Positions 1 to 58,108 of a DNA stretch of 58,108 nt are shown piece after piece. The stretch is from an uncultured SAR86 cluster bacterium. Its GTDB lineage: Bacteria > Pseudomonadota > Gammaproteobacteria > Magnimaribacterales > Magnimaribacteraceae. The stretch is taken from the NCBI GenBank assembly GCA_902532015.1, contig CACAGI010000007.1, positions 1-58,108 of the forward strand, read 5' to 3'. Made by a program: the position numbers and the translations under genes. Under the pieces are notes generated by a model that was not told where the DNA came from, did no database searches, and saw only the letters and a program-made list of their open reading frames with translations. Positions within the stretch are counted from its first letter, which is position 1. Each line of letters opens with the position of its first letter.

Positions 1-1
1 C

Positions 2-1558
2 AAAAGCGTTTTAGATCATTACAAACAAAGATTTAGGCATATTCTTGTAGATGAGTTTCAGGATACAAATGAAGTTCAATATCAATTCTTAAAATTATTA
101 TGCGAAGGCGGTAGCCATATCATGTCTGTTGGGGATGATGATCAATCAATTTATGGTTGGAGAGGAGCTAAGAGCGAAAATATAAACCGTTTTACTAAAG
201 ATTATAAAGACACAGAAATAATTAGATTAGAACAGAACTACCGCTCGACTTCAGTTATTTTAGGAGCCGCAAACTCTGTTATTAAGAACAATCAAGGAAG
301 GATGGGTAAGGAACTATGGACAGATCAAAAAGAAGGAGAACCTATATCTATATATTCAGCCTTCAACGAAGATGATGAAGCAAGATATGTTGTGGGGAGC
401 ATTCAGAATTGGATAGAGCAAGGAAGAGATTTAAGTGAGGTTGCCATTCTATATCGTTCAAATGCTCAATCACGTGCTTTAGAGGAAGCAATTTTAAGAG
501 AGGGGTTGGCGTATAGAATATATGGCGGCTTAAGGTTTTACGAACGTGCAGAAATAAAAAATGCCATGAGTTATCTTAGGCTTGTCTTTGGAAGAGAGGA
601 TGATGCTGCCTTTGAAAGAGTAATAAATATACCTCCTAGAGGAATAGGAGCTAAAACTTTAGACATTATTAGATCAAGAGCTCAGAAGATAGAGTCCTCG
701 CTTTGGAAGGCTTGCGAAGATTTAATAGAAACAGATGGCCTTACCCCTCGAGCAAGTCAGTCAGTAAAAGGATTTATGTCAGACTTTGACAGCTTAGAAG
801 TTGAAACCAACGAGCTTCCTTTGAAGGATCTTGTTGATCATGTTATTCAAAGAAGCGGCTTAGTTGAATATCATAAAAAAGAAGCAGGTGAAAAAGGAAG
901 AACCAGGGTAGAAAACTTGGCTGAGCTAGTAACTGCAGCTTCCGATTTTGAACCTGAACCTTTAGATGAGACTGAAGCAGTACCATTAAAATTATTTATA
1001 GATCACGCTGCTTTGGATGCCGGTGAGACGCAAGCATCTGAATATGAATCTGCTATTCAGCTAATGACATTACATTCTGCTAAAGGTTTAGAGTTCCCGC
1101 TTGTTTTTATAACAGGCTTTGAAGAAGGTCTTTTCCCACATAAACTTTCCGTAGAGGAACCTGATCAACTACAAGAAGAAAGAAGGCTTTGTTATGTTGG
1201 TATGACTAGGTCGATGGAAAGACTTTTTATAGTCCATGCAGAAATGCGCAATCTACATGGGACAGAGAATTTTAACCCTCCTTCTAGATTCCTTAGAGAA
1301 ATTCCATCAGAACTTACAATGGAAGTTAGGTCGGGTGGAAGTATTCCGCGAAGAAATGCTTCAACTGGGAGCATAGTTAAAGGAGGTGTGCCTGAAACAG
1401 ACTTTAAACTAGGTCAAAGAGTTTTTCATGAAGTATTTGGGGAAGGTGTTATCTTAAACTATGAAGGACAAGGATCTAATGCCAGGGTAGAAGTAAACTT
1501 CGATTCAAGTAAAACTAAATGGTTGATGGTTTCATACGCTAAACTGCAGAATATATAA
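2..1558 (+). CDS. uvrD: DNA helicase II UvrD, 5'-truncated by window edge
   Basis: ATP-dependent 3'-5' superfamily 1 helicase of nucleotide-excision and mismatch repair. The frame is open from base 2, so the ATG at 122 is internal: the 40 codons before it encode helicase motif II (VDEFQDTN). They are followed by GDDDQSIYGWRG (motif III), QNYRST (motif IV), LMTLHSAKGLEFP (motif V) and YVGMTRSMERL (motif VI). About 518 residues are present, against roughly 720 in the family, so about 200 N-terminal residues including Walker A lie outside the window. The C-terminal KLGQRV...FGEG module is typical of UvrD/PcrA. Close similarity to enterobacterial UvrD favours UvrD over Rep. The stop lies 11 bases before the next gene. 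Confidence 0.95.
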   Translation, partial: KSVLDHYKQRFRHILVDEFQDTNEVQYQFLKLLCEGGSHIMSVGDDDQSIYGWRGAKSENINRFTKDYKDTEIIRLEQNYRSTSVILGAANSVIKNNQGRMGKELWTDQKEGEPISIYSAFNEDDEARYVVGSIQNWIEQGRDLSEVAILYRSNAQSRALEEAILREGLAYRIYGGLRFYERAEIKNAMSYLRLVFGREDDAAFERVINIPPRGIGAKTLDIIRSRAQKIESSLWKACEDLIETDGLTPRASQSVKGFMSDFDSLEVETNELPLKDLVDHVIQRSGLVEYHKKEAGEKGRTRVENLAELVTAASDFEPEPLDETEAVPLKLFIDHAALDAGETQASEYESAIQLMTLHSAKGLEFPLVFITGFEEGLFPHKLSVEEPDQLQEERRLCYVGMTRSMERLFIVHAEMRNLHGTENFNPPSRFLREIPSELTMEVRSGGSIPRRNASTGSIVKGGVPETDFKLGQRVFHEVFGEGVILNYEGQGSNARVEVNFDSSKTKWLMVSYAKLQNI

Positions 1559-1569
1559 TAAGGAAAATT

Positions 1570-2667
1570 ATGAAAAAATTATTTGTAACTACGTTTCTTT
1601 TCTTGATCTTAGCATCTTGCTCAAGTGACCAGGTATCCATAGAAAAAGGCACATGTTTTTCCAATGGAAACTCAAACTATCAATGGACCATGGTTACAAC
1701 TTGGCCTAAGAACTTTCCTGGTTTAGGAATGGGCCCTGAGAACTTTGCAAAATATGTTGATGAGATGACGTGTGGACGAATGAAGATCAAGGTTTATGGT
1801 GCTGGAGAATTTGTTCCTGCTATGGGAGTTTTTGATGCCGTTTCTCAAGGAAATGTTCAATTGGGACATGGGGCATCTTATTATTGGACTGGCAAAGTTA
1901 AATCTTCTCAATTTTTTACGGCTGTGCCTTTTGGATTAACGGCACAAGAAATGAATGGATGGCTACATTATGGAGGAGGGCTAGAGCTCTGGCAGGAAGC
2001 CTATGAACCATTCAATTTGATTCCACTAGCAGGTGGAAATTCAGGAGTACAAATGGCTGGTTGGTTTAAAAAAGAGATTAACTCTTTAGATGACTTAAAG
2101 GGATTAAAAATGAGGATACCTGGACTCGCGGGAGAGGTGTTTACACGTGCTGGTGCAGAAACAGTTACCTTGCCTGGAAACGAAATCTTTTTATCTTTGC
2201 AACAAGGAGTTGTTGATGCAGCAGAATGGGTAGGGCCATATAATGATCTTACATTTGGTTTCCATCAAGTAGCTGATTACTATTATTATCCGGGATGGCA
2301 TGAACCAGGCTCAACACTGGAAATAATCATCAATAAAGATGCTTATAATTCTTTACCTGAAGATTTAAAAGCAGTTATTAAATATGCTGCGAGAGCGGCC
2401 AACCAAGAAATGTTGGATGAATATACCGCTCGAAATAATAAAGCGCTTAATGAATTAATTGAGAAGCATGATATAGAGTTAAAGAAGTTACCCGATAATG
2501 TCCTTGTTGAGCTTAGAAGAATTACTGATGAGGTAATGGAGGATTTCATAGCTGATGATGAGATGGCCCGTAGAGTATATAAATCCTATAAAGAGTTTAA
2601 GGAAGAAGTTATTAATTATCACCGCATATCAGAGAAGGCTTATATAGATACAAGGGAGCTGGATTGA
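1570..2667 (+). CDS. TRAP transporter substrate-binding lipoprotein, TakP-like (DctP family)
   Basis: Binding protein of a tripartite ATP-independent periplasmic transporter. It has a lipoprotein signal peptide with lipobox LASC (Cys17), so it is probably membrane-tethered. The DctP fold is clear: KMRIPG carries the conserved Arg region, and the segments WVGPYND and YYYYPGW with a later INKDAY resemble the 2-oxoacid-binding TakP subgroup. The substrate is therefore guessed to be pyruvate or another 2-oxo acid. An AAGGA ribosome site precedes the ATG. The stop overlaps the TTG start of lipB (TTGA). The membrane subunits are not downstream but on the opposite strand beyond lipA. Confidence 0.88.
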   Translation: MKKLFVTTFLFLILASCSSDQVSIEKGTCFSNGNSNYQWTMVTTWPKNFPGLGMGPENFAKYVDEMTCGRMKIKVYGAGEFVPAMGVFDAVSQGNVQLGHGASYYWTGKVKSSQFFTAVPFGLTAQEMNGWLHYGGGLELWQEAYEPFNLIPLAGGNSGVQMAGWFKKEINSLDDLKGLKMRIPGLAGEVFTRAGAETVTLPGNEIFLSLQQGVVDAAEWVGPYNDLTFGFHQVADYYYYPGWHEPGSTLEIIINKDAYNSLPEDLKAVIKYAARAANQEMLDEYTARNNKALNELIEKHDIELKKLPDNVLVELRRITDEVMEDFIADDEMARRVYKSYKEFKEEVINYHRISEKAYIDTRELD

Positions 2668-3278
2668 CAGATCTAAGAATAAAAGATTTAGGTTTTTTAG
2701 ATTATGAAGAGGTTTGGCAGTCTATGGTTTCTTCAGTTAAAAATAGAGAACGAAATGCACCTGATGAAGTATGGTTCGTTCAACATCCAGCAGTTTATAC
2801 ACTGGGTTACTCAGGATCTGATCTAAATATACTTGAGCAGAACAATATACCACTGGTTAGATCTGATAGAGGTGGTGAAGCAACATATCATGGTCCAGGA
2901 CAACTAGTAGTTTATTTTCTAATCAATATTAAAAGGTTAGGTTGGGGTCCTAAAAAACTCATATTTTATTTAGAAGAAATTTTTATGAGCTTGCTGGATC
3001 AATACGGTATTGATGCACAAAACAAAGAAGGGGCACCAGGAATCTATGTGGGGCAAAAAAAAATTGCTTCAATCGGATTAAGGATAAAACGAGGCTTTTC
3101 ATACCATGGTGTTAGTCTAAATATTGATATGAATTTAACCCCTTTCAACTATATAAATACTTGTGGAGTTGAGTCCTTAGAGGTAACTCAAATTAATGAC
3201 TTAACCGCAGTTTCAGTACAAAAAGTTAAACAAGATTTGGAAGAGCTTATAAAGGAAAGGAATTTTAAAGTAGCTTGA
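2664..3278 (+). CDS. lipB: Lipoyl(octanoyl) transferase LipB
   Basis: Transfers octanoate from acyl carrier protein to the lipoyl domains of 2-oxoacid dehydrogenases and GcvH. The family signature [12 protein letters not shown] is at residues 69-80. The catalytic Lys is in KKIASIG (about Lys133) and the catalytic Cys in INTCG (about Cys167). The length of 204 residues is normal. The start is TTG, overlapping the stop of the TRAP binding-protein gene as TTGA, with an AGGGAG ribosome site 5 bases upstream, so translation is probably coupled. It is followed by lipA with a 1-base overlap. A lipoylated target, GcvH, is encoded in this window. Confidence 0.95.
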
Positions 3279-4231
3279 TGAATAATTTAATCCCTACAAA
3301 AATAATTAATGATGATGGCATAGTAACTATAAAAAACGGAATTAAATCAAATAAGAATAATTTAGTACCTGTAGAAAGAAAACCTACATGGCTTAGAGTT
3401 AATCCCAAGATCTCATTTAAGTACAAAGAATTAAAGAAGATTGTCCACCAAAGAAATCTTAAAACTGTATGCGAGGAGGCAATGTGTCCAAATATACATG
3501 AATGCTGGAATCATGGAACTGCCACTTTTATGTTGCTGGGCTCTGTATGCACAAGAGCATGTAAATTTTGTGCTGTTGACACAGGGAATCCCAATGGCAG
3601 ATTAGATAAAACAGAACCGAAAAAAGTTGCTAATTCAATTAGTTTAATGGGTATTAAATACGCAGTCTTAACTTCAGTGAATCGAGATGATTTAGCTGAT
3701 GGTGGGGCATTCCATTACGCCAAAACAGTAAGAGCTATAAGAAAAAAGACACCAGAAGTTACTGTAGAAGCTCTTGTGCCAGACTTTTTAGGACAGAAAC
3801 AATCCATTGAGATCCTGCTTGATTCTGGATTAGAAGTTTTTGCTCAAAATGTTGAAACGGTTGATAGATTGACTAAAGAGGTTAGAGATCCAAGGGCCAG
3901 CTATCTTCAAACTTTAGGAGTTTTAAGTTATTCAAAAAAATACAAACCATCGGTTCTTACAAAGACCAGTTTAATATTAGGTTTTGGAGAGACTTATGAT
4001 GAAATCTACAGAGCTATGCAAGATATAAGAGATCAGGGTGTAGATATCCTTACATTAGGCCAATATCTAAGACCCACAATTAATCACTTGCCAGTTGCGA
4101 AATGGTATTCTCCTGAAGAGTTTTCTTTTCTAAAAGAAAAAGCTATTAGCTTAGGTTTCCTAGAAGTTGCTTCTGGTCCGATGGTTAGATCTTCCTATAG
4201 AGCTGACAGAATAGCGAATTTGATCAAATAA
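3278..4231 (+). CDS. lipA: Lipoyl synthase LipA
   Basis: Radical-SAM enzyme inserting two sulfurs into protein-bound octanoyl chains. It has the auxiliary cluster cysteines [12 protein letters not shown] (Cys65, 70, 76 from this start) and the radical-SAM motif CTRACKFC (Cys91, 95, 98). About 317 residues, normal length. The ATG at 3278 shares one base with the lipB stop; a TTG one codon upstream would add a single residue. It forms a lipB-lipA unit. The stop abuts the stop codon of the opposite-strand TRAP permease with no gap. Confidence 0.96.
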
Positions 4232-5602
4232 CTATCCGTAGACTGCGTTTGGGAGTGCAGTAACTAATTCAGGAAAAATAGATAACATAACAAGTAAAGC
4301 AATTTGTATTAGTATAAAAGGTATAACACCCCTATAAATTGCTTGGGTGGACAGGTTATCTGGTGCTACACCTCTCAGATAAAATAGCGCGAATCCAAAC
4401 GGCGGCGTTAGGAAAGAAGTTTGAAGATTAATAGCAATCATAATTCCTAACCAGATAGGATCTATACCCAACATTAATAATGCTGGCCCAACTATCGGTA
4501 CAACCACAAGAGTAATTTGAATAAAATCTAATATAAAGCCTAATAGGAAGATAATAATCATAACCACTAATACTGCTCCCAAAGCACCTCCTGGAAGTTG
4601 AGTAAATATACTTGTGATTAAATCATCACCACCAAAACCTCTGAATACTAGTGAAAAAATTGAAGACCCTAGAAGTATCATAAACACCATAGCCGTAATC
4701 TCAGTAGTAGTTTCTACTGCTTCCTTTAAATTATTCCAAGTAAGGCTACTTTTACTTAAAGCCAAAAGGAGTCCTCCAAAAGCGCCTACACCTGCAGCTT
4801 CTGTAGGAGTAGCTATGCCTAAAAGTATTGACCCTAAAACAGAAGTAATTAAAACAAAAGGGGGAAGTAAAGTAGTTAAAAGTATTTTCCATCTATTTTT
4901 TATGATTTTTACTTCTTGAGCGGGAGCCATTTCTGGAGAAATGTAAGCCCTTATGCCAACGTATGCTGCATAACAAAGAACAAGAATAAAGCCCGGAACT
5001 ATAGCCCCCATAAAAAGATCTCCTACAGAAACGGTTCTAGCAGAAAAATTTCCTATACTTAATTGAGACTGCTGATATGAAGCAGATAAGACATCGCCTA
5101 GGATTACCAAAGCAATTGAAGGCGGTATTATCTGACCCAATGTACCAGTAGCACAGATTGTTCCTGCAGCTAGGCTTTGGTCGTATTTTCTAGACAACAT
5201 AATTGGAAGTGAAATTAAGCCCATTGCTATAACAGTAGCTCCTACTATCCCTGTGCTGGCAGCAATTAGCGCCCCCACAAATATCACAGAAATAGCTAAG
5301 CTACCTCTGAATCCACCAATTATTTCTGCCATGTTGCTAAGAAGGTCTTGTGCAAGGTTAGACTTTTCAAGTAATACTCCCATAAATACAAATAAAGGCA
5401 CTGCAACTAATGTCATGTTAGTCATATCCCCATATAGCCTATTTGGTATTGCTCCCAGAAAAGCACTTTCAAATGTATTGGTTGCTATACCAATAGATGC
5501 AAATATTAGAGCTGTACCAGCCAAAGAGAAAGCAACTGGAAAGCCTGCAAGTAAAACTATGCATATAACACCAAACATTAGCAGGGGTATGAATTCAACC
5601 AT
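4232..5602 (-). CDS. dctM: TRAP transporter large permease, DctM subunit
   Basis: Large membrane subunit of a TRAP transporter, about 456 residues and almost entirely hydrophobic, with about a dozen predicted helices. Family features include AASTGIVGATVIAMG, the GTLGQIIPPSIALVILG segment and the later TPTEAAGVGAFGG. It is slightly longer than the usual 425-450. It overlaps the end of the small-subunit gene by 8 bases, so the two are translationally coupled. The partner binding protein is most likely the TakP-like gene at 1570, separated by lipBA and on the other strand. Confidence 0.92.
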   Translation of the reverse strand: MVEFIPLLMFGVICIVLLAGFPVAFSLAGTALIFASIGIATNTFESAFLGAIPNRLYGDMTNMTLVAVPLFVFMGVLLEKSNLAQDLLSNMAEIIGGFRGSLAISVIFVGALIAASTGIVGATVIAMGLISLPIMLSRKYDQSLAAGTICATGTLGQIIPPSIALVILGDVLSASYQQSQLSIGNFSARTVSVGDLFMGAIVPGFILVLCYAAYVGIRAYISPEMAPAQEVKIIKNRWKILLTTLLPPFVLITSVLGSILLGIATPTEAAGVGAFGGLLLALSKSSLTWNNLKEAVETTTEITAMVFMILLGSSIFSLVFRGFGGDDLITSIFTQLPGGALGAVLVVMIIIFLLGFILDFIQITLVVVPIVGPALLMLGIDPIWLGIMIAINLQTSFLTPPFGFALFYLRGVAPDNLSTQAIYRGVIPFILIQIALLVMLSIFPELVTALPNAVYG

Positions 5603-6092
5603 TTCTTATTGTTATTAGTGATTTAAAAATTTCAGATAAGCTTTGCAAGCCCAACAAAATTGCTAGAGCAATTAGTAAAGATTTTTGTATGTAAACAAAT
5701 GGCAGACCATCTGGTTCGGGGGAAACTTCTAATATTCTCCAAGAAAATTCCACATAACCCCAAGAATAAAAGAAGATCATCCAGCACACAGGTTGTAAAA
5801 AGATGACATTTCCTAGTAAATCAACCCATGCTTTTTTTATATCTGAAAAGCTTCTATAGAAGATATCAACTCTTACATGAGCGCCTCTTTTTAAAGCGAA
5901 AGCAGATCCTAAAAGAAACAATCCTCCATGAAGATAAAGAACTACGTCTTGGAGTAATACTGACCCCATGTCCAGACCATATCTCATAACTACTACAGTG
6001 CAGGTTACTAAAACCATAATGGCCACAAACCATGAACATACCTTTCCTGTTAATTCAGAAAAGGTATCTAAGTTTTCGCTAATTTTATGCAA
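5595..6092 (-). CDS. dctQ: TRAP transporter small permease, DctQ subunit
   Basis: Small membrane subunit of the same TRAP transporter: 165 residues with four hydrophobic segments (about 15-35, 45-65, 90-112 and 130-150). The conserved region around LKRGAHVRVDIFY is typical of DctQ. It precedes dctM with an 8-base overlap. The start lies 55 bases from the divergent acyl-CoA dehydrogenase start, so the two transcripts share a short AT-rich promoter region. Confidence 0.87.
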   Translation of the reverse strand: MHKISENLDTFSELTGKVCSWFVAIMVLVTCTVVVMRYGLDMGSVLLQDVVLYLHGGLFLLGSAFALKRGAHVRVDIFYRSFSDIKKAWVDLLGNVIFLQPVCWMIFFYSWGYVEFSWRILEVSPEPDGLPFVYIQKSLLIALAILLGLQSLSEIFKSLITIRNG

Positions 6093-6147
6093 TGGTTAAT
6101 AGTTTATAGTTATTTAAAATATGAATTATAATTATGGGGAGGTATTT

Positions 6148-7359
6148 ATGAATCTACAATTTACACAAGAAGAGCTCGATTTTCAAAAGGAAGTTAAAGA
6201 TTGGATAAAAGAAAACTACCCAGAGGAAATGCGCGAGAGGTATACAAGCGCTCCGAATGGACATCTAACTAAAGAGGAGCAAGTACAGTGGCAAAAATCT
6301 TTATATGCCAAAGGCTGGGCCGGAATCAATTGGCCCGCTGAATATGGAGGAGCAGCCTTTTCAGCATCTCAGAAATATATTTACAGCAAAGAAATGGCTG
6401 CTGCTAGCGCACCTGGTTTTTTAGCCTTTGGTGTTTCGATGGTAGCTCCTGTGATAATGGCTTTCGGAACCGATGAACAAAAGAAAAAATATTTACCTGA
6501 TATTTTGTCATCAAAAACTTGGTGGTGTCAGGGTTACTCTGAACCAGGCTCTGGATCTGACTTAGCCTCTTTAAAGACAAAGGCTGAAGACAAAGGAGAC
6601 CATTATTTAGTCAATGGAGCTAAAACTTGGACAACCTGTGCTCAACATGCAGATATGATCTTTTGTCTGGTTAGAACTAGCAATGAAGATATTCGTCAAA
6701 AGGGCATTTCTTTTCTTCTAATAGATATGCACAGTGCGGGTATTGAAGTTCAACCGATCAATACATTAGACAACACGCCAATTGGAAACCATGAAGTTAA
6801 CACAGTTTTTTTTGAAGATGTTAAGGTACCAAAAGAAAATCTAATAGGAGAAGAAGGTAAGGGGTGGACTTACGCAAAATATTTGCTTGAGTTCGAAAGA
6901 GGCAATGGTTATTCATCGGAACTTTATTCTCAATTACAAAAGATAATTAAGCAGGCTAAGACGGAGAATGCAAGTGGAAATACTTTGGCAGATGAGTCTG
7001 AATTTAAAGAGGCAGTAGCCAAGATCGAAGTTCAAATAAATGCCATGGAAGCTACAGAACTAAGAATTTTAGGAAGCTTAACTGCGGGGCAGAATGTGGG
7101 ACCTGAATCTTCTTTACTTAAAACAAGAGGAACAGAAATTGGTCAGGCAATAACTGAACTAGCTATAGAAATTGTTGGATATTATGCATTGCCTTTTAAT
7201 AATCCAGGCCCAGAAATTGGCGTTAATGAACCTCCTATTGGAAGCAGGTTTGCAAATACTGCAGCTCCTAGGTATTTCAATTATAGAAAAGCAAGTATTT
7301 ATGCTGGATCAAACGAGGTTCAAAGAAATATAATGGCAAAATTAGTTTTAGGATTATAA
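6148..7359 (+). CDS. Acyl-CoA dehydrogenase family protein
   Basis: FAD-dependent alpha,beta-dehydrogenation of an acyl-CoA, about 403 residues. The FAD/substrate signature YSEPGSGSDLASLK lies near residue 130, and the C-terminal helix has YAGSNEVQRNIMAK. The start at 6148 is chosen because a strong GGGGAGG site lies 5 bases before it; an upstream ATG at 6121 would place that site inside the gene. Substrate chain length cannot be told from the sequence. The stop touches the yaaA start. The dienoyl-CoA isomerase-like gene nearby suggests a fatty-acid or sterol side-chain degradation setting. Confidence 0.9.
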   Translation: MNLQFTQEELDFQKEVKDWIKENYPEEMRERYTSAPNGHLTKEEQVQWQKSLYAKGWAGINWPAEYGGAAFSASQKYIYSKEMAAASAPGFLAFGVSMVAPVIMAFGTDEQKKKYLPDILSSKTWWCQGYSEPGSGSDLASLKTKAEDKGDHYLVNGAKTWTTCAQHADMIFCLVRTSNEDIRQKGISFLLIDMHSAGIEVQPINTLDNTPIGNHEVNTVFFEDVKVPKENLIGEEGKGWTYAKYLLEFERGNGYSSELYSQLQKIIKQAKTENASGNTLADESEFKEAVAKIEVQINAMEATELRILGSLTAGQNVGPESSLLKTRGTEIGQAITELAIEIVGYYALPFNNPGPEIGVNEPPIGSRFANTAAPRYFNYRKASIYAGSNEVQRNIMAKLVLGL

Positions 7360-8133
7360 ATGCTTGCACTTATCGCTCCCGCAAAGAGATTAGATTATGA
7401 ATCTGAATTTTCTATGAAGGACTTCTCTATTGCAGAACACTTAAAAGAAAGTAAGAAGCTGATAAAAGAGTTACAAAAAAAGAGTCCCGAAGACCTTTCT
7501 GCTTTGATGGGCCTTAGTGAAAACCTTTCGATGCTAAATTTTGAAAGGAACATGAATTGGCAGTTACCAAACAAGCCCTCTGATTCTGTAAGACAAGCTA
7601 TATTTGCATTTAAAGGTGATGTTTATGTTGGTCTTGATTCAGCAACACTCAGTAAATCAGATTTAAAATATGCCCAAAGAAATTTAGCAATATTGTCAGG
7701 TCTATATGGTTTATTAAAACCTTTGGATCTCATGTATCCCTACCGTCTAGAAATGGGAACCAAAATGAAGAATGAAAAGGGTAAAAATCTTTATGAGTTT
7801 TGGGGAAATAAAATTACAGAAAGCATCAATGACCTTGTTAAAGAGAATAGCTCAAAGGGCGTTATAAACTTAGCCTCTGTTGAATATTTTTCTTCTGTAA
7901 AAACAGAAAATTTGGTTACGCCAGTTTATAGTCCTATTTTCAAGGACTATAAAAATGGTCAATATAAAATTATTAGTTTCTTTGCGAAGAAAGCACGAGG
8001 AACAATGGCTAGATTTATTATTCAAAATAAGATTAAAAATCCAAAAGATTTAAAACTATTTAACTTAGATGGTTATAACTACAGCAAGAAAGACTCTTCA
8101 GAGTATTCACCTGTTTTTTTAAGAAAGAATTAA
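7360..8133 (+). CDS. yaaA: Peroxide stress protein YaaA (DUF328)
   Basis: YaaA lowers free intracellular iron and protects DNA during hydrogen peroxide stress in E. coli. The 257 residues match family length, with the N-terminal LALIAPAKRLDYES, the central LYGLLKPLDLMYPYRLEMGT and the C-terminal FFAKKARGTMARF, all family hallmarks. The ATG directly follows the stop of the acyl-CoA dehydrogenase gene, so they are co-transcribed. The stop codon is interleaved with that of the opposite-strand crotonase gene as TTAA. Confidence 0.94.
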   Translation: MLALIAPAKRLDYESEFSMKDFSIAEHLKESKKLIKELQKKSPEDLSALMGLSENLSMLNFERNMNWQLPNKPSDSVRQAIFAFKGDVYVGLDSATLSKSDLKYAQRNLAILSGLYGLLKPLDLMYPYRLEMGTKMKNEKGKNLYEFWGNKITESINDLVKENSSKGVINLASVEYFSSVKTENLVTPVYSPIFKDYKNGQYKIISFFAKKARGTMARFIIQNKIKNPKDLKLFNLDGYNYSKKDSSEYSPVFLRKN

Positions 8134-8981
8134 GAAGGTATTTCGCCATCTAGATATTTTCTTCTAGGTAACATGTCTTCAAACTCAGGATCTTTTTTCT
8201 CTGCTTTTGCTTTAAAGGCTACAGACATCTCGTCGCCTATACCCATAGCATTATTCCATAGTGCAATATGATTTAATGACTCTTCTACAGTGTGGTCTCT
8301 ACCATAATTTAAGGACTCTTTGGAACCCGCTATAGCAAGCGGTCCCTTCGAAGCAATTTCATTAGCAACTTCCATTACTCCTGCCATCATATCTTCTTTA
8401 TTGTCAAAAACTTTATTTACCAAACCATGTTTCAGAGCCTCTTCAGGCATAAACCTTCTTCCTGTATAGGCTAATTCTCTGACTATACCTTCTGGTACTA
8501 GTCTTGGTATCCTTTGTAATGTGCCGACGTCCGCTGCCATCCCTATATTTATTTCTTGTATACAAAAGAATGCGTCTTTAGTGCAATAACGAAGGTCAGT
8601 TGCAGTTGCTAGGTCAACTCCACCACCTATACATGCGCCCTGAATCGCAGAGATAACAGGCATTCTAGCTTTTTCTAGACAAGTAATAGTATGTTGTAAA
8701 TCCAAAGTTACTCTATAAGCTGATTCACTCCTCATGCCGTTATGTGCGTTAGGAGGTGAATCAGAGGGAGTAAAATTCGCTAAATCCATGCCTGCACAGA
8801 AATGCTTGCCTTCACCAGAAAGAACTATAACTCTAGCAGAAGCATTGTCAGAAAGGTCTTCTACTAAGTGAGGCAATTCCGACCAGAAAGCTTTATTCAT
8901 AGAATTGAAATCGTCCGGTCTATTCATTTTAACGTGAGCGATCTTATCCTTAATTTCAACATCAAAACAACTGTAATCCAT
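8130..8981 (-). CDS. Enoyl-CoA hydratase/isomerase family, delta3,5-delta2,4-dienoyl-CoA isomerase-like
   Basis: Crotonase-fold enzyme of 283 residues. The oxyanion-hole segments are HFCAGMDL (about 60-67) and IQGACIGGGVDL (113-124). Asp123, Glu143 and Asp151 occupy the positions of the three acidic residues used by mammalian dienoyl-CoA isomerase ECH1, and RYC.KDAFF and GMAADVGTLQR are also shared with it. It therefore probably moves double bonds in polyunsaturated acyl-CoAs, rather than hydrating enoyl-CoA; this is inference from motifs. It follows a 55-residue ORF by 14 bases on the same strand. Confidence 0.88.
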   Translation of the reverse strand: MDYSCFDVEIKDKIAHVKMNRPDDFNSMNKAFWSELPHLVEDLSDNASARVIVLSGEGKHFCAGMDLANFTPSDSPPNAHNGMRSESAYRVTLDLQHTITCLEKARMPVISAIQGACIGGGVDLATATDLRYCTKDAFFCIQEINIGMAADVGTLQRIPRLVPEGIVRELAYTGRRFMPEEALKHGLVNKVFDNKEDMMAGVMEVANEIASKGPLAIAGSKESLNYGRDHTVEESLNHIALWNNAMGIGDEMSVAFKAKAEKKDPEFEDMLPRRKYLDGEIPS

Positions 8982-8995
8982 AATATACTCCTTAT

Positions 8996-9163
8996 TTAAG
9001 TAGACTCTGCAATGTTTATTATCTCGCCTACTTTTTCTTGTAATTCATCCACTAAATCAAACGCCTTATTGTGAGGCAATACTACTTTCCTATTTCTACT
9101 CAATAATTCAAGTCCTTTTTTTAGTTCCTTGGCAGTTTGTTTTAATTTTTCGTTATTTTCCAT
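8996..9163 (-). CDS. Small conserved-looking protein of unknown function (55 aa)
   Basis: Short frame of 56 codons read on the minus strand. It is hydrophilic, Lys/Glu-rich and probably helical: it starts MENNEKLKQTAKELKKG, runs through a central RNRKVVLPHNKAFDLVDEL and ends EIINIAEST. A weak GAAAG site precedes the ATG. It ends 14 bases before the dienoyl-CoA isomerase-like gene, consistent with an operon. I do not recognise a family. Codon use looks like its neighbours, and no other frame explains this stretch, but coding status is unproven. Confidence 0.55.
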   Translation of the reverse strand: MENNEKLKQTAKELKKGLELLSRNRKVVLPHNKAFDLVDELQEKVGEIINIAEST

Positions 9164-9222
9164 ATTAATCTTTCATATGAGATATTTGTAAGCTATTGTA
9201 GAAGAAAAGACTTCTTTGACAA

Positions 9223-10038
9223 ATGAAAGAATCACAATTGATTGAATTAATAGACGGAGCTTTGGAGTTAGCCGACCAAGCTTCTCAGAAAGTTTTAGAA
9301 ATTTATAATTCTGCTGATCTGAAATTTGAAAGCAAGAAAGACGGCTCTCCTGTAACTGAAGCTGATATTGCCTCTCACCAAATCCTCAATAAGGGCCTTT
9401 GCAAGTTAGACAATAAAATACCGGTTTTGTCAGAAGAAGGTAATGTAAATTTTATGCCTGATGAAAATTTATTCTGGCTGATAGATCCGCTAGATGGAAC
9501 TAAGGAATTTATCAATAGAAATGGAGAATTTACTGTAAATATAGCTTTAGTTGAGATGGGATTTCCTATTTTAGGAATAGTATTTTCCCCAGCAGTAGAT
9601 GAGAATTTTTTTGGATCAATTAATTTAGGAGCATTCAAAGTAAGCGGAACAGAAAGAGAAAGGATCTTGCCTAGAAAACAGGTAGAAGATAAATGTAGTG
9701 TTGCTCTTAGTAAGAGTCATAAAAGCAAAGACGATGAATGGTTTATCAACCAATGCAAAAAGCGATTTAATGTTGTTCATGAACTCCCTACAGGTAGTTC
9801 TTTAAAGTTATGTAAGGTAGCTGAAGGAAAAGCAGACATATACTCAAGACTGGGCCCCACTTATCAATGGGATATTGCAGCAGGGCAAGCAATAGTTGAA
9901 GCTGCCGGAGGCATTGTTAATGACTTACATGGCAACCCTTTGACTTACAAATTTAATTCTAAAATAAAGAATCCTCACTTCTTCTGCGCTGGTGATAAAA
10001 ACTTCCCTTGGTTAGAGCTCTTTAGAGAATTAAACTAG
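9223..10038 (+). CDS. cysQ: 3'(2'),5'-bisphosphate nucleotidase CysQ
   Basis: Inositol-monophosphatase-fold enzyme that removes the 3'-phosphate of PAP/PAPS from sulfate assimilation and ACP chemistry. It has metal-binding VLSEEG (Glu71/72), IDPLDGTKEFI (Asp88, Asp91) and WDIAAGQAIVEAAGG near residue 216. 271 residues, slightly longer than E. coli CysQ. The ATG follows a short 59-base gap after the divergent small ORF. The end overlaps the opposite-strand quinone oxidoreductase gene by 9 bases. Confidence 0.93.
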   Translation: MKESQLIELIDGALELADQASQKVLEIYNSADLKFESKKDGSPVTEADIASHQILNKGLCKLDNKIPVLSEEGNVNFMPDENLFWLIDPLDGTKEFINRNGEFTVNIALVEMGFPILGIVFSPAVDENFFGSINLGAFKVSGTERERILPRKQVEDKCSVALSKSHKSKDDEWFINQCKKRFNVVHELPTGSSLKLCKVAEGKADIYSRLGPTYQWDIAAGQAIVEAAGGIVNDLHGNPLTYKFNSKIKNPHFFCAGDKNFPWLELFRELN

Positions 10039-10992
10039 AGTTAATACAATTTTTCCAATATTCTCGTTATCTTCCATTACTTGATGGGCTCTTTCTACTT
10101 CTGACATACTAAACACTTCGTGAATTATTGGTTGTATCTCGTTTGATTCAATAAATGGCCAAACTTTCTCATGAAGGTCTCGCATAACTATTTTTTTAAG
10201 CTCTTCACTTCTAGCCCTAATTGTTGATCCTATAATTCTCTGTCTTTTCATCATAAGGTGACCTAAGTTAATTTTGGATTCCAGCCCCCCCATTAATCCA
10301 ATAATTATTAGTCTACCTTCAAGCCCCAAAACCTTTAAATTTTCTTCAAAATAATTTGCTCCAACTGGATCCAATATTAAGTCAAATCCATCAGAGACCC
10401 AATCTCTAACTTCATCGAACATTTTTTCACCTCTAACGGCGCCTTCAGAAGCTCCTAAATTCTTACAAAATTGTATTTTTTCTTTAGTACCTACAGTAAC
10501 AAAACTTTCGCACTTAAATGCATTGCAAAGCTGAATGCCTGCCGTTCCAATTCCGCTTGCTCCAGCATGAAATAAAACTTTATTGTTATTACTTAATTTC
10601 CCTTCCATAAAAAGGTTTAACCAACAGGTTGCATAAACCTCTGGAAGAGAGGATGCCTCTTCCCAATTGAGATTCGTAGGTTTTGGTATGGCTTGAAATT
10701 CTGGGCAAGCAACATATTCAGCATATCCTCCTCCTGCAAGAAGTGCACAAACTTCGTCACCCACTTTCCTTGATGTTACCTTTTCACCAACTAAGTCAAC
10801 AATCCCGCTGCATTCTAACCCTAGTATTTCGCTAGCTCCTGGAGGGGGAGGATAAAGTCCTTTTTTTTGCATTAAATCTGCACGGTTAATGGCAGTTGAC
10901 TTAACCTTAATAAGAATATCATTAGGCCCAACTGAAGGAATTTCTGCTTCGCATAGAGCTAATTCTCCTTCAATAACGTCTATAGATTTCAT
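10030..10992 (-). CDS. NAD(P)H-quinone oxidoreductase, PIG3-type zinc-free MDR family
   Basis: Medium-chain dehydrogenase/reductase of 320 residues. It has the N-terminal GroES-like fold with RADLMQKKGLYPPPPGA, typical of the PIG3/quinone reductase group, then the nucleotide-binding HAGASGIGTAGIQL motif near residue 142. No structural zinc cysteine cluster is seen. It probably reduces quinones or alpha,beta-enones with NADPH; the substrate is unknown. A TATAAT box on the minus strand lies only 7 bases before the ATG, so the message may have little or no leader. It diverges from rpoH across 136 bases. Confidence 0.86.
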   Translation of the reverse strand: MKSIDVIEGELALCEAEIPSVGPNDILIKVKSTAINRADLMQKKGLYPPPPGASEILGLECSGIVDLVGEKVTSRKVGDEVCALLAGGGYAEYVACPEFQAIPKPTNLNWEEASSLPEVYATCWLNLFMEGKLSNNNKVLFHAGASGIGTAGIQLCNAFKCESFVTVGTKEKIQFCKNLGASEGAVRGEKMFDEVRDWVSDGFDLILDPVGANYFEENLKVLGLEGRLIIIGLMGGLESKINLGHLMMKRQRIIGSTIRARSEELKKIVMRDLHEKVWPFIESNEIQPIIHEVFSMSEVERAHQVMEDNENIGKIVLTLV

Positions 10993-11087
10993 CTAAGGTA
11001 TTATAGTTTTTCACTAATATTAATGGGAATGTTTTAATATTTTTACTAAATTTACAAGCTGTTAGTTTTTTACAACACTGGTTAAAT

Positions 11088-11117
11088 TTGCATCAATATT
11101 CACTAAAACTGTAGAAT
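11088..11117 (+). promoter_or_regulatory. Candidate promoter of rpoH-trmB
   Basis: TTGCAT and TAGAAT are separated by 18 bases. The -10 box ends 11 bases before the rpoH ATG, which predicts a leader of only about 5 bases. No Shine-Dalgarno site is visible, which would fit leaderless translation. In an AT-rich gap the match could be chance. Confidence 0.35.
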
Positions 11118-11128
11118 TCACTTAAATT

Positions 11129-12022
11129 ATGACCAAAAAGGAAATAAAAAAGGAAAAAACACCAGGCACTGCACTCCAAGGAATGGAAGCATTGACACCT
11201 GGAGGTGATCTACAAGCTTATATAAATTCTGTGCATAGCATTGGGGTTTTAACTCCTGAAGAAGAAAAGAAGTTGGCAGAAGATTTGTACTATAGAAATG
11301 ATCTAGACGCAGCAAGGAAGCTAGTTTTAGCGCATTTAAGGTTCGTAATTTATATTGCAAAAAGTTATTCAGGATATGGTCTTTCCGAAGCAGATTTGAT
11401 ACAGGAAGGGAATATAGGCCTTATGAAAGCAATTAGAAAATTTAATCCCGAAATGGGAGTTAGGCTAGTTTCTTTTGCTGTTCACTGGGTAAAAGCTGAA
11501 ATACATGAATATGTTCTAAAGAATTGGAAAATAGTAAAGATCGCTACTACCAAAGCTCAAAGAAAATTGTTTTTTAATCTGCGTGGAAAGAAAAAAGGAC
11601 TGGAGTGGTTTACTGAAGAAGAAATAGAGCAAGTAGCAAAAGACTTGGGAGTAAAGCCCTCAGAAGTGAGAGAGATGGAAAAAAGACTTAGCGGATTAGA
11701 TATGTCATTTGATCCTTTATCTGAATCTGATGATGACGAAGCTTCATATGCCCCTTCTCAATATTTAGAAGATGAAGAAGCAAACCCTGCAGATTTATTT
11801 GAAAATCAATCTTTGACTGAAGAAAGCACTTCACAGCTTTATGAAGCTATCAATAAATTGGATGCTAGAAGTAGAGACATACTCCAAGATAGATGGTTAG
11901 CAGATGAAAAGCTAACTCTTCATGATCTAGCTGAGAAATATGAAATTTCTGCAGAAAGGGTGAGGCAAATAGAAAAAAATGCCATGAAAAAAGTTAAGCA
12001 ATCTATTGCTTCAGGTCATTAG
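11129..12022 (+). CDS. rpoH: RNA polymerase heat-shock sigma factor RpoH (sigma-32)
   Basis: Alternative sigma factor for heat-shock promoters. It has [17 protein letters not shown] (region 2.2) and [15 protein letters not shown] (2.4). The RpoH box QRKLFFNLR at residues 144-152 separates RpoH from other group 3 sigmas. A C-terminal helix-turn-helix [19 protein letters not shown] (region 4.2) follows. 297 residues, near the usual 285-295. No clear ribosome site precedes the ATG. The next gene, trmB, starts on the base after the stop. No ftsYEX genes are adjacent here, unlike in E. coli. Confidence 0.96.
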
Positions 12023-12688
12023 GTGGGTTTTAACAGCAAGCCCAAAAGTTTTGTAAAAAGGCGGGGAAGAATAACTGCCAATCAAAAGAAAGCGCTAGAT
12101 TCTCTCTGGAATCAATACATCATTAATGATGTTTCGCATATACAAGAATTTCTTAACGGAAGGTATTCTTTGTTGGATATAGGGTTTGGTGCTGGAGAAA
12201 CATTAATCAGCATTGCTCAGAAAAACAAAGATATAAGTTTGCTTGGGGCGGAGGTTTATTTGTCTGGTATAGGTAGTGTTTTGAGCAAAGCTGACAGATT
12301 TAACTTAAACAACATAAGAGTTGTAAATGAAGATGCAGAGGATCTTCTTCAGTATAAGATTCCTAATAAAAGTTTAGATACCATCATTATGTTTTATCCT
12401 GATCCGTGGCCCAAACGAAAGCATCATAAAAGAAGGCTAATCAGAGAAGAGTTTATTGCGTTGCTCAATATGAAGCTAAAACCTAGTGGGATCTTTTATT
12501 TTAAAACAGATTGGAAAGATTATTTTAATGTAGTTAGTCGTTTATTTGATGAAGATCCAAGTTGGAAAGAATTAAACTTACAAGACCTTGAAGAGGAATT
12601 AAGTGATATTCCACCAACTTCTTTTGAGAATAAAGCTATTCGAGCAAATAGATCTTTAAATACTAAGATTGTTAGGAAAATAAATTAA
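12023..12688 (+). CDS. trmB: tRNA (guanine-N7-)-methyltransferase TrmB
   Basis: SAM-dependent methyltransferase making m7G46 in tRNA. It has the SAM-binding LLDIGFGAGETL near residue 50 and the diagnostic FYPDPWPKRKHHKRR near residue 127. 221 residues. The start is GTG at the base after the rpoH stop, with an AGG a few bases upstream, so it is co-translated with rpoH. The stop shares a TTAA with the convergent rdgB stop. Confidence 0.94.
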   Translation: MGFNSKPKSFVKRRGRITANQKKALDSLWNQYIINDVSHIQEFLNGRYSLLDIGFGAGETLISIAQKNKDISLLGAEVYLSGIGSVLSKADRFNLNNIRVVNEDAEDLLQYKIPNKSLDTIIMFYPDPWPKRKHHKRRLIREEFIALLNMKLKPSGIFYFKTDWKDYFNVVSRLFDEDPSWKELNLQDLEEELSDIPPTSFENKAIRANRSLNTKIVRKIN

Positions 12689-13266
12689 TTTAAAGAAGGT
12701 AAGCTGCTTGATATGATTGTAAATGCTTTAAAACGATGACTTATCTTATTCTTTTCGTCTTTATGTATCTCGGCTAAATGAAGGTTATGGCCTGGTACGC
12801 GAAATATAGGATCGTAGCCAAAACCCATTTTTCCTTTAAACCCTTTTGCAATTTCTCCTTCTAGACAGCCTTCTGCAAAAATCGTCTTACCTTTACTATA
12901 TGCTAGTAGACAGCATTTGAATCTTGCAGTTCTATCTTTTTGAGCAATATTTTTCATCTTACTTAATAATTTTTTGCAATTTTCGATATCTGATCCTGCA
13001 GATGAATATCTAGCAGAATATATTCCCGGAGCTCCATTCAAAGCATCAACTTCCAAACCAGAGTCATCTGCAAGTGCAGGCATTTGAAAATATTCCGAAA
13101 CATATTTTGCTTTGATAAATGCATTTTCTTTGAATGTTCTTCCTGTTTCTTCGGGCATATCTTTCAATTCTTCAGGCATAGAGATGAATTCAAAATCCTT
13201 TCCTGTAGATAGTTGCTGGAATTCTCTAAGCTTCCCTTGATTCTGTGTGGCCAATATAATCTTCAA
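12685..13266 (-). CDS. rdgB: RdgB/HAM1 non-canonical purine NTP pyrophosphatase
   Basis: Hydrolyses dITP, XTP and ITP to keep deaminated purines out of nucleic acids. The N-terminal IILATQNQGKLREFQ and the middle LADDSGLEVDALNGAPGIYSARYS are the family signature; GFGYDPIF and a C-terminal ISHR segment follow. The chosen start is TTG at 13266, giving 193 residues as expected for RdgB and overlapping the metW stop as TTGA. An ATG at 13311 would add 15 residues that only read through the metW coding region. Last gene of the metX-metW-rdgB unit. Confidence 0.93.
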   Translation of the reverse strand: MKIILATQNQGKLREFQQLSTGKDFEFISMPEELKDMPEETGRTFKENAFIKAKYVSEYFQMPALADDSGLEVDALNGAPGIYSARYSSAGSDIENCKKLLSKMKNIAQKDRTARFKCCLLAYSKGKTIFAEGCLEGEIAKGFKGKMGFGYDPIFRVPGHNLHLAEIHKDEKNKISHRFKAFTIISSSLPSLN

Positions 13267-13850
13267 TTTGAGATTTTGTATATAGCTGAAGCACCAAAAA
13301 AGTTGGGCCAAGTTCTGGTGAATATATTCGAATTTCCTTTTGAATCAAATGAAACCTTTTCTGTTATTTGAATTGAAACATCTGAACAAAGTAATTCAAA
13401 GTCTTCTAAGGTACAGAGATGAATATTCGGAGTATTAAACCAACTGTCCGGTAATGGCCCTGTAACAGGCATTTTTCCTTTTAGAAGAAGAATAAGCCTA
13501 GCTCGCCAATGACCAAAGTTAGGGATTGTGACTATGCATTCATTGCCTATTCTTGTGATCTCTTTTAAAGCTTTTTTTGGATCCCTTAGTACCTGTATGG
13601 TCTGACTCATTATCACAACATCAAAACTTTTATCTATGAAATTAGCTAGCCCTTCGTCAATATTCTGTTCTATTACATTAATCCCATTGCTTATACATTC
13701 ATTAATCTTTGAATCATCTATCTCAACACCTACGGCCTTAATATTCTTTGATGCGATTAGATCTAATAAAATTTCACCTTTTCCACAGCCTAAATCTAAG
13801 ACCTTAGAATCCTTAGCAATCCAATTATTAATTATTTCAAGAGTCTTCAT
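13263..13850 (-). CDS. metW: Methionine biosynthesis protein MetW
   Basis: Methyltransferase-fold partner of MetX, 195 residues, with SAM-type motif VLDLGCGKGEIL and the family segments FDVVIMSQTIQVLRDP and PNFGHWRARLILLLKGKMPVTGPLP. In proteobacteria MetW is encoded directly after metX and supports homoserine acyltransferase activity. Here its ATG directly follows the metX TAG. It should be under the same SAM-responsive leader as metX. Confidence 0.93.
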   Translation of the reverse strand: MKTLEIINNWIAKDSKVLDLGCGKGEILLDLIASKNIKAVGVEIDDSKINECISNGINVIEQNIDEGLANFIDKSFDVVIMSQTIQVLRDPKKALKEITRIGNECIVTIPNFGHWRARLILLLKGKMPVTGPLPDSWFNTPNIHLCTLEDFELLCSDVSIQITEKVSFDSKGNSNIFTRTWPNFFGASAIYKISN

Positions 13851-14963
13851 CTAATTTTCTAGAAATGCACTTAATGCATTTACATATCTATCTTCGGCGA
13901 AAAGAAATGAATCATGTCCATGTGATGATTCAATCTCAAGGTAAGTAGTGTCTTTTTCGGCAGCTAACAAGGCATTTACTATTTCTTTTGATCTTTCAGG
14001 AGAAAACCTCCAATCACTTGAAAAGGAAATAACCATAATCTTGGCCTTTATGGTTTCAAATGCTTTAACCAGGTTGCCATGATATTTTTCTGCCGGGTCG
14101 TAGTAATCTAGAAGTTTCGTCATTAAGAGGTAGGTGTTTGCATCAAATGATTCAGAAAAAACATCACCTTGATATCTCAGGTAACTTTCAACCTCAAATT
14201 CAACATCAAAGCCAAAATTTAACTTTCCTTCTTTTAGTTCTCTCCCAAATTTATCTCTCATAGCCTCATCGGATAGGTAAGTTATATGCCCAACCATTCT
14301 TGCAAGTCTAAGACCTCTTTTTGGAGATTTTTCTGTATCTAGATAATGACCTTCTTGGAAATCTGGATCGGTGATAATTGCTTGTCTAGCAACTTCATTA
14401 AATGCTATATTTTGAGCACTTAACTTCGGTGCTGCAGCAATCACAGATGCTTTTAAAATTCTGTCAGGAAATAAACGACACCACTCAAGAGCTTGCATAC
14501 CTCCTAAACTTCCCCCAATTGCAGCATGCCAACATTTTACATTTAAATGATCTGCTAATAATGCTTGGCTATTAACCCAATCTTTTACTGTAATAACTGG
14601 AAAGTCTGGCCCATAGAATTTTTTGGTTTCAGGGTTGATAGAGGAGGGTCCAGTGGAACCATGACATCCTCCAATATTATTAGGACAAACCACAAAAAAT
14701 TTATCGGTATCTATTGCTTTGTTTGGACCTATTAAAGCATCCCACCATCCAGGTCTTTCATTCTCATCTTCATAATATCCAGCTGCATGATGATTCCCGC
14801 TTAAAGCATGACATATTAATATGGCGTTTGAAGCATCTGCGTTCAGTTCACCGTAAGTTTCATAAGTAAGTTCAATATTTTTAAGCGTTTTTCCACATTC
14901 AAGCAATAGGTCACTTGGCAATTTAAAAGATTGCTTAATTACTTTTCCTAGACCTTTACTCAT
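13851..14963 (-). CDS. metX: Homoserine O-acyltransferase MetX
   Basis: Alpha/beta-hydrolase-fold enzyme activating homoserine for methionine synthesis. It has the nucleophile elbow [13 protein letters not shown] (Ser152), catalytic Asp in SSDWRFSP and His in SHGHDSF (about His350). 370 residues. Whether it uses acetyl- or succinyl-CoA is not decided here; co-occurrence with MetW is common for succinyl types. The 116-base leader holds a SAM-II-like riboswitch and a terminator ending at the start codon; the ribosome site CAGG is in the 3' arm of that terminator. Confidence 0.94.
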
Positions 14964-14996
14964 AAAAAAACCTGTTTGCTTAAGCTAAACAGGTTT
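14964..14996 (-). terminator. Rho-independent terminator/SD-sequestering hairpin of the metX leader
   Basis: Read on the minus strand, a perfect 10-bp stem AAACCTGTTT/AAACAGGTTT with a 9-base loop is followed at once by a run of T that ends at the metX ATG. The 3' arm includes CAGG at ribosome-site distance (about 8 bases) from the ATG. Forming this hairpin could therefore both stop transcription and hide the ribosome site. The opposite strand has no T tract, so the direction is clear. Confidence 0.8.
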
Positions 14997-15002
14997 AATT
15001 CA

Positions 15003-15055
15003 ATGCATTAGCTGTATTTCAATTAAACGCCCGCAAGCTGTCTCAAATCGGCGAA
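15003..15055 (-). promoter_or_regulatory. SAM-II-like riboswitch aptamer upstream of metX
   Basis: Minus-strand features match the SAM-II pseudoknot: P1 strands CGCC (15053-15050) and GGCG; loop GATTTGA then CTTGC; and a downstream AAATACAGCTAATGC, where GCTAA is the invariant SAM-II tail. The loop segment GACAGCTTGC pairs with GCTAATGCATTG (GC, AA, GC and TG blocks with bulges), giving the pseudoknot. The aptamer begins at the predicted transcription start and lies just before metX, the classical SAM-II target. Identification is from memory of the family core. Confidence 0.82.
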
Positions 15056-15061
15056 TTTATA

Positions 15062-15090
15062 ATTATATTGAAAGTTTTATTAGAAGCCAA
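15062..15090 (-). promoter_or_regulatory. Promoter of metX-metW-rdgB
   Basis: On the minus strand TTGGCT and a perfect TATAAT are 17 bases apart. The -35 lies inside the end of yggT. The predicted start, 7-8 bases past the -10, falls at the first base of the riboswitch P1 stem, which supports both calls. Confidence 0.7.
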
Positions 15091-15655
15091 CTGATAACCA
15101 GACAGGCAGACCAGACTCGACTGCAAATTGAACAAATATTGCTTGAAAGAAGTTTAATAAAATAAATGCAAAAATTGGCGAAAAGTCTAAACCGCCCATA
15201 GGAGGTAGGAAGATCCTGAAAGGTTTAAAAAGTTTATCAGACATTTGTCTAATTAAGACAATAGCAGGATGATTGTTATCTCCAGCAACCCAGCTTAATA
15301 TTATCCCACCTAACATTATCCACCAGACCATCTTCAGCAATAATAAAATTACAGAATAAGTAGACCAAATTAATATCTTTATAGGTTCATATTCTAAAGA
15401 TCCTGCAATAGCTGCTAAATAAAAAGCTCCAGCTTGTACAAATAATGCAATTAAAAAAGAAGAAAGATCTAGACTATATATAGGTTTGATAAATGATCTT
15501 AATATTTGGCTTGGAAAATCTACTGCCTTAATAATTCCTTGTACAAGAGGGTTATAATAATCCACTCTTAGAAGTCTAAATAGAAAGTTAAATACGATTC
15601 CGATGGTTAAAATATCCATCAAAGCTTTGAACAAGAAAAATGTTGCTTCAGACAT
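15080..15655 (-). CDS. yggT: YggT family membrane protein
   Basis: Integral membrane protein of 191 residues with two YGGT repeats, each a pair of hydrophobic segments. Repeat motifs are NPLVQGIIKAVDFPSQILR in the first half and IVLIRQMSDKLFKPFRIFLPP in the second. The function is not settled; homologues are linked to osmotic or cation stress and to the cell-division-linked ylm gene group. It sits 2 bases after proC, part of the conserved yggS-proC-yggT order. Confidence 0.9.
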   Translation of the reverse strand: MSEATFFLFKALMDILTIGIVFNFLFRLLRVDYYNPLVQGIIKAVDFPSQILRSFIKPIYSLDLSSFLIALFVQAGAFYLAAIAGSLEYEPIKILIWSTYSVILLLLKMVWWIMLGGIILSWVAGDNNHPAIVLIRQMSDKLFKPFRIFLPPMGGLDFSPIFAFILLNFFQAIFVQFAVESGLPVWLSVGF

Positions 15656-15657
15656 CT

Positions 15658-16473
15658 TTAGTTTTCTCCTAATTCTTTTGACTTATTTATAGCTTCTTCT
15701 ATTGCCTTAAGGATAGTTTTCTTTAAATTATTTTTTTCAAATTCTTCTATTGCTCTTTCCGTGACTCCTCCGGGAGATGTTACATTTTTTCTTAGTACTA
15801 GAGGTGAATCCTCTTCGTAAGCCAAACGAGCAGACCCAGCAATCATTGAGGCAATCATATCTTTTTTAGACTTTTCTTCCATTTTCATTTTGCTGGCAGA
15901 CTCAAGAAGTGATTCAATTAGATAGAATACGTAAGCTGGTCCAGACCCTATTAATGCCGTGAATATATCCATTTCTTGTTCTTGTAAATGATGCACTTCT
16001 CCTACAGACAAAAATAAGGTCTCTGCATTTTCTTGATCATTTATAGTTGCATACTTATTTTGACAAATAGCAGTTACTCCCTCGCGTATACTTGAAGGAG
16101 TATTTGGCATAGCTCTAATGATCCTTTGCCCCGAAGGTAAATATTTTTCAATATTTATAATCTTTAATCCAGCTGCTAAGGAAATTATTAACACATCCTT
16201 AGGGTGTGTTTTTTTATTAAATTCTTCTAGCACAATATTCATTTTATGAGGTTTCACAGCAAAAATTACAATTTCACTATCTTTATATACATCTTCATTG
16301 TCAGTTGATGTGTTAATTCCAAATGTATCTGATAAAGATTTTAAGTGAGATTTTGTTGGTGCACTGGCGATTATATTTTTAGGTTCGAAACCAGCTGTTA
16401 TCATTCCAGAAATAATCGCAGAAGCCATGTTACCAGCTCCGATAAACCCTACTTTTTTACTAAAAACATTCAT
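15658..16473 (-). CDS. proC: Pyrroline-5-carboxylate reductase ProC
   Basis: Last step of proline synthesis, reducing P5C with NAD(P)H. It has the N-terminal Rossmann motif VGFIGAGNMASAIISG, then IFAVKPHKM, RAMPNTPSSIREG and the C-terminal SPGGVTERAIEEFE substrate-binding segment. 271 residues, normal. The ATG overlaps the yggS stop by 4 bases (ATGA), so the two are translationally coupled. Confidence 0.96.
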   Translation of the reverse strand: MNVFSKKVGFIGAGNMASAIISGMITAGFEPKNIIASAPTKSHLKSLSDTFGINTSTDNEDVYKDSEIVIFAVKPHKMNIVLEEFNKKTHPKDVLIISLAAGLKIINIEKYLPSGQRIIRAMPNTPSSIREGVTAICQNKYATINDQENAETLFLSVGEVHHLQEQEMDIFTALIGSGPAYVFYLIESLLESASKMKMEEKSKKDMIASMIAGSARLAYEEDSPLVLRKNVTSPGGVTERAIEEFEKNNLKKTILKAIEEAINKSKELGEN

Positions 16474-17144
16474 CTTCTCGCTCCAAAAATACCTGTCCCA
16501 ATTCTTAATATTGTAGCCCCTTCTTGAACTGCCTCTGAAAAATCAGATGACATGCCCATAGAAAGTGTATCAAGTTCTTGGTATTTTGATTTAAGAGAAT
16601 CCATTTTTAATTTTAGAAAAGAAAAAACTTCTCCCATTTCTTCAGAAGATTCTCTAGGTTTTGGGATAATCATTAAGCCTCTGGTTTTAATATTTTTGAG
16701 TTTAATTAGGTCAATTAACAGACTGTCAATTTTATCTATAGGAACGCCTGATTTAGTGTCTTCATTATCTATATTCACTTGTAAGCATATGTTTAGTTTA
16801 CCTCGTGATATTGGTCTTGCTTCATTGAGCCTTTCTGCAATTTTTAGATTATCTACCGTATGAACCCAATCAAAAAGAGTAGCAATTTTTTTAGTCTTTC
16901 TTGTTTGTATAGAGCCAATAAAGTGCCATACAATATCTTTATCTATCTGATTTATCTTAGATTCAGCCTCTTGTAGATAATTTTCTCCAAAATGTGTAAG
17001 GCCATAATCATAAGCCTTCTCTATATCTTCAATAGTTTGAGATTTGCTTGCACCCATTAGTATAATTTTTTTAGGGTCTCGACTTGTAGCCAGGCATGCC
17101 TTGAGTATGTTCTCTTTTACAAGAGTAATGTTTTCTTTGAGCAC
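16470..17144 (-). CDS. yggS: PLP homeostasis protein YggS (PLPBP/COG0325)
   Basis: Pyridoxal-phosphate-binding protein controlling PLP and amino-acid balance. Alanine-racemase-like TIM barrel with the PLP lysine in GASK (about residue 33), HFGENYLQEAE, WHFIGSIQTRKTK and the C-terminal MGMSSDF and RIGTGIFG phosphate-binding turns. 224 residues. The start is GTG, 2 bases after the argS stop, without a clear ribosome site. Together with proC and yggT it is a widespread bacterial cluster. Confidence 0.94.
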   Translation of the reverse strand: MLKENITLVKENILKACLATSRDPKKIILMGASKSQTIEDIEKAYDYGLTHFGENYLQEAESKINQIDKDIVWHFIGSIQTRKTKKIATLFDWVHTVDNLKIAERLNEARPISRGKLNICLQVNIDNEDTKSGVPIDKIDSLLIDLIKLKNIKTRGLMIIPKPRESSEEMGEVFSFLKLKMDSLKSKYQELDTLSMGMSSDFSEAVQEGATILRIGTGIFGARR

Positions 17145-17146
17145 TT

Positions 17147-18898
17147 TTACATTTTTTCTGGAGAGCTTACTCCAAGAATCTCAAGACCATTAAAAATCAC
17201 TTGTTTAATACCTTTAAGAAGAAAAAGTCTTGAATGCATAAGGTCATTATCTTCAATTATGAATTTTTCATTGTTGTAATAGCTATGAAATAGACTTGCT
17301 AAATCTTTAAGGTAATAGCATATTAAATGAGGATCATTTGATTTCGCAGATTTTTCTATTAAGGAAGGAAAATTAGCTAGCTGTTTTTGAATTTCTATTT
17401 CTTTCTCAGCAGTCAATAAAGAAAGGTCTAAATTCTGACTATCTTCTTCAGGTTTATATTGTGCTTTATTAAATACACTGCATATTCTGGCATGAGCATA
17501 TTGAATGTAATACAAGGGATTATCTTTTGACTGTTCTTTTGCAAGCTCAAGGTCGAACTCTAGATGTTGATCAGCCTTTCTATTTATGTAAAAGAAGCGC
17601 GCTGCTTCAGGTGTAACCTCATCCAGAAGTTCACTTAGAGTAATAAATTCTCCGCTTCTAGTTGACATAGAAATCTTTTCTCCATTCCTAACGAGATTTG
17701 CAAATTGTATAAAAACTACTTCAAGTTTATCTGTATTCTGACCTAAGGCCTTCATGGAGGCCTCCACTCTTGGTAAATATCCATGATGATCAGAACCCCA
17801 GATGTTAATAATTCTGTTATAAGATCTATTGAATTTATCTAAGTGATAGGCAACATCAGATGAAAAATAAGTATGATCTTTGTTGCTTCTTTGCAGAACT
17901 CGATCTTTATCGTCTTTAAAGTCAGATGATTTAAACCAGAGTGCGCCATCTTCCTCATATACATAGTTGTTTGAGCTTAATTCTGATATAGCTTTATTAG
18001 CTTTACAGTCTTCATCTTGTTCTTTGACATAAAGGGAAGATTCAAAAAACCACAGATTGTGATTTACTCCAAATCTCATTAAATCCTTCTCGATGATCTT
18101 CAGCATACTGTCTAATGCGAAAGATCTGATTTCTGTAAATCCCTCTGCTAATGTTTCTTGCATAAATGTGATTAAGGCGTCGATGTCCTTTTCATCTTCC
18201 TGAATTTTAAGAAAGGAAAGTATTCGCTCATGATCTTTGTCTGAAAGAAGATATATCTCTTTATTTTTTTTAGTTAGATCATCTGCAATTAGTTTTATAT
18301 AGTCACCTTGATAGCCCAAAGCGCTCATAGTTACGTCTTCTCTTGAATTTTGCATATACCTTATCCAAACACTTACGGTCAGTATGCTCATCTGCCTTCC
18401 ATAGTCATTCACATAGTATTCTTCGTCTACTTCATGTCCTGCTGCACTTAAAAGTTTTGCTAATACAGACCCAAACACCGCTCCTCTGCCATGACCTACA
18501 TGTAATGGTCCGGTAGGATTACTTGAAACATATTCGATGAGTACTTTGCTATCTTGCTTTTGACTATGTCCATATTTTTCTTTTTCTAAATCTATCGTCT
18601 TTAGAATCTTTGAATGAGATTCTTCAGAAACAAAGAAATTTATAAATCCTGGTCCCGCTATCTCTACTTTTAGGATTTGTTCATCCAAAGGGAATGCCTT
18701 AGAGATTTGTTCAGCTAGATCTTTAGGGTTTCTAGATAGCGTCTTAGCTAGAATCATGGCTATATTACTTGCATAATCACCGTGCTCTTTATCTTTACTT
18801 TCTTGTAGTTTTATTTTGTAGTTAGCGTCATTAACATCAGACTCTTGCAGGAGCTTGCTTACGATTAATGAAAGTTGGTCTATTATTAGTTGCTGCAT
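17147..18898 (-). CDS. argS: Arginyl-tRNA synthetase
   Basis: Class I aminoacyl-tRNA synthetase charging tRNA-Arg. N-terminal Add-1 domain (about 1-100), HIGH-type signature HVGH at residues 133-136, the WGSDHHGYLPRV segment, and a KMSKS-like loop EKISMSTRSGEF that lacks the usual second Lys, as is normal for many ArgRS. The C-terminal anticodon-binding DALR region carries HARICSVF and YYNNEKFI. The ATG at 18898 (583 residues) is preferred to a TTG one codon earlier. It follows efp by 9 bases. Confidence 0.96.
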   Translation of the reverse strand: MQQLIIDQLSLIVSKLLQESDVNDANYKIKLQESKDKEHGDYASNIAMILAKTLSRNPKDLAEQISKAFPLDEQILKVEIAGPGFINFFVSEESHSKILKTIDLEKEKYGHSQKQDSKVLIEYVSSNPTGPLHVGHGRGAVFGSVLAKLLSAAGHEVDEEYYVNDYGRQMSILTVSVWIRYMQNSREDVTMSALGYQGDYIKLIADDLTKKNKEIYLLSDKDHERILSFLKIQEDEKDIDALITFMQETLAEGFTEIRSFALDSMLKIIEKDLMRFGVNHNLWFFESSLYVKEQDEDCKANKAISELSSNNYVYEEDGALWFKSSDFKDDKDRVLQRSNKDHTYFSSDVAYHLDKFNRSYNRIINIWGSDHHGYLPRVEASMKALGQNTDKLEVVFIQFANLVRNGEKISMSTRSGEFITLSELLDEVTPEAARFFYINRKADQHLEFDLELAKEQSKDNPLYYIQYAHARICSVFNKAQYKPEEDSQNLDLSLLTAEKEIEIQKQLANFPSLIEKSAKSNDPHLICYYLKDLASLFHSYYNNEKFIIEDNDLMHSRLFLLKGIKQVIFNGLEILGVSSPEKM

Positions 18899-18907
18899 CA
18901 ATGAACT

Positions 18908-19471
18908 CTATTTTCTACCTTGATACTCACCATTTCTTGTATCTACAGTGATAATTTCACCTTCAGATATAAAAAGAGGAACTTTTACTATGACTCCAGT
19001 ACTTAAGGTAGCAGGTTTTGTTCCGCCAGTTGCGGTATCACCTTTTACGCCCGGATCGGTTTGAGCAACAACTAAGTCAACAAAATTTGGGGCAATTACT
19101 GATATAGGCTTCTCGTCCCAGAGAAGTACCTTGCAAATATCTTCCTCAGTAATCCATTGTTCAAGATCTCCAACTACCTTAGAGGAAATATTGATTTGTT
19201 CATAGTTTTCCGGGTGCATAAAATACCAAGATTGACCATCGCTATACAGAAATTGCATATCTAGTTCTTCTACATCTGCTGATTCAATAGATTCACCCAC
19301 TTTACAAGTCTTTTCCCCAACTCTACCTGTTAAATAATTTCTAAATTTAATTTTACTGAAGGCCTGACCTTTACCAGGCTTATTGAACTCCTCCTCAATT
19401 ATTACGCAAGGATCATTGTCTATTAGAATTTTTAAGCCTACTCTAAAGTCACTAGTTGAATAAGATACCAA
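18908..19471 (-). CDS. efp: Translation elongation factor P
   Basis: Relieves ribosome stalling at polyproline stretches. Three beta-barrel domains in 187 residues. The tip loop PGKGQAF puts Lys34 at the site that is beta-lysylated in E. coli EF-P. The C-terminal TVDTRNGEYQGR is the EF-P signature. No epmA/epmB gene is seen in this window. It sits between psd and argS in a tight minus-strand run. Confidence 0.97.
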   Translation of the reverse strand: MVSYSTSDFRVGLKILIDNDPCVIIEEEFNKPGKGQAFSKIKFRNYLTGRVGEKTCKVGESIESADVEELDMQFLYSDGQSWYFMHPENYEQINISSKVVGDLEQWITEEDICKVLLWDEKPISVIAPNFVDLVVAQTDPGVKGDTATGGTKPATLSTGVIVKVPLFISEGEIITVDTRNGEYQGRK

Positions 19472-19479
19472 ATTTTCTC

Positions 19480-20316
19480 CTATACCTTCTTAAGGTTTAT
19501 TAATTGTGATCCAAATTTTACAGACTTATTGGTTGTCAAGGAATGCAAATCTAATTTATCAGAGTCTTCGAAAACTATTATGACAGTTGAGCCCATTTTA
19601 AAATATGCAAGTTCTTGTCCTTTTAATACTTGTCTTTCACCTTCTTCTGGCCCCTTCCTCCACTCTCTTACAAAATCGTTTCTTACGGCCGTATCTTTAT
19701 CAAACCAGAAGGGCACTATGCTACCTACAATTGAAGCGCCGACTGAAACTAACGAATATGAAAGCACGCTATTTTTAATGTTCATTACAGCCCTTTCATT
19801 TTTTATATATAGATCCGAAATATTTACTTGAGCTTTTTCATTAACGCTAAATAATGACTCCCCTATATGAGATGTAGAGGAGATATATCCTTCATAAGGA
19901 CAATGTATTCTATGATAATCTGTTGGCGCTAAATATATTGTAATAAAATATCCAGGAGTATTGCGTTCTTTATTTACCTTTTCTCCTAATAATTCATGGA
20001 GAGAGTAATTATGCTTTTTTGCCTGAATCAGCATATTTCTTTCAATTAAACCATGATCCACAATTGTTCCATCTACTGGAGACACAACACTGAGATAAGA
20101 ACTTTCTATTGGCCTTGCCTCTTTGCATAGCTTTCTAGTAAAAAATGAGTTGTAAGTAGCGTAGTCATTTATATCTGCAATAAGAGACTCCTCCAATTTT
20201 GGGCGGTAAATCTTTATAAATGAATTTATAAGAAACTTTTTAATATATTGATTCTTCGAGTCTGCCAATATACCCATTAGCCTTGTCAAAATAAAATGTG
20301 GAATTAGATAATGCAT
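19480..20316 (-). CDS. psd: Phosphatidylserine decarboxylase proenzyme
   Basis: Makes phosphatidylethanolamine at the inner membrane. The enzyme self-cleaves to a pyruvoyl form at the serine of FKMGST (Ser243); the usual LGST reads MGST here. Other family marks are YNSFFTRKL, SPVDGTI (Asp82), YLAPTDYHRIHCP and WFDKDTAVRNDFV. 278 residues, close to the 285-320 typical of proteobacterial Psd-I. It lies 8 bases upstream of efp. Confidence 0.95.
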   Translation of the reverse strand: MHYLIPHFILTRLMGILADSKNQYIKKFLINSFIKIYRPKLEESLIADINDYATYNSFFTRKLCKEARPIESSYLSVVSPVDGTIVDHGLIERNMLIQAKKHNYSLHELLGEKVNKERNTPGYFITIYLAPTDYHRIHCPYEGYISSTSHIGESLFSVNEKAQVNISDLYIKNERAVMNIKNSVLSYSLVSVGASIVGSIVPFWFDKDTAVRNDFVREWRKGPEEGERQVLKGQELAYFKMGSTVIIVFEDSDKLDLHSLTTNKSVKFGSQLINLKKV

Positions 20317-20334
20317 TAAATGTAGATTTTAGTT

Positions 20335-21063
20335 TTATATTGAATTTTCTGACAGGCTCACTCTGCTGCTAACCCTCTTCTGATGTTCAGGAATAATAAC
20401 TTTAGTCATCAACAAAAGCATTGTTATTGGCCCAATAATACTCCAAATACCTCCTGTAGTTCCTACACTTAACAAGAAAAGCCCTAAGAAGAATGTTAAA
20501 TTACCTAAGTAGTTGGGGTGCATGAAATATTGCAAATGTAATTTATCTGATTTGACTAAATAGGATTCTGTATTGTTCCTAGATTTAAGGTAGATAAATA
20601 AGCCATAAAAACATAAAGCTAAAGCAAGGAAATCCAACCAGTATAAGTTTAGAGGGCCTGAAAGAAAGTTAAGTGATATCAGTGGACTAAAGCATATAAG
20701 TTGTAGCAGCGAGATATACAAAATCATCCCGATAATTTTTTTGGGCCTCTTCTTAATTACTTCGTCCTTAAATTTATTTAAGAAATCTGTAAGTAAGTTT
20801 AGTTTTAAAGATTTATTAAGGTAAAAGCTAACAAGAATCCAAAAACTTAAAAGAAAATTACCTGAAACTTGTCTAGTTGACAAATAATCAACTCCACTAA
20901 GTTGTTGTAATAGCATTGCCAGCCAAGCGATTAGCAAGATCGAGAGGAAAAAGAACCTTATATAAAGTCTAGGGCTTTTATTTTTTATGCTTATAAATAT
21001 TAAAATTAAATTACAGACGAAGTTGACTGAAAATAAAATCATGAAAAATAGAAAAAATGACAT
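20335..21063 (-). CDS. Polytopic membrane protein, DUF1295/steroid-reductase-like methyltransferase fold
   Basis: 242 residues with about six to seven hydrophobic segments. Near the C-terminus YFMHPNYLGNLTFFLG followed by a basic IIPEHQKR resembles the RHPNYFGE motif of the DUF1295/ICMT-like group, whose members bind SAM or NADPH. The Arg before His is replaced by Met. Substrate is unknown. First gene of the long minus-strand run; it is separated from the divergent TonB cluster by 168 bases. Family assignment is tentative. Confidence 0.6.
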   Translation of the reverse strand: MSFFLFFMILFSVNFVCNLILIFISIKNKSPRLYIRFFFLSILLIAWLAMLLQQLSGVDYLSTRQVSGNFLLSFWILVSFYLNKSLKLNLLTDFLNKFKDEVIKKRPKKIIGMILYISLLQLICFSPLISLNFLSGPLNLYWLDFLALALCFYGLFIYLKSRNNTESYLVKSDKLHLQYFMHPNYLGNLTFFLGLFLLSVGTTGGIWSIIGPITMLLLMTKVIIPEHQKRVSSRVSLSENSI

Positions 21064-21095
21064 ATATTTTAAGTTCTTTATTCTCTCAATTAGCG

Positions 21096-21124
21096 TTGCA
21101 TTGCCTTGATATTCTCTCTATAGT
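21096..21124 (+). promoter_or_regulatory. Candidate promoter of the TonB2-type operon
   Basis: TTGCAT and TATAGT are 17 bases apart, predicting a start near 21131 and a leader of about 100 bases before the DUF3450 gene. The leader ends with a good AGGAG site 7 bases from the ATG. It shares its -35 hexamer with the candidate rpoH promoter. No Fur-like palindrome was recognised. Confidence 0.45.
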
Positions 21125-21231
21125 TTACTATTTCGTGGACGGGGAGAGTAAAAAAGAGTTGAAAAATATCACTTTTTTGCTAGTTTGCGTTAAGTAAATA
21201 AAGAATTTTTAAAGTAAATAGGAGATACGCT

Positions 21232-21996
21232 ATGAAGCGTCTTTGTAAAATTGTTTTCCTTGCGGCAGTATTAATCAAACCTGCCTTTATATATACCGAT
21301 CAAATTAAGCCTTTGCTGGATGTTGCTGGGGATAGGCAGAAAGCTGAAAAGGCTTCACAAGCAAAAATAGATCAAATGGACGAACAAACTTCAGTAATAA
21401 TTAGTGAATATAAAACTGTAAGCAAACAAATTGAAGGTCTAAGAGTTTATAACGCTCAAATGAGATTCCAAATTCAACGTCAAGAAGATCGTCTTAAAGA
21501 AATAGATAGAACTCTAAAAGAAGCTCAGATTATGCAAAGGCAAATACCGCCTTTCACAAGAAGAATGCTTTCAGGTATAGAAAAATCTATCGAATTAGAT
21601 ATGCCTTTCCACTTGGCGGAGAGGAAAGAAAGAATAGCTTTTGCAAAAGCCGCTCTAGATAATCCTACTGTTTCTCCAGCTGAGGGTCTAAGGCAAGTAT
21701 TGGAAGCTTTTAATGTAGAGGCTGAATATGGAAGAAAAATAGATTCCTATAAAGATAGCATTGTTATAGAGGGAGAGCTAAGAGAAGGGAATATATTGCG
21801 AGTCGGAAGGCTTGCTATGGTATTTCAAACGGCCGATGAAAATGAAACGCATGCATGGAATAATTCAACTAGATCATGGGATGAACTTAGCAATAGTTAC
21901 AGAAATCCAACTAGAAAAGGTATAAGAATAGCTAATAAGTTGGCAACCGTAGATCTAATGGAGTTACCGCTTCAGCCTGCAAAGGAGGTCAACTAA
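21232..21996 (+). CDS. DUF3450 periplasmic protein of a TonB system
   Basis: 254 residues with an N-terminal signal peptide (about 1-21), a long coiled coil from about 30 to 105 rich in Glu, Gln and Arg, then a globular end with FHLAERKERIAFAK and NILRVGRLAMVFQT. DUF3450 proteins are encoded first in TonB-ExbB clusters of marine gammaproteobacteria and are thought to work with the large ExbB homologue in the periplasm. A strong AGGAG site precedes the ATG. The next gene starts 1 base after the stop. Confidence 0.87.
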   Translation: MKRLCKIVFLAAVLIKPAFIYTDQIKPLLDVAGDRQKAEKASQAKIDQMDEQTSVIISEYKTVSKQIEGLRVYNAQMRFQIQRQEDRLKEIDRTLKEAQIMQRQIPPFTRRMLSGIEKSIELDMPFHLAERKERIAFAKAALDNPTVSPAEGLRQVLEAFNVEAEYGRKIDSYKDSIVIEGELREGNILRVGRLAMVFQTADENETHAWNNSTRSWDELSNSYRNPTRKGIRIANKLATVDLMELPLQPAKEVN

Positions 21997-21997
21997 A

Positions 21998-23404
21998 ATG
22001 AAACATATAAAATTATTTATACTTCTGTTAGTTATGGGCTCTGTGCCAGCCTATTTAACTGCTGAAGATGACAATTCTGTTGAAGAAGAATCAAATATCG
22101 TAGTACCTTCCAACCCTCAAGAACTGCTTGAAGTAGTTAAAAGAGGACAATATGCAGATACACAAGAGCAAAGAGATAGAGAAGCACGATTCAGGAATGA
22201 AAAAAACCAGCAAGCTAAACTACTAGCAGATGCAAAATCAGAAAGAGCAAGGCTAGAGAAAGAAGCTGCTCGATTAGAACAAAAGTTTGAGGCGAACGAA
22301 GCTCTTTTAGTAGTCGCTGAAGAGCAACTAAGAGAAAGGCTTGGTTCCCTAAATGAAATTTTCGGTCATTTAGCAGGCAATACAACTGAAGCAAGAAATA
22401 TAATGGAGCAGTCCTTGACTGCAGCTCAATTTGGTAAGGATAGAGAAGATTTTATGACCAAATTGGGTTCAAAAATGAACGAAGGCATAAAATTAGCTTC
22501 AATAGAGGAGCTAGAAACCCTTTGGTATGAATTGCAAAGAGAAATCAATGCTTCTGGAGAGGTAGTTAAGTTTACTGCTGACGTGATTAGCACTGATGGT
22601 AATGTAGAATCACGAGATGTCGTTAGAGTCGGGAATTTTAATGTTGTTTCTGATGGACAATATTTGAGTTATTCTCCTTCAAGAGGAATGTATTCTGAGC
22701 TACCTTCTCAGCCGGCTGGAAGATACACCTCAACAACTTCAGATATTTTATTTGATGACTCCTTTCCGGTGCAATTTGCTGTAGATCCAACTGGTCCGCA
22801 AGGAGGATCATTACTAGAAAGTTTGATCTCTATGCCAAGTACCGCTGAAAGAATGACCTTAGGAGGACCTGTTGGTTGGATTATTATGACCATAGGTCTT
22901 CTAGCAACGGCCTTATTTGGTTGGAGATTCTATGAATTATGGGGCATGAGAGCAGGAGTGCGAGCCCAAGCAGCATCTACAACTTTATCTGATGATAATG
23001 CTTTAGGAAGAATCCTAAAAATAGCAGAAGAAGATAAAAATGCAGATACGGAAACTCTTGAACTTAAGATGGCAGAGCAAATCTTAAAAGAGAGACCAAC
23101 GATTGAGGGCCTTAATTGGGTTCTAAAGATAGTTTCGGTTGTTGCTCCTTTAATGGGTCTGTTTGGAACTATTATTGGAATGATTGAAACTTTTACGATG
23201 ATTACTTTATTTGGAACGGGAGATCCTAAGACAATGGCTAGCGGTATTTCAGTAGCTCTTGTAACGACATGGTTAGGATTGATGGTAGCAATACCAACTA
23301 CTTTCATGTATGCCACTGTAAATAATTTTGCTAAGGGCATTTTAGGAACAATAGAAGAGTCTAGTACAGGAATGGCCGCTAAACGTTCTGAAGGTAAGGC
23401 GTAA
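21998..23404 (+). CDS. Large MotA/TolQ/ExbB-family channel protein with periplasmic coiled-coil domain (TtpC-like)
   Basis: 468 residues. A signal peptide is followed by a coiled coil (about 45-110), a globular periplasmic region, a membrane segment near 290-310, and a C-terminal MotA_ExbB channel domain with VAPLMGLFGTIIGMIETF and GISVALVTTWLGLMVAIPT. In the Vibrio TonB2 system such a protein (TtpC) joins ExbB-ExbD-TonB energy transfer. It forms one transcript with the DUF3450 gene before it and the short ExbB after it. Confidence 0.9.
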   Translation: MKHIKLFILLLVMGSVPAYLTAEDDNSVEEESNIVVPSNPQELLEVVKRGQYADTQEQRDREARFRNEKNQQAKLLADAKSERARLEKEAARLEQKFEANEALLVVAEEQLRERLGSLNEIFGHLAGNTTEARNIMEQSLTAAQFGKDREDFMTKLGSKMNEGIKLASIEELETLWYELQREINASGEVVKFTADVISTDGNVESRDVVRVGNFNVVSDGQYLSYSPSRGMYSELPSQPAGRYTSTTSDILFDDSFPVQFAVDPTGPQGGSLLESLISMPSTAERMTLGGPVGWIIMTIGLLATALFGWRFYELWGMRAGVRAQAASTTLSDDNALGRILKIAEEDKNADTETLELKMAEQILKERPTIEGLNWVLKIVSVVAPLMGLFGTIIGMIETFTMITLFGTGDPKTMASGISVALVTTWLGLMVAIPTTFMYATVNNFAKGILGTIEESSTGMAAKRSEGKA

Positions 23405-23427
23405 TAACGGAAAAGAAAATTTAGATT

Positions 23428-23952
23428 ATGTTTTTTTTCTATGATGCTTCAGATGCTTTATTTGCATTTATGCAAAGGGGTGGAGATACGCTTTATTTGA
23501 TAGGACTCTTAGCTTTTGTTATGTGGTTCCTTATCTTTGAAAGGATTTGGTATTATTTTTACACTCATGGCGATCACATAAACGATGCAGTTTCTCAATG
23601 GGAAGGAAGAACAGATAAACTTTCTTGGAACTCTATAGCAATTAGAGATATGTTGATTTCTGAGAACACCAATAGAATTGATCAGAATCTTGATTTAATC
23701 AAGATGTGTGTGGGAATAGCACCTCTATTTGGTTTATTTGGAACTATAACGGGCATGATAGAAGTTTTTCATCTACTTGCAGTTACTGGCGGAGGAGATG
23801 CTAAAGCTATGGCTGGAGGAGTCTCTAGATCCACTATTCCAGCAATGGCTGGACTAGCAGTTGCTTTAACCGGAACCTTTGCTAATCAATATTTGGTTAA
23901 TAGAGCTCAAAAAGAAAAAGATCTACTAGTAGATTATTTAGTAGCAGAATAA
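23428..23952 (+). CDS. exbB: ExbB biopolymer transport protein (TonB2 type)
   Basis: Inner-membrane proton channel subunit energising TonB. 174 residues with three membrane segments (about 20-38, 92-115 and 130-155). The channel motif APLFGLFGTITGMIEVF is followed by GGVSRSTIPAMAGLAVALTG. It lacks the long N-terminal region of the preceding paralogue. It is followed by exbD after 15 bases with an AAAGGA ribosome site. Confidence 0.94.
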   Translation: MFFFYDASDALFAFMQRGGDTLYLIGLLAFVMWFLIFERIWYYFYTHGDHINDAVSQWEGRTDKLSWNSIAIRDMLISENTNRIDQNLDLIKMCVGIAPLFGLFGTITGMIEVFHLLAVTGGGDAKAMAGGVSRSTIPAMAGLAVALTGTFANQYLVNRAQKEKDLLVDYLVAE

Positions 23953-23967
23953 TAGAAAGGATAAATT

Positions 23968-24378
23968 ATGAGAAGATCACCAATAAGTAGTGCAGTAGCA
24001 GAAGAAGAAGATATTAATCTAACACCTATGTTGGACGTAGTCTTTATTCTTTTGATTTTCTTTATTGTAACTGCAAATTTCATTAAAGAACCTGGACTAG
24101 AAGTTAATAGACCTGATGCAGAGACATCAAATATACAGGAAAATGCAGCTATCTTAATAGCAATAGGGGCTACTAATGATATTTGGATTGATGGACGTAG
24201 AGTTGATGTAAGACAAGTAAAAGCAAATATAACTAAACTTTTAGCAGATAACCCTCAAGGATCAGTAGTCATTCAGGCTGATGAAAAAGCTCAAGCTGAT
24301 GCGATCATTCAGGTAATGGACCAGTCAAGAGAAGCTGGAGTTTATGCTATATCTTTAGCTTCTGAACCTAAGTTTTAA
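23968..24378 (+). CDS. exbD: ExbD biopolymer transport protein
   Basis: Partner of ExbB in the proton channel, 136 residues with a single membrane anchor. NLTPMLDVVFILLIFFIVT carries the essential intramembrane Asp (about residue 23). The rest is the periplasmic ExbD/TolR domain, ending in SREAGVYAISLAS. An AAAGGA site precedes the ATG. tonB follows after 6 bases. Confidence 0.95.
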   Translation: MRRSPISSAVAEEEDINLTPMLDVVFILLIFFIVTANFIKEPGLEVNRPDAETSNIQENAAILIAIGATNDIWIDGRRVDVRQVKANITKLLADNPQGSVVIQADEKAQADAIIQVMDQSREAGVYAISLASEPKF

Positions 24379-24384
24379 AGATTT

Positions 24385-25026
24385 ATGGGATTTCTTGCTG
24401 AACAAAATATGAAAATGTTAGGGTCTACCCTAACAGCATCTCTTTTCTTAACCGTTGGTATTTTCTATTTAATGCAATGGTTAATTGATGTGGGCGATGT
24501 TGAGTTGGATACTACTTCTATCAAAATAGCTGATGTAACAATGCCTGAGAGAGAACTAGAACTTCTTATGGACATGGAAAGGCCTCAAGAAGAAGAACCT
24601 CCTCCAGAAACAATGCCTCCAGAATTTGATATGACTCCACCAGCAGAAGTAGATAGTTCAGCTGCTAGACCTAATCTTGGTTTTAAAGGTAAGAAGGCAG
24701 GTGTCTTTGCAGATGGTTCATATGTTCCTATTTTCCAGGTGCCTCCTGTTTACCCTAGAAGAGCATTAGAGAGAGGTATAGAAGGCTGTGTGATGCTTAA
24801 ATTTACAGTCACAAAAGTTGGTTCTACTAAAGACCCTTCTGTTGAATGGGCTGTGCCTCCAGGTATATTTGATAGAGCAGCTATGCGATCAGCGTTAAAA
24901 TATAAATATAAACCTCAAATTAGAGATGGCGAAGCTATTGAAGTGCCCAATGTAAGAACAGTTGTTATTTTTAAAATAGAAGATGCAAATAAACCAATGG
25001 ACTATGTTCCCGAAGGATGTGATTAA
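24385..25026 (+). CDS. tonB: TonB energy transducer (TonB2 type)
   Basis: Spans the periplasm to drive outer-membrane TonB-dependent receptors. 213 residues: a membrane anchor at about 12-30, a short Pro/Glu-rich stretch (EEEPPPETMPPEF), and a C-terminal TonB domain with PPVYPRRALERGIEGCVMLKF and the final VVIFKI strand. The short linker matches TonB2-type rather than enterobacterial TonB. It is the last energy-coupling gene before the TPR protein. Confidence 0.93.
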   Translation: MGFLAEQNMKMLGSTLTASLFLTVGIFYLMQWLIDVGDVELDTTSIKIADVTMPERELELLMDMERPQEEEPPPETMPPEFDMTPPAEVDSSAARPNLGFKGKKAGVFADGSYVPIFQVPPVYPRRALERGIEGCVMLKFTVTKVGSTKDPSVEWAVPPGIFDRAAMRSALKYKYKPQIRDGEAIEVPNVRTVVIFKIEDANKPMDYVPEGCD

Positions 25027-25031
25027 TAGTT

Positions 25032-26492
25032 ATGAATAATATAAGTTTTCCAATTAAGATTTTACTTATCTCAGCAGTAATAAGTTTATTACCAGTAGCT
25101 GTAGATATATCTCCGTTAGATTATCATGGAGCCTCCTTGCAAGCAGCGGATGAAGATAAAAAGAAGAAAAAAAGAAGAAGGACTAAGCTGCCTAGCAAGA
25201 AAGCACAAAGGATCTTGCAAGGCCTGCAGCCTTTGCTTGAAGCCGAACAATGGAATGAGGCCTTATTGGCATTAACTCCAATAGCTAATCCTGAGTCTAA
25301 ATTTACAGGCACAGATAGAGCCAAGATGTTTTACTATCAGGGGTACATATATTTCTCTATGGAAGACTATGTAAGAGCAGAATCAGCTTACAAAAGTTTG
25401 ATTGCAGAACCTGATTCTAATGATCAAGAGGTCCTAGGTGCGCTTTACTCTTTATCCCAATTAGCCTACATCGGTGAAGACTACAGAAAGTCTGTGGACT
25501 ATTTATTACAGTGGTTTGATCTAGAAGAAATTCCAAGCTCTGATGCTTATGCCCTTTTATCCATGACCTATTATCAACTCGAAGATTTTGTAAGCTCTCA
25601 ACAAAATATAGATATTGCTATAGATATGCAAGAAGCAAGAGATATCCCAATTAAAGTTGCTGTTCTAGACGATGAAGGAAATGAAACAGGCGAGATGGTA
25701 GAAACAGGAGAGACCGTTAAAGGTGTAGCAAAAGAAAATCATTATCTATTAAAAATGGCTCTTTATAGTGAGCTTAAAATGGATTTATATGTGCTGCCTA
25801 TAGTAGAAAAACTTGCGCAGAACTATCCAAAGAAAAAATATTGGACGCAGCTATCAGCACTTTATGGCCAAGAAGATAGACAGTTAGATCAGATGGGAGC
25901 ACTTGAAGCAGCATATGATGATAGATTGCTTGATAAACAAAGAGAATTTACAGCCTTGTCTCAATTACTATTCATGTTTGAAAACCCGAGGAAAGCAGCA
26001 AAAGTGATTGAAGATGGATTGAATCAAGGTATTGTCAAAGAGGAAGAAAAGACATTGAAGGCTGTTGCTCAGTATTGGCATTCATCTAGAGAACTAGAAA
26101 AGGCAAAACCTTACTATAAAAAGGCTGCTAAGGTCGCTAAAGAAGGTGAACTCTATATATTTTTAGGACAAGTACATTTTGGTCTAGACGAGTTTGAAGA
26201 AGCGGAGGCAGCAATAAGAGCAGGAATAAAGAAAGGTAAGTTGAAAGACGAAGCTGCTGCTCATATGTTACTTGGTCAGATCAATTTCGAAAATCAAAAA
26301 TGGGAAAGTGCAATAGTTTCTTTTAGAGAATGTATTGATGTAGCAGAAAGACAATACGATGATGAAAAGAAGAAACAAAAAGAGAAGAAAAAGAAAGTTC
26401 AAGACCAAGCTAGAAAATGGGTAACCTATACTGAAGGTGAAGAAGAAAGGGTAGAAGCTTTAATACTTAAAAAGAGAGCACTAGGAATTTAA
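25032..26492 (+). CDS. TPR-repeat periplasmic protein of the TonB2 cluster
   Basis: 486 residues with an N-terminal signal or anchor segment, a highly basic patch KKKKKRRRTK at about 38-47, then multiple tetratricopeptide-like helical hairpins (for example YYQGYIYFSMEDYVRAESAY and IFLGQVHFGLDEFEEAEAAI). The C-terminal end is again Lys/Glu-rich. TPR proteins with this layout close DUF3450-ExbB-ExbB-ExbD-TonB operons in marine gammaproteobacteria and are thought to help TonB-dependent uptake. The stop shares TTAA with folA. Confidence 0.86.
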   Translation: MNNISFPIKILLISAVISLLPVAVDISPLDYHGASLQAADEDKKKKKRRRTKLPSKKAQRILQGLQPLLEAEQWNEALLALTPIANPESKFTGTDRAKMFYYQGYIYFSMEDYVRAESAYKSLIAEPDSNDQEVLGALYSLSQLAYIGEDYRKSVDYLLQWFDLEEIPSSDAYALLSMTYYQLEDFVSSQQNIDIAIDMQEARDIPIKVAVLDDEGNETGEMVETGETVKGVAKENHYLLKMALYSELKMDLYVLPIVEKLAQNYPKKKYWTQLSALYGQEDRQLDQMGALEAAYDDRLLDKQREFTALSQLLFMFENPRKAAKVIEDGLNQGIVKEEEKTLKAVAQYWHSSRELEKAKPYYKKAAKVAKEGELYIFLGQVHFGLDEFEEAEAAIRAGIKKGKLKDEAAAHMLLGQINFENQKWESAIVSFRECIDVAERQYDDEKKKQKEKKKKVQDQARKWVTYTEGEEERVEALILKKRALGI

Positions 26493-26968
26493 TTTCTTAA
26501 ATACTCAACAAACGAGTATTCAATTCCATTCTCCACAGAATCGATTCTAGATTGTTCAATCCAATTGTCCTTTTCCCATGAAGGAAAGAAAGTGTCTGCA
26601 TCTTCAACAGTGATATTGATTTCTGTGAGGAGTAGCTTATTTGCAAGAGGAAGAAACGTTTTATAAATACTCTCCCCTCCAATTACACTTATCTTATTTG
26701 AAGTTTTATTTGCTTCTTCAATTGCACCAGTGGCACTTGTAACTTCAATAACTCCTTCTCTATTAGATGGAGATTTCGTCATTACAATATTCTGTCTATC
26801 AGGTAGAGGTCTACCAATCGATTCAAAAGTCGATCGCCCCATAATCATCGAGGTATTGAGTGTATTTTTCTTGAAATACTGAAGGTCTTCTTTTATATGC
26901 CAAGGGATTTTCCCATCTTTGCCGATGGCTAAATTTCTATCTACTGCTGCAATTAGAAATATATCCAT
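26489..26968 (-). CDS. folA: Dihydrofolate reductase
   Basis: NADPH-dependent reduction of dihydrofolate, renewing the cofactor consumed by thymidylate synthase. 159 residues, matching E. coli DHFR. It has AAVDRNLAIGKDGKIPW (Met20-loop region), Asp28 in the position of catalytic Asp27, MGRSTFESIGRPLP, and ISVIGGESIYKTFLP for NADPH. Its ATG overlaps the thyA stop by 1 base. Confidence 0.96.
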   Translation of the reverse strand: MDIFLIAAVDRNLAIGKDGKIPWHIKEDLQYFKKNTLNTSMIMGRSTFESIGRPLPDRQNIVMTKSPSNREGVIEVTSATGAIEEANKTSNKISVIGGESIYKTFLPLANKLLLTEINITVEDADTFFPSWEKDNWIEQSRIDSVENGIEYSFVEYLRN

Positions 26969-27873
26969 TAAACAGCAATAGGGGCTGATATGAACGGATG
27001 AGGACTATATTCTGTTAATTGAAAGTCATCTACAGCAAATTCAAAGAGGTTATCTCTATTCTTTAAGATTGTTAACTTAGGAAGAGAATGAGGATTTCTA
27101 GTTAGTTGTTCATTCACTTGATCTAAGTGATTTAGATAGATATGAGTATCTCCAAAAGAGTGAATAAATTCCCCAGGTTCAAGACCAGTTACCTTTGCAA
27201 TCATTAGAGTTAATAAAGCATATGAAGCAATGTTATAGGGAACGCCAAGGAATACATCTGCACTTCTTTGATATAACTGACACGACAACTTTCCATTACT
27301 TACATAAAATTGGAAAAGAGTATGACAAGGAGGCAGGCCTGATTTGATCATGACAGGGATGTCTTTTGGATTCCAAGCAGAAACAATTAATCTTCTAGAG
27401 TTGGGGTTACTTTTGATGTCTTTTACTACTTGTTTAAGCTGATCTACCCCTTCAAAATCTCTCCATTGTTTACCATATACTGGTCCAAGATCTCCATATT
27501 GGGAAGCAAACCTGTCATCAGTATTAACCATTTCTACAAAAGTCTTCATCATGTCTTTCCATTCTTTAGAATGCATGGCATATTTCTTATCTTGTCCAGT
27601 TTGGATGAGCCAACTTTGAAAAGGCCAGTCATTCCATATATTTACACCATTCTGAACTAAATATCTTATGTTTGTGTCTCCTCTTATAAACCATAGAAGT
27701 TCGTGAATGATGGAGTCTAGATTAACTTTCTTTGTAGTCATAAGAGGGAAGCCTTCTTGTAAGTTAAACCTCATTTGATGGCCGAAGATACTTAAAGTGC
27801 CAGTCCCAGTTCTGTCTTCTTTTTTTATTCCTTTTTCTTTTATTAGTTTTAATAAATCAAGATACTGTTTCAT
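26968..27873 (-). CDS. thyA: Thymidylate synthase ThyA
   Basis: Makes dTMP from dUMP with methylene-tetrahydrofolate. Catalytic Cys183 is in [29 protein letters not shown]-like and [12 protein letters not shown] segments are intact. 301 residues against 264 in E. coli: the extra ~37 residues lie between NIWNDW (about 79-83) and [12 protein letters not shown] (about 126-137), the place of the insert in Lactobacillus-type enzymes. The start overlaps the end of lgt by 17 bases. Confidence 0.96.
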
Positions 27874-28648
27874 TGTGTAGTTTATTAATTTTATGTGAAT
27901 AATAAATTAGATAAACTCCTATTGCTATCATTGGTATACATAGAATTTGACCTCTCGTTAGTAAGTCATAAGCAACAAATCCTATATGGGCATCTGGTGT
28001 TCTAAAAAACTCAGTTAAAAATCTTAATATTCCATAACCAATTAAAAAGTATCCAGAAATATTCATAGTAGGTTTCGGTTTTCTAGATATCCACATAAGA
28101 AAAATAAATAAGATTATACCTTCTGCAAAGGCTTGGTATAGTTGAGAAGGATGTCTTAAAAGGCCTGAAGGATCAGAAGGGAATATCACTCCCCAAGAGG
28201 AGGTAGTTGGCCTTCCTAAGAGTTCAGAATTTAAAAAATTTCCTATTCTGACCAAACCGAGTCCAGGTGGTATACAGGGAGCTACTTTATCCATTAACCA
28301 AAAAAACTCCACCTTCCATTTTCTGGACAATATATAGCAAGCAATAAGTACACCAATTAGACCGCCGTGAAAGGAAAGACCTCCTTGCCATATATAAAAG
28401 ATCGAAATCGGGTTTGAGAGTAGTTCTTCAGTTCCATACAAAGACATATACCCAAATCTTCCTCCTAATATTGCACCTAATATTCCATAAAACATCAGAT
28501 CTTCAATTTTTTTTGCATCAAGGTTGTCTTTGGATTTTTGAAGCAAGTAATAGATTGTAAAGAAGGCTGCTATCCAAGTTAATGAATACCATCTTATAGC
28601 GAGTGGTCCAATTTGAAGAGCAATGGGGTCTATTTCCGGCAAGATCAT
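27857..28648 (-). CDS. lgt: Prolipoprotein diacylglyceryl transferase Lgt
   Basis: Adds diacylglycerol to the lipobox cysteine of prolipoproteins; inner-membrane enzyme with about seven helices in 263 residues. Signature [15 protein letters not shown] includes the essential His. [15 protein letters not shown] and [12 protein letters not shown] are also diagnostic. lgt-thyA-folA order is common in gammaproteobacteria. It overlaps the symporter gene end by 4 bases. The TRAP lipoprotein at 1570 is a likely substrate. Confidence 0.95.
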
Positions 28649-30405
28649 AAAGGTTTTCTTATCATGTCTACCATTTCATAAACTTCTTTCGGCGGTTCTT
28701 TAGTTAGAGACGAAACCACTATTGCAACAATAAAGTTAATTAGCATACCAATACTTCCTATTCCTTCTGGAGATATAGACATTAACCAATATTCTTCAAT
28801 ATTATGTCCAGGATTAATAAATTTGAAATAAATAATATAAGTTGCAGTAAAAATTAAACCGCCCAACATACCAGCTATTGCTCCTTCTTTGTTGAGCCTT
28901 TTATAAAATATACCTAAGAATAAAGCAGGGAAGAAAGTGGCAGCTGCCAACCCAAAAGCAAAGGCTACTACTTGAGCAACAAAAGCAGGAGGATAAATCC
29001 CAAAAATGCCTGCTATCCCTATGGCTATAGCAGCGGCTATTCTTGCATATCTTAATTCTTGTTTCTCAGTGATATGAGGCATATAGGTTTTCTTTAATAA
29101 ATCGTGAGAAATAGAAGAGGAGATCACTAACAACAACCCAGCAGCAGTCGAGAGGGCAGCTGCTAGACCACCTGCAGCAACTAAAGCAATTACCCATCCA
29201 GGCAATTCAGCTATTTCAGGATTAGCCAAAACAATAATATCTCTATCTATATAAACTTCATTTGCATTATTTTGATTAGGTTTATTTTCGAGTAATCTTT
29301 CACCATAGTCTCCTCTAAGCTCTTTATATATAGGCTTTGTTCCTTCTAATGCATTACCAGAAGAATATCTAATTACTCCATCATCATTTTTATCTTGCCA
29401 GGCTATTAATCCAATTTCTTCCCAATTCTTAAACCATTGAGGTGCCGTTGAGTAACTTTGATCTTGAATTGAGTCAATCAAGTTCATTCTTGCAAAAGCT
29501 GAAACAGCTGGTGCAGTAGTGTATAAGAGGGCAATAAAGATTAATGCATATCCTGCAGACTTTCTTGCATCACCAACACTTGGAACTGTAAAGAATCTAA
29601 CAATTACATGGGGCAGTCCTGCAGTACCAAACATTAACGCAGCAGTTATGCAGAATATATCTATAGTGTTTTTAGTATTGTTAGTATAGGCATTAAAGCC
29701 CAGTTCCACGGTTACTTGATCTAACTTATCTAATAGGAATATCGAGCTATCTACCAGAGTGCTTCCAAAGCCTATCTGAGGGATAGCATTGCCAGTCATT
29801 AGTATGGATATAAAAATTGCAGGGACCAAGTAAGCGAAGATAAGAACACAATATTGTGCTACTTGTGTGTAGGTAATCCCTTTCATGCCTCCTAACACTG
29901 CATAAAAGAAGACTATTCCCATTCCAACAATAACTCCTGTTTCTATATCAACTTCTAAAAACCTAGAAAAGACTATTCCCACACCTCTCATTTGCCCTGC
30001 GATATACGTAAAAGAAATAAAAATTAAACAAAGAACGGCAACCTTTCTAGCAAACGAAGAGTAATATCTTTCTCCTATGAAGTCAGGAACAGTAAATTTT
30101 CCAAACTTTCTCAAATAAGGTGCAAGCAATAAGGCTAAAAGGACATATCCTCCTGTCCATCCCATTAAATATACTGATCCATCCTTTCCTAAAAAGGCTA
30201 TTAACCCTGCCATGGATAAAAAAGAGGCAGCTGACATCCAATCAGCTGCAGTTGCCATACCGTTAGCTATTGGGTGGACATCTTTTCCAGCAACATAAAA
30301 ATCATTTGTTGATTGCGCCTTAGACCATATTGCTATACCAATATATAGGGCAAAAGAAAGTCCTACAAAAAGATAAGTTAATAGCTGAACGTTCATTCCA
30401 ATCAT
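28645..30405 (-). CDS. Sodium:solute symporter, large subunit (VC2705/ActP-like SSS family)
   Basis: 586 residues with about 13 membrane helices. SSS hallmarks are ADWMSAASFLSMAG, GGMKGITYTQVAQY and AALSTAAGLLLVISSSISHD. Between helices a soluble loop of about 90 residues includes DKNDDGVIRY, which fits an EF-hand-type calcium loop (Asp, Asn, Asp and Gly at the expected spacing). Homologues paired with a small DUF4212 subunit transport short organic acids such as acetate. The ATG overlaps the small-subunit stop (ATGA). Confidence 0.9.
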   Translation of the reverse strand: MIGMNVQLLTYLFVGLSFALYIGIAIWSKAQSTNDFYVAGKDVHPIANGMATAADWMSAASFLSMAGLIAFLGKDGSVYLMGWTGGYVLLALLLAPYLRKFGKFTVPDFIGERYYSSFARKVAVLCLIFISFTYIAGQMRGVGIVFSRFLEVDIETGVIVGMGIVFFYAVLGGMKGITYTQVAQYCVLIFAYLVPAIFISILMTGNAIPQIGFGSTLVDSSIFLLDKLDQVTVELGFNAYTNNTKNTIDIFCITAALMFGTAGLPHVIVRFFTVPSVGDARKSAGYALIFIALLYTTAPAVSAFARMNLIDSIQDQSYSTAPQWFKNWEEIGLIAWQDKNDDGVIRYSSGNALEGTKPIYKELRGDYGERLLENKPNQNNANEVYIDRDIIVLANPEIAELPGWVIALVAAGGLAAALSTAAGLLLVISSSISHDLLKKTYMPHITEKQELRYARIAAAIAIGIAGIFGIYPPAFVAQVVAFAFGLAAATFFPALFLGIFYKRLNKEGAIAGMLGGLIFTATYIIYFKFINPGHNIEEYWLMSISPEGIGSIGMLINFIVAIVVSSLTKEPPKEVYEMVDMIRKPL

Positions 30406-30665
30406 TCGTCGGAATCTTCTTCCTGAGAGATCTTTTCATCTAATTTTTGCATTAAGTTAACATAAGCAAATATTAGCAGTACAAAAATATAAATACTTCC
30501 TTGTTGTGCAAACCAGAAACCTAATTTAAAGCCCCCGATCTTTATCTGATCAAGAGTATCAGAAAATAAAATGCCGAATCCAAAAGATACTAAAAACCAA
30601 ATAACTAACAGTATGGAGACTATTTTTAAATTAGAATTCCAATACTCTTTACTTTTGTTATCCAT
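30402..30665 (-). CDS. Symporter small subunit, DUF4212 family
   Basis: 87 residues with two membrane segments (about 14-34 and 48-70) and the family pattern YWNSNLKIVSILLVIWFLVSF and FWFAQQGSIYIFVLLIF. DUF4212 proteins are found next to VC2705-type sodium:solute symporters. It ends in an acidic tail (EEDSDE) and overlaps the large-subunit start. It begins the base before the TauE-like gene ends. Confidence 0.9.
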   Translation of the reverse strand: MDNKSKEYWNSNLKIVSILLVIWFLVSFGFGILFSDTLDQIKIGGFKLGFWFAQQGSIYIFVLLIFAYVNLMQKLDEKISQEEDSDE

Positions 30666-31451
30666 TTATCTCATTAATAAGTTTAAGGCCATTATCATAA
30701 CTAAAAATGCGAAAGCTATTCTTAGTTTTTTTTGTTTCATTCTATGGGCTATATTTACACCAAATTTTGCTGTTATAGAACTCATCAGCCCAACAATAAT
30801 TGTAGCTGGCAGGTAAACATAACCTATAGAGTAATTTGGTAGAGCATTATCATCTAGACCCACTAGCATATAAGAAAGAGATCCTGCAATAGCAATTGGT
30901 ATACCGCAAGCAGCAGAAGTTCCTATGGCATTCATCATTTTAAGTCCTCGATGATAGAAATAAGGTACAGAAAATATTCCTCCACCAATGCCAAAGACTC
31001 CTGAAAGCCAACCTATTCCTCCGCCTGCTACAAAGGGACCAACCAAATTTGTATGTGGATTTTGAGGAGGAGGCGGGAATTCGAAGATAAGTTGTACTGA
31101 GGCTACAACTAAGAATAAAGCCACTAAACCTTGTAAAGTTTCACTTTCTATCTGTCCTGCCGTTATTCCACCTAAGGCTGATCCGATAATTATACTTGGA
31201 GTAACAACTCTGATTAATTTCCAGTCCACAGCTTCTTTTATGTTATGAGAAAAAGTAGAAGCAATAGAGCTAAAAACAATAACTCCTAGTGAACTGCCTA
31301 ACACCATATGTGCTAAAATTTGATCTGCAAAACCTAGGTATGAAAAAATAAAGAAAAATGTGGGAATAATTATAATTCCACCTCCAATACCAAATAATCC
31401 AGCTAAAACACCAGAGAATGTGCCAAGTAAGAAGTATAAAAAGATTTCCAA
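30666..31451 (-). CDS. TauE/SafE-family anion exporter
   Basis: 261 residues with about eight hydrophobic helices and two copies of the family glycine motif: GLFGIGGGIIIIP (about 19-31) and GWLSGVFGIGGGIFSVP in the second half. Members export sulfite or sulfonate-derived anions; the substrate here is unknown. The start is TTG at 31451 by homology to the usual N-terminus; no good ribosome site is seen. It begins a minus-strand run TauE, DUF4212, symporter, lgt, thyA, folA. Confidence 0.87.
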   Translation of the reverse strand: MEIFLYFLLGTFSGVLAGLFGIGGGIIIIPTFFFIFSYLGFADQILAHMVLGSSLGVIVFSSIASTFSHNIKEAVDWKLIRVVTPSIIIGSALGGITAGQIESETLQGLVALFLVVASVQLIFEFPPPPQNPHTNLVGPFVAGGGIGWLSGVFGIGGGIFSVPYFYHRGLKMMNAIGTSAACGIPIAIAGSLSYMLVGLDDNALPNYSIGYVYLPATIIVGLMSSITAKFGVNIAHRMKQKKLRIAFAFLVMIMALNLLMR

Positions 31452-31494
31452 AATACTATTTTACCATTAACCAAGTTATCTCTTAAAAAATAAT

Positions 31495-32271
31495 ATGTGT
31501 TTAATTGCATTATCCATAAAAAAGGAACTTGATTGGAAAGGTAAAGAAGGTTATTTCTTTACCATAGTAGCTAATAGAGATGAGTATCACGATCGGCCCA
31601 CTAAACATCTACATTGGTGGGAGGGAGATAATATTTTAGCAGGCCAAGATGAGCTTGCAGGTGGGACATGGCTCGGCTTTAGCAAAACAGGAAGATTTGC
31701 TGCATTAACAAATTATAAAGAGAGTACCTCAAAAAAATTTAAATTATCTAGAGGATTATTGATAACAGATTTTTTGCAATCTAATTTGTCTGCCAAATAT
31801 TATTTAGAGGACTTGAATGGGGAAGATTATGCAGGATTTAATCTGATAGTTGGAGATAAGAATGGATTATTTTATTACTGCAATAGATCAGATGATATAT
31901 ATCTTCTCCCTGAAGGTATTCATGCTTTAGGAAATTTAACACTCAATAGTGATACTCCTAAAATTAGCTCGGTCAAGATGGATTTAGAAGAACTTTTCCT
32001 TTCTGAATTTAAAGTCCAATCGGCTTTAGACATGATGAAAAAAGAATATGGAAAATTGCATGAGAAGTCTAAGGAGGAATTAAAACCTCAAGAGGAAGTT
32101 GAGATTCCTTATAGATTTATTAGATCAAGTATTTATGGAACAAGATGCACAAGCGTTTGCAGAACACTTCCTTCAGGCGATATCCAATTTTGTGAGCAAT
32201 CTTATTCAGAAGAGGGTGTTTCTGGAAAAATGAAGGAGTTCGCTTTTAATATTAAGTCTTTTGATTCTTAA
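31495..32271 (+). CDS. NRDE/TANGO2 family protein
   Basis: 258 residues beginning MCLIAL with Cys2 as a possible N-terminal nucleophile. The family motif VANRDEYHDRPTK (NRDE) is near residue 27, then LAGGTWLGFSKTGRFAALTNYKE. TANGO2 proteins are conserved from bacteria to human, where they are linked to haem handling or CoA/lipid metabolism; the bacterial role is unclear. Its last 20 bases overlap the end of convergent rppH. Confidence 0.9.
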   Translation: MCLIALSIKKELDWKGKEGYFFTIVANRDEYHDRPTKHLHWWEGDNILAGQDELAGGTWLGFSKTGRFAALTNYKESTSKKFKLSRGLLITDFLQSNLSAKYYLEDLNGEDYAGFNLIVGDKNGLFYYCNRSDDIYLLPEGIHALGNLTLNSDTPKISSVKMDLEELFLSEFKVQSALDMMKKEYGKLHEKSKEELKPQEEVEIPYRFIRSSIYGTRCTSVCRTLPSGDIQFCEQSYSEEGVSGKMKEFAFNIKSFDS

Positions 32272-32755
32272 TTAAAGAAGTGTAATAAGGTAAAAAAGTT
32301 TTAAGAACTTTTCTGTAAGTACTTTTCTTAAATTCTACGCCACCTGAAATAGGGTGCCAGTAACTAGACCAAGTCCAATCAGTAAATTCAATAGGAGAAG
32401 AAGTCTTTAAATTAATATGGCTATCATCACAAAGTAATTCAGCCAAAAACCATTTCTGAGTTTGACCAACGAATTTACTATTTTCAAATTTAAAATAACT
32501 AGGAATCTTGTTCTTCGGTACTTTGTAGTCAAACCACTCTTGGCTTTCTCTAATAATTCTTATATCTTGTTTTTGCAGGCCAACTTCTTCTTGCGTTTCT
32601 CTGTAGATAGCTTCTAAAGGACTCTCTTTATTATCTAAACCTCCTTGAGGAAACTGCCATCCTTTTCCATCTTTTCGCTTACACCAAAGAATTTTGCCTT
32701 GCTTATTTACTATAATGATGGCGACATTTGGCCTATATTTTTCTTTAATTTTCAC
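32252..32755 (-). CDS. rppH: RNA pyrophosphohydrolase RppH (Nudix)
   Basis: Removes 5' pyrophosphate from mRNA and triggers RNase E decay. The complete Nudix box GGLDNKESPLEAIYRETQEEVGL is at residues 38-60; the N-terminal YRPNVAIIIVNKQGKILWCKR and FPQGGLD are RppH-specific. 167 residues. It is divergent from a HAD-IB phosphatase, a neighbourhood also seen in Pseudomonas. Confidence 0.94.
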   Translation of the reverse strand: MKIKEKYRPNVAIIIVNKQGKILWCKRKDGKGWQFPQGGLDNKESPLEAIYRETQEEVGLQKQDIRIIRESQEWFDYKVPKNKIPSYFKFENSKFVGQTQKWFLAELLCDDSHINLKTSSPIEFTDWTWSSYWHPISGGVEFKKSTYRKVLKTFLPYYTSLIKNQKT

Positions 32756-32813
32756 TTTAATTTATTATGAATGTTCTCTTGTAACTATAATAGGCTTTTA
32801 TTATTTTAAAGAC

Positions 32814-33458
32814 GTGAATTTAGTTTTATTTGATTTAGACGACACGCTTCTATCTGGTGATACAGAAGGAGAGTGGGTTCAATTTATGTTAGATAACGGC
32901 ATGATTCAGGATGACTCTTTCCTAGACAAAATGTCAGTATTTACAGCTGATTATAGAAAAGGAGTTTTAAATATTTTTGATTATTCTAATTTCTTATTAA
33001 AACCATTAAGGGGCTATAAGGTTCTTGATATTAAAGACAAAGTTAAAGAATTCTCTACAGAAGTTGTTAATAAACTTTCTGACAAAACAACAGAATCTCT
33101 TCTTAGTAGCCATTCTGCAGATCAATGCGTAATAACTTCGGGTACTTTGTCATTCTTAGTAAAACAAATTTCTAATGAACTAGGAGTAGATCACTGCTTT
33201 GGAACAGATCCTGAAATTATTGAAGGTTTTTATACTGGAAAAGTATTTGGGCATCCAAACTTTTCAGAAGAAAAGGTAAGGAGAATTAAAGAATGGATTG
33301 AAGGTAAATTTTATGAAAAAGTATATGCCTATTCGGATTCTATACACGACCTAGCCCTATTAGAATTTTCTGATTTTGCGACTGCAGTGAATCCTGACAA
33401 TCAATTAATGGAAGAAGCTAAGCAAAGGAACTGGCGCATAGATATCTCAAGACTTTAA
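32814..33458 (+). CDS. HAD-IB family phosphatase
   Basis: 214 residues. The nucleophile motif VLFDLDDTLLSGD has Asp7 and Asp9; ITSGT is motif II; the C-terminal YSDSIHDLALLEF is motif III/IV. This is the SerB-like HAD-IB subclass with a helical cap; possible substrates are histidinol phosphate, phosphoserine or a lipid phosphate. The GTG at 32814 is chosen because the DxD core begins there and the 40 upstream codons overlap the divergent rppH start. A TATAAT lies at 32786. Confidence 0.86.
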   Translation: MNLVLFDLDDTLLSGDTEGEWVQFMLDNGMIQDDSFLDKMSVFTADYRKGVLNIFDYSNFLLKPLRGYKVLDIKDKVKEFSTEVVNKLSDKTTESLLSSHSADQCVITSGTLSFLVKQISNELGVDHCFGTDPEIIEGFYTGKVFGHPNFSEEKVRRIKEWIEGKFYEKVYAYSDSIHDLALLEFSDFATAVNPDNQLMEEAKQRNWRIDISRL

Positions 33459-33460
33459 GC

Positions 33461-36289
33461 TTAGTCGTAATCTTCCATAGAAGGGCAACTGCACATGAGG
33501 TTTTTATCTCCATAGACATTATCTACACGACCAACGGGAGGCCAGTATTTTCTATCTTCTAGAGCACTTACAGGATAAGCAGCTTCAGATCTTTTATAAG
33601 CGTGGCTCCATTCATTTGAAATAAGCTTTTTTGCTGTATGCGGAGAATTTTTAAGTAGATTATCTTCTTTGCTATATTTTCCTTTCTCAATATCATCAAT
33701 CTCTTCTTTTATTTTTATCATAGCTTCACAAAATCTATCTATTTCTTTTAAAGATTCGCTTTCTGTAGGTTCTATCATTAAAGTTCCCGGCACAGGCCAA
33801 GACATTGTCGGAGCATGGAATCCATAATCAATCAATCGTTTAGCAATATCTTCAACTTCAATTCCTGTTTTGTCTTTAAAGGGCCTTATATCAATGATGC
33901 ATTCATGTGCCACCAATCCATTTTCGCCTTTAAAAAGTATTTGGTAGTGATCTTTAAGTTTTGCAGCTATGTAGTTAGTATTTAATATAGCAGATTGAGT
34001 TGCTTTCACTAAGCCTTGTGTGCCCATCATCTTCATGTACATCCAACTGATCGGAAGAATACTTGCACTTCCCCAGTTCGTTCCAGATACAGGGCCAATT
34101 TTATTAATTTCATCATGATTACTAGGAATAAATTCTTTTAATTTATCAACTACGCCTATAGGCCCAATGCCCGGACCTCCACCCCCATGCGGAATACAAA
34201 AAGTTTTATGAAGATTTAGATGAGATACGTCACCTCCAAACAAGCCAGGATAACAAAGCCCAACCATGGCATTAAAATTTGCTCCATCTATATATACAAA
34301 GGCTCCATATGAATGAATAATTTCACAAACCTCCTTAACTGTCGTTTCAAAAACGCCATGAGTTGAAGGATAAGTGATCATTAAAGAAGATAGATTATTG
34401 GAATGCTTATCAGCCTTATTTTTTAAGTCTTCTAAATCTATATTCCCTTGCTCATCGCATTCAATAGGCACTACTTTCAAGCCAGCCATTTGTGCTGATG
34501 CGGGATTAGTTCCATGAGCAGATTTAGGAATTAAACAAATATTCCTTTCGTTATCATTATTATTTTTATGGAAGGCATCTATAGCTAATAGGCCAGCATA
34601 TTCACCTTGAGAACCAGCATTTGGTTGTAGAGAGATTGCAGGATAGCCTGTTAATTCAGATAACATATTTTCAATATCTAATACTAGCTGTTCATAGCCA
34701 TGCAGTTGGTCTTTGGGGGCAAAGGGATGAATTTGAGAGAATTCAGGCCAGCTAATAGGAATCATTTCTGAAGTTGCATTTAATTTCATAGTACAGGATC
34801 CAAGGGGGATCATGGCTCTATCAAGGGCAATATCTTTATCACATAACTTTCTGATATACCTCAACATTTCGGTCTCTGTTTGATAATTTGAGAAAACAGG
34901 ATGTATTAAAAATTTTGTTTTTCTGATTAAATCTTTAGGGATGGAGGTATTTTCGTATCTTTTAATTTTTATATCTTTGCCTAAAAAGATTGAAAGTAAT
35001 ATTTTTACATCTCCTAATGTAGAGGTTTCATCTAAAGAAACTCCAAGAGTGTCATCATCCACTATTCTTAGATTCAGTTCCTTTTTTAAGGCCCTATTAA
35101 TTATCTCTTCTGTATTCTCTTTTGTAGATATTGTTAAGGTGTCAAAAAAGCTATCATTCAGCAATTCAAATCCGTTTTCTTTAAGATTTTGAGCTAAAAG
35201 GTTCGTTAGATCATTAACATTTCTGGATATTTGTTTTAATCCTTCTGAGCCATGATAAATGGCATAAAAACCAGCCACAATAGCTAGTAATGCTTGTGCC
35301 GTACAAATATTACTAGTAGCCTTTTCTCTTCTTATATGTTGTTCTCTTGTCTGCAAGGCCAATCTATAAGCCAGATCACCGGAGCTATCTATTGAAGCAC
35401 CAACAATCCTTCCAGGTAAAGACCTTCTTAAATCTTCTTTTGTGGCCATAAATGCAGCATGTGGTCCTCCACATCCAAGCGGTACACCAAATCTCTGAGA
35501 TGATCCAACTACTATGTCTGCATTAAATTCTCCAGGTGCTTTCAACAAAGTAAGTGCTAATAAATCAGTAGTAAATATAACTAGAGCATCTTTCTTATGG
35601 GCTTCAGAAATAGTTTTTTCAAAATTTGTAATTTTTCCATCAGAACCTGGATACTGAAGAAGTATCCCGAAGTAATCACAAGAATTTGCCTCCTCAGCAG
35701 ATCCTATTTTAATCTTTATCCCTAATGGCAATGCTCTGGTATTCAATACATTAATCGTATTTTTAAAACAGTTTTTATCTACAAAAAAAGTATTCGAATT
35801 AGATTTCGCAGCTCTCTTGGAGAGAGTCATTGCTTCTGCAGCAGCAGTTGCTTCATCTAGCAGAGATGCATTGGAAATTTCCATTGCAGTCAAATCACTG
35901 ACCATTGTTTGAAAGTTAATTAGAGCCTCTAATCTTCCTTGCGAAATTTCAGCTTGATAAGGTGTATAAGATGTATACCAACCTGGACTCTCTAATACAT
36001 TTCTTGAAACTACTCCGGGTGTAATTGTATTGTAGTGACCTTGACCTATGTAACTTTTGAATACTTTATTCCTTAATGCAATTTTCTTTAATTCCTTTAA
36101 TGTGCTTTCTTCGTCTCTTTCTTTTCCTATGTCAACTCTTTCTCTATCTAAAACACTATCGGGGATAACAGATTCAATAAAAGATTCCATAGAATCGAAT
36201 CCTATGGTTTTCAACATATACTCTATGTCAACTTCATTTGGTCCAAGATGCCTTCTAGAAAAAAGGTTTAGATTCTTATTATCTTCCAA
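33461..36289 (-). CDS. gcvP: Glycine dehydrogenase (decarboxylating), P protein
   Basis: PLP enzyme decarboxylating glycine and passing the aminomethyl group to GcvH. Full-length fused form, 942 residues. It starts with FSRRHLGPNEVDIEYML, and the PLP lysine is in HLNLHKTFCIPHGGGGPGIGP in the second half. SQRFGVPLGCGGPHAAF and MIPLGSCTMKLN are further marks. Last gene of gcvT-gcvH-gcvP. The system needs lipoyl-GcvH, which LipB/LipA encoded at 2.7-4.2 kb can supply. Confidence 0.97.
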   Translation of the reverse strand: MEDNKNLNLFSRRHLGPNEVDIEYMLKTIGFDSMESFIESVIPDSVLDRERVDIGKERDEESTLKELKKIALRNKVFKSYIGQGHYNTITPGVVSRNVLESPGWYTSYTPYQAEISQGRLEALINFQTMVSDLTAMEISNASLLDEATAAAEAMTLSKRAAKSNSNTFFVDKNCFKNTINVLNTRALPLGIKIKIGSAEEANSCDYFGILLQYPGSDGKITNFEKTISEAHKKDALVIFTTDLLALTLLKAPGEFNADIVVGSSQRFGVPLGCGGPHAAFMATKEDLRRSLPGRIVGASIDSSGDLAYRLALQTREQHIRREKATSNICTAQALLAIVAGFYAIYHGSEGLKQISRNVNDLTNLLAQNLKENGFELLNDSFFDTLTISTKENTEEIINRALKKELNLRIVDDDTLGVSLDETSTLGDVKILLSIFLGKDIKIKRYENTSIPKDLIRKTKFLIHPVFSNYQTETEMLRYIRKLCDKDIALDRAMIPLGSCTMKLNATSEMIPISWPEFSQIHPFAPKDQLHGYEQLVLDIENMLSELTGYPAISLQPNAGSQGEYAGLLAIDAFHKNNNDNERNICLIPKSAHGTNPASAQMAGLKVVPIECDEQGNIDLEDLKNKADKHSNNLSSLMITYPSTHGVFETTVKEVCEIIHSYGAFVYIDGANFNAMVGLCYPGLFGGDVSHLNLHKTFCIPHGGGGPGIGPIGVVDKLKEFIPSNHDEINKIGPVSGTNWGSASILPISWMYMKMMGTQGLVKATQSAILNTNYIAAKLKDHYQILFKGENGLVAHECIIDIRPFKDKTGIEVEDIAKRLIDYGFHAPTMSWPVPGTLMIEPTESESLKEIDRFCEAMIKIKEEIDDIEKGKYSKEDNLLKNSPHTAKKLISNEWSHAYKRSEAAYPVSALEDRKYWPPVGRVDNVYGDKNLMCSCPSMEDYD

Positions 36290-36297
36290 TTTAAAAA

Positions 36298-36687
36298 TTA
36301 CTCTTCTTCACAAGAAGCTTGATATTCATCTTCTCTCATAAGGTCATCAAACTCTTCTATATTTGCTACCTTTATTTTGTAGAACCAACCGTCCTTTAAA
36401 GGAGATTCATTAACTATTTCAGGTTCATCAATAAGTATCTCATTGATTTCTATTACCTCTCCAGATAGTGGAGCGTATATATCTGAAGCAGCTTTAACAG
36501 ATTCTACAATTGCTGATTCTTCTTCCGCATCAAGATACTTTCCAATTTCAGGGAGCTCTACAAAAACAATATCTCCCAATAAATCTTGAGCATGATCGCT
36601 GATTCCAACTGTTAAAATTCCTATTTCATCTATTCTTCCCCATTCATGGCTGGGTAGATATCTAATCTGGTTAATGAGATCTTTCAT
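36298..36687 (-). CDS. gcvH: Glycine cleavage system H protein
   Basis: Lipoyl carrier protein of 129 residues shuttling the aminomethyl group between P and T proteins. The lipoyl lysine is Lys65 in SAIVESVKAASDIYAP. The early HEWGRIDE and GITDHAQ-like VGISDHAQDLLGDIVFVELP are conserved. The ATG overlaps the gcvT stop (ATGA) and gcvP begins 8 bases after its stop. Confidence 0.97.
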   Translation of the reverse strand: MKDLINQIRYLPSHEWGRIDEIGILTVGISDHAQDLLGDIVFVELPEIGKYLDAEEESAIVESVKAASDIYAPLSGEVIEINEILIDEPEIVNESPLKDGWFYKIKVANIEEFDDLMREDEYQASCEEE

Positions 36688-37793
36688 TTTCTTTCTTTAA
36701 AAACTTCTTTGCCTTCATGCACAAATTTAGTAGATCCTATTTTAGCCTGTATTAACTTACCACGCGCCTCTGTAAAACAAAACTTTTTGTCTTGCCTTGG
36801 TAGTCTTGCTAACGCTATAGGTCTTTTCAAGGTTGGAGAATAGGTTCCACTAGTTACCACTCCTTCAAATTCCTTTGCTTCATCTAAAAAAAGCTTTTGA
36901 CCGTGCCTTAAGATAGTTCGTTCGTCTAGCATAATTCCAACTAGTTCATGATGCTTGTTTGATTCAAATTTTTTTATTAGAGCCTCTTTCCCAATAAAAC
37001 TTCTATTTTCATCCAGCCAAGAGATTGTCCATGCCATATTACATTCTAGTGGAGAAATTGAATCATCCATTTCAAAACCATAAAGATTCATTCCAGCTTC
37101 CAGTCTTAGCGTGTCTCTAGCAGCTAGTCCAATAGGCCTGACCCCTGCTTTTAGGATTTTTTCCCAAAATGATTTTGATTGATCATTAGGAAGTATAATT
37201 TCGAATCCTTTTTCACCCGTATAACCAGTTTTTACCGCTAAAACTTTGTCTTTATAAATACCCTGGTTTCTTTTCTTAGATTCTAAAGAATCTAGACCTA
37301 AATCACTTAAAATGCTCAGAGATTTAGGGCCTTGAACTGCAATTATGTCCAAATCTTCCCTTTCCTTAATTTCTATATCAAAACCTGACGAAACCAATGA
37401 TATCCATTTTAAATCTTCTTCTCGTCTTGCACAGTTAAGGACTAATCTATACCCAAATTCCATCTTGTATGCAATCAAGTCATCAATTACTCCTGCATTT
37501 TCTCTTAACATTGCTGAGTAAATGCCATCATAGTCCTCTTTTAAGTTATCTACATCATTTGCAATAAGCTTCCTCGTAAACTTTCTGGCATCAGGTCCCT
37601 TGAAGTCCACAACAACCATATGTGAGACATCGAAAACGCCACAATTTTTCCTTACTTCTTTATGCTCAGATATCTGAGATCCATAGTTAATTGGCATAGA
37701 CCAGCCGTGGAAATCAGTCATCTTTCCATGTGCGATGACATGGTTATTAAATAGTGAAGTTTTTTTTATCAAGGAACTGCATTTAAAAGACAA
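36684..37793 (-). CDS. gcvT: Aminomethyltransferase, glycine cleavage T protein
   Basis: Transfers the methylene unit from GcvH to tetrahydrofolate, releasing ammonia. 369 residues, with MTDFHGWSMPINYGSQ, GVFDVSHM, VQGPKS and YTGEKGFEI typical of GcvT. The start is TTG at 37793, supported by an AAAGG site 6 bases upstream; a second TTG at 37769 is possible. A minus-strand TATAAT and an inverted repeat containing a DnaA-box-like sequence lie just upstream. Confidence 0.94.
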   Translation of the reverse strand: MSFKCSSLIKKTSLFNNHVIAHGKMTDFHGWSMPINYGSQISEHKEVRKNCGVFDVSHMVVVDFKGPDARKFTRKLIANDVDNLKEDYDGIYSAMLRENAGVIDDLIAYKMEFGYRLVLNCARREEDLKWISLVSSGFDIEIKEREDLDIIAVQGPKSLSILSDLGLDSLESKKRNQGIYKDKVLAVKTGYTGEKGFEIILPNDQSKSFWEKILKAGVRPIGLAARDTLRLEAGMNLYGFEMDDSISPLECNMAWTISWLDENRSFIGKEALIKKFESNKHHELVGIMLDERTILRHGQKLFLDEAKEFEGVVTSGTYSPTLKRPIALARLPRQDKKFCFTEARGKLIQAKIGSTKFVHEGKEVFKERK

Positions 37794-37827
37794 TTGTAAC
37801 CTTTATAAAAAAGTTGTACTAAAAAAA

Positions 37828-37855
37828 ATTATAATTTATCCACTAATATTGTGGA
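37828..37855 (-). promoter_or_regulatory. Candidate gcvT-gcvH-gcvP promoter
   Basis: On the minus strand TATAAT (37833-37828) has TCCACA 16 bases upstream as a weak -35. The predicted start near 37821 gives a leader of about 28 bases with an AAAGG site. The -35 lies inside the inverted repeat at 37836-37858. Confidence 0.45.
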
Positions 37856-37858
37856 TAA
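37836..37858. repeat. Inverted repeat TTATCCAC/GTGGATAA (DnaA-box-like operator)
   Basis: A perfect 8-bp inverted repeat with a 7-base spacer. The minus-strand reading TTATCCACA is a consensus DnaA box; the plus-strand copy TTATCCACT differs at the last base. It lies between gcvT and a divergent aminotransferase gene and covers the proposed gcvT -35. It may be a regulator site rather than a replication element. Confidence 0.6.
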
Positions 37859-37997
37859 GTTTGTTAACTAAATGTCATATCTAAGGTAAAAGAAGGGCTA
37901 GTTAATATTGTTTAAAATTTGAACAATTTATTTTATATCTGCTAACAATTATTTGATGGTTATAATAGTTGATAAATTAAAATAAAATAATTTTAAG

Positions 37998-39197
37998 ATG
38001 GATTATTTGTCACAATTTGAAGAGTTAAAAGCACAAAAATTGAATCTTGATCTAACTCGCGGTAAACCTGCTGAAGATCAGTTGGATCTTTCCTCATCAC
38101 TTGAATCTCTGAAAGTAGATGAATACGGTTCTGATGGAATCGATATAAGAAATTATGGCCAATTAAAAGGCTTATCTGAATGTAGAGAGTTAGGCTCCAT
38201 GATCTTGGGTTGTAACAAAGAATATGTATGGGCAGGAGGAAATAGCAGCCTCACTTTGATGTCACAGTATCTTACTTATTTATGTATTCAAGGGAATGGA
38301 GATGGACCTTGGTCCGCAGAAGAGAGAGCTTCTATTCTTTGTCCTGTTCCTGGCTACGATAGACATTTTATTTTGAGTGAAAATCTAGGAATTAACATGA
38401 TTCCAGTACCCTTAGGTGGTTCAGGGCCCAAATTAGACGTAGTTAGGTCCTATGTAGAGTCAGATTCATCCATTAGAGGCATTTGGTGTGTTCCAAAACA
38501 TTCTAATCCTACTGGCGAAACCTTTGATAAAGAAACAATTGAAGGATTGATAGAAATTTTTAGTAATACAAAAAAGAAAAGCATGATTTTTTGGGATAAT
38601 GCTTATGCTGTTCATGACTTTATAGATTCTAAACCTTTAGAGGATATTTTTTCTATTGCTGAAGAAAAGGGTAATGAAGATTTAATTGTAGGATTTGGTT
38701 CTACTTCAAAAATAACATATGCAGGTGCAGGCATTGGATTTATAGCCTTGTCAAAATCTAACCAAGCATCCTTTTCTTCATTTTATTCAGCCTTAACAAT
38801 AGGACCTGACAAACTTAATCAGTTTAGGCATGTTAAATTTTTCCAAGAAAATGACTTGAAAGAGCATATGATGAAACACGCAGACTTAATTCGACCTAAG
38901 TTTGAATTAGTTAATAAATGGCTTGAAGGACAAGTGTACGGTTCATGGACCAAACCCACCGGCGGATACTTTATTTTATTGAAGACAGATCCTGGTCTCG
39001 CAAAAAGAGTAATCTCTTTGGCAAGTGAACTTGGGCTTAAACTAACTCCTGCAGGATCAACTCACCCTTATGGTATAGATCCTCAGGATGAATATATAAG
39101 AATCGCGCCAACAGCATGTTCAATAGAAGAGCTACACTCTGCAATGGAAGTTTTAGTTTGTTGCCTTGGTTTAGCTTACCAAGAGAATAGTAAGTAA
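37998..39197 (+). CDS. Aminotransferase class I, MocR-like aspartate aminotransferase (type Ic)
   Basis: PLP-dependent transaminase of 399 residues. The N-terminus LDLTRGKPAEDQLDLS and VPGYDRHF, WCVPKHSNPTGETF and FGSTSKITYAGAGIGF (PLP Lys near residue 240) match the Aminotran_MocR group, which includes the Corynebacterium-type aspartate aminotransferase. It is therefore probably an aspartate/glutamate transaminase. It lacks a DNA-binding domain. The stop abuts the hspQ stop on the other strand with no gap. Confidence 0.87.
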   Translation: MDYLSQFEELKAQKLNLDLTRGKPAEDQLDLSSSLESLKVDEYGSDGIDIRNYGQLKGLSECRELGSMILGCNKEYVWAGGNSSLTLMSQYLTYLCIQGNGDGPWSAEERASILCPVPGYDRHFILSENLGINMIPVPLGGSGPKLDVVRSYVESDSSIRGIWCVPKHSNPTGETFDKETIEGLIEIFSNTKKKSMIFWDNAYAVHDFIDSKPLEDIFSIAEEKGNEDLIVGFGSTSKITYAGAGIGFIALSKSNQASFSSFYSALTIGPDKLNQFRHVKFFQENDLKEHMMKHADLIRPKFELVNKWLEGQVYGSWTKPTGGYFILLKTDPGLAKRVISLASELGLKLTPAGSTHPYGIDPQDEYIRIAPTACSIEELHSAMEVLVCCLGLAYQENSK

Positions 39198-39530
39198 TTA
39201 ATTTTTACTATTTTCTAGTATTTCGTAAGAATCCCCATCAAATCCACCAAAAAATATAGGTACATCTGGATGTTCTACTGGGATGTTACTGTCATCGACT
39301 AATAGATTTTGTTGAGAAACATAAGCCGAATAGAAGACTTGATCATTTTCTGCAAAAACATGGTAAAAGGGTTGGTCTTTTTTAGGTCGTATAGCAGCTG
39401 GAATTGATTTGTACCACTCCTCAGTATTATTGAATTCAGGATCTACATCATAAATAACTCCTCTAAAATCGAGGTACTTATGTTTAACAACCTGACCTAA
39501 AGAGTAAGCTGTTTCTACTGTTTTTTTCAT
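39198..39530 (-). CDS. hspQ: Heat shock protein HspQ (YccV family)
   Basis: 110 residues with the YccV-like domain: YSLGQVVKHKYLDFRGVIYDVDPEF, KDQPFYHVFAEN and AYVSQQNLL. HspQ is a heat-induced protein that stimulates Lon and was described as binding hemimethylated DNA in E. coli. Its ATG overlaps the stop of the FAD reductase gene (ATGA). A sigma-32 gene is present in this window, but no clear sigma-32 site is visible because the gene follows directly in an operon. Confidence 0.92.
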   Translation of the reverse strand: MKKTVETAYSLGQVVKHKYLDFRGVIYDVDPEFNNTEEWYKSIPAAIRPKKDQPFYHVFAENDQVFYSAYVSQQNLLVDDSNIPVEHPDVPIFFGGFDGDSYEILENSKN

Positions 39531-40741
39531 ATAATTAAGTCGTTTAGATTTTTTGATTGATTAAGAATATCATCAGAACTTATTTTAACTTTATTTTCAA
39601 CTAACTTTCTACAAATTAAGAATTCTTTTGGGTTATTTATTGCATCAACTGCAATAAGCTTTTCTTCCTTCAAGTAAAAGAGCATAAATTTCTGCTCTTC
39701 TTGCTGACCCCTTATTAGCACTTCATCATAATCTCCTGATAGGCCCACAATTTGTAACTTATGATCGTATTGATCAGACCAAAACCAAGGCACTTGATTG
39801 TATGCAACCCTATTGTTCATTATTGAGTAGGCAACTGTCTTAGATTGTTCCATTGCATTATGCACTGACTCTAACCTTAATCTACGATTTAGTTTTTCAT
39901 TTGGATGGTTGGTACAATCTCCACAAGCAAATATTTTCTTATCTTCAGTTTGTCCAAATTCATCTACCCAAATTCCATTTTCACAATTTAATCCAGATTC
40001 TTCAGCCAACTCAACATTAGGAGTGACTCCTGCCCCTATTACCAGTGTATCTGCATGAATTGAAGAATTGCTAGAACAAAGTACTCGTTCAACTATTTTT
40101 TTACCTTCAACTTTTTCTATACTTTCATTAAGAATAAACTCAACTCCATTTTTAGCATGAAGCTTTTGATAATAATCTGAAATTATTGGATCTACAGTTC
40201 TATTCATTACCCTTTCAGCCATCTCTATGACAGTAATTTTAGTATCAAATTCTGTTGCTACTGCTGCGACCTCTAGTCCTATGTAACCAGCACCAACTAT
40301 AACCAAACTCTTGCTTGCTACAAGGCTTTCCTTGAGCAACTCTGCATCATCTATACCTCTTAAATAGTGAATTCCTTCAAGCTCAGATCCAGGAAATTTG
40401 AGTTTTCTTACCTTACTGCCTGTAGCTATTACAAGTTTGTCATAACCAATGGATTTTTTGTCTGATAAATGAACTATACATTTATTTCGATCTATTCTTG
40501 TTGCTTTAACACCTAAATTGAGTTGAATAGAATTTTCTTGAAAGAATTCAATTTTCTTAAGATACAATCTATCTTGTATAGTTGAACCACTAAGAAAGCC
40601 TTTTGATAGAGGAGGGCGCTGATAAGGTAAATGATTTTCTTCTCCAACTAACGTTATTGAACCTGAATAGCCTTCTTTCCTTAAAGAGGTAATACACTGT
40701 ATTGCTGCTTGCCCTGCTCCAATTACTATTAATTTTTCCAT
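39527..40741 (-). CDS. FAD-dependent ferredoxin/rubredoxin reductase-type oxidoreductase
   Basis: 404 residues with two nucleotide-binding folds: FAD motif VIGAGQAAIQC at about 5-15 and NAD motif VIVGAGYIGLEVAAVA near residue 148. LPYQRPPLSKGFLSG and IFACGDCTNHPN are typical of the reductase component of dioxygenase and P450 systems. The electron acceptor is unknown; no ferredoxin, P450 or Rieske gene is adjacent. The PhyH oxygenases at 44-45.7 kb use 2-oxoglutarate and would not need it. Confidence 0.88.
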   Translation of the reverse strand: MEKLIVIGAGQAAIQCITSLRKEGYSGSITLVGEENHLPYQRPPLSKGFLSGSTIQDRLYLKKIEFFQENSIQLNLGVKATRIDRNKCIVHLSDKKSIGYDKLVIATGSKVRKLKFPGSELEGIHYLRGIDDAELLKESLVASKSLVIVGAGYIGLEVAAVATEFDTKITVIEMAERVMNRTVDPIISDYYQKLHAKNGVEFILNESIEKVEGKKIVERVLCSSNSSIHADTLVIGAGVTPNVELAEESGLNCENGIWVDEFGQTEDKKIFACGDCTNHPNEKLNRRLRLESVHNAMEQSKTVAYSIMNNRVAYNQVPWFWSDQYDHKLQIVGLSGDYDEVLIRGQQEEQKFMLFYLKEEKLIAVDAINNPKEFLICRKLVENKVKISSDDILNQSKNLNDLII

Positions 40742-40817
40742 TTACTAAAAAGTTCTCGATTATTTGTTTGTTTATGAATAAAGTCTACAACTTATTTATC
40801 AAATATGGAGAAATAAA

Positions 40818-41099
40818 ATGATAGGAATAGTAGCAACTTTAAAAATTAAAGAAGGTTCAGGTAGTGACTTTGAAGCTATAGCAAGTCAACTTGTTGAAAA
40901 GGTAAACGCAAATGAAGATGGTGTTGTTTACTACGATTTATACAAGCAAGATGATACTACTTATGTTTTTTTAGAAAGATATAAAGATCAAGAAGCTCAA
41001 GATGCTCATGGCAAAACAGATTACTTCAAGGAATTAGGAGCAAAAATGGGGCCATTTATGGCAGGTGCTCCTGAGATAAAAGTTCTTCAGTCTGTATAG
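40818..41099 (+). CDS. ABM-domain (YgiN-like) putative quinol monooxygenase
   Basis: 93 residues forming one antibiotic-biosynthesis-monooxygenase domain: IGIVATLKIKEGSGSDFEAI, GVVYYDLYKQDDTTYVFLERYKD and AHGKTDYFKELG. Such dimeric ferredoxin-like proteins oxidise quinols or act in stress responses; function is not established. A GGAG site precedes the ATG by 7 bases. Divergent from the FAD reductase across a 76-base gap, convergent with zapE at 2 bases. Confidence 0.88.
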   Translation: MIGIVATLKIKEGSGSDFEAIASQLVEKVNANEDGVVYYDLYKQDDTTYVFLERYKDQEAQDAHGKTDYFKELGAKMGPFMAGAPEIKVLQSV

Positions 41100-41101
41100 T
41101 T

Positions 41102-42160
41102 TTAACCAAGATGAGGTTTAGATAAGTACTCTCTGGACCTCATTTCTTCCAATCTACTCAAGGTCCTTTTGTAAGGCTCTATCAATTTTTTACCTTGGTA
41201 GAGGTCTTCTATAGTTGCCTCTAAAGAAAGAATTAGATTTACTTTTCGTTCATAACATTCATCAATTAGCGCTATAAATCTCCTGGCTGAATCTTCATTA
41301 TTTATAGTGAATATAGGTATCTGAGATATGAAAACGGTATGAAATTCGGTACATATCTCAATATAATCTTTTGCACTACGAGGTCCTTCACATAACTCTT
41401 TGAATTGAAACCAAACTGATCCTTGTGCCTTCTTAAAGGTTGAAATTTTCCTTCCAAGAATTTCCAATTCTCCATTTTCTTTGTAGTCCCCTCCGGTCAA
41501 ATTTGAAAAATTTTTTGATAATTCTTCATCATTCAAGTGATCCTTACTAACAGTAAATATCTCTAATTTTTCTAGAGTCCTTAGTCTGTAATCTTGCAGC
41601 GAATTTAGTTCATGTATTTCACAATTTTCTTTTAAAGACTTTATAGCCGGTAGAAATCTATCTCTATGTAGACCATTTTCATATAAATTATCAGGATGAG
41701 TATTCGAGGTTGCTATTAAAGTTACTTCGTTTTCAAATAGTTTTGTAATAAATCTTCCCAGTAGCATTGCATCACCAATATCCTCTACATAAAATTCATC
41801 AAAACATAGCACATCTGTAGACTGAGAGATTTCTTTAGCAGCTATTTTTAGAGGATCTTCTTGACCAGACAATCTTTCTAAATCTTCATGTAATCCTTTC
41901 ATAAATCTGTGGAAATGTTGCCTTTTCTTCTTTTTGATTTCTAAATTCTCATAGAAAAGATCCATTATTTGTGTTTTACCCCTACCTACATCTCCTTTTA
42001 TATACATACCTTTTGTAGTTTTATTAGAAAACCAACTTTTAGATTTTAAGCTAATTCCCTTATTGATCTTATCGAGCTTCTGCAATAGATCGAATTGCTT
42101 TTCATCAAAAATAAGAAGATCTTTATCGACCATCTTCATGTACGCTTCAGAAGGACTCAA
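41102..42160 (-). CDS. zapE: Cell division ATPase ZapE (AFG1 family)
   Basis: AFG1-like AAA+ ATPase acting at the Z-ring and in protein quality control. Walker A is GDVGRGKTQIMD near residue 57, Walker B is CFDEFYVED near 136, and IATSNTHPDNLYENGLHRDRF is the family sensor region; ARRFIALIDECYE lies near the end. 352 residues. The start is TTG at 42160, by alignment to the family N-terminus (SPSEAY); an ATG at 42139 is the alternative. Confidence 0.92.
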   Translation of the reverse strand: MSPSEAYMKMVDKDLLIFDEKQFDLLQKLDKINKGISLKSKSWFSNKTTKGMYIKGDVGRGKTQIMDLFYENLEIKKKKRQHFHRFMKGLHEDLERLSGQEDPLKIAAKEISQSTDVLCFDEFYVEDIGDAMLLGRFITKLFENEVTLIATSNTHPDNLYENGLHRDRFLPAIKSLKENCEIHELNSLQDYRLRTLEKLEIFTVSKDHLNDEELSKNFSNLTGGDYKENGELEILGRKISTFKKAQGSVWFQFKELCEGPRSAKDYIEICTEFHTVFISQIPIFTINNEDSARRFIALIDECYERKVNLILSLEATIEDLYQGKKLIEPYKRTLSRLEEMRSREYLSKPHLG

Positions 42161-42166
42161 TGGTAT

Positions 42167-42589
42167 TTATGTAAAATCAGGATTATGAGTAAAACTATGA
42201 ATATCTTTATCCACAGGAGACCAGGGAACTGCCGAAGTGCTAAAAAAACTGGAATTTGCAGATACCCAAGAAGAGTCTTCCAAACTTCCTGCTTTTATAA
42301 ATTTAAGATCTGGATTTTCTTCAACAAACGATATCAGCGGAGAGCCGCAATTTTCACAAAACCCTCTTGATATATGTGACCCTGCACTACCTGTAACGCT
42401 ATAATTTTTTATATCTCCTTCAATGACAAGAGAGCTTGCTGGGATGAGTAAGATAGTGGCTTTCCCACTTCCAGTACTTTTTTGACAGTCCTTACAATGA
42501 CAGTGATGAGCACTAAGTATATCTGCCTGATTGAATTTATAGCTGATTTTTCCGCATAAACATCCACCTTTTTGAATTATATTACTCAT
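42167..42589 (-). CDS. GFA (glutathione-dependent formaldehyde-activating enzyme-like) family protein
   Basis: 140 residues with the GFA zinc ligands: GGCLCGKISY (two Cys), HHCHCKDCQKSTGS and GFCENCGSPL. The fold binds two zincs; many members have unknown substrates, and true formaldehyde activity should not be assumed. An AAAGGA site 8 bases before the ATG overlaps the end of the preceding gene on the same strand, indicating coupling with the DUF1295 protein. Confidence 0.9.
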   Translation of the reverse strand: MSNIIQKGGCLCGKISYKFNQADILSAHHCHCKDCQKSTGSGKATILLIPASSLVIEGDIKNYSVTGSAGSHISRGFCENCGSPLISFVEENPDLKFIKAGSLEDSSWVSANSSFFSTSAVPWSPVDKDIHSFTHNPDFT

Positions 42590-42600
42590 ATTTAGATCCT

Positions 42601-43470
42601 TTATTTACCAGGCTTTCTCATGATCAATACTGGGGTTCTTTCAAGATAACTTGTGTATTCTGGATCTGAACCCCATTTCTTAATAGCTCTATTTTCTAAC
42701 AGAGGAACCCCACTTATTCTTGTTAACAAGACGTAAACAAATATAGGGGATATAAGAGTGCACAATTGCCAACCAACCAAAACTGGATAGGCAATTATAG
42801 TTACTCCAATCCATAGCATTATTTCGCCAAAATAATTTGGGTGACGCGACCATGCCCATAAGCCTGTAGTGATGAATTCTTTATCCTTCGAATTATCTTT
42901 TTTAAAATCTCTTTTCTGCTTATCTGCAATTATTTCTATAGAGAAGCCGATAATCCACAATAATGTACCTACAAGAGCTGGCCATCCTAATGCAACAGTA
43001 GTATTCGATGTTATAGCTGCTAATCCGGCTGCCATAGTTATAAAAACCCAACATCCACCAATAGTCCAAGTCATGAGATACCATACAAATTGTGTTTTCA
43101 TTACAGTGAATCTCTTATCTTTACCATCTTTTTTAACCCTAGTGAAAAGAAAAGTTCCAAGCCTTATGGCCCAGATAGTAATTAAGACACCAATTAATAA
43201 ATCACGAGGATCTGAAGATGGATTTAAGTAGAAGCCTAGAGCTATTGCTGTTAAGTAAGAAATAGTTCCTGTAAGGTCGAAATAGTGTTCTGTTTGTCCA
43301 ATAAAAGAAGGTACAAAGATAATCCAATGCAGTAAATAACTTACTGATGCACAAATAGCGAAAAGAGAAAGACCTGCATACTCCGCAGAACCTTGGCTTC
43401 CAGCCAAAGCTATTAAATAGCCAATTAGTATGCTGGCAAATATTGCGGGAATAGTTATTGTTTTGCTCAT
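42601..43470 (-). CDS. DUF1295 membrane protein (steroid 5-alpha-reductase-like)
   Basis: 289 residues with about eight hydrophobic segments. The diagnostic TTGLWAWSRHPNYFGEIMLWIG lies near residue 200 and LTRISGVPLLENRA near the C-terminus. DUF1295 belongs to the superfamily of steroid/enoyl reductases and ICMT-type methyltransferases; its reaction is unknown. It is the first of a DUF1295-GFA-zapE minus-strand run and diverges from the MAPEG gene across 133 bases that show no clear promoter. Confidence 0.9.
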   Translation of the reverse strand: MSKTITIPAIFASILIGYLIALAGSQGSAEYAGLSLFAICASVSYLLHWIIFVPSFIGQTEHYFDLTGTISYLTAIALGFYLNPSSDPRDLLIGVLITIWAIRLGTFLFTRVKKDGKDKRFTVMKTQFVWYLMTWTIGGCWVFITMAAGLAAITSNTTVALGWPALVGTLLWIIGFSIEIIADKQKRDFKKDNSKDKEFITTGLWAWSRHPNYFGEIMLWIGVTIIAYPVLVGWQLCTLISPIFVYVLLTRISGVPLLENRAIKKWGSDPEYTSYLERTPVLIMRKPGK

Positions 43471-43603
43471 GGGTCTATATTTCTAGTTTAAATGCTCATT
43501 AGAAGAAACAATATTAGAGTTTTCAAGTTATTTCTTTATAAGTTTATGCAAATATCATTAAATTGAGTTAATCTTATCCGTAATTAATAAAATGGAGTTA
43601 AGC

Positions 43604-43969
43604 ATGACAACATTAATGATTTTAACTGCGGCCCTATTTTTAATAGGAATATTTACGCAAATTTTACTAAATCAAAACAACTTAAACTTTTTACTTGGAA
43701 ATCGGGAAGGTGAGGTAGAGGAAAGTGCAATAGTAGGTCGAACTAGGAGAGCAAACAACAACCTATTAGAAAGTCTTCCAGTCTTTTTTGCTTTAGCAAT
43801 CTTGTCTTTAATGACCGAAGGAGTTGATAATTATAATTTAGCTATGTACTGGCTTGCGCTAAGGGCGCTCTACTTTTTAACTTATGTTTTCGGGCTTATT
43901 TATATTAGAACCTTACTTTGGTTTGGCGCTCTACTTTGTTTAATTATGATGGGCGTGGCATTAATGTAA
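43604..43969 (+). CDS. MAPEG family membrane protein
   Basis: 121 residues with four hydrophobic segments and the MAPEG pattern GRTRRANNNLLESLPVFFALAIL followed by ALRALYFLTYVFGL. MAPEG proteins are membrane glutathione S-transferase/peroxidase relatives; bacterial members are mostly uncharacterised. The ATG at 43604 is chosen because GGAG lies 6 bases before it; an ATG at 43592 would include that site. A GFA-family gene nearby also hints at thiol chemistry. Confidence 0.87.
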   Translation: MTTLMILTAALFLIGIFTQILLNQNNLNFLLGNREGEVEESAIVGRTRRANNNLLESLPVFFALAILSLMTEGVDNYNLAMYWLALRALYFLTYVFGLIYIRTLLWFGALLCLIMMGVALM

Positions 43970-43983
43970 TTGAATAATCATTG

Positions 43984-44763
43984 ATGAGTTCTTTCCTTTC
44001 AGAAGAAGAAAATAATTTCTATATAAATGAGGGCTACTTAGTTCGAGAAAATCAATTTACGATTGAAGAAGTAGATGCTTTAAGAGGTGCCCTTGAGAGA
44101 GCTGTTAATTCTGCACATGAAAAAGCAAATGAGGGAAAAGTCTATTATCTAGATAAAAAGAAATTCGTAGATGTCGGTTACATGACACTTCAGTATGAGC
44201 CTAAACCTAGTGAAGATATATTAAGAGTCATAGAACCAGCACATATTCTGGACGAGCAGCTGTATTCTCTTACAAGAGATAAGAGAATAACTGATCCAGT
44301 TAGATCTATCCTTAAAGAAACTGAAATTTCTCTTTGGACGGATAAATTAAATTTAAAAAGACCGAGAGGAGGGTCTGGCTTTGGGTGGCATCAAGACTCC
44401 CCATACTGGATTCATGACAGTAAGAATATAGATTTACTTCCTAATGTTTATTTATCTCTAGATGATGCTGATGAAGATAACGGTTGTTTTAGAGTTATAA
44501 GAGCTAGTCACAAAGAAGGATGTTTACCAGGAACTGCAGATGGAACTCAATTAGGAGGGTTTTATACTGATCCCAATTGCTTTAATGAAAGCGATGCAGT
44601 TAATTTAAGAATACCATCAGGGTCTTTAGTTTTTTTTAATCAGCACATTGTTCATGGCTCTGAACCGAACCTATCTGATCAACAGAGAAGGGCATACATA
44701 ATCACTTACCAGCCTAAAGATCAGCCTATGCTTAAATCAGGGGCCGTAATAAATATCAATTAA
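43984..44763 (+). CDS. Phytanoyl-CoA dioxygenase (PhyH) family protein, first paralogue
   Basis: Fe(II)/2-oxoglutarate oxygenase of 259 residues. Iron ligands are visible as His136 and Asp138 in FGWHQDSPYW and His224 in QHIVHGSEPN; Arg235/236 may bind 2-oxoglutarate. The substrate is unknown; relatives hydroxylate fatty acyl-CoAs, ectoine or small metabolites. The ATG at 43984 is used; a TTG one codon earlier is possible. It ends in a TTAA shared with a second PhyH gene facing it. Confidence 0.88.
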   Translation: MSSFLSEEENNFYINEGYLVRENQFTIEEVDALRGALERAVNSAHEKANEGKVYYLDKKKFVDVGYMTLQYEPKPSEDILRVIEPAHILDEQLYSLTRDKRITDPVRSILKETEISLWTDKLNLKRPRGGSGFGWHQDSPYWIHDSKNIDLLPNVYLSLDDADEDNGCFRVIRASHKEGCLPGTADGTQLGGFYTDPNCFNESDAVNLRIPSGSLVFFNQHIVHGSEPNLSDQQRRAYIITYQPKDQPMLKSGAVININ

Positions 44764-45656
44764 GTTTTTTCCCTTGTTGATCCTTTAACTAAATTTGCTG
44801 GGCTTGCTAATACAGTAAATTTATCCTTTTTATCACTAAAAATCTTTTCGGGAGTCACGGACTCAAGTTTACCATCTAGATTGTTAGGATCACTGTAGAA
44901 ACCCATTACATAGCCTCCTTTTGAGTATCCAATGAGCGATCTTAATTCAGGAGATAATTCTTTGGCTATTTCAGGAGGGCAAGATAAGTACTGGTTTTCT
45001 TGTTGTCTAATCCAACCCGGAGCGTAATGTATGAATATACCAGATCTTAAATCTTTAGAAGTATTATCCCCACCACCATGTAAAACAGAGCCTGTATATA
45101 TTAAGACTGATCCTTTCTTCATTTCTGCATAGGCTATCTCATTTTGTTTAGCTTCTCTTTTTGCATGCCATTTATGGGACCCTGGGACAAGTTGAGTGGC
45201 TCCATTCTCGTAAGTAAAGTCACTTGCAGCCCATACGACTGCAAATTGAGTTTCAATTTTTCGAGAAATATAACCCCCCCAAAGCCCTCTATCTCTATGA
45301 AGGATTTGTTTTGTCTCTCCAGGGCCAATAGTAATTAGAGAAGTGAAATGCAATTGATAATTATCGCAGTGAGGTTCTAGGAATTTAGCTGCAAGTGAAT
45401 TGATTTTTGTATGCAAGGCTAAATCGCGACATCCTTGTGATCTGGCTATTAATGCACCAACTCGGCTTGTTTGAAACCCTGTAAATTCATCTGCTCCCTT
45501 AAGGTTTCCTTTTATAAAAGGATCTAATTCATCCAATATTTTATCAATTTCACTTTCAGGAACTACATCATCGATAATGACTGCTGCATCGTTATCAATA
45601 ATCCCCAAAGCCTCTTCATTTGGTGTATCAATAGATATATGCTTAACTTCTGCCAT
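44760..45656 (-). CDS. Phytanoyl-CoA dioxygenase (PhyH) family protein, second paralogue
   Basis: 298 residues, a different PhyH subfamily from its neighbour. Metal site His120 and Asp122 in ILHRDRGLWGG and His193 in GSVLHGGGDN; Arg204 in DLRSGIFIHY is the likely 2-oxoglutarate ligand. VPGSHKWHAKR is typical of the family. The C-terminal region (about 220-260) forms an extension after the barrel. Substrate unknown. Convergent with the first paralogue, 36 bases downstream of an MBL-fold gene on the other side. Confidence 0.88.
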   Translation of the reverse strand: MAEVKHISIDTPNEEALGIIDNDAAVIIDDVVPESEIDKILDELDPFIKGNLKGADEFTGFQTSRVGALIARSQGCRDLALHTKINSLAAKFLEPHCDNYQLHFTSLITIGPGETKQILHRDRGLWGGYISRKIETQFAVVWAASDFTYENGATQLVPGSHKWHAKREAKQNEIAYAEMKKGSVLIYTGSVLHGGGDNTSKDLRSGIFIHYAPGWIRQQENQYLSCPPEIAKELSPELRSLIGYSKGGYVMGFYSDPNNLDGKLESVTPEKIFSDKKDKFTVLASPANLVKGSTREKT

Positions 45657-45692
45657 TACTTAAGAATTACCTTTATGGCATTAGTATGGCAG

Positions 45693-46424
45693 TTAAAGAA
45701 GTACTTCGTCACCTTTTTTTGTATACAGGTCAAATTCATTACTTTTTAATTCATGACCCTGATTTGTTGATAAGAAATATTTAATTAATCCTTTTACTTC
45801 GTTTGGCTGAGTTCCAGTAGCCATAATTTGCTTTGCACCTAACAAGGAAGCAATTCTCAATCCTTCTTTAAAATCCATCGAAAGTGTAATAAGTCCTAAA
45901 AATTTAACCTCATCTAGTGTAATTAAAACTGTATCGCATTTTTTCCCTATCCTTTTTAAGGCATTAAAATTAGCTGTATGACCTTCATGGAATAATACTT
46001 TGCCTTCATTATTTTCTAGAAAAAAACAAAATGCAGTCCAAGAGTAGGGAAATCCTGCAGGGAATATTGAGAGTTTGAAGGGTCCAAATTCCATACCCTG
46101 ATTATTAATGCAACAGATAGAGTTTTCAATTTGATTTTTAATTAGAATTTTTTTTACCTTCTTTGTGGTAACTATCTTAACCTTTTTATTAAGTTTTTTT
46201 ATAGAGGGAATGTGAAGATGATCTATAAATGGAGCTGTAATAATGACTATTTTAACTTTATCTAACTCATCTTGTGAAAGAGAAGACGCTTCATTTCTTT
46301 CTCTTTGCAGTAATACAGAATTTGATGGATTAAGTTTTTTATCTAACCATGGATCAATCAGCACTCCATAATCATCTTCCTCAATAAACCAAGTTTGGTA
46401 ATCGTCTGCTTTTACAACCCTCAT
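45693..46424 (-). CDS. MBL-fold protein with degenerate metal-binding motif
   Basis: 243 residues with a beta-lactamase-like fold of the UlaG/COG2220 type: LIDPWLDKKL near the start, ITAPFIDHLHIPS in place of the usual THxHxDH, LFHEGHTANFN in the middle and IMATGTQPNE later. Only the Asp-His of the first motif remains; the two preceding His are Ala and Phe. It may bind one metal or none. A similar DH-x-H form occurs in plant and cyanobacterial relatives. Function unknown. Confidence 0.72.
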   Translation of the reverse strand: MRVVKADDYQTWFIEEDDYGVLIDPWLDKKLNPSNSVLLQRERNEASSLSQDELDKVKIVIITAPFIDHLHIPSIKKLNKKVKIVTTKKVKKILIKNQIENSICCINNQGMEFGPFKLSIFPAGFPYSWTAFCFFLENNEGKVLFHEGHTANFNALKRIGKKCDTVLITLDEVKFLGLITLSMDFKEGLRIASLLGAKQIMATGTQPNEVKGLIKYFLSTNQGHELKSNEFDLYTKKGDEVLL

Positions 46425-46430
46425 AAAATT

Positions 46431-47402
46431 TTAATCCTTGAGATCTTGAGAAAATTTATTTGTAGCTTCTATTAAAAGATGTGTGATTTCCTTTTCGAAA
46501 GCAGAGTGACCCGAAAAAGGAGCAATTTTTAAATCTGCCTCAGGCCATTTTGAATATAACTCATAGGCCGTAGTAGGTGGGCACACTACGTCATACCTCC
46601 CTTGAATAATTACGCATGGGATATCTCTAATTACGTCTATATTATTTAAGAGCTGATTCTCATTTTCTAAGAAGCCTTTATTAACAAAATAGTGATTTTC
46701 AATTAGTGCAAAAGCTAGAGCGAATTCGCTATTCACTGAATCTTTTACGGCTTCTGGGTTGTGGTTAATAAAGCTTGTTGAAGCCTCCCATTTTGACCAT
46801 GCCTTAGCTGCTGATAATTTTTTTTCTTTATCTTCACCATTAAAGATTAGTCTATATGCCTCAATGAGGTTATGTCTTTGATCTTCAGGAATCTCTTCTA
46901 TAAATCCTTGCCAAGCTTCAGGATATATTTCACTTGCTCCATACTGATAAAACCATTGAAGTTCTTTTTGCCTTAACATAAAGATTCCTCTAAGGATCAG
47001 TTCTGTAACTCTGTCTGGATGACTTTGGGCATATGCTATAGCAAGTGTGCTACCCCAAGAACCACCAAAAACTAACCATCTATCAATATCTAGTAATTTC
47101 CTGATGGACTCAATATCATCGACAAGATGCCAAGTAGTATTTTCTTCTAGACAGGTGTGTGGTTTACTCTTACCACAACCCCTTTGATCGAAAAGAATAA
47201 TCCTATATTTCTTTGGATTAAAAAATCTTCTAGAAAGTTTTCCTGCTCCCCCTCCAGGACCGCCATGAAGGAAAATAGCGGGTTTACCATTTGGGTTACC
47301 GCATTGCTCATAGTAAATACTGTGCATACCCTTATCTATATAGCCTTTATCGAAAGGTTCTATCTGAGGAAATAGTTTTTTTGTTTTATTTAAAAATTTC
47401 AT
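46431..47402 (-). CDS. pip: Proline iminopeptidase
   Basis: Alpha/beta-hydrolase removing N-terminal proline from peptides. 323 residues with the oxyanion segment LHGGPGGGAGKLSRRFFNP, FDQRGCGKS, nucleophile VFGGSWGSTLAIAYAQ (Ser near 113), Asp in GRYDVVCPP and His in SGHSAFEKE. Length and motifs match family S33 proteobacterial enzymes. It starts the minus-strand group with the MBL-fold and PhyH genes, and diverges from the methyltransferase gene across 200 bases. Confidence 0.94.
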   Translation of the reverse strand: MKFLNKTKKLFPQIEPFDKGYIDKGMHSIYYEQCGNPNGKPAIFLHGGPGGGAGKLSRRFFNPKKYRIILFDQRGCGKSKPHTCLEENTTWHLVDDIESIRKLLDIDRWLVFGGSWGSTLAIAYAQSHPDRVTELILRGIFMLRQKELQWFYQYGASEIYPEAWQGFIEEIPEDQRHNLIEAYRLIFNGEDKEKKLSAAKAWSKWEASTSFINHNPEAVKDSVNSEFALAFALIENHYFVNKGFLENENQLLNNIDVIRDIPCVIIQGRYDVVCPPTTAYELYSKWPEADLKIAPFSGHSAFEKEITHLLIEATNKFSQDLKD

Positions 47403-47441
47403 AATAAAGTTTTGATATATAAGAATTTAATTTTAAAACCC

Positions 47442-47470
47442 TTTACAAAAATTAGATATTCTATTTTAAT
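47442..47470 (+). promoter_or_regulatory. Promoter of the bhmT-like gene
   Basis: TTTACA and TTTAAT are separated by exactly 17 bases. The predicted start near 47477 coincides with the first base of the riboswitch P1 stem, leaving a leader of about 126 bases. Confidence 0.7.
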
Positions 47471-47474
47471 GTGT

Positions 47475-47524
47475 AAGTCGGGATTTGATCCTATTGCTAC
47501 GACCTAAAAGAAAAGCTAAAACGG
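47475..47524 (+). promoter_or_regulatory. SAM-V/SAM-II-like riboswitch upstream of the bhmT-like gene
   Basis: P1 is GTCG (47477-47480) with CGAC (47500-47503). The loop carries GATTTGATCCTATTGC and the tail AAAAGCTAAAACGG. Loop CC-ATTGC pairs with tail GC-AA-GG (one U bulged), giving the H-type pseudoknot shared by SAM-II and SAM-V. SAM-V was described before bhmT in marine bacteria, which fits this gene. The class assignment between SAM-II and SAM-V is not settled by eye. Confidence 0.85.
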
Positions 47525-47602
47525 AAAAGGAAATTCCAGGATTTAACTAAGAACTAAATTGTCTATTGCGCAATCTAATTCATATCGTGGAGTGATAAAC
47601 AA

Positions 47603-48661
47603 ATGAAAAGAAAATTAATAGAAAGATTAGATAATGGTCCTGTGATTTGTGCAGAGGGATTTTTATTTGAGGTAGAAAAAAGGGGTTATTTAGCATCTGG
47701 TGAATTCGTTCCAATGGTTGCTTTAGAACACCCTGAAGCTCTCGAAAACTTACATAAGGATTTTCAACATGCCGGTTCAGATATAGTTGAGGCTTTTACA
47801 TACAACGGTCACAGAGAGAAAATGCGTGTAATTGGGAAAGAGGAGCTTCTCGAGCCACTTAACAGAGCTGCACTTAAGATAGCTAAAAAGGTAGCTGATA
47901 ATCCCATTGATGGAGGTGAACCGAATTTGATGGCAGGAAATATTTCTAATTCAAATATATGGAAAGAAGGTGATAATGATGCCCAAAACGAAGTTCATAG
48001 AATGTTTAGTGAGATGGTTGAATGGGCAGTAGATGAGGGCGCTGATATGCTAGTGGGCGAAACATTTTACTATGCTGAAGAAGCGTACAAGGCTTTAGAT
48101 ATTATCCAAAAATCTGGATTACCATCAGTAATAACAATAGCACCAATGGGTGTAAATACTATGATGGATGGAATTACTGTTTTAGATACCTTAAAAGAAC
48201 TTGAACAAAGAGGAGCTGACGTTGTTGGTATGAACTGTTTTAGAGGACCAGCAACTATGATGCCTTATCTAAGAGAAGCAAGAAAAGCTCTTAAGTGCCA
48301 TATGGCAGCTCTCCCCATACCTTTTAGGACCTCAGAAGCACATCCTACCTTCTTTAATTTACCTGATGATGATTCCTGTACATGTCCTGCCCCTCATGGC
48401 AGAACTTTTCCTACAGCTCTAGACCCTCTTTACTGCAATAGATATGAAATCCATGAATTTGGTAAAGAAGCAGCGAAGTTAGGAATTAACTATTTAGGTG
48501 TTTGTTGCGGAGCTACTCCTATGCACATAAGAGAGGTTGCTGAAGCAGCCGGTTTAGTCGTTCCTGCAAGTAAATATCGAGAAAAAATGGAAAATCATTT
48601 TATGTATGGTACTAATGAAAGAACGGCTGAACATATGCAGGATTTTGGAGATAAAGCCTAG
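47603..48661 (+). CDS. Betaine-homocysteine S-methyltransferase-like protein
   Basis: Homocysteine S-methyltransferase fold, 352 residues. Zinc ligands are Cys212 in GMNCFRG and Cys301/Cys302 in GVCCGATP. The C-terminal HEFGKEAAKLGINYLG segment and the following CCG are closest to BHMT rather than to MmuM or MetH, so the donor is probably glycine betaine or a dimethylsulfonio compound. A Cys-containing insert lies at about 246-278. Its leader holds a SAM-type riboswitch, so high SAM should lower expression. A GGAG site lies 10 bases before the ATG. Confidence 0.87.
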   Translation: MKRKLIERLDNGPVICAEGFLFEVEKRGYLASGEFVPMVALEHPEALENLHKDFQHAGSDIVEAFTYNGHREKMRVIGKEELLEPLNRAALKIAKKVADNPIDGGEPNLMAGNISNSNIWKEGDNDAQNEVHRMFSEMVEWAVDEGADMLVGETFYYAEEAYKALDIIQKSGLPSVITIAPMGVNTMMDGITVLDTLKELEQRGADVVGMNCFRGPATMMPYLREARKALKCHMAALPIPFRTSEAHPTFFNLPDDDSCTCPAPHGRTFPTALDPLYCNRYEIHEFGKEAAKLGINYLGVCCGATPMHIREVAEAAGLVVPASKYREKMENHFMYGTNERTAEHMQDFGDKA

Positions 48662-48757
48662 CTGAGTAAAACATAGTATTTTAGAATTGGGGTCTCATAG
48701 GATAAATTGAGTCATCGATATAAAGGTTGATATTTTTAGAAGAATGATATCTCTAGA

Positions 48758-49237
48758 CTAACAATTTGTCTGATTGATTATTGTCTTTAGAAATTGCTCT
48801 ACTTTCTTTTCTGAATCCTGAAAATTCGAAAATTTCATTGAACTATCTGTTGATTGGAGCTTTATAATCAGGTTTTTAGACCCTCTTAACTCGTCAAGAA
48901 ATTTAAATATAATTTCTTCAGAGTCAGTCAAGGCCACAGAAGAATTAATATCAAAATTAAGTGTTCTTTCAAAGGTCGTATTTTTATCAAATCTAAACTT
49001 TGCATTTACATAATCTTCACCATGGTAAAGTTCCGAATCTTCTATTCCAAGTATTAAGGTGCCTTGATTGCATGATATTTGTCCCCACCTTCTGAATATT
49101 TCATGATCATCATCAGCTAAAAAAGTTAAGGCAACAGTTTCTTCATCTGTAAACTCATCTACAAGTATTTCATTAACCAACTCAGCAGATACTGCATTAA
49201 ATGCAAGAAGGAGAAAAAGAAAAAAATTAATTTTCAT
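48758..49237 (-). CDS. Secreted hypothetical protein (159 aa)
   Basis: Begins with a typical signal peptide (about 1-18, hydrophobic then Ala-Glu). The mature part is acidic, with EILVDEFTDEETVALTFLADDD, a single internal Cys (ISCNQG) and a Cys at the C-terminus that could form a disulfide. I do not recognise a family. It lies 42 bases after tRNA-Phe on the same strand and may share its transcript. The 96 bases after its stop, up to the bhmT-like gene end, show no clear feature. Confidence 0.7.
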   Translation of the reverse strand: MKINFFLFLLLAFNAVSAELVNEILVDEFTDEETVALTFLADDDHEIFRRWGQISCNQGTLILGIEDSELYHGEDYVNAKFRFDKNTTFERTLNFDINSSVALTDSEEIIFKFLDELRGSKNLIIKLQSTDSSMKFSNFQDSEKKVEQFLKTIINQTNC

Positions 49238-49279
49238 ACCTGAATAATAATATAGTTCTCTTTAAGTTTTAAGCAGAAG

Positions 49280-49355
49280 TGGTGCCCAGAGGTGGAATCG
49301 AACCACCGACACAAGGATTTTCAGTCCTTTGCTCTACCGACTGAGCTATCTGGGC
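49280..49355 (-). tRNA. tRNA-Phe (GAA)
   Basis: 76-base cloverleaf on the minus strand with encoded 3' CCA. Acceptor stem GCCCAGA/TCTGGGC, D arm GCTC-GAGC, anticodon stem AAGGA/TCCTT with loop CTGAAAA (anticodon GAA), and T arm GGTGG-TTCGATT-CCACC. All stems are perfectly paired. It lies between yggX and a secreted-protein gene. Confidence 0.98.
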
Positions 49356-49404
49356 AATAAGGTTTGAGGATTGTATACAAATAATTGAAACAAAAGAATA
49401 AGTT

Positions 49405-49674
49405 TTATTCAGAAGGTCTATATCCACTGGGTTTTGCATAATCCTCTCCAGATAAAAATAATTCCATCTGCTTGTTTAACCAATTTCTGGACTCTCTGTC
49501 TGCAAGATTTAGTTGCCCTTCGTTGATTAACATCTTTTGGTGTTCTAGCCATTCATCCCAAGCTTTTTGAGAGACGTTGTTAAAAAGATCTTCGCCTTTA
49601 GGTCCCGGATAAGGAGGTTTTTCCATTCCATCTAATTCCTCTTTATACTTGCGACAGATTACTTTTTTGGACAT
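49405..49674 (-). CDS. yggX: Fe(II)-trafficking protein YggX
   Basis: 89-residue protein protecting iron-sulfur clusters from oxidative damage. It starts MSKKVICRKYKEELDGMEKPPYPG with the conserved Cys7, then KAWDEWLEHQKMLINE and the C-terminal MELFLSGEDYAKPSGY. It follows mutY with no gap, the conserved gammaproteobacterial mutY-yggX pair; MutY carries an Fe-S cluster, giving the pair a functional logic. Confidence 0.96.
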   Translation of the reverse strand: MSKKVICRKYKEELDGMEKPPYPGPKGEDLFNNVSQKAWDEWLEHQKMLINEGQLNLADRESRNWLNKQMELFLSGEDYAKPSGYRPSE

Positions 49675-50712
49675 TTAAATCACTTTCTCAATTATTTTTG
49701 TAACAGGAGCTGGAGTTCCTAGTGATTTTAAATCATTTTTATCAAACCACATCTGATTATTTCCTACTTTTTTTGAAAAGTTGGAATCAAACTTCAAAAT
49801 AAGGCTATCTATATCTAAATTGTAATGACTAAAGCTATGTTTGATCTTTAGTTTATCTCTTGAAATCAAAGCAGATTCTTCCATAAAGTTTTTATAATAA
49901 TGTTCTCTTAATTCAATTTCTTCGAATTCTAAGAAAGTCCAAAGACCTTGCCAGACTCCGTTCCTTTCTTTCTGTTGTAATGCAAATCTACCTTTTTGAT
50001 CAATGGCTACCAACCAGTAAAGGTTCTTCAAAGGCTTTTCTTTTTTATTTTGCTTCAACGGTATTGATTCAGTTAGGTTATATTTATTAGCTAAACAATA
50101 CTTATTCTGTGGACAGGAAGCGCAATCTGGGTTTTTTCTTTTACAAACAAGCGCCCCTAAATCCATGATGGCTTGTGTATAAACATTGAAATTAGATTTA
50201 GGTAATACTTTTTCGGATAGAAGCCACAGTTCTTTTTGAATAGAAGATTTATTTAAATCTTCTTCTATTTTAAAGTATCTTGATAAAACTCTTTTGACAT
50301 TACCATCTAAAATCGGGGCTTTGAGACCATAACCAATAGATCTGATTGCCCCAGCTGTAGATCTTCCTATTCCAGGTAAAGTTACTAATTCTTCTATTGA
50401 TTTAGGAAGGTTAGATTTAAATTCAATTTTTATTGCTTGTGCTGATTTTAAAATATTTCTAGCCCTAGTGTAGTAGCCTAATCCAGACCAATAACTTAAT
50501 ACTTCATCTTCAGAGGCATCAGCCAAAGTATCTATATCCGGAAATCTCTTTATAAATTTTAAGAAATAGGGGATGGCAGTAGATACTTGAGTTTGTTGAA
50601 GCATTATTTCTGAAATCCATACTTTGTATGGAGTAATATCCTGTTGCCAGGGCATGTCTTTTCTTCCTTCATTTTTGTGCCACTCAAGAAGTCTTTTGCT
50701 GAATTTGGACAT
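49675..50712 (-). CDS. mutY: Adenine DNA glycosylase MutY
   Basis: Removes adenine paired with 8-oxoguanine. Catalytic Glu in WISEIMLQQTQV (about 35) and Asp in APILDGNVKRV; helix-hairpin-helix LPGIGRSTAGAI; Fe-S cluster Cys spacing C-x6-C-x2-C-x5-C in CKRKNPDCASCPQNKYC. The C-terminal Nudix-like 8-oxoG recognition domain covers about 230-345. The ATG at 50712 (345 residues) matches the family N-terminus; an ATG 12 codons upstream gives an unlikely hydrophobic extension. Confidence 0.95.
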   Translation of the reverse strand: MSKFSKRLLEWHKNEGRKDMPWQQDITPYKVWISEIMLQQTQVSTAIPYFLKFIKRFPDIDTLADASEDEVLSYWSGLGYYTRARNILKSAQAIKIEFKSNLPKSIEELVTLPGIGRSTAGAIRSIGYGLKAPILDGNVKRVLSRYFKIEEDLNKSSIQKELWLLSEKVLPKSNFNVYTQAIMDLGALVCKRKNPDCASCPQNKYCLANKYNLTESIPLKQNKKEKPLKNLYWLVAIDQKGRFALQQKERNGVWQGLWTFLEFEEIELREHYYKNFMEESALISRDKLKIKHSFSHYNLDIDSLILKFDSNFSKKVGNNQMWFDKNDLKSLGTPAPVTKIIEKVI

Positions 50713-50725
50713 AGAAAATATTATG

Positions 50726-50749
50726 CTTGTTCTGGTTAAGATGAACAAG
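50726..50749. repeat. Inverted repeat CTTGTTC/GAACAAG between mutY and hisB
   Basis: A perfect 7-bp inverted repeat with a 10-base spacer. Its right arm overlaps the proposed -35 of the his promoter and it lies just before the mutY start, so it could be an operator. No known regulator site was recognised. Confidence 0.5.
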
Positions 50750-50769
50750 TTAACTATATTGGATATAAT
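50742..50769 (+). promoter_or_regulatory. Candidate promoter of hisBHAF
   Basis: TGAACA and a perfect TATAAT are 16 bases apart. A GC-rich GCGCGCCC follows the -10 directly, which is unusual in this AT-rich window and resembles the discriminator of growth-rate-regulated promoters. The predicted start near 50776 gives an 18-base leader. Confidence 0.55.
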
Positions 50770-50793
50770 GCGCGCCCTAAATCAATATATACA

Positions 50794-51381
50794 ATGAGAA
50801 AAGTAAAAGTAAATAGAGGCACTTCTGAAACTGAAGTAATTGTCGAGTTAAACCTAGATGGAACAGGAAAAACCGACCTTTCGACTGGTTTACCTTTTTT
50901 AGAACACATGCTAGATCAGATTGGAAGGCATGGCATGATTGATTTAACGATAAAAGCCAAAGGTGATTTGCATATTGATAATCATCACACCATTGAAGAC
51001 ATAGGTATAACTTTAGGAGAAGCTTTAAATAAGGCTGTTGGCGATAAAAAGGGAATAAATAGGTATGGTCATTCATATGTTCCACTAGATGAAGCTCTAT
51101 CTAGGGTAGTTTTAGATTTTTCAGGCAGACCAGGATTACATATGAATGTAGATTTTGTTAAGGACACTGTTGGGGATATAGAGGTAGATATGTTTGAGCA
51201 CTTTTTTCAATCTTTATGTAATCATGCTTTCTTAACCCTACATATAGAAAATTTTACTGGAGATAATACTCATCATCAGATAGAGACTATTTTTAAAGCT
51301 TTTGGACGAGCATTACGAATGGCTCTATCAATTGATCCAAGCCAGGAGAATGCTATACCTTCTACTAAAGGTTCTTTATAA
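50794..51381 (+). CDS. hisB: Imidazoleglycerol-phosphate dehydratase HisB
   Basis: Sixth step of histidine synthesis. 195 residues, the monofunctional form without the histidinol-phosphatase domain found in E. coli HisB. Manganese-binding repeats [11 protein letters not shown] and [11 protein letters not shown]-type HH motifs, plus [13 protein letters not shown], are present. First of hisB-hisH-hisA-hisF; hisG, hisD, hisC and hisI are not in this window. The HAD-IB protein at 32.8 kb could supply a separate phosphatase, but this is speculative. Confidence 0.96.
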
Positions 51382-51398
51382 CAAATACTTTTGAAAAC

Positions 51399-52010
51399 AT
51401 GACTAAGATAGCTGTAATTGATTATGGCATGGGAAATCTACATTCAGTTAGTAAAGCCCTTGAAGCAGCTTCTACTAACGAAGAAATATTAGTAACTTCT
51501 GAACCTGAACTCATCAAAACCGCAGATAAAATTGTACTTCCCGGCGTGGGAGCTATTAAAGACTGTCTAGAAGCTTTTTCAGATGAATTAAGGCGAACAA
51601 CTTTAGAACTTATTAGCAATAAACCTACATTAGCTATTTGTGTAGGGATGCAAATGCTACTTGAAAGCAGTGAAGAAAATGAAGGAGTGACATGTTTGAA
51701 AATCCTTGATGGGAAAATAGTCAAAATCCCTCCTCTAATAGACATAAAAGTGCCTCACATGGGATGGAACAAAGTTAACTTCATGTCAGATCATTTTTTA
51801 TGGAAGAAAATACCAGATCGAAGTTTCTTTTATTTTGTTCATAGTTACTGTTGTCTATCTTCATCAGATGCTATTTCAGAAACAAGTCATGGAACTAATT
51901 TTATTTCCACTTTAAGTAAGGAAAATATTTTTGCAGTTCAGTTTCATCCTGAAAAAAGTCAGAATCTTGGATTACAACTTTATAAAAACTTTCTTGATTG
52001 GAAGATTTAG
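51399..52010 (+). CDS. hisH: Imidazole glycerol phosphate synthase glutaminase subunit HisH
   Basis: Class I glutamine amidotransferase providing ammonia to HisF. 203 residues. It starts KIAVIDYGMGNLHSV, has LPGVGAI, nucleophile Cys81 in LAICVGMQMLL and the His-Glu of the triad in FAVQFHPEKSQ. No recognisable strong ribosome site precedes it. hisA follows after 4 bases. Confidence 0.96.
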   Translation: MTKIAVIDYGMGNLHSVSKALEAASTNEEILVTSEPELIKTADKIVLPGVGAIKDCLEAFSDELRRTTLELISNKPTLAICVGMQMLLESSEENEGVTCLKILDGKIVKIPPLIDIKVPHMGWNKVNFMSDHFLWKKIPDRSFFYFVHSYCCLSSSDAISETSHGTNFISTLSKENIFAVQFHPEKSQNLGLQLYKNFLDWKI

Positions 52011-52014
52011 TCAC

Positions 52015-52743
52015 ATGATCGTTATACCTGCTATTGATTTAAAAGATGGAAAATGTGTACGTCTAAAAGAAGGAAAAATGGATGAGGTTACTATTTTTTC
52101 TGAAGATCCTCTTCTTACCTCTGAAGTTTGGTTTGCACAAGGAGCTGAATATCTTCATATAGTCGATTTAGACGGGGCTGTTGAAGGAAGACCTATAAAC
52201 GATAAATATATATTATCTATTTCTTCTAAGTTTCCTGACCAACAGATCCAAGTTGGAGGAGGTATCAGGGATTTCAATTCTGCTTCACATTACATAGAGA
52301 AAGGAATTTCAAGAGTCATAATGGGAACAGCCGCAGTGAAAGACGCTGAAATGTTAAAAGAATTTTGTAAAGTGTATCCGAATAAACTAATCCTGGGTGT
52401 AGATTGTTTAGATGGATATGTCAAAACTGATGGGTGGCTTGAATCTAGTAAATTGAAACCAGAAGAGTTAGTCGAGAACTTCGAGGGTATGCAGCTTGCA
52501 GGACTAATATATACCGATATATCTAGAGATGGGATGATGTCTGGACCAAATATTGAATCTACTTTGTCACTATCTCACAAAACAGATTTACCTATCATTG
52601 CTTCAGGTGGGGTCTCTAGCTTAGAGCATATCAGAGAGTTATCTTCTTCTTCGAGAATTCATGGTGTAATTTGTGGAAGAGCATTGTATGAAGAAAAGTT
52701 CACCTTAGAGGAAGCCATAAAAGTAGCAAATCGATTAAAATGA
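52015..52743 (+). CDS. hisA: HisA, phosphoribosylformimino-AICAR ribotide isomerase
   Basis: TIM-barrel Amadori isomerase of histidine synthesis, 242 residues. Catalytic Asp8 in [15 protein letters not shown] and the second acid in [14 protein letters not shown], with IQVGGGIRD and IIASGGVSS phosphate-binding turns. The start at 52015 is fixed by the family N-terminus; an in-frame ATG at 51931 would lie inside hisH. Its end overlaps the hisF start as ATGA. Confidence 0.96.
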
Positions 52744-53507
52744 GTGTAGCCAAAAGAATAATACCTTGCCTAGATGTAGATAAAGGCAGAGTTGTTAAAG
52801 GAGTAAACTTTGTAAACATCAAGGATGCCGGAGACCCCGTAGAAATAGCTAAGAGATATGACGAGCAAGGAGCAGATGAACTAACTATGCTCGATATTAC
52901 TGCAAGTAGTGAGACACGGGAAACCACCTACAAGACAGTAGAAAGTATAGCTGGGCAGGTCTTTATACCCTTAACTGTTGGCGGTGGCGTTCGAAATACA
53001 CAAGATATTAAAAGATTATTAAGATCAGGCGCTGACAAAGTAAGTATCAATACCGCTGCAGTAGAGAATCCAGATTTTATTAAAGAAGCTTCTGATAAAT
53101 TTGGGTCACAGTGCATAGTAGTTGCTATAGATGCAAAGTCTATAGATGATACGTTTACCTCTTGGGAGGTAGTGACTTATGGAGGTAGAAAAAGGACTGG
53201 GATAGATGTACTTCAATGGGTGCAAAACGCAAAGGATTATGGAGCAGGGGAAATTTTGTTAACAAGTATGGATAGAGATGGGACTAAAGAAGGCTTTGAT
53301 AATAAACTAACAAAAGCTGTTTCTTCTGCAATTTCTATACCGGTAATTGCTTCAGGAGGAGTGGGGAATCTTCAACATTTAGTTGACGGCATCAAGGAAG
53401 GAGGTGCAGAAGCAGTATTAGCAGCAAGTATTTTTCATTATTCAGAGTTCACTATTCAAGAAGCTAAGAATGCTATGTTGGAGTCAGGGTTAGAAATTAG
53501 AATTTAA
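52740..53507 (+). CDS. hisF: Imidazole glycerol phosphate synthase cyclase subunit HisF
   Basis: Cyclase forming imidazole glycerol phosphate and AICAR. 255 residues. [19 protein letters not shown] contains the catalytic Asp near residue 12, and [14 protein letters not shown] the second Asp near 131; TVGGGVR and IASGGVGN bind phosphate. The ATG overlaps the hisA stop by 4 bases. It shares a TTAA with the convergent gpmA stop. No hisI gene follows. Confidence 0.97.
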
Positions 53508-54112
53508 CTCACCCTTTCTATCCTATCTTTATCAAATTTATATATCAAAGGAATACCAGTTGCTATTTCCAATTTCACTATTTCTTCCGAATGTATTTTT
53601 TCAAGATTCATAACAAGGGCTCTTAATGAATTGCCGTGAGCAGTTATTAGAACATTTAACCCTTTTTGCAAGTCAGGAATAATATTATTTTCAAAGTAAG
53701 GAAGCACTCTTTCTGCGGTATCCTTTAAACTTTCTCCACCAGGAGGCGGTATATCAAAGGATCTTCTCCATTCGTGTACTTGATCATTTCCCCATTTCTT
53801 TCTAGCTTCATCTTTATTTAAGCCTGCCAAATCTCCATAATTCCTTTCATTTAAACATTGATCTGAAATTGTGGGAATCAAAGGAGTTCCCATCTGCTCT
53901 AGGATAATCCTGCCTGTCTCTTGAGCTCTAAATAGATCTGAAGTAAACATCTTATCGAATCTATAACCCATTTTTTTTAATTCATTTCCAGCCTTTATAG
54001 CTTCCTCAATACCTTTCTGGGTAAGTTGAGGATCTTTCCAGCCTGTAAATAAATTCTTTTCATTCCATTCGCTTTGGCCATGTCTGACTAATACTAAATA
54101 ACAAGATTTCAT
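53504..54112 (-). CDS. gpmA: 2,3-bisphosphoglycerate-dependent phosphoglycerate mutase GpmA
   Basis: Glycolytic interconversion of 3- and 2-phosphoglycerate. The phosphohistidine motif [18 protein letters not shown] has His11; [30 protein letters not shown] and [12 protein letters not shown] follow. 202 residues, the shorter alphaproteobacterial-like form compared with 230-250 in E. coli. It diverges from the rhodanese gene across a 60-base AT-rich gap. Confidence 0.92.
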
Positions 54113-54172
54113 TATATTTTTTAATTTTAAATTCTTATTTTAACTTAGGAATCTATATAATCTCGTCCCAAG

Positions 54173-54595
54173 ATGGAAAAATTTATATTGTTTGTAGGTG
54201 AAAACTTTCTAGCATTTCTTCTTCTTATTTCTTTGATTGCAATTTTAATTATTTATGAAAGAAGAAAGGGTGGATTAAAAATTGATGCTTCGGAGCTTAC
54301 TAGAGTCATTAATAAAGAAGAACCTTATGTATTTGATTTAAGAAGTTCATCAGAATTTAACTCAGGAACTATATCTGGAGCTATAAATATCCAAGCTAGC
54401 GATTTAGTAAAAGGAAACGCCCAGTTTAAAGCCCAAGAAGAAGACAAGATCGTACTTATATGTAAAACAGGCAGTAACTCCAGTACAGCAGCTAATATCC
54501 TTAAGAAGGCAGGATATATAAATGTTAGCGTATTATCGGGCGGAATGATGGGGTGGGTCCAAGGTGGAATGCCTCTTGTCAAGAATCAGAATTAA
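54173..54595 (+). CDS. Membrane-anchored rhodanese-domain protein (YibN-like)
   Basis: 140 residues: an N-terminal membrane segment (about 9-27) followed by a cytosolic single rhodanese domain. YVFDLRSSSEFNSGTISGAINI is the CH2A motif and IVLICKTGSNS carries the active-site Cys97. It resembles E. coli YibN, whose sulfur acceptor is unknown. A TATAAT at 54156 ends 11 bases before the ATG, with no ribosome site visible. Convergent with ntrC with a 3-base gap. Confidence 0.9.
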   Translation: MEKFILFVGENFLAFLLLISLIAILIIYERRKGGLKIDASELTRVINKEEPYVFDLRSSSEFNSGTISGAINIQASDLVKGNAQFKAQEEDKIVLICKTGSNSSTAANILKKAGYINVSVLSGGMMGWVQGGMPLVKNQN

Positions 54596-54598
54596 GTT

Positions 54599-55981
54599 TT
54601 AATTATCAATTCCAAGCTCTTTAATTTTTCTAGATAGAGTATTTCTTCCCCATCCCAGGAGGTCAGCCGCTTCTTTCTTTTTACCTTTAGTTTTCTTTAA
54701 AGCAACATTGATTAAAGTTCTTTCAAATTCGGGACCTACTTCTTCTAAGAGATTTGAATGCCCATTTTCTAAGTAATTTTCTGACCAAGACTGAAGAACT
54801 TTTTTCCAATTATTTTCTTCTTCAGCATTTTCCAATTTTAGCTCTTCTGGTAAGTCTTCCAATCGTACTTCTTTAGTTGGGGACATTACTGTCAGCCATC
54901 TGCATATATTCTCTAATTGTCTTACATTCCCAGGCCAAGAAAGGGTCTTGAAATATTTTTCTACTTCTTCAGAAAGATATTTTTTTTCTTCTTTTAATTC
55001 TTCAGAAGACTTTTGAAAGAAGTGTTTCACAAGCGCAGGGATGTCCTCCTTTCTTTCATTTAATTGAGGCAATAATAGTTTTATTACGTTTAATCTATGG
55101 AATAAATCTTCTCTGAAAATACCTTGTTTAACGAGCTCTTCAAGATTTTGATGGGTAGCTGTTATTATCCTCACATCTACTTTAATTGGCTCTCTTCCGC
55201 CAACACGATAAAACTCTCCATTTGACAACACCCTTAAGAGTCTAGTTTGAGTTTCTAAGGGCATGTCACCAATTTCATCAAGAAATAAAGTTCCTCCATT
55301 TGCTTGTTCAAATCTTCCTATTCTCTTCTCATCTGCCCCTGTAAAAGCTCCTTTTTCATGTCCAAATAACTCGGCTTCTAGAAGTTCTTTAGGTATATCG
55401 GCCATATTTAATGCTATGAACGCTTCTTCTTTTCTAGGACTATGTTCATATAGAGCTTTTGCCACTAGCTCCTTACCTGTTCCTGATTGCCCCATTAACA
55501 ATACAGTTGAGTTTGAGTTTGAGAGTTTGCCTATAGCTCTAAATACCTCTTGCATAGCCGGAGCTTCTCCAACTATCTCAGCCTCTGAATCTGATATTTC
55601 TTCCTTCTCTTGACCCTCTTTAGAAGTGGCTCTTTGAACCATAGAAACCGCCTCTTCAATGTCAAAAGGCTTAGGAAGATATTCCCAGGCTCCATGTTCA
55701 TAGGATTCAACTGCACTTTCTAAATCAGAATGTGCAGTCATAACTATAATAGGAATTTCTGGTCTAAGTTCTTTTACTTGATCTAAGAGATCAATGCCGC
55801 TTTTACCTGGCATTCTTATATCGGTTAAGATTAACTGAGGATTCTCTGTTTCGAGTTTTTTGATTACTTTATTCGCAGAATCAAAAGTTTTTACGTCCAT
55901 ACCTTTTTCAGAAAGGCCTCTTTCTAATACCCATCTTATAGACTCATCGTCATCAACTACCCAAATATGTCTATTATCCAT
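54599..55981 (-). CDS. ntrC: Nitrogen regulation response regulator NtrC (GlnG)
   Basis: Sigma-54-dependent activator of nitrogen-limitation genes. Receiver domain with Asp54 in LILTDIRMPG; AAA+ domain with Walker A MGQSGTGKELVAK and the sigma-54 contact loop GAFTGA; Walker B FLDEIGDMP; a C-terminal Fis-type helix-turn-helix KKEAADLLGWGRNTLSRKIKELGI. 460 residues. It overlaps the ntrB end by 8 bases. The motif implies that this genome has RpoN. Confidence 0.95.
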   Translation of the reverse strand: MDNRHIWVVDDDESIRWVLERGLSEKGMDVKTFDSANKVIKKLETENPQLILTDIRMPGKSGIDLLDQVKELRPEIPIIVMTAHSDLESAVESYEHGAWEYLPKPFDIEEAVSMVQRATSKEGQEKEEISDSEAEIVGEAPAMQEVFRAIGKLSNSNSTVLLMGQSGTGKELVAKALYEHSPRKEEAFIALNMADIPKELLEAELFGHEKGAFTGADEKRIGRFEQANGGTLFLDEIGDMPLETQTRLLRVLSNGEFYRVGGREPIKVDVRIITATHQNLEELVKQGIFREDLFHRLNVIKLLLPQLNERKEDIPALVKHFFQKSSEELKEEKKYLSEEVEKYFKTLSWPGNVRQLENICRWLTVMSPTKEVRLEDLPEELKLENAEEENNWKKVLQSWSENYLENGHSNLLEEVGPEFERTLINVALKKTKGKKKEAADLLGWGRNTLSRKIKELGIDN

Positions 55982-57068
55982 TTATTATCTCTTGTATTTG
56001 TTCCTGTGAATTTGTTATGGGTAAATTAATAAAAAACTCTGTTCTATTTGACCTAGTATTATAGTGAACGTTCCCTTTATGTTGCGATATTATTCCTTGG
56101 GTAATAGAAAGCCCTAAACCTGTACCCTTCTCCTTACCTGTGATCATTGGAAAAAATATAGAGTCTTTTATTTTATCTGGAATACCAGGCCCATTATCAA
56201 TAATAGATATTTTACAGACGGTTGCAGTTTGATTCTTTTCTATTATCTCTCCATAAGAGATTCTAGTAACAATTTCTATCCTTGGAGATGCTAAATCACT
56301 ATCAACAAGAGCATCTCGAGCATTTTTAATTAGGTTTAAGATGCTATTCTCCATTAGGTAACTGTCGATAAATAATTCTGGAATGCTTGGATCAAAATCT
56401 TTTAAAATTTTAATTCGTTTATATGAAGGTTCTTTTTCAATTAAATTAATTACATTTTCAATTGGGTAATGAATATTTTGCAGTTTAAAATCAGGTTTTT
56501 TATTTGGACCTAGGATGTTATCCACTAGAGCGGTGAGCCTGTCAGTTTGCTTGATAATAATGTCAGTGTATTCTTTGTGCTGAATATTTTTTAATTTATT
56601 ACTAAGAAGTTGAGCTGAGCCTCTTATTCCACTTAAGGGATTTTTTATTTCATGTGCCATACCACGAATAAAATCTTGTGAAATTTGTTGATTAGACTTC
56701 ATCCTATATCTTTCTTTTAATTCTGAAGATGACTCTTTATTGATTATTTCAATCAATAATAGACTATCAGACTCTTGAGTAATTGGGTGAACACTATAGT
56801 CACATAATACTTTATCTCCTTTTTTTAAATGTAAAAGTGCATCAGTCTTTGTGTAGCCTCGGTGTTCTTTCAAAGAATTAATAAGAGCTTTTTTATTATC
56901 TGGCTCTTCATAAAATAATTGATCTATATTATTTCCTAAAGATGCTGATTCGCTTATATCTAAAAAAGACATAGCTGAAGGGTTGATCTCTACAACCTTT
57001 AAGGAACTATCAAGGATTAAGATGCCAGTATTGAGCTCTAAAAGGTATTTTTTATTTAAATTATCCAT
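55974..57068 (-). CDS. ntrB: Nitrogen regulation sensor kinase NtrB (GlnL)
   Basis: Histidine kinase/phosphatase controlled by PII that phosphorylates NtrC. 364 residues: PAS-type N-terminal domain (about 8-110), H box MAHEIKNPLSGIRGSAQLL with His139, and an ATPase domain with NLIKNARDAL (N box), IDNGPGIPD (G1) and GKEKGTGLGLSI (G2). No membrane segment, as in cytosolic NtrB. It follows the glutamine synthetase gene after 56 bases that contain a hairpin. The ribosome site AGG is in the 3' arm of that hairpin. Confidence 0.95.
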   Translation of the reverse strand: MDNLNKKYLLELNTGILILDSSLKVVEINPSAMSFLDISESASLGNNIDQLFYEEPDNKKALINSLKEHRGYTKTDALLHLKKGDKVLCDYSVHPITQESDSLLLIEIINKESSSELKERYRMKSNQQISQDFIRGMAHEIKNPLSGIRGSAQLLSNKLKNIQHKEYTDIIIKQTDRLTALVDNILGPNKKPDFKLQNIHYPIENVINLIEKEPSYKRIKILKDFDPSIPELFIDSYLMENSILNLIKNARDALVDSDLASPRIEIVTRISYGEIIEKNQTATVCKISIIDNGPGIPDKIKDSIFFPMITGKEKGTGLGLSITQGIISQHKGNVHYNTRSNRTEFFINLPITNSQEQIQEIING

Positions 57069-57076
57069 GAGGAAAG

Positions 57077-57100
57077 GCCTAGAGCATTTAATCTCTAGGC
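57077..57100 (-). other. Hairpin between glutamine synthetase and ntrB genes
   Basis: A perfect 8-bp stem GCCTAGAG/CTCTAGGC with an 8-base loop, GC-richer than its surroundings. Read on the minus strand it ends 8 bases before the ntrB ATG and contains the only AGG near it. No T tract follows, so it is more likely an RNA-stability, attenuation or translation-control element than a terminator. Confidence 0.6.
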
Positions 57101-57124
57101 ATTATTCAGACTTTAACACGAAAC

Positions 57125-58096
57125 CTACGAAGTTAAGGTTCCTACTATATGAGCAATAATTTTGTATGGATCAGCATTAGAAGCAGGTCTCCTGTCTTCT
57201 AGATATCCATTCCAATCATGTTCAACAGTATATATAGGTATTCTGATACTTGCTCCTCTGTCACTTACTCCATATGAGAAAGTATCTATACTTTGTGTTT
57301 CATGCTGACCAGTAAGTCGCATATCATTATCAGATCCATAAAGCGCTATACCTTCTTTGTGCACTTCACCTAATTTTTCACACATTGAATTAAATAATTC
57401 CTCAGAACCTGAAGATCTCATTTCTTCATTAGAAAAATTTGTATGCATACCAGATCCATTCCAATCTCCTGTTTTGGGTTTAGGATGGATATTTACCGAT
57501 ACACCAAATTCTTCAGCAACTTTATAGAGCAAGTATCTGCTAACCCATAGATCATCAGCTGCTTTGATTCCTTTACCAAAACATTGATATTCCCATTGAC
57601 CTAAAGCAACTTCTGCATTTGTACCTGTGAGTTCGATACCAGCATCTAAACAAGCATCTAAGTGTGCATCACTTATTTCTCTTCCTTTAACATTACTTGC
57701 TCCGACAGCACAGTAATATTCTCCTTGTGGCCTATTAGGTGTTCCGTCTTCCCATCCAAGAATAGTACCATCTGGATTTGTTAGGAAATATTCTTGCTCA
57801 AATCCAAACCACCAATCATCACTAAGAACAGCATCTGCAGCTGCTCTAAAATTTGAAGGATGTGTCTCATGCTCACCGGTTTCAACTTGACAAAGAACTA
57901 AAGAACCATCATTCGTTGGATTTTCATATTGTTGGACCGGAAGTAATAGACAGTCTGAACTTCCTCCTTCTGCTTGCAAAGTTGAAGATCCGTCGAAGGA
58001 CCACTCAGGTGGTTCTCCATCAGTAACCTTAACTTTACTTCTTAAGTTGGCTTCTGGTTCATATCCATCAAGCCAAATATATTCGTATTTATTCAT
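57125..58096 (-). CDS. glnII: Type II (eukaryotic-type) glutamine synthetase GlnII
   Basis: ATP-dependent glutamine formation. 323 residues, the size of GSII rather than the ~470 of GSI. It starts KYEYIWLDGYEPEANLRSK, has WSFDGSSTLQAEG, FGFEQEYFLTNPDG, GTNAEVALGQWEYQ, DWNGSGMHTNFS and SYGVSDRGASIRIP, all closely matching rhizobial GlnII. The GSI adenylylation loop is absent. It occupies the glnA place in a glnA-ntrB-ntrC order. The window ends 12 bases before the ATG, so its promoter is not visible. Confidence 0.93.
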   Translation of the reverse strand: MNKYEYIWLDGYEPEANLRSKVKVTDGEPPEWSFDGSSTLQAEGGSSDCLLLPVQQYENPTNDGSLVLCQVETGEHETHPSNFRAAADAVLSDDWWFGFEQEYFLTNPDGTILGWEDGTPNRPQGEYYCAVGASNVKGREISDAHLDACLDAGIELTGTNAEVALGQWEYQCFGKGIKAADDLWVSRYLLYKVAEEFGVSVNIHPKPKTGDWNGSGMHTNFSNEEMRSSGSEELFNSMCEKLGEVHKEGIALYGSDNDMRLTGQHETQSIDTFSYGVSDRGASIRIPIYTVEHDWNGYLEDRRPASNADPYKIIAHIVGTLTS

Positions 58097-58108
58097 TTAT
58101 GTAATCTC

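Follow-up and report, generated by a model that had tools for sequence, protein, structure and literature searches.

Our comparisons show that the betaine-homocysteine methyltransferase gene (bhmT) of an uncultured SAR86 bacterium is preceded by a compact H-type pseudoknot aptamer at positions 47475-47524 (+) of the 58,108-nucleotide stretch of DNA analysed here (the window), which from its sequence is predicted to bind SAM and to switch as a SAM riboswitch of the SAM-II class, with a probability that we place near 0.85. The element is a SAR86-specific variant of SAM-II and not SAM-V, and since its aptamer core and contacts are those of SAM-II it does not found a class of its own. SAR86 is an abundant uncultured group of the surface ocean, and the window makes up contig C7 of a genome of 1.16 Mb that is 66% complete. 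A literature search that covered mostly open-access papers turned up no mention of SAM riboswitches in this group. What is new here is the variant specific to SAR86, together with its regulon, its occurrence in tandem and the way it differs from the canonical SAM-II that the lineage also has. The presence of SAM-II outside the Alphaproteobacteria is already reported, the class being known from Alpha-, Beta- and Gammaproteobacteria (PMC2704228).

Architecture of the bhmT leader

The bhmT gene (47603-48661 (+)) encodes a 352-aa protein of the betaine-homocysteine methyltransferase family (Pfam PF02574, E 1.8e-37), whose closest solved structures are the mammalian enzymes (PDB 1lt7/1umy, E about 4e-45). 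Because this product scores under the NCBIfam cut-off of the bacterial BHMT model, betaine is only its presumptive methyl donor. Its nearest relatives are SAR86 cluster bacterium records (91-93% identity), it is 74-77% identical to its SAR11 relatives, and in our tree the SAR86 copies cluster together (support 76/88). Elsewhere in the window, two convergent PhyH-family dioxygenase genes (43981-45656) adjoin the gene of a beta-lactamase-fold protein (45693-46424).

A promoter agreeing with 10/12 consensus positions can be read directly at 47442-47470 (+), with the -35 box TTTACA (47442-47447), a 17-nt spacer and the -10 box TTTAAT (47465-47470); a generic promoter scan reports nothing for this pair because it accepts only -10 boxes whose second base is A. 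In 52/70 SAR86 copies a -10-like box ends 6-9 nt upstream of the element, and this near-fixed distance therefore places the aptamer at the 5' end of the mRNA, in agreement with an earlier note on this DNA that had its start at the promoter +1.

All parts of the aptamer lie on the + strand. P1 is formed by GUCG (47477-47480) and CGAC (47500-47503) and shows compensatory changes, and the fifth P1 pair found in most relatives is G-A (47481/47499) in the window copy. The loop GAUUUGAUCCUAUUGC can be read at 47482-47497; it starts with the third (triplex) strand GAUUUG (47482-47487), whose UUU is (nearly) invariant in 78 copies, and ends with the 5' strands of the pseudoknot (47490-47497), CC (P2a, 47490-47491) and UUGC (P2, 47494-47497) with A47493 between them, whose pairs are kept in 97-99% of cells. 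Following P1 is the linker CUAAAAGAAAA (47504-47514), in which direct reading reveals no P3 stem between P1 and the P2 3' strands. The pseudoknot 3' strands (47515-47525) comprise GCUAA (P2, 47515-47519), A47520, GG (P2a, 47523-47524) and A47525, with GCUAAA again (nearly) invariant in 78 copies; here CC 47490-47491 pairs with GG 47523-47524, and UUGC 47494-47497 with GCUAA 47515-47519, leaving U47517 unpaired. Read directly, the sequence AAAAGCUAAAACGG ends at 47524, so that the P1, loop and tail described in the earlier note are all found where it had put them. Beyond lies a conserved 3' tail, AAAAGGAAAUUCCAGGAUUUAA (47525-47546), which we propose as the expression platform; an AGGAU-like sequence is present in about 67/78 copies, and the family consensus reads GGAA-n-UUCC-n-AGGAUUUAA.

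Model matches, conservation and covariation

In Rfam no family exceeds its own cut-off at 47475-47524. However, in a permissive search of 4227 families the two best are the SAM-II models RF01726 (E 9.4e-4; 28.5 bits against a cut-off of 44) and RF00521 (E 4.5e-3; 21.8 bits against a cut-off of 36), and nowhere else in the genome does RF01726 score better. Most tested SAR86 loci bearing the element likewise give significant SAM-II matches, although every Rfam score of these elements falls under the curated cut-off (24.8-34.4 against 36 bits). A second SAM-II match in the same genome, on contig C14 (L004), lies within coding sequence and was rejected as chance. The site shows similarity to the SAM-II models and has P1, the P2/P2a pseudoknot and the SAM-contacting bases. 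The earlier note was right that a BHMT gene is preceded here by an aptamer resembling SAM-II; the bacterium is a gammaproteobacterium of the SAR86 group.

The element lies 86-166 nt upstream of the start codon in the leaders of 27 SAR86 bhmT genes, and it is present in 28/28 intact full-length SAR86 bhmT copies (at least 80% identity), the copies without it being truncated or broken. When we searched 203 SAR86-order genomes with a covariance model built from SAR86 bhmT leaders, using P1 only, 63 of them yielded a total of 78 strong copies (E below 1e-6), a set that includes the training leaders by construction while the copies upstream of other genes are independent. In other SAR86 genomes the model detects the element with E about 1e-16 in front of genes unrelated to bhmT. 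Outside SAR86, 369 genomes spread over the class yielded just one match (G492), which we judged to be chance, and the element was not found in viral contigs and phages. The Rfam E value of 9.4e-4, the genome-best RF01726 place and the independent matches at about 1e-16 together argue that the pairing is more than chance.

The alignment of SAR86 leaders shows conserved pairing with compensatory changes in P1. Among 77 distinct sequences 97.3% of cells are paired, and shifting the partner strand by 1-3 columns reduces this to 27-51%, so the pairing of CC-ATTGC with GC-AA-GG proposed earlier is not only possible but kept in relatives. The outer pair of P1 covaries (AU, GC or UA), the fourth changes once from GC to CG, and the fifth is UG, UA or CG. 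P2a passes from C-G through U-G to U-A, a single compensatory (double) change within the pseudoknot, and P2 is nearly without variation, which is too little for strong covariation.

Genes downstream of the element across SAR86

Across SAR86 the element is found upstream of bhmT, metH, mmuM-type, AlkB-like, TonB receptor and putative lipoprotein genes. Many of the 78 copies thus stand in front of genes of the methionine cycle, namely bhmT, metH (six copies of the element; the one metH tested exceeds the TIGR02082 NCBIfam cut-off) and mmuM-type homocysteine methyltransferase genes (five copies). The AlkB-like membrane monooxygenase matches a solved alkane monooxygenase at E 9.5e-30, and in three related genomes (genus g14; L157 501-680, L167 501-685, L172 501-685) its gene is preceded by a tandem of two complete element copies 108-112 nt apart. 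The TonB receptor contexts fall into two groups, the putative lipoprotein is about 570 aa long with an HEYFH motif, and further contexts include small glycine-rich secreted proteins, a thioredoxin-like protein and a fatty acid hydroxylase. One locus, L174 (G090:C59), holds two copies, one before a carbonic anhydrase-like gene (by reading) and a second, degenerate one before the gene of an outer-membrane-like protein. We also considered a possible second functional copy in the window's own genome (C4:63606-63670 (-), L200), where the context, an orthologous TonB receptor gene, is real; however, the core is decayed, with GCUUAAA and with CAU replacing CGG, and the counterpart in relatives is intact.

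Since the same RNA precedes metH, mmuM-type, AlkB-like and TonB receptor genes in other SAR86 genomes, we propose that these genes form a SAM regulon in SAR86, apparently a circuit controlling sulfur and methyl metabolism throughout the lineage. With about ten kinds of gene behind such a SAM switch, a first testable map of sulfur and one-carbon control in this group would be available, and genes of unknown role (those of the AlkB-like enzyme, the TonB receptors and the secreted proteins) would be tied to the cell's methyl or sulfur state. Because the Rfam cut-offs miss it, the element is absent from present annotation.

Mode of action, ligand and alternative explanations

Our proposal is that bhmT transcription would start at or just before P1, and that when SAM is plentiful P1 and the P2/P2a pseudoknot would close around it. 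The closed P2a would sequester its GG and so free the downstream UUCC(A) strand (AUUCCA, 47533-47538 (+), a proposed anti-Shine-Dalgarno strand), which would pair with the bhmT Shine-Dalgarno site UGGAGU (47588-47593 (+), 10 nt upstream of the ATG by direct reading) and lower the translation of a methionine-making enzyme; when SAM is scarce the pseudoknot would open and the ribosome site become accessible. The OFF direction is suggested by the genes concerned and by the precedent of SAM-II and SAM-V. In folding calculations of the window leader AUUCCA pairs with the Shine-Dalgarno site when the aptamer is held folded, and the unpaired probability of the site is 0.21 in this state versus 0.75 otherwise. 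However, over 60 leaders the two states do not differ in mean accessibility (0.364 and 0.374), which leaves a general masking across all genes unsupported, and in the bhmT/mmuM group accessibility is only modestly lower than with shuffled linkers (0.305 against 0.42). Because masking is not general and the excess over shuffles is modest, the translational OFF switch, which is moderately supported as the likeliest mechanism, is our best current guess rather than a result, and a translational output is what we would somewhat favor.

The tail AGGAUUUAA (47525-47546 in the window) is almost as conserved as the aptamer, and no pairing for it is supported. A GGAA/UUCC hairpin was rejected as the switching helix, as it shows no covariation above shuffles and is impossible in metH leaders with GGAAUUCC. 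AGGAU is complementary to the aptamer AUCC and might pair with it, but the changes seen there are not compensatory.

It is also conceivable that the same SAM-II aptamer acts on transcription, through intrinsic or Rho-dependent termination, as do most known SAM-II riboswitches (PMC6061858); canonical SAR86 metY leaders carry a terminator, and a later hairpin is found in some long bhmT leaders. The window leader, however, has no terminator-like site after the aptamer, such as a transcriptional SAM-II with an intrinsic terminator would carry, outside the TonB groups the stretch from element to gene seldom contains a T-run of at least 6, and short leaders leave just about 20-25 nt from tail to ATG, all of which make this mode unlikely for the element.

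As for the ligand, the crystal structure of SAM-V, which is nearly superimposable on SAM-II, provides the positions of the SAM contacts (PMC6061858), and onto these we mapped the (near-)invariant columns 9-11, 18-21 and 46-49 of our 78 copies. The residues matching SAM-V U8, U9, U10, A18, U19, U20, U47 and A48-A50 are all (near) invariant. In the window, the UUU of the third strand (47482-47487) is the equivalent of U8-U10, which in SAM-V surround the adenine and the sulfonium of SAM (contacts from PMC6061858), and A47493 that of A18, and U47517 and A47520 are the predicted partner of the SAM adenine and the predicted contact of its amino-acid part, respectively (from PMC6061858). Together these suggest that the element binds SAM. 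One TonB-receptor subgroup (L187-L189, L191-L194, L196-L197) replaces GAUUUG with GCUUUG, in one copy GGUUUG, beside the SAM-contacting uridines, and most of its members are without the conserved 3' tail. This A to C change before the contacting UUU (8/78 copies, in TonB-receptor leaders) might signal a related ligand such as SAH, at least in the GCUUUG subgroup. We find this quite improbable, as the equivalents of U8-U10, U47 and A50, which set the preference for SAM over SAH, are retained, and in the window the third strand is the common GAUUUG.

Less probable still is the earlier note's reading of the element as a SAM-V riboswitch like those of SAR11 bhmT/metY leaders, in which the Shine-Dalgarno sequence lies inside P2a. 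The kind of pseudoknot, the gene family and the SAM-contact bases are indeed common to both (PMC6061858), and yet the SAM-V model RF01826 has no match at 47475-47524 or in any of 202 SAR86 genomes, while in the leader of a SAR11 bhmT the same model library detects SAM-V with a score of 76.8 bits. P3 is lacking, and the ribosome site lies ~65 nt past the aptamer (P2a ends at 47524, the Shine-Dalgarno site is at 47588-47593). Model searches and anatomy therefore largely refute membership in SAM-V, and of the two families named in that note RF00521 alone gave a match, below threshold. Least credible of all is that the element is an operator or other conserved DNA/protein-binding site, or a chance resemblance, with no RNA sensor: its core is extremely conserved and it abuts the promoter, but it lies downstream of it, matches the ligand contacts of a solved aptamer and has both P1 and P2a pairs that change in a compensatory way, the pairing collapsing when the strands are slid, so that covariation already disfavors this.

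Comparison with known SAM riboswitches

The SAM-II-class variant of SAR86 shares with SAM-II (RF00521, SAM_alpha; RF01726, SAM-II long loop, known from Bacteroidetes and marine samples (PMC2864571)) the H-type pseudoknot, P1, the UUU third strand, P2 and GCUAAA, the linkage to methionine genes and sub-threshold matches to both models. It differs in its P1 (NUCGY/RCGAN), in a P2a of 2-3 pairs, in having no terminator but the tail GGAA-n-UUCC-n-AGGAUUUAA, and in being found only in SAR86. Canonical SAM-II copies above the Rfam cut-off are present in 14 SAR86 genomes, so that aptamer class and organisms are common to both; unlike the element, however, SAR86 metY leaders have a GCGC/GCACC-type P1, and downstream of their canonical SAM-II come first a strand that complements the tail of the aptamer and then a terminator with T8-9 (CCUGUUUAGC anti-aptamer/terminator). 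In two loci (L208, L212) a canonical SAM-II precedes an outer-membrane gene (OmpW-like by reading), and in L208 a second SAM-II then precedes metY.

SAM-II and SAM-V are both known upstream of SAR11 bhmT (PMC5069961, PMC11508383). With SAR11 SAM-V (RF01826) the element has in common its fold class, its SAM contacts, its position before bhmT, a probably translational output and the sharing of its lineage with canonical SAM-II, whereas it has no P3, no RF01826 match and a ribosome site far downstream rather than in P2a. The SAM-II/SAM-V tandem of 'Ca. Pelagibacter ubique' bhmT serves an orthologous gene family (74-77% identity) and the same ligand class, but SAR86 bhmT has a single element, and SAR86 tandems are two copies of the same kind before the AlkB-like gene. 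The earlier suggestion that the same control operates here outside the alphaproteobacteria therefore holds in that a SAM-II-like element is present in SAR86, and is wrong as to sameness, because SAR11 uses a SAM-II/SAM-V tandem and SAR86 one element of its own type. In Francisella sp. SYW-9 (L048 2300-2520) a SAR11-like bhmT, 75% identical to that of the window, follows a SAR11-type SAM-II (GCGC P1), and gene and switch were likely transferred jointly.

Tentatively, SAR86 may have evolved its own compact translational branch of SAM-II (aptamer plus conserved AGGAUUUAA tail) beside ordinary transcriptional SAM-II and in parallel to SAR11 SAM-V, with a regulon reaching beyond methionine synthesis to the AlkB-like monooxygenase, TonB receptors and secreted proteins, and with a subgroup whose altered pocket may prefer another ligand. 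The comparison suggests that in two streamlined ocean lineages canonical SAM-II has independently acquired a partner, a further compact pseudoknot for SAM.
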